A stretch of 23,499 nt of DNA from a virus. Within the stretch, counting starts at the first letter, position 1. Each line of letters starts with the position of its first letter. Position numbers and translations under genes: made by a program. Below are positions 1 to 23,499 of the stretch, in pieces. Location of the stretch: positions 1 through 23,499 of the IMG/VR virus record IMGVR_UViG_3300030099_002940. One strand, given 5' to 3'. The notes under the pieces are model-generated. The model worked only from the letters and a program-made list of their open reading frames with translations. It ran no database searches and was not told the DNA's origin.

Positions 1-182
1 TGTTTTATACTTGGTTGTTGAGAATCAAAATCAACTTTTAAAATTTTTGCTCTTTTTAATTCGTCTACACCTTTCCAATCGTTTCTTACGTTCCAATTAG
101 AATTCATATATAAGACAGTCATGTCTTGTGAAAATGAAAATGATGTAAATAATAATAATATTAAAGTGATTAGATTTTTCAT
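1..182 (-). CDS. Exported thioredoxin-fold-like protein, N-terminal part (runs off left edge)
   Basis: Only the first 60 codons are present; the frame stays open to the window edge. The predicted protein begins MKNLITLILLLFTSFSFSQ, which has a lysine, a hydrophobic core and then FSFSQ. This is a textbook signal peptide of Flavobacteriia, likely cut just before the glutamine. The mature part starts DMTVLYMNSNWN and later has KILKVDFD, an arrangement of strand, helix and strand like the opening of a thioredoxin fold. Small marine phage proteins with a similar start exist. The usual WCxxC active site is absent: WN stands where WC would be expected. I chose the ATG at 182 because it lies 2 bases after the preceding stop and gives a complete signal peptide. 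The internal ATG at 122 would remove that peptide. Export to the envelope is a firm inference; the fold is moderate, and any redox role is speculative. Confidence 0.7.
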   Translation of the reverse strand, partial: MKNLITLILLLFTSFSFSQDMTVLYMNSNWNVRNDWKGVDELKRAKILKVDFDSQQPSIK

Positions 183-184
183 AT

Positions 185-466
185 TTATTTTTTTGTTAGC
201 TCATAAAGCTTTTCGTCTATATCGTCAAGCTTTTCAGCGTTTTTATCAACTTTCTCGTCTATATCAATTATTGTCGAACGAATTAATTCGTCTTTTAAAT
301 CAAACTCCGTTCTTGATATATCTGGTTCAGGTAGTTGTTTGGCAAGCTCTATATCAGCCTGTAGCGCAAAATAAGTTGCCGCCAAAGCGATAGCTCCGCC
401 AACTATCATTCCGATGGTTTTAAGATCAAGTTGTACTTCCGTGTTTTCTGATAATTTTTTTGCCAT
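185..466 (-). CDS. Small one-pass membrane protein with C-terminal coiled coil
   Basis: This 93-residue protein has a polar N-terminus, one membrane segment at about residues 18-35 (IGMIVGGAIALAATYFAL) and a charged tail. Residues 58-93 form a likely coiled coil containing the element DIDEK twice (DIDEKVDK, then DIDEKLYE). Similar small proteins occur in marine phage late regions, usually annotated as hypothetical. The layout would suit a holin, a spanin component or another envelope-acting lysis protein, but no lysis enzyme is visible beside it, so this is only a guess. It lies 32 bases after the 92-residue basic protein gene and 2 bases before the exported thioredoxin-like gene, so it probably shares a transcript with both. 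The ATG at 466 has no Shine-Dalgarno sequence. Confidence 0.8.
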   Translation of the reverse strand: MAKKLSENTEVQLDLKTIGMIVGGAIALAATYFALQADIELAKQLPEPDISRTEFDLKDELIRSTIIDIDEKVDKNAEKLDDIDEKLYELTKK

Positions 467-498
467 AACTATTAAGTTTCTATACTATATGTAATTAC

Positions 499-777
499 TT
501 ATTTTTTATTTCTTTTAACATTTTTTACTCTTCTTGGCTTGCCTGCTGGTTGGCCTAACCTTTTCTTTTCTCTTATCTTAGCTGCTTTTTCAGAAGCAGA
601 CATTTCTCCAGCCGTTTTTACAGTTTTACTCGATATTCTTTTGCTTGGTCTACAATATGGTGTACCACGTTTTTCACCCTTACGCCTTCCGCAGGGCTTA
701 CCAGTTCTTACATCTATCCATTTTTCTTTAAACCAGCGTTTAAGAGCTAATCCTTTTTTAGTTTTTCTTACTGCCAT
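499..777 (-). CDS. Small basic protein with CGR...YCRPS motif (DUF5872-like)
   Basis: This 92-residue protein is very rich in Lys and Arg. Its N-terminal half carries the signature KRWFKEKWIDVRTGKPCGRR followed by KRGTPYCRPSKR, with its only two cysteines at positions 29 and 42. From memory this matches a small family shared by marine phages and large eukaryotic DNA viruses, filed as DUF5872; I could not confirm the accession. The C-terminal half (EKKRLGQPAGKPRRVKNVKR) is a disordered basic tail. The two cysteines among basic residues could hold a metal or form a disulfide, and nucleic-acid binding is plausible but unproven. Its start overlaps the end of the upstream 83-residue gene by 20 bases, which suggests coupled translation. 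Function unknown. Confidence 0.82.
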   Translation of the reverse strand: MAVRKTKKGLALKRWFKEKWIDVRTGKPCGRRKGEKRGTPYCRPSKRISSKTVKTAGEMSASEKAAKIREKKRLGQPAGKPRRVKNVKRNKK

Positions 778-1009
778 TTAATATTTTTTTTACTTTATTC
801 CTAGTGCATACCATTTTTTTAGCATAGCTAGGGTTCTTTTTTCTATTAAAAACAAACTGTTGATTTAAACTACCAACAATTTTTTGCATATTACCTTTTC
901 TAGATTTGATCATCCATTTAGCTAACGCACCACAAGATAGTTCTTTAAATTTACCTTTAGCATCCGGAGCGTCGGAATCTTTAAATGTAGGTCGTTTACT
1001 TTTTGCCAT
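758..1009 (-). CDS. Small basic conserved phage protein (83 aa), unknown function
   Basis: This is a lysine-rich protein with two cysteines, at residues 26 and 68. The central segment, LSCGALAKWMIKSRKGNMQK followed by IVGSLNQQFVFNRKKNP, looks like a folded core and resembles uncharacterised proteins of marine phages and algal viruses that I recall with similar wording. There is no membrane segment or signal peptide. It overlaps its upstream neighbour by 14 bases and its downstream neighbour by 20 bases, so the frame is fixed on both sides by cassette packing. The charge suggests contact with DNA, RNA or another acidic partner; that is inference. I recognise no enzyme motif. Confidence 0.8.
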   Translation of the reverse strand: MAKSKRPTFKDSDAPDAKGKFKELSCGALAKWMIKSRKGNMQKIVGSLNQQFVFNRKKNPSYAKKMVCTRNKVKKILNGSKKN

Positions 1010-1277
1010 GCTTTCTTCTTAATTTATTTTTACAAGCTGTAGCTATTTTAGATTGCTTAGGTTTTTTTCCATATCTAGCACGCTGCTCCATTACAGTTAA
1101 TATTTGTATTTTTCTAGCAAAAGATTTACTAGAATTCATAACTTTACGGCATGTAGCGTTAGCATCGGCTACGCTTGCAAATTTAATACTAACAGTATCT
1201 TTTGGATTTTCGTCTGTATATAAACGTCTGCTGCTACCTTTAGGTTTTTTACCTGTGCCTTTTACGGGATCAGCCAC
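996..1277 (-). CDS. Small basic conserved protein with RRLYTDENPKDTVSIKF motif (DUF5824-like)
   Basis: This 93-residue basic protein contains KGTGKKPKGSSRRLYTDENP near the start and FARKIQILTVMEQRA in the middle. From memory this is the pattern of a small family, DUF5824, in marine phages and giant viruses; the accession is unverified. Its two cysteines are at residues 43 and 82, and the C-terminus is a short Lys/Arg tail. It starts with GTG at 1277, and the first base of that GTG is the last base of the upstream TAG stop (TAGTG). This arrangement supports the start and suggests ribosome re-initiation from the 59-codon gene. Function unknown; the family seems to be a small accessory protein and not an enzyme. 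Confidence 0.82.
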   Translation of the reverse strand: MADPVKGTGKKPKGSSRRLYTDENPKDTVSIKFASVADANATCRKVMNSSKSFARKIQILTVMEQRARYGKKPKQSKIATACKNKLRRKHGKK

Positions 1278-1456
1278 TATTTTCCAACTTTGCTCATTGC
1301 TGCTTTATGAGAAGCACCAAAAGTCATTTTACCTTTGCCGCACATTTTACCAACCATATCTTTTATATGTTTACTAGTGTGATGTTTTGAATGTGCTTTC
1401 ATTGCTTTTTGTTGTCTTGCAGACAAACAACTTACGTCAACTCCTTTTATTTTCAT
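1277..1456 (-). CDS. Very small His/Lys-rich protein (59 aa), conserved in marine phages
   Basis: This is a 59-codon gene from the ATG at 1456 to the TAG at 1277. The product begins MKIKGVDVSCLSARQQKAMK and continues with AHSKHHTSKHIKDMVGKMCG, ending with AHKAAMSKVGK after some lysines. The pattern LSARQQKAMKxHSKHHTxKH followed by AMxKVGK is one I recall from many marine phage small proteins. It is strongly basic with a histidine cluster, and its only two cysteines are at residues 10 and 39. The His and Cys residues could bind a metal ion, but the spacing fits no standard zinc finger I know. It is locked between a gene ending 3 bases upstream (stop codon 1459-1461) and one whose GTG start overlaps its stop. 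It is short, but conservation and packing make it convincing. Confidence 0.78.
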   Translation of the reverse strand: MKIKGVDVSCLSARQQKAMKAHSKHHTSKHIKDMVGKMCGKGKMTFGASHKAAMSKVGK

Positions 1457-1458
1457 AA

Positions 1459-1593
1459 TTATTTCTTTTTAGATGATTTACCATAATTTGCGGCACCCAC
1501 TTTCCTACATTTTGCGATAGCTCCGCTAGCATATGCAGAAGGAAATACTTTGTACCTTGCCTTTACTTTATAATAACATGCGTCTTTTGCCAT
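1459..1593 (-). CDS. Very small conserved protein with FPSAYASGAIAKCRKVGAANYG motif split (44 aa, DUF6321-like)
   Basis: This 44-residue protein runs from the ATG at 1593 to the TAA at 1459. It begins MAKDACYYKVKARYKVFPSA and continues YASGAIAKCRKVGAANYGKS before a lysine tail. The motif CxxKVKxRYxVxPSAYASGA with CRKVGAxNxG is distinctive. I recall it as a short family present in marine phages, algal viruses and metagenomes, possibly filed as DUF6321 (accession not checked). It has exactly two cysteines, at residues 6 and 29. The start lies 2 bases past the stop of the giant ejected protein, so this gene opens the small-protein cassette and probably shares the late transcript. The strong motif makes the call firm despite the size. 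Function unknown. Confidence 0.82.
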   Translation of the reverse strand: MAKDACYYKVKARYKVFPSAYASGAIAKCRKVGAANYGKSSKKK

Positions 1594-1595
1594 AA

Positions 1596-4500
1596 TTATT
1601 TTAATTTACGTTTTCCTTTTAATGTTTTACTTTTTAGTTTACTATGCTTTAGTTTATTATCACTAGCCCTTAATCCTTCGTCGTCTTCGGGCTCTAATTC
1701 CCATGTTGACCAGCCTAATATTAAAGCTACTCTTTGCCAAGCTTCAGTATCTTCGGCAACTGCTGCTCTATAATTATCGAATAATCTAACAACCCTATCT
1801 AAAGGGACATTAGTTCCGGCTGAAATAAATTGAGCAATAGCTAAATTTGCGGGGTTATCTAAGCTTAAACCTTCATCTAATATTTTATCCATTTCATTAT
1901 CAAAAGCATATAAACCACCTCTTATTTTTGTTATTTTAGAATCTATTGGCGGAGATACATCTAATAATTTCCATGCAGCATCCCCAAACTTAGGTCTAGG
2001 TCTTTGTGATCTTTTTGCAATATCTATTAATATATTCTTTCCAACCGCCACCGCATTTCCAACAACACCTGTTCCTCTTAATATAGAATCAAGCATGCCA
2101 TTCATAGTCCCATATGTTTTATTATCATTAAATTTTTCATCGTCTTCTTCTCCCATGCCAATAGCAAACAATGCTTGTTGTAATGCGTTAAATATAAAGT
2201 TTTGTATAACACCGTAATACATTACTTTAGACATATTAGTTTTCCAATCTCCTCTTCCTGCTATTAAATCCTGAGTACCTCTTTTCATTAATCTAGCATA
2301 CTGCATTGGAGTATTAGCAAACGCTAATAATATACGACCAAAAACGCTAGCTTGTTGTCTAGATATTCTATCAGGTCTGCTTGATTGCTGTGCTTCTTCT
2401 GTTAATTCTCTAAAATCTTGAAAAGCTTTTGTTTCAGCTTCTTTTTGAGATAATCCTTGTTTTATGTATGTATTAATTCTATTTCTATAAAATGTTGCAC
2501 CACCGTTTGCTATAGCAAAACTATCAGCGCCTCTTGTTAATATAAAGCCTTTATTTAATAAATAACTAATAACACCTCTAACACCCTTTTTATTTGCTTG
2601 TTCTGCAATTTCAGCTTCATTAATATTTAATTTTAAACCACCTCTTCTTTCAACTAAAAAATCTGAATTAAATATAAATTTAAAATCTTTCCAAAATTGC
2701 GGTTGATTACCATAAGCAATAGCTGCTTTTATAGGATTATTATCAGACCAGTTTATATAGTTTACTGTTGAAATCATCTGTAATAAAGCTGATCGAACGT
2801 TTAAGAACATAATAACACCAACAGAATTATTAATCCATTCTAACCATGCGTTTACTTGTTTATTACCGCCGCCAGTTCTATTTGTGCCGGTCTTCATTCT
2901 TGTTAAAATATTCTCTAAAGCATTTCTATAATCCGGTCCAAAAGCCGCTTCTAATTTATTTAAATTTTCTTGAGTAAATATTTCATCAACATTTTTTTGC
3001 CATTTTTGTAAATACTTAGCTCTTTTTACTGTATTTAAATTTTGAAATAAATCTGTAGTAATAGTGCCTGAATCCCATGTATTATCAGGCTTTACATATC
3101 CCTCTTGTTTATTTATTGTAATTAATTGATTTGCAAAATCAGTTAGTTCTTTATCTTTTTTAACAAAGTTTACTAATTTTGTTTCGTCAGTTTTTGTTAA
3201 CCCAGGAATTTTCATTCCTTGTTTATTCCATATATAAACCCTTACAGCATCCTGAATTGTATAATCTCCGTTTAATATTTCTTTTTTAAGAGTTTTTGGT
3301 ATATTTTTAATTTTTGATTTAAGAGCTTTAAAATCATTCATTACCGCTATTCTTTCGCGGCTTAAATTTTCCATTGCAATACCATATGGTCTGAATAAAT
3401 TTTGCCTCATCCACTCCATAGCTTTATTTCCTAAATCACCTTTTGGCAATAAAGCATACATTAAGCCTTGGAAATCTTCAGCACCGTATGGTATAAAAAA
3501 GTTCATAATGCCTTTTTCAGCTTTTTTGCCTCTCATTGCTGCTTTTTTAGGTGAAAATCTTTTTTCACTAGCAAATTTAGCTCCCTTTTTTTGCTCTATT
3601 ATATCATTTAAATCTTGACTTAAATTAGATTTTTGACTTTCTAATGCAACTAAAGGTGTACCATCATTTTTTATATTATATTTTTGTTCAAAATTTCTGT
3701 CTAAATTATATGCGTCTCTTAAATTTTTAAAATTAATACCACCATCAATTGCAGCAACAAGTGCGTTTGCATATCTTTCTATCATTCTATTATTATATAT
3801 AGTCCAAATTCTTCCCATGCCATTTTTTAAGGATTTTTTTTCTCCCCTACTATCAATATATACAGCCTTATCTAATTTATCATTATCTATTTTATCTAGT
3901 GCTATTAATTTATATTCGCCATATAATATACTTAATTCAGCTATAAAATCAGGAAGACCTGATATTTCAACTTCACCTTTATCATTTAGTTCACCTCTTC
4001 TTTCATAAGCTATTCTGGTTGCTTCTATAAATGCGTTTATATTTTGTAAAGCATGCTCAAATACTAATTCTGTTTCTTTATCGCCTTTAATAATTTTTTC
4101 TATAGCTACAATATCAAGACCTACAAATTCAGCGCCCTTTCTATGAAAATGATCACCTTCACTTACCGCATTTTCTAAAAAATGTAATATAGTTGTAATA
4201 TTATTTACGTTATTTTCTATAGCTAAAAATAAAGATTTCCAGCCATCAAACCAAGCTTTTCTAGTTATTTTATTTATTTTTTCTATGTTTTCAGAAAATT
4301 TTTCTTTATCTTTATATAATTTTATTAATTGTTCCTTATCCATTTTAGGAGAAGTATAAATACCATCAGTATCTTTTCCATAAGTATACCCATTGCCCTT
4401 TTTTACCCAAAATTTATCTTTAAATAATTCTTTTTTTATTGCTTCTCTGAATTTTGTTCTTTTTAATTTATTTTCTTTTCCTTTAAATTCTTTTGTTTTA

Positions 4501-7500
4501 AATAAATTTAATCCGTTATATAAAGAACCTGAATTGAGCAAGCCAGGTGAATCTTTAAAATACGGTAGTATATTTTTTCTAAAATCTTTAGCATATTTTA
4601 ATACAGTATTTTCATTTAATTCATAATAAGTATCTATTTGTAAATCTTCTGCTAAAGCAGCTTTTAAACTTAAAAGAGCATCGGCTTTTCCCGCGGCTAC
4701 ATCTGTTGTTTGCTGTGGTGTTAAAACAGTTTCGCTTCTATATAAGCTATTAGTAATAGCTCCATCTACCATTTTTATTATAGATTTAATATTTTGTGCT
4801 TGTGGTGATCTTGCTATAGCCGGAGTTCCTTTTTTACCAACTAAATTTATAATATCTTCAATTGTTGCGGCTTCATTTCTTACAAAAGGTGCTAAACCTG
4901 CGCCTTTTCCACCTCTTTCTTGTCTTTTATATAATGGGCTTTTTAATAATCCTCTAGATAATCCCGTCGATGTTCCTTCTAAGTTTTTTGAAACAGATGT
5001 ACCTTCAACAACAGCACCCTCAGGCCTTATATCTAAAATTAATTTAGCATTTTTAATAATAGCTTGCCTGCCGTTAATAACCTCTTGTTTTGTTAGATTA
5101 CTTTTAACATCTGTAAATTTTCCAGCCGGAACATTAAATATTTGAGACGTTACCGGGGCTGTTATATTTCCTAATGTAGCGTAACTTAATGTTGATAAAT
5201 CTCTTTCATCTTGGGCTATAAGAGCTTTAGCTTGATCTAATTGATCTTGATTATATAATCTTTCAGCTAAATTTATTGTTTTTACAGGAACATCAGTTAA
5301 ATTAGGATCAATATCTTCTTCTTGAATAATTTGTTGAGTAGTCTGTTCATTTATTTTTTGATCTATACCCTGTTCTACAGATTTTATTCCTAATCTTTGT
5401 GCTAAGTTATTAGCTCTTAAAAAACCTCTATTAGTAATAAACTTTTCAATATTTTGTAATCCCTTGAATTCTTCAAATATCATTGCATGAATATCTGATT
5501 TCATGGTTTCTTTAAAAGTGCTTCTATCAACATCTTGTTTTGCATCGGGTGCTATTGGATCATATAATGCTTTAGTTCTGCTTTCAACAAAACTATCTAC
5601 AGTAGGTTTTACTTTTTCAATAATTGAATTTTCAATTTTAGTTTCAGATGGTGTTTTTTGATATGGCTTATTAAATTTACTTGCTAAATCTTCTGCTTCT
5701 TTTCGAGCTTTTTGTAAATTATTTATTTCATTTGCAATATCTTGTTGCACTTCGCTTGATAATTTAGATTCTAAAGGCTCTTTTTCTATTTCTGTTTTAC
5801 CTTTTTTAACAACAGTTGCAACATTAGAAGCTGCAGCTTCAATAATTTCTTTTTTAGTAACAGGAAGACCGTTAAAAGCATTATGTTTTTTAATTAATTC
5901 TAAAGCATTGCTAGCGTTTATGTTGTCAGCTATTCCAATAAAATCTTTAAGTTTATTTGAATACGCCATTCCAATTCTTTTAAATACACCAGCTTGTTCT
6001 ATATTTTCTAATGCTTGTAAACCGCTTAATACGTCAGATATAGCTGCAAAATATTCATGAGACTGGACGTCTTGGCTTTTATCTTTATATTGACCAAACC
6101 TTTCCTGTATTGCTTTATATATTTTTTGTATTTGAGGATCTTGGCTTTCTTTAAGTGCGGCGTCAATTTCATTTAATAGTTCAAAACGTTTTTCAGGAGA
6201 CAAGTTATCGAGTAGCATGTGCAAAACCTCATGGTGGACAACATTACCAGCTGCATAATCTCCTTTTTTTGATTCTTTACTAAGGGGGTTTAATGCGTTA
6301 TTTATTACTCTATCCTCTATTATATAAGCCACCTTTCGATCACCCGCTAATATACCGTTATTATCACCATCAAGCCATTCTTGTATTTTTTTATCTTTTA
6401 AATCTTTTGGCCTATGCTTTTTTATATACTGAAGTAATTCCTCTTTGTTTTTTCTAGTAATAATTTTTTTGCCTTTTAGCGCTCCAAAATTATTTTCATT
6501 TACAAACTCTATTAGTTTACTACCGTGAGCTATATAGTTATTAGCTATTAATATATTAAGCATTTGATCATCAATGTCAGCTAATTGTAATTTAGTTTCA
6601 TTTAGTTCAATTTCTAAATCTATATCATTTGGATTTTCTTTTAATTGATTTTCTAAGCTTTCTATTTTATCAAATGTTTTTTGCCTAGCTATTTCTTGTT
6701 CAAAAAATAATTTTTTAGAATTAGTTTTTTTGCCATTAAAGTTATATTCTTCAGAGCTTAAATTATTAAATTTGCTATTTCTAGTTAAATTCTCAGCAAT
6801 ATCTATTTGCCTTAATAAATCTAATTTTTCGTTTTCAGATTTGGTGGTGTCCTCTTTAATTTGCTTACGCATAGTTTTAGCTAATGCGCTTACGCTTTTA
6901 GGATCAGTTGCGGCGGCATATTGCGACATGCCTTCATTATAAGCTATACTTACTCCTTGTATTGATGTTTGAACTCCTCCGGCACCTATAATTGTTTGAG
7001 CTGCAGTTTCAAGCAATAGCTCAAGCGTTATTGGGTCTTCTGCTGTAATTGCCGAATTAACTTCTTGTGTAATTTCTGTTACAACCTCAGTTCCAGTTCC
7101 TATAGCTTGATAACCTATTTCCTTTTTAATTGGTTTAAAATTACCTTTTAAAGCTCTTCTCCAAGCATCTTTTGGAATAAATTTTGCCGCTCGCCCGACT
7201 ACAGCAGCTGCACCCGCAAAATCTAAACCTTGGTTTATAACACCAGTTCTAACAGATTTATCTAATATATCCTCAGCTCTACCGTCTTTTATTATATTAA
7301 ACATTGCATCCCCTTGTTCTTTTGAGGATAAGTTCATAAATTCTTGCTCAGATAAATTTAAATCTTCAGCAGCTCTTTTAGTAAGCATTCTTTCCATCAC
7401 ATTTCCAGCCTCTTGAAAATATGTAGCGCCAAAAAAACTAGATAACATTTGTGGTAATTGTTCTCCTACTACTTGAGGTATTTCTCTTAGCTGCAAGTCA

Positions 7501-8090
7501 AATTCTAAACCATCTTTTCCTTCTTTAAAAATTTGAGCTTTTTCAAATTTATCTATTTTGTCTTGTATTTCTTTGCTTTGCTGAAAATTTTCAAACCATA
7601 TTTTTTCTTGCTCTGCTATTTTTTCTTTATAAAACTCTAAAGCTTCTTCTTTATTAACTTCTTTACCTTTATAAAAAGCGCCTCTAGGAACGGCTACTCC
7701 ACCTACAAAAAATGTTTCGTCGTCTGAACTATTATTTATAAAATTAATTTTTTTATTAAGATTGGTTATTTCTCTGCCGGCTCTCATCATAGGGCCATAT
7801 GCTGCGTAACCTTTATAAACATTTTTAAGACCTATGCCTACAGATTCAAAAATATCGGCTTTAATTTTTGGTTTTGACTTATCTAGATAATTAGATGTAT
7901 TTTGTTTTAAAACACCTATTGCTGTTTCTTTTTGAATAGACGTAGGTAATTTATCAGTATACTTAACATAAAAAGAGTCTATTGCTTTATCAGGATCTAA
8001 AGTTAAAGCATATTTAATTTTTTCGTTAACTTCATCAGAAGATAAATCTTTAGCGTATTTACCATATAATATTTTTAACAATTCTTCCAT
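1596..8090 (-). CDS. Giant virion protein (2164 aa): predicted ejected polyvalent protein with zincin motif and LPD38-like region
   Basis: This is by far the largest gene here, and it sits where phages keep ejected internal proteins. Residues about 285-380 are Gly/Ala-rich and hydrophobic, with the TEVVTEITQE pattern seen in ejected proteins. Residues about 450-520 look like coiled coil. At 620-624 is HEVLH, the HExxH zinc site of zincin metallopeptidases, preceded by a likely edge strand (GDRKVAYIIEDRV). A possible third ligand is Glu679 in SHEYFAAISD. Residues about 1530-2040 contain FFIPYGAEDFQGLMYALLPK and SRQQASVFGRILLAFANTPM. I recall these from large polyvalent proteins, and the latter part resembles the LPD38 domain (Iyer et al. 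family set). A hydrophobic stretch lies near 1955-1976, and the C-terminus is a Lys/Arg tail. The role is probably protection or takeover in the entered cell, or wall or membrane passage during ejection. The start overlaps the previous stop (TAATG). The peptidase motif is visible; activity is inference. Confidence 0.85.
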   Translation of the reverse strand: MEELLKILYGKYAKDLSSDEVNEKIKYALTLDPDKAIDSFYVKYTDKLPTSIQKETAIGVLKQNTSNYLDKSKPKIKADIFESVGIGLKNVYKGYAAYGPMMRAGREITNLNKKINFINNSSDDETFFVGGVAVPRGAFYKGKEVNKEEALEFYKEKIAEQEKIWFENFQQSKEIQDKIDKFEKAQIFKEGKDGLEFDLQLREIPQVVGEQLPQMLSSFFGATYFQEAGNVMERMLTKRAAEDLNLSEQEFMNLSSKEQGDAMFNIIKDGRAEDILDKSVRTGVINQGLDFAGAAAVVGRAAKFIPKDAWRRALKGNFKPIKKEIGYQAIGTGTEVVTEITQEVNSAITAEDPITLELLLETAAQTIIGAGGVQTSIQGVSIAYNEGMSQYAAATDPKSVSALAKTMRKQIKEDTTKSENEKLDLLRQIDIAENLTRNSKFNNLSSEEYNFNGKKTNSKKLFFEQEIARQKTFDKIESLENQLKENPNDIDLEIELNETKLQLADIDDQMLNILIANNYIAHGSKLIEFVNENNFGALKGKKIITRKNKEELLQYIKKHRPKDLKDKKIQEWLDGDNNGILAGDRKVAYIIEDRVINNALNPLSKESKKGDYAAGNVVHHEVLHMLLDNLSPEKRFELLNEIDAALKESQDPQIQKIYKAIQERFGQYKDKSQDVQSHEYFAAISDVLSGLQALENIEQAGVFKRIGMAYSNKLKDFIGIADNINASNALELIKKHNAFNGLPVTKKEIIEAAASNVATVVKKGKTEIEKEPLESKLSSEVQQDIANEINNLQKARKEAEDLASKFNKPYQKTPSETKIENSIIEKVKPTVDSFVESRTKALYDPIAPDAKQDVDRSTFKETMKSDIHAMIFEEFKGLQNIEKFITNRGFLRANNLAQRLGIKSVEQGIDQKINEQTTQQIIQEEDIDPNLTDVPVKTINLAERLYNQDQLDQAKALIAQDERDLSTLSYATLGNITAPVTSQIFNVPAGKFTDVKSNLTKQEVINGRQAIIKNAKLILDIRPEGAVVEGTSVSKNLEGTSTGLSRGLLKSPLYKRQERGGKGAGLAPFVRNEAATIEDIINLVGKKGTPAIARSPQAQNIKSIIKMVDGAITNSLYRSETVLTPQQTTDVAAGKADALLSLKAALAEDLQIDTYYELNENTVLKYAKDFRKNILPYFKDSPGLLNSGSLYNGLNLFKTKEFKGKENKLKRTKFREAIKKELFKDKFWVKKGNGYTYGKDTDGIYTSPKMDKEQLIKLYKDKEKFSENIEKINKITRKAWFDGWKSLFLAIENNVNNITTILHFLENAVSEGDHFHRKGAEFVGLDIVAIEKIIKGDKETELVFEHALQNINAFIEATRIAYERRGELNDKGEVEISGLPDFIAELSILYGEYKLIALDKIDNDKLDKAVYIDSRGEKKSLKNGMGRIWTIYNNRMIERYANALVAAIDGGINFKNLRDAYNLDRNFEQKYNIKNDGTPLVALESQKSNLSQDLNDIIEQKKGAKFASEKRFSPKKAAMRGKKAEKGIMNFFIPYGAEDFQGLMYALLPKGDLGNKAMEWMRQNLFRPYGIAMENLSRERIAVMNDFKALKSKIKNIPKTLKKEILNGDYTIQDAVRVYIWNKQGMKIPGLTKTDETKLVNFVKKDKELTDFANQLITINKQEGYVKPDNTWDSGTITTDLFQNLNTVKRAKYLQKWQKNVDEIFTQENLNKLEAAFGPDYRNALENILTRMKTGTNRTGGGNKQVNAWLEWINNSVGVIMFLNVRSALLQMISTVNYINWSDNNPIKAAIAYGNQPQFWKDFKFIFNSDFLVERRGGLKLNINEAEIAEQANKKGVRGVISYLLNKGFILTRGADSFAIANGGATFYRNRINTYIKQGLSQKEAETKAFQDFRELTEEAQQSSRPDRISRQQASVFGRILLAFANTPMQYARLMKRGTQDLIAGRGDWKTNMSKVMYYGVIQNFIFNALQQALFAIGMGEEDDEKFNDNKTYGTMNGMLDSILRGTGVVGNAVAVGKNILIDIAKRSQRPRPKFGDAAWKLLDVSPPIDSKITKIRGGLYAFDNEMDKILDEGLSLDNPANLAIAQFISAGTNVPLDRVVRLFDNYRAAVAEDTEAWQRVALILGWSTWELEPEDDEGLRASDNKLKHSKLKSKTLKGKRKLK

Positions 8091-9556
8091 TATAACAGAT
8101 CTAGATTTACTTCTTCAGGTAATAGTCCAAATATTCCTCCAGCTCCTTCGGTTTGCCTATTAGTTGTATTAGTGTCAAAATCAATTTTAAAATCTTTAGC
8201 ATTATTTAAATAAAAATCAATTACATCGTCAGTAACACCTGCTATTCTTAAATATGTTTTAAATAAATCTGTAGTATTATCTATTGGTATTTCATTTTGA
8301 TTTTTATCAAAAATTCTCCCTGAATTTATCTTATTAAATTCTTCTCTTTTTTCTTTATCAGTTAATTTATTGAATTTTTTAGTTGATATACCAACTAGTT
8401 CAGCGGCTGCCTCAGGGTCTGAAATAAAAATTTCAAAAAATTCATTATCAGATAAGAATTCATTATTAATATCTAATTTTTTTAATTGTCTAGCTATTGC
8501 GTCATTATCTAAATTATTAGTTGCAAATTTAAAAGCTTCTTGTATTTTAGGATATGCTAATGTAATTTCTTGTTGTTTTGCTTTGGTAAAGTTAGAAAAT
8601 AAATTATTATTGTTGTTGTTGTTAAGGGTAGATAAGTATTTTTTATAGTGATCTTGATTTATATTTACCGCATGGTCTAATAATTTTTGTACAACTTTTT
8701 CTTTATTTTCTTGGCTAGTTGGATTATTTAATATTTCAGCTAACTCAGGATCTCCGTCTTCATATAATGGTATACCAGCAAACATATCTTTATCTTTTAA
8801 TATAGAAAGAATTCTGTCTTCAGCGTCAGGCCCTGTAAATAAATTTGATATATCTCTTTTTGCTTTTGAATAATAATATGAATCATTTTTATATTCTAAG
8901 CCCTGTGTACCCGCTCGTAATGCTGTAAAAATTATAGGGTCTATTTGTTGTAAAAACTCTTTATCTTTTTGATACCAATTAAAATCAGAATTTGTTAATA
9001 CACCATCATACCCCTCAACAGTATATTGAGCATTCATATTATCATCATATGTTACACTAAAACTTCCGCCAGGAGCAAATATTGCATCAAAAGCTCTTGT
9101 TTTTTCAGTGTCAAATCCTAAAGAAACTTCGCTTCTATTAGCATTCCATTCAGCTCTTTTTGCTTGTAAATCAATTAAATTAGTATTAGCGTTTTGATAA
9201 TTTTGTTTAATTTTATTTAATTCAGTAGATAAATTTGCATATTCAGGATCTCTAGGACTCATTGCGGCTAATTTATTAGCTATATCTGCGAATTTTTGTT
9301 TTTGTGCTAAAGCTACAGGCGCTAAAGCTTCTCTATGTAAATCATCAACTTTAGAAAATTCTATTTCCGGTGGAAACTGATTTAATATATTTATAGCTCT
9401 ATTATCAATCAAATTTCTGTATTCTCTTTCTGCTTTTATTGCTTCTGTAATATTACTTGTAGTTTTTGCAATACTTTTATCTATAGCCTGTGCTAAACCT
9501 TTATTAAATCCACCTGCTGCTAATCTAGCGCCTAATATTAAATTTTTATCTGCCAT
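8090..9556 (-). CDS. Putative internal virion / ejected cargo protein (488 aa)
   Basis: I know no characterised homologue. The N-terminal 35 residues have a small-residue, amphipathic character (GARLAAGGFNKGLAQAIDKS). They are followed by a predicted helical, charged segment to about residue 150, suggestive of a rod or coiled coil. The middle is richer in aromatics (YYYSKAKRDI), and the C-terminus is acidic, ending GIFGLLPEEVNLDLL. A run of seven asparagines lies near residue 314. There is no signal peptide or clear membrane segment. It lies between the Gln/Ala-rich internal protein and the giant zincin protein, and its stop overlaps the start of the giant (TAATG). That placement suggests a partner in the same ejected complex. 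A structural tail protein is the main alternative. Confidence 0.72.
   Translation of the reverse strand: MADKNLILGARLAAGGFNKGLAQAIDKSIAKTTSNITEAIKAEREYRNLIDNRAINILNQFPPEIEFSKVDDLHREALAPVALAQKQKFADIANKLAAMSPRDPEYANLSTELNKIKQNYQNANTNLIDLQAKRAEWNANRSEVSLGFDTEKTRAFDAIFAPGGSFSVTYDDNMNAQYTVEGYDGVLTNSDFNWYQKDKEFLQQIDPIIFTALRAGTQGLEYKNDSYYYSKAKRDISNLFTGPDAEDRILSILKDKDMFAGIPLYEDGDPELAEILNNPTSQENKEKVVQKLLDHAVNINQDHYKKYLSTLNNNNNNNLFSNFTKAKQQEITLAYPKIQEAFKFATNNLDNDAIARQLKKLDINNEFLSDNEFFEIFISDPEAAAELVGISTKKFNKLTDKEKREEFNKINSGRIFDKNQNEIPIDNTTDLFKTYLRIAGVTDDVIDFYLNNAKDFKIDFDTNTTNRQTEGAGGIFGLLPEEVNLDLL
8605..8626 (-). repeat. Short trinucleotide repeat coding for seven asparagines
   Basis: GTT/ATT units in series (AAC/AAT on the coding strand) form a run inside the 488-residue cargo protein gene. 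The stretch is a simple repeat and could change length by slippage without changing frame. No regulatory meaning is implied. Confidence 0.6.
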
Positions 9557-9565
9557 AATTTATGT

Positions 9566-10309
9566 TTAAAATAGTCCAAAAGGGCCACCTTGAAAATTTA
9601 TGTTGTTTTTAGTTTTTTTATTTCTTTTAGATCTACTCGGTAAAAATCCGCCTGTACTACCTGGTAAATTTTTCATTGCTTCATCAGCCACCACGGCTCC
9701 CGCTGCGCCCCCTGCCATATCTGTTAATCCGCCAACTAACTGGTTGGTAGCATCTTGTCTAGCTTGATCTGCCGCTGCTTTTCTTTGTTGAGCCATACCA
9801 AGTAATGTACTTTGTTTTTCAAAAGCCATTTTTTGTGATTGTCTTTCACCTCCTGCAATTGCCATTTGTCTTCTGCTTTCTCCTTGTGCAGCTAACATTT
9901 GATTTCTTGTTTCTTGTTGAGCAATACTAGCAGATGCTTGTTGAGCTGCTCTAGCTTGTGAGTTTGCCATTGACTGCGCTAATGCCGCAATACCTCCGCC
10001 ACCTGCTGAAGCTGCTAAATTATTCATAATATTAGCTGCTCCTTGAGCATTTTGCTGAGCTGCAAAATCCGCTGCTTGAGTATTAACGGTAAGGTTTTCA
10101 AATGGATTAGTTAAATTTTTATAAGGATTAGATGTGTCTAAACTTTCAAATTTAGCTCTTTCTTGTGCTAATTCATTTGCGGCTGCTCTTTGCTCACGTC
10201 TTCTTTTGCCACCGCCAAATAAGCTAGCGCCGACTTTTATTATACCGCCTAATGCCTGTCCTGCCGCTTGTACGCCGGCTGACGCTATCATTCCTGTTGG
10301 ATCCACCAT
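9566..10309 (-). CDS. Gln/Ala/Gly-rich internal virion protein, possible membrane-pore component (247 aa)
   Basis: Residues 8-35 form a glycine-zipper-like hydrophobic stretch (IASAGVQAAGQALGGIIKVG), followed at once by a basic patch KRRREQR. The middle is rich in Ala, Gln and Met, with helical character (SARAAQQ-type repeats around ASASIAQQE). The tail has a basic segment SRSKRNKKTKNN and ends FQGGPFGLF. Phages of the T7/N4 and crAss-like types have small ejected proteins of similar composition near the tail genes, and these insert into the cell envelope. Similar sequences are common in marine phage metagenomes. The gene lies between the tail stabilization protein, from which it is separated by 28 bases, and the 488-residue cargo protein. 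The ejection role comes from composition and place, not from a recognised domain. Confidence 0.72.
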   Translation of the reverse strand: MVDPTGMIASAGVQAAGQALGGIIKVGASLFGGGKRRREQRAAANELAQERAKFESLDTSNPYKNLTNPFENLTVNTQAADFAAQQNAQGAANIMNNLAASAGGGGIAALAQSMANSQARAAQQASASIAQQETRNQMLAAQGESRRQMAIAGGERQSQKMAFEKQSTLLGMAQQRKAAADQARQDATNQLVGGLTDMAGGAAGAVVADEAMKNLPGSTGGFLPSRSKRNKKTKNNINFQGGPFGLF

Positions 10310-10337
10310 AATTTGTTCTTTATATTATAATTACATG

Positions 10338-13300
10338 TTAACTACTTATACTAATTTCAGAACCAACTGAGTATAACTCTTTGGAATCTGTTGAAGTATT
10401 TTTAAATTTTGTTTCTGCAAAGTAACCTAAAAGACCAGATGTATAAAATTTAGCATTCTTTGCATAAAACATATATGCTGAGGCTTGAGGAACTTCACTT
10501 GTGTTTACTATAGTTACTGTTTTGTTTGTTTTATTTATCGCTGTAATTTTACCTAAATCTTGTTTATTACTTGATCCGTCTACATAATACAGCTTATCTC
10601 CAATTTGCATATCATTATTTAATTCAAAATTAAATGTAAACACCCTATTACTTCCGACTACAGCCTGCGAGGTATATGCGCCTAACCCTTGAACATTTAA
10701 TGCTTTTAAATCTATTGTTGATTCTGTTTCTTCAACACCAGATATATAATTATAGTATTTGTTTTCTTTTTTAATAAAAGAAGATATTGAACCATCTTGC
10801 TGATCAGTTACTATGCTATCGCATGTCCATCCAGTATCTCCCTCATAATTGAGTGTTCTAAAGTTTTTCATGTTAGCAGGAGATTGATTCAATAAAAATG
10901 TAACTTCTGAATCTGTTTTTACACCATAAAAAGTATTTCTAGTGCCAATATGATGTTCAAATATATGGCCGTTTTTAAAAGTAAAATATTTATTATTCAT
11001 ACTTAACCCGTTTTCAAATACAAAACTTTTTCTACTAGGCCAACCTTTTATTGATTCGGCATAAGAAACAGTGTTATTAACAGAAATAGGTAAACTTACG
11101 TTATATTGATTCTTTTTTTCATCATAAGAGCCATGAATAAACCCTGTTTGTGCTCTTAAATTATCTTTAAAATAATCTTTCATGCCGAAATTAGATATTT
11201 CTTCCATACCATCTAAAGAATGTCTAACTACCACACCATTTTTTTTATCTACAAAATAAGACCTAAACGTATAATCTGAAAAACTTTCTGGATTTGTACC
11301 TATACCATAATTAGAATTATAGGGCATTGCTTGTCCTAAGACAGCTTTATTAGATGTAACATTAACATTACCATCAGCATTGAATAAAGCGTCTTTATTA
11401 GTTAATATTTTTAAAACTTTATCTTCACAATAAGCAATTATATCATTATATCTTGTATGTAATAGTTGTATGCTACCATAATCAGGATTTAATTGTTTTG
11501 TTATTGGCTCAGCTATAATAAATTGATTTAATCTATTTACACCTGTTTTGCCATTATATATTTGTGAAAAAATTAAATCAGATTTTAAATTTTCTTCTTG
11601 ATAATTATCTTCAAATATTGTTGATACCCTAACCCCTTTACCAAGAGCCGGCGCATTAAAATCATCTCTAATTATAAATGATTCAACGCCATTTTCAAAA
11701 CTAAAACAATTATAATATAATAATGAATTTTCATTACCATGATTACTAGCAATCGTTAAATCTTCTTGTGTTTCAAAATATAAATCTATATCTACGTCGT
11801 CTTGAGGTTCAACTTCAAATATAGGCGGATTAACTATATTTATTAAATCTTCAGAGCCTACTTCATATACTGTAATTTGAAAAATTTTATTATCATCTTG
11901 GCTTGCGCTTCCTGTAAAAAACTCTAAATTTTGTGCTAAATTTCTATTTAATTTAACAGCAAAAACTCTATTTGAATTACCGTTATCTTTTTTAAATACT
12001 GTTTCAATTTTATAAAAAGTATTGTCAGCCGCTTGATTTGCTGTAATTTGAGCAGGAGATCTATTAAATTGTATATAGTTGCCTTCTTTTAAATTTTGAA
12101 TAAAAGGATGAGAACCGTAAAAAGATTCTGCATCAGCAAATGTTCTATCTGTTTCAATTGCAAAATGATATCCATCAGATATAACTGAAGAAGGAAAACT
12201 AGAATATTCTCCGGGATTACTTTCTCCCCATCCGTCCCATCCACCAGAACTAGCAGATTGATTAATTCCAAATGAAGCCGAATTAGTATTTGCTTTACCT
12301 CCAAATCTTAGTTGAAAACCTCTTTCATCATCATCGTTTCTACCGTCTAAAGATATAGTACTTATGGCTTCAAAATTTTCTGCATCAGCCCCGCCTTTTA
12401 ATTGAGTTAATAAATTTGTATCAGCTTTTAATTTTAAAAAAAATCTACCTGCAAATTCAGCTTTACCACTTTCATCTTTTTCTTCAACTGCAATCATTTT
12501 TACACCACCCTTTAAAGCTGTAGTATCAGGGTTATTTTCAAAATCTTCATATAAAGATGCTACGTCATTTCCAAATTCAGTTTTAAAATGTAATTCTATA
12601 TCATCATTATCTTTAAAATTTACTTCCTTTTGCTTAACTTCATATATATCAGATTCAGAGTCCCCAGCTATAAATTTTACAAATTTTCCAGGGCTAACAG
12701 CTTCATAAGCAGGTCTTGAAACGCCATGAATATCAGCTCCGCCTGCAAAAGTATTACCATCTGCAATTTTAAGATCGCCAACGGAATTCATACTTCTAAT
12801 TGTTACTCTATTTTTATTTGGCACGGGTGTTGACCCTGGTTTTATAGTTGTTTGATCATTATCATTTTCATAATCAACACTAAATGCAAAATGTTCTGGT
12901 CTATAAAATTCTTTTTTTGGTTTTGCTAAAAATGGTGGTGGTGTTGTAAGTTTATCTAAAACTTTAAATTTATCTTCTATGTCCGAAAACTCGGACCCTG
13001 ATTTCTTTTTTAATAATAAAATATCATCAATATTAACTTTATTTATTTCTGAAGAAGGAAAAGCTACGTACATATAGCCTTGTTTATCTTGATAAAAACT
13101 ATCTGCACATAAATTATGTACTGTAGATGATATTTCTTTTATAAAATATTTATAATTAGTTGCAAATGACGGCGCAGAAGAAGTAACTTTAGCGGTAAAC
13201 TTAGTCATGTTTTTAGCTTCGCCTTGAGGTACTTTTATTATTCCTGTTTTATCAGTTAAAACGGGGGTTTGTCTACCATATGTGTCTGTATATACTACAC

Positions 13301-14759
13301 CGAATTGATATGTTCTATTTGATTTTATAGATTGTCTTTCTGCTCTATTAGAAGCGTTTGATGCGTATCTATTTTTTAATTTTATATCAAATTGAACTGG
13401 CGTAAGCGGTAAATCAAATTGATGAGTAAAATTACCATATATTAATCTATTAGCTGTTATATCTTGTGCTTTAGCTTTTTTAGGTACGCTGTCGAATAGT
13501 CTTAATAATTGATTTGACGGTAGCACTTTAAATATTTGTTCATCTTTTACCTGAAAAGTTGAAGCTATTGAATTATTAGCTTGTCTTTTTATAGTATCAA
13601 CAACATAACAATTGTTACCAACAGAATCTTTATATATTACATCAATTTCTTTTACGTCTGCACTTATGTTATTATTTAACCCTTGTAGCTCTAATGATCT
13701 TAATGTGTTGACCATTGCTAGGTTAAATCCGTCTTCCGCATTGTATTCAAAACCTGAATTACTCCCCACTGTTGAATCAGGTAAAAAAGCAGCATTACTA
13801 AATGGAGAAAAACAACTATATTGACCGTTATCATATTTGTACCTATAAGCAAATCTAGGAAATTTTAATTGAAACAAAGGCTCATCTTCTTGCAATAAAC
13901 AAGAATATGCAACTGTAGCCGCTCTCATTTGTTTGCTAGTTGTTAATATTTCAGCGCTAAAAGTTGTTCCTGAAATAGCTGTTATTTTTAATCTTGCTTC
14001 TGTTTTTGTTATTTCTCCGCTTGTACTATCTGTAAATTCAAATTTAATAATTATAACATCATTTACTTGATAGTTAGGAGCTGTGCTAAATGTTTGATTT
14101 GTTAAAATTGTACCTGAAGTTTTTGCATTTGCTAATCCGGAACCAGTTGAAGTGGCCATTAATAAATTAGATGTTACAGAAGCACCACCTTGAGTACCCG
14201 CACCTGTTCTTAAAGAACTTTGCATATTTAGTGTAGGCGCTTGCATAGGAGACTTTTTAATTACAGTAATTCTTTCTTCTGATAAACCTGTTGTAGCAGA
14301 ATTAAAGTTTGAAGTTTGAGTTTTCCAATAAGCAATATCAACTTGTTTAGGTTCGTTTAAATTATCTGTAAAATATAATATACTATCTAAAACATTAACA
14401 CCTGTTATTAAATTATTAGTATTAAATTTTAATATATTACCTGTATCTACTATTACGGCGGCAGCAGTCGAAGTAACTACATCATATTCGGCTATAATAT
14501 CTTTTGCTGGCGAAGTTATAAACCAATATATTTTATCATTTTCAGTATCTTTAACACTGCCTATGCAAGTTGCATCAGATAAGCTAATACTATCTTTTTG
14601 AGTATTACCTAAAATATTTTTTAATGCGCCAACGTCACTACCTTCTGAGTAATCAACATCTATATTAAGCGCATCTCTATATTGACCATTAGGAACTAAT
14701 CTTTCATCAAGGTCTTTATTCATTTTACCCTTTATGAAAGCGTTTTTAATTTCAGGCAT
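10338..14759 (-). CDS. Large tail protein of the crAss-like 'stabilization protein' / muzzle type (1473 aa)
   Basis: The N-terminus has KGKMNKDLDERLVPNGQYRD, running into ALNIDVDYSEGSDVGAL. I recall this signature from crAss-like and marine phage 'stabilization' proteins. In the crAss001 virion the corresponding large protein appears to form the tail muzzle; I am confident of the family and less so of that assignment. Most of the chain is beta-rich, with many short Asn/Ser/Thr/Asp-rich segments, as expected of a tail assembly protein. The C-terminus, SGLLGYFAETKFKNTSTDSK followed by ELYSVGSEISISS, is also a family end. There is no signal peptide or enzyme motif. It follows the 293-residue connector gene after 3 bases. 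It probably caps the tail tube and holds or exposes the ejected proteins encoded next. Confidence 0.83.
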   Translation of the reverse strand: MPEIKNAFIKGKMNKDLDERLVPNGQYRDALNIDVDYSEGSDVGALKNILGNTQKDSISLSDATCIGSVKDTENDKIYWFITSPAKDIIAEYDVVTSTAAAVIVDTGNILKFNTNNLITGVNVLDSILYFTDNLNEPKQVDIAYWKTQTSNFNSATTGLSEERITVIKKSPMQAPTLNMQSSLRTGAGTQGGASVTSNLLMATSTGSGLANAKTSGTILTNQTFSTAPNYQVNDVIIIKFEFTDSTSGEITKTEARLKITAISGTTFSAEILTTSKQMRAATVAYSCLLQEDEPLFQLKFPRFAYRYKYDNGQYSCFSPFSNAAFLPDSTVGSNSGFEYNAEDGFNLAMVNTLRSLELQGLNNNISADVKEIDVIYKDSVGNNCYVVDTIKRQANNSIASTFQVKDEQIFKVLPSNQLLRLFDSVPKKAKAQDITANRLIYGNFTHQFDLPLTPVQFDIKLKNRYASNASNRAERQSIKSNRTYQFGVVYTDTYGRQTPVLTDKTGIIKVPQGEAKNMTKFTAKVTSSAPSFATNYKYFIKEISSTVHNLCADSFYQDKQGYMYVAFPSSEINKVNIDDILLLKKKSGSEFSDIEDKFKVLDKLTTPPPFLAKPKKEFYRPEHFAFSVDYENDNDQTTIKPGSTPVPNKNRVTIRSMNSVGDLKIADGNTFAGGADIHGVSRPAYEAVSPGKFVKFIAGDSESDIYEVKQKEVNFKDNDDIELHFKTEFGNDVASLYEDFENNPDTTALKGGVKMIAVEEKDESGKAEFAGRFFLKLKADTNLLTQLKGGADAENFEAISTISLDGRNDDDERGFQLRFGGKANTNSASFGINQSASSGGWDGWGESNPGEYSSFPSSVISDGYHFAIETDRTFADAESFYGSHPFIQNLKEGNYIQFNRSPAQITANQAADNTFYKIETVFKKDNGNSNRVFAVKLNRNLAQNLEFFTGSASQDDNKIFQITVYEVGSEDLINIVNPPIFEVEPQDDVDIDLYFETQEDLTIASNHGNENSLLYYNCFSFENGVESFIIRDDFNAPALGKGVRVSTIFEDNYQEENLKSDLIFSQIYNGKTGVNRLNQFIIAEPITKQLNPDYGSIQLLHTRYNDIIAYCEDKVLKILTNKDALFNADGNVNVTSNKAVLGQAMPYNSNYGIGTNPESFSDYTFRSYFVDKKNGVVVRHSLDGMEEISNFGMKDYFKDNLRAQTGFIHGSYDEKKNQYNVSLPISVNNTVSYAESIKGWPSRKSFVFENGLSMNNKYFTFKNGHIFEHHIGTRNTFYGVKTDSEVTFLLNQSPANMKNFRTLNYEGDTGWTCDSIVTDQQDGSISSFIKKENKYYNYISGVEETESTIDLKALNVQGLGAYTSQAVVGSNRVFTFNFELNNDMQIGDKLYYVDGSSNKQDLGKITAINKTNKTVTIVNTSEVPQASAYMFYAKNAKFYTSGLLGYFAETKFKNTSTDSKELYSVGSEISISS

Positions 14760-14762
14760 ATT

Positions 14763-15644
14763 TTAGTGTTTAATGTGTTTAGATTTGCCCCTCATTGTTT
14801 GAGTAAGCTCTTCTAATTTAATATTTGATAATCTAAGTTTTGCTTGTCTAACAGCTGCAAATTTTTCTTTTTTAAATCTCATTACAAGAAATTCAGGAGT
14901 ATTAGATCTTGTAGACATTATATAATAAGCAATGCATTTATACATAGCTTCTTCAGCTAATTTATGTACTTTCATTTCTGAATCAGTTCCTAAACTATCA
15001 CTTATGTATTTTAAAGTTACAGTTTTATCAGTTAAGCTTGCTGAAAAATGTATTTTAGAAGTTAATGGGTCTATATAAAAAGCGCCATTTGAATTCATAT
15101 ATTGGGGGTCTGCTCCATATCTTTGACCGTTTAATACTTGAAAACTTCTATTATCTTCTAAATAAAAATCATTAACAACATCTTTATTAGTATTAGCGTC
15201 TTTATATTTTTTCCATGTTTCTGACTCATTAGCTTTTACTAAATTACCACTGCCATCAAAAATATAATTACTATCGCTGTCTTGTAATATAGCGTCAGGA
15301 TTACTGGTTTTTATTGCAGGATATATTGTATGCTCTATTCCGCTATCATCTACCCAAGATACCTTAACATAATTTACATAATCTTGAGGTAACATCATTG
15401 TTAAACTAGGCGGTATGTCTATTTCTTGTGATTTTTCACTTCTAAAAGTATCATAACTTAATTCTTGTAAAGCTCTTTGCGCAAAAAATGTAACATTATT
15501 TCTTTTAATTTTTGGTATAATTTTATCTTCGCCAACATATGAAATCATAAAATTATTTACAATATCTTTTAATGTTATAAATTGATAGCCTCCAAAGTCA
15601 TTGCCTTGATAGTAAGATTGTTCTGTTGAATTAATTAAGCCCAT
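14763..15644 (-). CDS. Putative neck/tail-tube (connector ring) protein (293 aa)
   Basis: The sequence GGYQFITLKDIVNNFMISYV, the helical segment RNNVTFFAQRALQELSYDTF and LTMMLPQDYVNYVKVSWVDD resemble head-tail connector or tail-tubular-A-like proteins of podoviruses and crAss-like phages. The mixture of a helical N-terminal half and a beta middle suits a ring-forming adaptor below the portal. The C-terminus is basic (LTQTMRGKSKHIKH). It starts right after the tandem TAA stops of the 230-residue gene, spelled TAATAAATG on its strand, and ends 3 bases before the muzzle gene. Position between MCP and tail also fits. I could not check it against a structure, so connector is a family-level inference. 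Confidence 0.72.
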   Translation of the reverse strand: MGLINSTEQSYYQGNDFGGYQFITLKDIVNNFMISYVGEDKIIPKIKRNNVTFFAQRALQELSYDTFRSEKSQEIDIPPSLTMMLPQDYVNYVKVSWVDDSGIEHTIYPAIKTSNPDAILQDSDSNYIFDGSGNLVKANESETWKKYKDANTNKDVVNDFYLEDNRSFQVLNGQRYGADPQYMNSNGAFYIDPLTSKIHFSASLTDKTVTLKYISDSLGTDSEMKVHKLAEEAMYKCIAYYIMSTRSNTPEFLVMRFKKEKFAAVRQAKLRLSNIKLEELTQTMRGKSKHIKH

Positions 15645-15647
15645 TTA

Positions 15648-16340
15648 TTAAGATTTTTCTTGTGAAACGTTTTTTACATCTTCTCCGCTTGCAATACCAT
15701 AAAGAGAATTGTCTCTTAATATTATACCAGCTAAAGCTAATATTTTTATTACAAGTTCTGTTTCTTCTGATTCATGTAGTTCAAATTGGGTGGAATTACC
15801 TGCGTCGTAAAGTCCCGTTACTGTATTGCTTGCCCAAGAAGCAGAAGCAGGCGTTTTAACATAATTACAAGTTACGCCTGAAGTTTTTTGCTCTATAGCT
15901 CCGGCAGCGTTTTTTCCATAAACTTTTATTCCAGAATTATCTCTAATATATATAGGAAAATCATTTGTAGGTTGTGCCAAGGGAGACTGTGTAATGAATA
16001 TATAATCTTTTTGACTTATTGATTCTGCTTCTGCACCATTAAATATAACAGAGCCTAATCTATATAAGTCTGCAGGTAAAGTAGTTCCGCCTGCTATAGC
16101 AATATTTGTTTTTTCAAATATGCTTATTTTTTCTTCTAGTATAGATAGCATGTCAGAATATTCCGTATCATTACCGGGTATTCTACCAAATTGATTTATA
16201 TCATAAAAATATTGCTCGAATATATCTAGTTGAGCTTGATTTGCAAGAAAATTAAATTCCTGAGGGGTTATATAACCTCGCTGTTCTTTATTTGTTATAG
16301 CTAATACTCTTTGGTATACTGTATTTATATCTACACTCAT
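15648..16340 (-). CDS. Putative head-tail connector/neck protein, conserved in crAss-like and marine phages (230 aa)
   Basis: The N-terminus reads DINTVYQRVLAITNKEQRGY then ITPQEFNFLANQAQLDIFEQ. This helical pattern is shared, as I recall, by crAss-like phages and uncultured marine podoviruses. No enzyme motif, signal or membrane segment is present. The later half is beta-rich with YIRDNSGIKVYGKNAAG. Its place between head and tail genes, directly coupled to the 293-residue protein, suggests a second ring or adaptor of the neck. Its ATG is preceded by TAATAAAAAAACA and no Shine-Dalgarno. A hairpin terminator-like element lies just upstream, so its expression may depend on readthrough. The frame ends with two consecutive TAA codons. 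Confidence 0.7.
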   Translation of the reverse strand: MSVDINTVYQRVLAITNKEQRGYITPQEFNFLANQAQLDIFEQYFYDINQFGRIPGNDTEYSDMLSILEEKISIFEKTNIAIAGGTTLPADLYRLGSVIFNGAEAESISQKDYIFITQSPLAQPTNDFPIYIRDNSGIKVYGKNAAGAIEQKTSGVTCNYVKTPASASWASNTVTGLYDAGNSTQFELHESEETELVIKILALAGIILRDNSLYGIASGEDVKNVSQEKS

Positions 16341-16360
16341 TGTTTTTTTATTATAGGTTA

Positions 16361-16381
16361 AAGACCTGCAAAGCAGGCCTT
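16361..16381 (-). terminator. Hairpin between the 263-residue gene and the neck genes
   Basis: On the minus-strand RNA this reads AAGGCCUGC, loop UUU, GCAGGUCUU: a 9-bp stem with one G-U wobble. It begins 14 bases after the stop of the 263-residue gene and is followed by UAACCUAUAAUAAAAAAA. The wobble becomes an A-C mismatch on the opposite strand, so the fold is better in the direction of transcription. The trailing U-run is weak, so it may be a partial terminator or a stability element for the mRNA end. Confidence 0.55.
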
Positions 16382-16394
16382 CACCTACAATTGC

Positions 16395-17186
16395 TTACTT
16401 TAATTTCTTTTCAATATTTTGAAATACCTCAATACCATCATCGGTTTTAAAGTACGCTGCTAATGCTGAATATGGATTTTCATCAAAAGGTACAGTTATT
16501 AATTTTCTATCAGTAGATCCCCAAGTAAAAGTTCTTTGGTCACTTGATAACTTAATTATACCTAATTCTGTAGCTTTAATACCAACATTTCTAATATTTA
16601 TGTTTTCGTCCTGCGCTAATTCTAAGAACAAAGAAGGATTACTTCTAGCAAATAATAACAAATCTCTTTTAAGCTCCTTAGAAGCCATCGTAGATACCTT
16701 ATTTCCTAATTCTGATCTTAAAATTGCTTCAGCATGATCAACATCTATAGTTTGTGCTAAATTTAAAGCTTTAATTTCTAATTCTAAGTAGCTAATATCG
16801 TTTTCTGCTATTGCTACAGCATTAAATTCTTCAAAAGATTTTCCATTGTCTGGATGATAAGATAAAAATTTTTGTAATGTTACTTTTTCTTTTGGGACAA
16901 AAAGTTGACCATCTCTAAAAATAATATGACTTAATCTTTCTGGGCCTTTCATTTCGTCTACAAATATTGTTTTTTGATTTTCACAATATTTAATTTCTCT
17001 TTCGTAACCTAACTTTTCATCAAACCACAATAAACCTCTTGATCTTAATATATATACAATAGGTGTTCTTTGTAGTTTTAATTGATAAATTCTATCTTTA
17101 ACTTCCCATTTAGGATTCTTTTTTACAAGTGGAGTAGCCGTTTTAGGCTCTTCAGCAGCCACTTCTGCTTTTTGTTTTTTTGACAT
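16395..17186 (-). CDS. Conserved phage protein after the capsid gene, unknown role (263 aa)
   Basis: The N-terminal 30 residues are disordered and basic/acidic mixed (EVAAEEPKTATPLVKKNPKW). Next come DRIYQLKLQRTPIVYILRSR and GLLWFDEKLGYEREIKYCEN, then QKTIFVDEMKGPERLSHIIF and LQKFLSYHPDN. I recall this combination from many marine phages, including myoviruses, always as a conserved hypothetical encoded near head genes. The rest (to residue 263) is mostly helical, with a segment FARSNPSLFLELAQDENINI. No catalytic motif is evident. It stands alone between two hairpins, unlike the rest of the block, and follows MCP. A head accessory, head-completion or neck role fits the place; a DNA-binding role is equally possible. 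Function is unknown. Confidence 0.8.
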   Translation of the reverse strand: MSKKQKAEVAAEEPKTATPLVKKNPKWEVKDRIYQLKLQRTPIVYILRSRGLLWFDEKLGYEREIKYCENQKTIFVDEMKGPERLSHIIFRDGQLFVPKEKVTLQKFLSYHPDNGKSFEEFNAVAIAENDISYLELEIKALNLAQTIDVDHAEAILRSELGNKVSTMASKELKRDLLLFARSNPSLFLELAQDENINIRNVGIKATELGIIKLSSDQRTFTWGSTDRKLITVPFDENPYSALAAYFKTDDGIEVFQNIEKKLK

Positions 17187-17201
17187 AATATAATATAATA
17201 A

Positions 17202-17236
17202 AAATTAAAAAATAAAGGCTGGGTGCCGAAGCACCC
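17202..17236 (-). terminator. Likely intrinsic terminator after the capsid gene (UUCG hairpin)
   Basis: On the minus-strand RNA the stem GGGUGC, loop UUCG, GCACCC occupies 17221-17236 and forms a C(UUCG)G tetraloop, one of the most stable known. It begins 19 bases after the capsid stop codon and is followed by AGCCUUUAUUUUUUAAUUUU, a U-rich tail. This is the best terminator-like element of the window and probably reduces transcript levels after the capsid gene. Confidence 0.8.
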
Positions 17237-17254
17237 GTACCTTTAAATTAAATA

Positions 17255-18685
17255 TTAAGAGTTGAATAATACAAAGTTGTTAGCTGCTTGTACTACTAAA
17301 CATCTTTCAGATAGATAGTGAACTTCCATGATATCTTTACCTGATGCTGTAGCACCTCCTACAGATCCAGTAATCCATGATTTCATTCTTCTATCGTCAG
17401 TTTCAGAAGCTCTATATCTTATGTGTAAGAAAGGTCTTCTAACGTTTTTACCTAATTGTTGGTCATACACTGAAGATGTACCAGCTGGAACTAGAATACC
17501 TTTTAGTCCGCCTACTAAACCTCTTGTAGATTTATCATTTAGATATTTCCAGTCAGTTTTGTAGAAGTCATAAGAACCTCTTCTAAATCCAGAGAACCCT
17601 AAGTTAAGTGCCATATCTTCAGAGTTTTCAAATACTCCGTAGTTAACACCACCTGTTGTATGCGGGTTCAAACCAGCTAATAGGTCATCAAAATAAAGAT
17701 TTGCATCTCTATTTAAGAATAACATATTTTCTTCAATTGCACCTTGTTTGTCTAATTCTTTTAATAATAAGTCAAACTCAGGTAATTTATCAGCCGCAGG
17801 CGTACTTGAATCAAATTGGTTTGTTGCTACAATACCTCTTGCTTCAATAGCCGCGAATAAACCTTCAGATCCATCTGGTACAGCTGCGTCAGCGCCTGAT
17901 GCAGATTTTTCTGCTTCAATCATTGCCATTTCTAGATAATCTTCGTATCTTACTCTTGTATCACCCTCAGCTTTTAAATACCATAGGTAACCACTTTGAC
18001 CAGATTCTCCAGAAACCTCTACCCAACCGATTTGAGCTGTATCAGAGCCAGATACTTCGTAGTGATCTTTTATAATCATTGGTTTGTTTGTAAAAGATTT
18101 GAAAGTTGGCTCAACAGCGTCAGTCATTGATTCAGTTCCTTTATTAAATTCAGAACCATAAACAAAGAACTTAATCGCTTGATTATCTGTAGTCGCAATT
18201 CCTGATAAGTCATCAACATTTTCTGCGCCGTAAGGCTTAATTGTTAATGCGTTAGTTGCAGTTTCAACACCAGCTGTAACAAAAGCTTTAAATACTACGT
18301 TGTTAACAACAGCTACTACTGTAGCTCCTTTTCTAACCGCGTGCGCTTCTGTTGCACCTGAGTCAATGCCTGTAATAGCGTCGATTGCACCTGTAACAGG
18401 ATTAATCTCACCATTGTATGCTAAGTGAAGTCTACCTTGCTCAGACCAAATAACTTGATCAGAAGCCATAGGCATTTCTGCACCTACCATTCTTAAGAAA
18501 GAAGAGACAGTACGATTACCGTATCTTTCAACTTCTTGCTCATATAATTCAGGTAGATACTGTTGTGCCCAGTTTACTCCACCTGTGTGAAAATTTAAAT
18601 AGTTACTTGATAATGTTGCTTTAACAGCACTAGGGGTAACTATACTTCCAGCCGCTGGGCCGGAAAATGAAACGTTTGTTGCCAT
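17255..18685 (-). CDS. Major capsid protein (MCP, 476 aa)
   Basis: This follows the scaffold gene and has the length usual for HK97-fold capsids of crAss-like type. Supporting sequence includes QQYLPELYEQEVERYGNRTV then SSFLRMVGAEM near residues 40-70, a helical region DYLEMAMIEAEKSASGADAA around 250, and the C-terminal DIMEVHYLSERCLVVQAANN. Similar N-termini are typical of marine phage MCPs annotated this way. The N-terminal ~40 residues are flexible. Codon choice differs from the neighbours: Asn is mostly AAC here (the protein ends with AAC-AAC-TTT and AAC), while most other genes use AAT. Such bias is common for a very abundant product. A strong hairpin closes the gene. I am fairly sure of MCP, less of the exact crAss affiliation. 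Confidence 0.88.
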   Translation of the reverse strand: MATNVSFSGPAAGSIVTPSAVKATLSSNYLNFHTGGVNWAQQYLPELYEQEVERYGNRTVSSFLRMVGAEMPMASDQVIWSEQGRLHLAYNGEINPVTGAIDAITGIDSGATEAHAVRKGATVVAVVNNVVFKAFVTAGVETATNALTIKPYGAENVDDLSGIATTDNQAIKFFVYGSEFNKGTESMTDAVEPTFKSFTNKPMIIKDHYEVSGSDTAQIGWVEVSGESGQSGYLWYLKAEGDTRVRYEDYLEMAMIEAEKSASGADAAVPDGSEGLFAAIEARGIVATNQFDSSTPAADKLPEFDLLLKELDKQGAIEENMLFLNRDANLYFDDLLAGLNPHTTGGVNYGVFENSEDMALNLGFSGFRRGSYDFYKTDWKYLNDKSTRGLVGGLKGILVPAGTSSVYDQQLGKNVRRPFLHIRYRASETDDRRMKSWITGSVGGATASGKDIMEVHYLSERCLVVQAANNFVLFNS

Positions 18686-18695
18686 TTTTTAAAGT

Positions 18696-19982
18696 TTAAT
18701 AGTTTTTAAGTTTTAATTTAAGTTTTGATGTATCGTCTCCGCTTATAACTCTTGCTTTTAAACCTCCAATTTCAACTTCTTGATGCCCTGAACGAGGATC
18801 CATGTTGATATTTTTAGCAGACTTAACAGATTCTTTAATAGCATCTGCTTTGCCTTGTTCATAAAAGTGTTGAGCAATCGCGTCGGCGTTCATCGCTGTA
18901 AATAAAGATTTGTGATAACCAGGAGCATCGGACATTTCATTTTTTTCATTTAAGAACTTCTTAACAAAATTATTAATATCACTTTGCGAGTTTTTAATCT
19001 CATCTACATTTTTAATATTAAACCTATATTTCTTATCGCCAACATTATATTCAAAACCTTTGAACGTATCATTGAAAAGAGTATTGGTTTTATTGTTAAA
19101 CACATCTCTTTGAGATTTGTTTATTTTTTCAGCTTCTGCAGATTCTTTATTATATCTATTAAAAAAATCTACAGCCTTTTGTTGATCAGGTGTTAATTTT
19201 GAACCTGATTTAATTTCTTTATAATAATTAGCTTTTTGAGATTCAAGATGATTTTTTGCTTGAGCAACCTCTTCTTTGAATGCTAATTTTTTTCTTTTAA
19301 TATCTTTAGGATCATCAACTTCTTCGTCAAATGAAAATTTATCGTCAATTAAAAATGCAATTTCATCTACTGATAAATGAGGTTTTGCTTGAGTATAATA
19401 CTCATGTAATAAATCCATTTGTTCAAACTTTTCGTAATCTTTATTTAAAGCTACATAGTCTTCAAGATTACCGCCTGTTTCATTCATGAATTTTACTAAA
19501 TCCATAATATTTTCAGGATATTCTATTGATTCTTGTGTTTCTTCTTCCTGTAATATTTCTTCTTGTTCCTGTGTGGCAGCGGGAGCCTCATTGCTTCCAT
19601 CCATTCCTGCCTCGTCAGTTGTATTTGTTTCATTGGTTTCATCGGTTATTTCTTCTATTATTGGTATCTCCTCTTCCTCTTGATCCCGCACATCGCTAGT
19701 ACTTTCTCCGGAAGATTCTTCAACTTGTTCTTCGGGGTTTCCTTCTTGTACTTCTCCGCTAGTTTCGGATTCGTCGCGTACAGGAACCTCATCTGTGCTT
19801 TGCTTTTGAACGGCATCTGTTTCTTGTTTAGTTTGTTCTTGATTTACGGGTGGTTTTGATAGGTCCACTTTATACATGCCTGATTCTTCGTCAAATCCAG
19901 CATTCTTTTGTACAACCTCTTCTTTTTCTTGTATAGACTTTTCTTCAGTCTCTACAACTTTAGCTTTTAATTTTTCTGCCAT
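18696..19982 (-). CDS. Putative scaffold protein, acidic (428 aa)
   Basis: The first 165 residues are extremely rich in Glu, Gln, Thr and Ser, with almost no aromatics (EQVEESSGESTSDVRDQEEE; EILQEEETQESIEYPENIMD). The following region is charged and helical (AFKEEVAQAKNHLESQKANY). It ends with a mixed segment containing EVEIGGLKARVISGDDTSKL and a repeated Lys-Leu tail. Long disordered acidic N-terminus, coiled helical middle and a short basic end are the profile of phage scaffolding proteins. The position between portal and MCP agrees, as does the small 10-base gap to MCP. No protease domain is visible. Scaffold is inferred from composition and order, since scaffolds hardly conserve sequence. 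Confidence 0.75.
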   Translation of the reverse strand: MAEKLKAKVVETEEKSIQEKEEVVQKNAGFDEESGMYKVDLSKPPVNQEQTKQETDAVQKQSTDEVPVRDESETSGEVQEGNPEEQVEESSGESTSDVRDQEEEEIPIIEEITDETNETNTTDEAGMDGSNEAPAATQEQEEILQEEETQESIEYPENIMDLVKFMNETGGNLEDYVALNKDYEKFEQMDLLHEYYTQAKPHLSVDEIAFLIDDKFSFDEEVDDPKDIKRKKLAFKEEVAQAKNHLESQKANYYKEIKSGSKLTPDQQKAVDFFNRYNKESAEAEKINKSQRDVFNNKTNTLFNDTFKGFEYNVGDKKYRFNIKNVDEIKNSQSDINNFVKKFLNEKNEMSDAPGYHKSLFTAMNADAIAQHFYEQGKADAIKESVKSAKNINMDPRSGHQEVEIGGLKARVISGDDTSKLKLKLKNY

Positions 19983-20015
19983 AATAAAATATTATATAAT
20001 TATACAATTTATATA

Positions 20016-22439
20016 TTACCTAGGATCAAACGCACCTAAGTCAAAATCACCGCTTATTACATCATTGCCAGCCGACTCAAAACTTTTAGGCGGTGTATTA
20101 TTTTTTCTTTGTTCTATGAGTTCACTTTGTTGGCTAGCTTGTATTTTAGTTCTTTCGTCTTTACGATCTTCTTTTTTATTTATTTTTTGTTCTTCGCTAG
20201 AAGACTTTACTTTAGCTAATTCCATATTCATTTGGAATTCTAAGTTCATTAAATCTTTTTTCAATCCAGCTTCAGCCTGTAATTTTTGCATTTCCAATTG
20301 ACTTTTTGCTTGTTCTAATTGAATTTTACTTTGAGTTAAAGCTTGTTGTTTTTGCACTTCAGCTTGTGCTGCAACTTGTTGCGCTTGAGCATTTGCCTGT
20401 GCTTGTGCTTGAATATTTTGTTGAGCTATTTGCTGATCTTTTTCTTGTTTTTTCTTTCTTCTAAATTTTAAAAGTTGATTAGCTAATTTAACATTTTTAA
20501 TTTGTCTAATATCTATAGCGTCATCTAAATCAATATTATTTTGAGCAATTGCTACTTGTATATTATTTTCTAATAATTGTTTTTCTTCTTCGTCAGGAGC
20601 TAATTCTATAAATATTCCAAAATCATGTAAATGCAATTCTGTTAATTCATCTAATGTTCCCACATTATGAACACCTATGCTTTGTATAAATGCATTTTTT
20701 GTTGGGGAAAATTCTAAAACATCTGATATTCTTAATGATATTTTTTCTGCAGTTTCTGCTGTTAAAAATAATCCGCTTTGTAATATGTGTCTTGTTGCTG
20801 TATTACTATTAGCCGCTGCTAATTTTTGAACACCAACTAAAGCATTTTTATCAGGCGTACTACCGTCTCTTGCTTCATTTAAACCAGTAGCATCTCTAAT
20901 CATTTGCATATAATAATTATAAGTACTTATTAATGCGCTTAATTTTCCGGTGCCAGCATTGTTGCTTATTTCTTGTATAGGTACTTTACCAGGATTCATA
21001 TCTCCTTCTGATGTAAATGATCTACCTATAATTGAACCTGTTTGAAAAAACATATTTAATGCTTCTTGTGGATTATAATTAGTACCATTACCTAAATCTA
21101 CTTCAGCAAGACCGTCAGCATCTAAATACACACCATCAGGAACCATTCTTGAAAGTATTTGTTGTATTTTTAAATGAGTTAACTGAATCATATCGGCAAA
21201 ACCAGTTATTCTACTAACTAAAGACTCAACTCTTCCATCATAAACCCTAGGCGCTACTAATGAATAATTCATTTTAACTTTATTAACATCACTTTTTTCA
21301 CGCAACATATTATCACAAAGTTTCCAATCTAATAATATATTAGAACCAGGAACATAAACACCTTCGTAAAGTACCTCAATATTTTTTGCAATTCTTTCAA
21401 ATCTTAATCCTTCCGAAGCGGGAGGATTAAAAGCATCCGATTTTTTAATTATTTTTTCAGCGCCTGTTGCTGTTTGTTTAACCTTATATACTTCATTCAT
21501 ATATGTTTTATAATTGAAATACATAACTTGCACTGAATTATTATCTTTATTATTTATTTTACTATTATATTTATTATATATATTATAATCTTGATTTCCT
21601 TGTTGTGTAATCTTATTTAAATCTTCATTAGATAAATTAGGAAATTGTTTTTTTAATTCATTAATAGTTATATTTTTTATTTCACCAATATAATATATAT
21701 CATCAAAATAAGGAGACTCAGTATAAGAATAAACAATATTTGCAGGATCTACATAATCAATAACTATACCTTCTGATTGAGTAAAGCTATTTTTAACACA
21801 ACCCATTCCTAAAACAGTTAAATCATAATAAAATCTTTTTTTAGTTAATTCATATCTGTTTTGTTCAAATATCGTAGATATAGCTTGTTCTTCTGCTAAT
21901 TCTATAGCTTGCTTGTAATTTAATTGCATATGCAATTGTAACTCTTCTTGATTTTCAGGTAGTTGATCAGATGGTGTATTAGCTATATTTATACCAAATT
22001 GTTCTAATGAAAAATCAGAAATATCTTTAGTAGCCATATCGTCCACTATGCTTTGCATATAATCTGTTCTTTGTTTAACACCAAATGGGTCTTGTGAGTA
22101 TGCTTTTATATCATATGTTCTTTCTGCAATACCATTTACAACTATATCTACAAACTTAGGTATAATAGGTACTGGCTTCCAATCTAAGTTTAAATAACTT
22201 AAATCACCGTTTATTGATAATTCATCTTTATATTTCTGTATACTTTGTTCTCCCCTTGCATATAATCTTAATTTATGATAGTTGTTTTGATTTATAGAAA
22301 ATCTATTAACACCACGATCTCTTTTAAACCACTCATTTTCTATAGCTTTAGCTACTTTCATTCCATAATCCTGAGATAGTTTTTCATCATCGCTAGCCAC
22401 TTGGCTGGGGAAATAACTGTTATAACTAGATTCAGCCAT
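20016..22439 (-). CDS. Portal protein (807 aa) with a long Gln-rich coiled-coil C-terminus
   Basis: This sits right after the terminase and overlaps it by 8 bases. The core resembles crAss-like and marine phage portals. Landmarks are an N-terminal helical segment (GMKVAKAIENEWFKRDRGVN), the central FRFERIAKNIEVLYEGVYVP-like region, and near residues 514-540 the conserved ATGLNEARDGSTPDKNALVG with VQKLAAANSN just after. Portals form the dodecameric gate through which the terminase pumps DNA. From about residue 660 to 745 the chain is a Gln/Ala-rich coiled coil (QQIAQQNIQAQAQANAQAQQ) plus a charged linker, making it larger than the common 450-550-residue core. This tail resembles a barrel or head-interior extension. 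The last residues are acidic (FDLGAFDPR). Identity as portal is firm; the tail's role is inference. Confidence 0.87.
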   Translation of the reverse strand: MAESSYNSYFPSQVASDDEKLSQDYGMKVAKAIENEWFKRDRGVNRFSINQNNYHKLRLYARGEQSIQKYKDELSINGDLSYLNLDWKPVPIIPKFVDIVVNGIAERTYDIKAYSQDPFGVKQRTDYMQSIVDDMATKDISDFSLEQFGINIANTPSDQLPENQEELQLHMQLNYKQAIELAEEQAISTIFEQNRYELTKKRFYYDLTVLGMGCVKNSFTQSEGIVIDYVDPANIVYSYTESPYFDDIYYIGEIKNITINELKKQFPNLSNEDLNKITQQGNQDYNIYNKYNSKINNKDNNSVQVMYFNYKTYMNEVYKVKQTATGAEKIIKKSDAFNPPASEGLRFERIAKNIEVLYEGVYVPGSNILLDWKLCDNMLREKSDVNKVKMNYSLVAPRVYDGRVESLVSRITGFADMIQLTHLKIQQILSRMVPDGVYLDADGLAEVDLGNGTNYNPQEALNMFFQTGSIIGRSFTSEGDMNPGKVPIQEISNNAGTGKLSALISTYNYYMQMIRDATGLNEARDGSTPDKNALVGVQKLAAANSNTATRHILQSGLFLTAETAEKISLRISDVLEFSPTKNAFIQSIGVHNVGTLDELTELHLHDFGIFIELAPDEEEKQLLENNIQVAIAQNNIDLDDAIDIRQIKNVKLANQLLKFRRKKKQEKDQQIAQQNIQAQAQANAQAQQVAAQAEVQKQQALTQSKIQLEQAKSQLEMQKLQAEAGLKKDLMNLEFQMNMELAKVKSSSEEQKINKKEDRKDERTKIQASQQSELIEQRKNNTPPKSFESAGNDVISGDFDLGAFDPR

Positions 22440-23499
22440 AATTTTTTATTATTTTAGATATAGTTCCTTTATTTTCGTATTTTGAAAAGCTAATATTAAC
22501 TTTTGATTTTTGTCTTTCAACATTTGGCCTGTATAAATTTTTATTACACGCCATAATAGCTAAGCCACTACTAATGGCTGCATCAAATTTTGTTCTTTTA
22601 TTTATGTCAAATTTAGCCCAATCATTTAACGTGATATTAAAATACATGTCACCAAAAGTTCCATCAGATTTAACTCCAACATAATTATTTATATAAGTTT
22701 CAATAGCAGAAGCATGGGCCTGCCTTATGTCTTCACTTGAATTAGGTATTCCTCCTATTTCTTTTTCAGTAACTGATAATTTATTCCAAGCCCTATCAGG
22801 CCTATTCATGGAATATCCTCTATAACCTCTTCTTCTTAAATAATATAATAATCTAGGTTTATTATTCTCTGCTAATATAGGCATACCATAAAAAACCAAA
22901 GACATTAATACATCTTCAAAAAATATTTCAGAAGTTTGAGGCCTAGCTATATATTCTAAAAAAAATCTATTAGGCGGCGCATCTTCCATACTAAATTTAG
23001 TAAGACCATGTAAAGAGCCTTTAGATCCTTTACCATCTGTTGTACCGGATATATCATAACTATCACAGCCAAAAGCTCCCATATGATCATTGCCTGGATA
23101 TTTAATTCCATTTTTATTTATAATATTATTTTGTAAATTTAAACTAGGCACCCAAGATATTTTAAATCTTCCATTAGGTGATGGTGTAAATTGTACTTTG
23201 CTATCTTTTATTCCGTTTTGCCACGAAAAATTTCCAGTAGTGATACTAGCCTCTTTTGTAATATCGTCATTGTAGTCAATTTGCTCGTAAATGCGAGCAA
23301 GATTAAATAAGCTATTTTTAGTTTCATCTCTGAAAGCATGCTCTTCAGTCCTTGGAAATTGTCTATAAAATTCATTTAATGCGTCTTGATCTCCTTTTAA
23401 TCCATCAACTTCATTTTCCCAATGTTCAATAACCCCGACGTCAATGTATTCTCCATAATTATCTTTAATTGGTTTTTCTGGCGTATTGAATACAGGTAA
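22432..23499 (-). CDS. terL: Terminase large subunit, C-terminal nuclease part (partial at right edge)
   Basis: The frame is open to the right edge and no in-frame stop lies between 23151 and 23499, so about 355 residues of the C-terminus are present and the N-terminal ATPase lies outside. Residues 44-57 of the fragment (FYRQFPRTEEHAFR) match the conserved linker region of TerL proteins. An RNase H-like nuclease follows: GCDSYD with Asp146/Asp149, EDVLM with Glu195/Asp196, and TKFDAAISSGLAIMA with Asp306 are candidate metal-binding acids. This motor packages DNA into the head through the portal and cuts concatemers. The GTG at 23151 is an internal codon, not a start. The stop overlaps the portal gene by 8 bases. 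TerL and portal together place this among crAss-like or related phages. Confidence 0.88.
   Translation of the reverse strand, partial: LPVFNTPEKPIKDNYGEYIDVGVIEHWENEVDGLKGDQDALNEFYRQFPRTEEHAFRDETKNSLFNLARIYEQIDYNDDITKEASITTGNFSWQNGIKDSKVQFTPSPNGRFKISWVPSLNLQNNIINKNGIKYPGNDHMGAFGCDSYDISGTTDGKGSKGSLHGLTKFSMEDAPPNRFFLEYIARPQTSEIFFEDVLMSLVFYGMPILAENNKPRLLYYLRRRGYRGYSMNRPDRAWNKLSVTEKEIGGIPNSSEDIRQAHASAIETYINNYVGVKSDGTFGDMYFNITLNDWAKFDINKRTKFDAAISSGLAIMACNKNLYRPNVERQKSKVNISFSKYENKGTISKIIKNYG
23281..23300. repeat. Perfect 7-bp inverted repeat inside terminase
   Basis: TTGCTCG and CGAGCAA face each other around a 6-base loop (TAAATG). The repeat encodes Leu-Ala-Arg-Ile-Tyr-Glu-Gln in the terminase, so coding constraints may explain it. 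It could act as an RNA hairpin; no role is known. Confidence 0.4.

Follow-up and report, generated by a model that had tools for sequence, protein, structure and literature searches.

The window analysed here, 23,499 nucleotides of viral DNA (positions 1 to 23,499 of the IMG/VR record IMGVR_UViG_3300030099_002940), encodes a giant protein of 2164 amino acids which carries a zincin site and is well supported by its sequence as a putative metalloprotease. The gene is located at positions 1596–8090 on the minus strand, starts with ATG and is the last large gene of a structural operon. A preliminary description of this DNA had proposed this reading frame without giving its strand, and the frame is real. 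Most likely, the DNA belongs to a podovirus-type (short-tailed) marine phage with a host among the Bacteroidota. According to the explanation that we favor and hold to be fairly probable, the protein is a giant ejection or cargo protein of this podovirus which is delivered into the host, and the zincin would do its work as a metalloprotease once delivered, most likely on its own polypeptide.

Genomic Context of the Giant Protein Gene

The portal protein of the window (807 aa; 20016–22439, minus strand) shows 53% identity to the “P22 like portal protein” of MW202828 and 43–46% to the portals of flavophages. The muzzle or tail-nozzle protein (1473 aa; 10338–14759, minus strand) matched PF25729 (crAss_MUZ_C) with 34.1 bits versus a cut-off of 27 and is 31–33% identical to flavophage structural proteins. 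Next in the operon are two smaller genes on the minus strand. The first encodes an Ala/Gly/Gln-rich protein of 247 aa (9566–10309) in the position of phi38:1 gp99 and crAss001 gp45, the second a protein of 488 aa (8090–9556) in the position of phi38:1 gp100 and crAss001 gp46. Neither protein gave a sequence match. They are putatively assigned as the first and second members of a three-protein ejection/cargo set, the former by position and composition, the latter by position alone. The order muzzle, smaller proteins, giant protein is common to phi38:1, Panino, phi19:3, elemo, MW202828 and crAss001, with an extra small gene within it in some phages, and Gundel_1 keeps the last three genes. The giant gene of the window is found among late structural genes, as is characteristic of polyvalent proteins, and after the muzzle gene together with the two smaller putative ejection genes.

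The preliminary description had regarded the giant protein as a virion component with probable entry into the host. By analogy, this proposal is supported by gene order: giant “structural” proteins of cultured flavophages and crAss001 gp47 are encoded at the syntenic position. The crAss001 proteins gp45, gp46 and gp47 were detected in virions by mass spectrometry and their ejection was proposed by the authors (PMC10172136). Gp47 resembles the window protein in gene order (gp44-gp45-gp46-gp47), in size (2341 versus 2164 aa) and in the possession of an HExxH motif, but this motif lies near its C-terminus (residue 2157) and gp47 shows no profile match to the family of the window protein. No sequence match of the window protein to crAss001 gp47 or phi38:1 gp101 was observed; thus, the equivalence to these proteins rests on position. 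Among cultured phages, BLAST with the giant protein as query gave no match, either. Virion proteomics data were sought for phi38:1 gp101, which is not mentioned in the main text of the 2026 paper. Since the profile of the C-terminal part did not match any of crAss001 gp45–gp50, we describe the window protein as probably working like podovirus ejection proteins such as T7 gp16, N4 gp50 and the crAss001 cargo and do not file it as a member.

The annotation of the cultured-phage relatives merely as structural proteins would also suit a tail or baseplate-type protein that is retained in the particle and never injected. We consider this unlikely: the gene follows the muzzle gene and two smaller ones, an arrangement that matches the crAss001 cargo set, which sits inside the head and the tail barrel (PMC10172136), and the polynucleotide kinase and DNA methylase found in relatives make little sense extracellularly. 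In the favored ejection model, the head would contain the giant protein along with the two smaller ejection proteins, whose genes directly precede its own in the operon. At infection, the giant protein would be threaded through the portal and the muzzle and would reach the envelope or the cytoplasm of the host before the DNA does. The helical C-terminal part of approximately 650 residues would serve as the packaging or ejectosome part, and the N-terminal part of approximately 500 residues as the leading or membrane-touching part. The zincin (residues ~540–700), active after delivery, would most likely cut the giant polypeptide and thereby free its variable middle; a host protein is the less likely target. 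The analysis shows the gene itself, its zincin signature, the conserved family at its C-terminus and the gene order; packaging, ejection, protease activity and target are what we infer for the window protein.

The Zincin Site

The zincin-like metallopeptidase domain comprises residues ~540–700 (5991–6473, minus strand) and is the only enzymatic domain identified within the window protein. The HEVLH motif at residues 620–624 (6219–6233, minus strand) and Glu679 in the sequence SHEYFAA (6054–6056, minus strand), the predicted third zinc ligand, are found exactly where the preliminary description had placed the motif and a possible third ligand. The His, Glu and His residues of the motif are conserved in relatives, of which 82 distinct (non-redundant) proteins were counted. 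An N-terminal HExxH motif was present in 70 of the 82, versus a mean of 0.36 (maximum 2) in composition shuffles, and no relative contained an HExxH motif in its C-terminal part. The variant HExxxH was observed in 3 of the 82 relatives, the degenerate motif EELFH, in which the first His is lost, in two, and in seven no zincin was detectable. The Glu residue aligned with Glu679 was invariant in all 70 aligned zincin domains, at a spacing of 48–98 residues from the motif. His620, Glu621, His624 and Glu679 were the sole invariant columns in an alignment of the zincin region of 18 proteins. Consequently, a frequency of HExxH far beyond chance, an invariant third-ligand Glu and four invariant columns support the zincin assignment well. 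With only these four residues invariant, the protease question is open to a single point mutation.

The AF2 model of the domain (pLDDT mostly ~75–96) displays a topology that fits the zincin fold. The strand that had been suspected before the motif corresponds to a predicted edge strand (residues 108–112 of the model, ~587–591 of the window protein). The HEVLH motif lies within a predicted helix (138–148 of the model) and Glu679 within a later one (194–208). Structure comparison with VIA matched M34-type zincins (Z 5.3–6.3), PPEP-2 (Z 5.1) and IrrE (Z 4.1), all below the guide value of Z 8; at these low Z values the zincin structures span most of the modelled domain. A Foldseek search with the model gave a best E-value of 0.39 in the PDB and nothing at E < 0.02 in the PDB and BFVD, and a PDB profile search with the zincin alignment gave no match. 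For the zincin claim of the preliminary description, the support from conservation is strong and the support from the fold, with its low-Z zincin matches, is weak.

The zincin region is very divergent and evolves fast outside the catalytic residues, and complete loss of the domain corresponds to at least four separate changes on the tree. Apparently, the particle can do without the protease, since relatives have lost it repeatedly. Fast evolution and repeated loss are as expected of an arms-race effector, so that the zincin might instead cut a host protein (of defence, of the envelope or a transcription factor) after injection, with the remainder of the protein as delivery vehicle. Host targeting is listed by Iyer et al. 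as an alternative for the metallopeptidases of polyvalent proteins (PMC5512222). We judge this reading doubtful, as neither a target nor a defence-gene context was found and a self-processing protease fits the same pattern. An anti-defence function, as suggested in the preliminary description, is possible. There is only a slight chance that the domain acts before delivery, either by aiding assembly (e.g., by bringing the giant protein into the head) or during head maturation. In N4, gp50 is encapsidated only if the region with the HExxH domain is present, even though it is packaged in unprocessed form (PMC5512222). However, the seven relatives without zincin still keep the C-terminal family, and the strictly conserved catalytic residues argue for catalysis beyond a structural role alone.

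N-Terminal and Middle Regions

Gly/Ala-rich stretches, described before at residues 285–380 as hydrophobic, are present at residues ~288–372 (6975–7229, minus strand). Their hydrophobicity is weak in the window protein (Kyte-Doolittle peaks of 0.97 and 1.07), while several relatives reach 1.3–1.7. The proposed membrane contact is plausible, but the low peaks make it a weak case for the window protein itself.

As stated in the preliminary description, residues ~700–1500 are unrecognised: no library family matched them. They contain a divergent copy of a module (residues ~787–925; 5316–5732, minus strand) which was found in 25 of the 82 relatives. A resemblance of the module in relatives to sigma-70 region 2 is striking (EILTGxRGVxDLIxxYxPxSGVPLAAYIN), but visual only. 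This assignment was rejected for the window protein and its relatives and is retained as no more than a lead, with an hhalign P of 0.05 that was no better than that of decoys; a PDB profile search with the module found no sigma factor. The best hhalign alignment to sigma-70 region 2 was in the expected register. Behind the zincin, relatives possess exchangeable enzymes, namely polynucleotide kinase, HAD and one DNA methylase. Co-occurrence of zincin and HAD (Fisher p 0.001) was discarded as a proof of autoprocessing, because with relatedness taken into account independent pairs gave p 1.

The C-Terminal Helical Family

The all-helical C-terminal domain (residues ~1485–2132, approximately 650 aa; 1695–3638, minus strand) is conserved and 47–88% identical to relatives. 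The conserved blocks noticed earlier at ~1530–2040 are real, and the actual extent is longer. The family was found at no fewer than 530 IMG/VR loci (viral contigs), yet it matched nothing in Pfam, PHROG, NCBIfam or the PDB. BLAST revealed no significant relative in a collection of 50,697 phage records, and a PDB profile search with the C-terminal alignment gave no match. A match to PF22330 (mS39 PPR; E 5e-4; 20.3 bits, below the cut-off of 27) was judged spurious, as it occurred in one of 18 relatives only.

The C-terminal profile matched the “structural protein” of the Tenacibaculum phage Gundel_1 (Gundel1_74, 2482 aa) from residue 2171 with an E-value of 4.2e-11 (34-sequence set; reversed decoys at 0.17 or above). 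The Gundel_1 protein also contains an HEFGH motif and is encoded after two smaller genes. It differs in its N-terminal part, which is not recognisably related, and the match covers only ~130 profile positions. The Foldseek neighbours of the C-terminal model include polyvalent and structural proteins of phages, with Gundel_1 at E 2.4e-7. The top match of the model to a solved structure, the PhiM1 ejectosome (8vb2; Z 5.7, rmsd 4.7, 171 aligned residues), is within the noise of helical proteins. By sequence, the C-terminal part is a separate family, undescribed in the libraries scanned, of which Gundel_1 is a confirmed relative.

The LPD38-like end that had been suggested for the protein did not hold. 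Pfam LPD38 (PF18857; cut-off 27 bits) had no match in the window protein or in any relative scanned, and profile-profile comparison of the C-terminal family with true LPD38 proteins gave hhalign probabilities of 0.1–0.3%, equal to those for reversed LPD38. What the two share is the C-terminal placement in giant phage proteins and a vague motif resemblance. By eye, a common helical pattern ends in a block like P(F/M)xNA/QY, where the best profile alignment falls. In addition, the syntenic giant protein of the Maribacter phage Panino showed a sub-threshold LPD38 match (20.4 bits versus the cut-off of 27), and the fold search listed an LPD38 protein in 50th place (E 1.4). Given the decoy-level profile results, a divergent LPD38 domain is improbable.

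It is possible, and tentatively proposed here, that a very large group of uncultured phages from the sea uses the C-terminal ~650 residues for delivery: this undescribed domain would be a common rear end for swapped injected enzymes, with the zincin as release protease. Equally tentatively, the swapped cargo would comprise the zincin, the polynucleotide kinase-phosphatase, the DNA methylase and the sigma-70 region 2-like module, the last of which could redirect the host RNA polymerase. If the C-terminal part serves packaging and ejection in general, the protein payload of a major group of marine phages can be recognised by it. The cultured phages Gundel_1 and elemo and the Cellulophaga phages would then be a handle on giant virion proteins early in infection.

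Comparison with Known Giant Phage Proteins

Zincin-bearing polyvalent ejection proteins are an already known kind, and the window protein is probably a variant of it. The ejected gp50 of N4 contains, in this order, an N-terminal part, the enzyme, an HExxH domain and a large helical C-terminal domain (PMC12633501). By description, this virion RNA polymerase of the Schitoviridae is similar to the window protein as the giant of a three-protein ejection set (a putative one in the window) with an HExxH domain and a large helical C-terminus. In contrast, no RNA polymerase domain was found in the window protein, and its zincin is located in the N-terminal half. With the metallopeptidase of polyvalent proteins (Iyer et al. 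2017, PMC5512222) the window protein shares the HExxH helix with a strand ahead of it, the downstream Glu helix, the occurrence of HExxxH variants among some relatives and the setting within a giant multidomain phage protein from a late operon. However, its zincin was placed in none of the 12 clades and its C-terminus is not a Pfam LPD domain. The syntenic giant protein gp18 of the Flavobacterium phage elemo (3694 aa, “structural protein”) showed no match to the C-terminal family profile, whereas its HEIFH region scored 36 bits against the zincin profile, at an E-value of 2e-11 for a small set and with a composition bias of 14.5 bits.

Genomic Context of the Giant Protein

The open reading frame proposed in the preliminary description at 1596–8090 was borne out. 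It starts with ATG, encodes 2164 amino acids and lies on the minus strand, as do all large open reading frames adjoining it in this part of the 24,120-base parent IMG/VR record. The portal (20016–22439, minus strand) shares 53% identity with the portal of phage MW202828 and 43–46% with flavobacterial phage portals. A muzzle protein of 1473 amino acids (10338–14759, minus strand) matched PF25729 with 34.1 bits (cut-off 27) and shares 31–33% identity with structural proteins from Cellulophaga, Flavobacterium and Maribacter phages. Proteins of 247 and 488 amino acids are encoded between the muzzle and giant genes; no relatives of either were detectable in the phage collection.

The order muzzle, smaller proteins, giant protein was also found in phi38:1 (gp97–gp101), MW202828, Panino, elemo and phi19:3, in some of them interrupted by extra small genes. 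The crAss001 genes gp44–gp47 are likewise arranged; virions of that phage were found to contain gp45, gp46 and gp47, with ejection proposed for all three (PMC10172136). Judged by gene position only, the giant protein is the counterpart of crAss001 gp47 and phi38:1 gp101. The virion protein gp47 (L171:26120-33145), which is called an RNA-polymerase subunit, contains an apparently zincin-like HEAFH at residue 2157. Syntenic giant proteins are annotated as "reticulocyte binding/rhoptry protein" (MW202828, L165:242-11821) and "tRNA methyltransferase" (Panino, L007:35423-40912), names which look like misannotations. Module swapping is seen in phi19:3 gp129 (L009:21801-27416): the N-terminal part matches giant proteins from phi38:1, Calle and Gundel, and the C-terminal half matches an "ADP-ribosyltransferase" from Pseudoalteromonas phage Y3 together with a structural protein from pelagiphage HTVC027P. 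Six small open reading frames (44–93 amino acids) follow the giant gene at 185–1593 on the minus strand. Most are lysine-rich, for example the 44-residue one at 1459–1593, and they possibly encode virion-associated small basic proteins.

The C-Terminal Family

Direct BLAST of the giant protein against 50,697 phage records gave no significant match. A first alignment recovered 22 loci from IMG/VR and a C-terminal alignment at least 530; 14 further loci occurred in metagenome-assembled genomes. Some of these are labelled Woesearchaeota (contigs L033, L036, L037 and L045 of one such genome) and most likely represent mis-binned viral contigs. After removal of duplicates and of proteins with an N-terminal part cut by a contig end, 82 relatives of 1888–3354 amino acids were kept. 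Residues 1485–2132 (approximately) are 47–88% identical among relatives, and the N-terminal parts are scarcely alignable.

This region had been described as LPD38-like. PF18857 matched neither the window nor the records of eight relatives, and the syntenic Panino protein reached 20.4 bits, below the cut-off. True LPD38 proteins from bacterial genomes aligned with the C-terminal family no better than reversed controls. Thus, the LPD38 label is not supported. No match to the domain was found in Pfam, PHROGs, NCBIfam or PDB sequences either. The family profile matched a "structural protein" of Tenacibaculum phage Gundel_1 at E 4.2e-11 and a phage scaffold from the human gut at E 9.9e-9, and no reversed decoy scored better than 0.17; the common core includes a QQSS/QQTT motif. 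The model of the domain is all-helical, with confidence limited to the first ~250 residues. After close relatives, Foldseek against viral models retrieved Gundel_1 (2.4e-7) and several ART-PolyVal and large polyvalent proteins. The best solved structure was the PhiM1 ejectosome (Z 5.7), a resemblance which is suggestive at most. A 2739-residue protein encoded by the gut scaffold MT836673.1 (L170) contains two HExxH-like motifs and matches the C-terminal family significantly, which extends the family to the gut.

The Zincin-Like Domain

HEVLH is present at residues 620–624 as claimed, and the proposed third ligand Glu679 lies within SHEYFAA, 56 residues after the motif. Across 18 aligned zincin regions, only H620, E621, H624 and E679 were invariant. 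In a second, more diverse set (n = 17) the Glu and second His of HExxH and the later Glu were invariant too. An N-terminal HExxH occurs in 70 of the 82 relatives (0.36 expected) and a C-terminal one in none; the third-ligand Glu is kept in all 70 aligned domains, 48–98 residues past HExxH. The AF2 model has a confident core (pLDDT ~75–96 for most of residues 540–690), with strands preceding the HExxH helix and E679 on a later helix. VIA-align returned M34-type metalloproteases (Z 5.3–6.3) and PPEP-2 (Z 5.1) over 150–172 residues and IrrE (Z 4.1) over 94 residues, all short of the score that the tool recommends for a secure fold match.

The remaining relatives carry HExxxH (n = 3), EELFH (n = 2) or no detectable zincin (n = 7). 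The natural EELFH variants (L120, L122) lack only the first His and may be inactive. Among the zincin-less proteins L091 retains a HAD domain, which is missing from the remaining six, all of them short forms. Mapped onto the C-terminal domain tree, complete loss requires 4–5 changes. Given these losses, the zincin is accessory to the particle rather than a core component of it.

The closest worked example is the ejection set of coliphage N4, three proteins, the giant member of which combines an HExxH domain with a large helical domain at its C-terminus (PMC12633501). For the metallopeptidases of polyvalent proteins, Iyer et al. proposed cleavage of the chain into working units or action on host proteins (PMC5512222). 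We favour self-processing, in which the zincin would cut its own chain after delivery; cleavage of a host protein, the second option of that proposal, is the main rival. In the family the zincin is placed at 22–66% of the chain length and precedes a variable region, where relatives carry a HAD (detected by profile in 52 of 82), polynucleotide kinase or methylase domain.

A further module (window 5316–5732, residues ~787–925; L003:8138-8617; L031:5746-6222) occurs in 25 of the 82 relatives. By eye its consensus EILTGxRGVxDLIxxYxPxSGVPLAAYIN resembles sigma-70 region 2, a visual likeness that failed statistical tests. In three relatives (L031:3511-11172, L025 and L026) the HAD phosphatase domain directly preceding the C-terminal family domain is interrupted by a P-loop kinase (AAA_33/polynucleotide kinase), an arrangement like that of bifunctional polynucleotide kinase-phosphatase.
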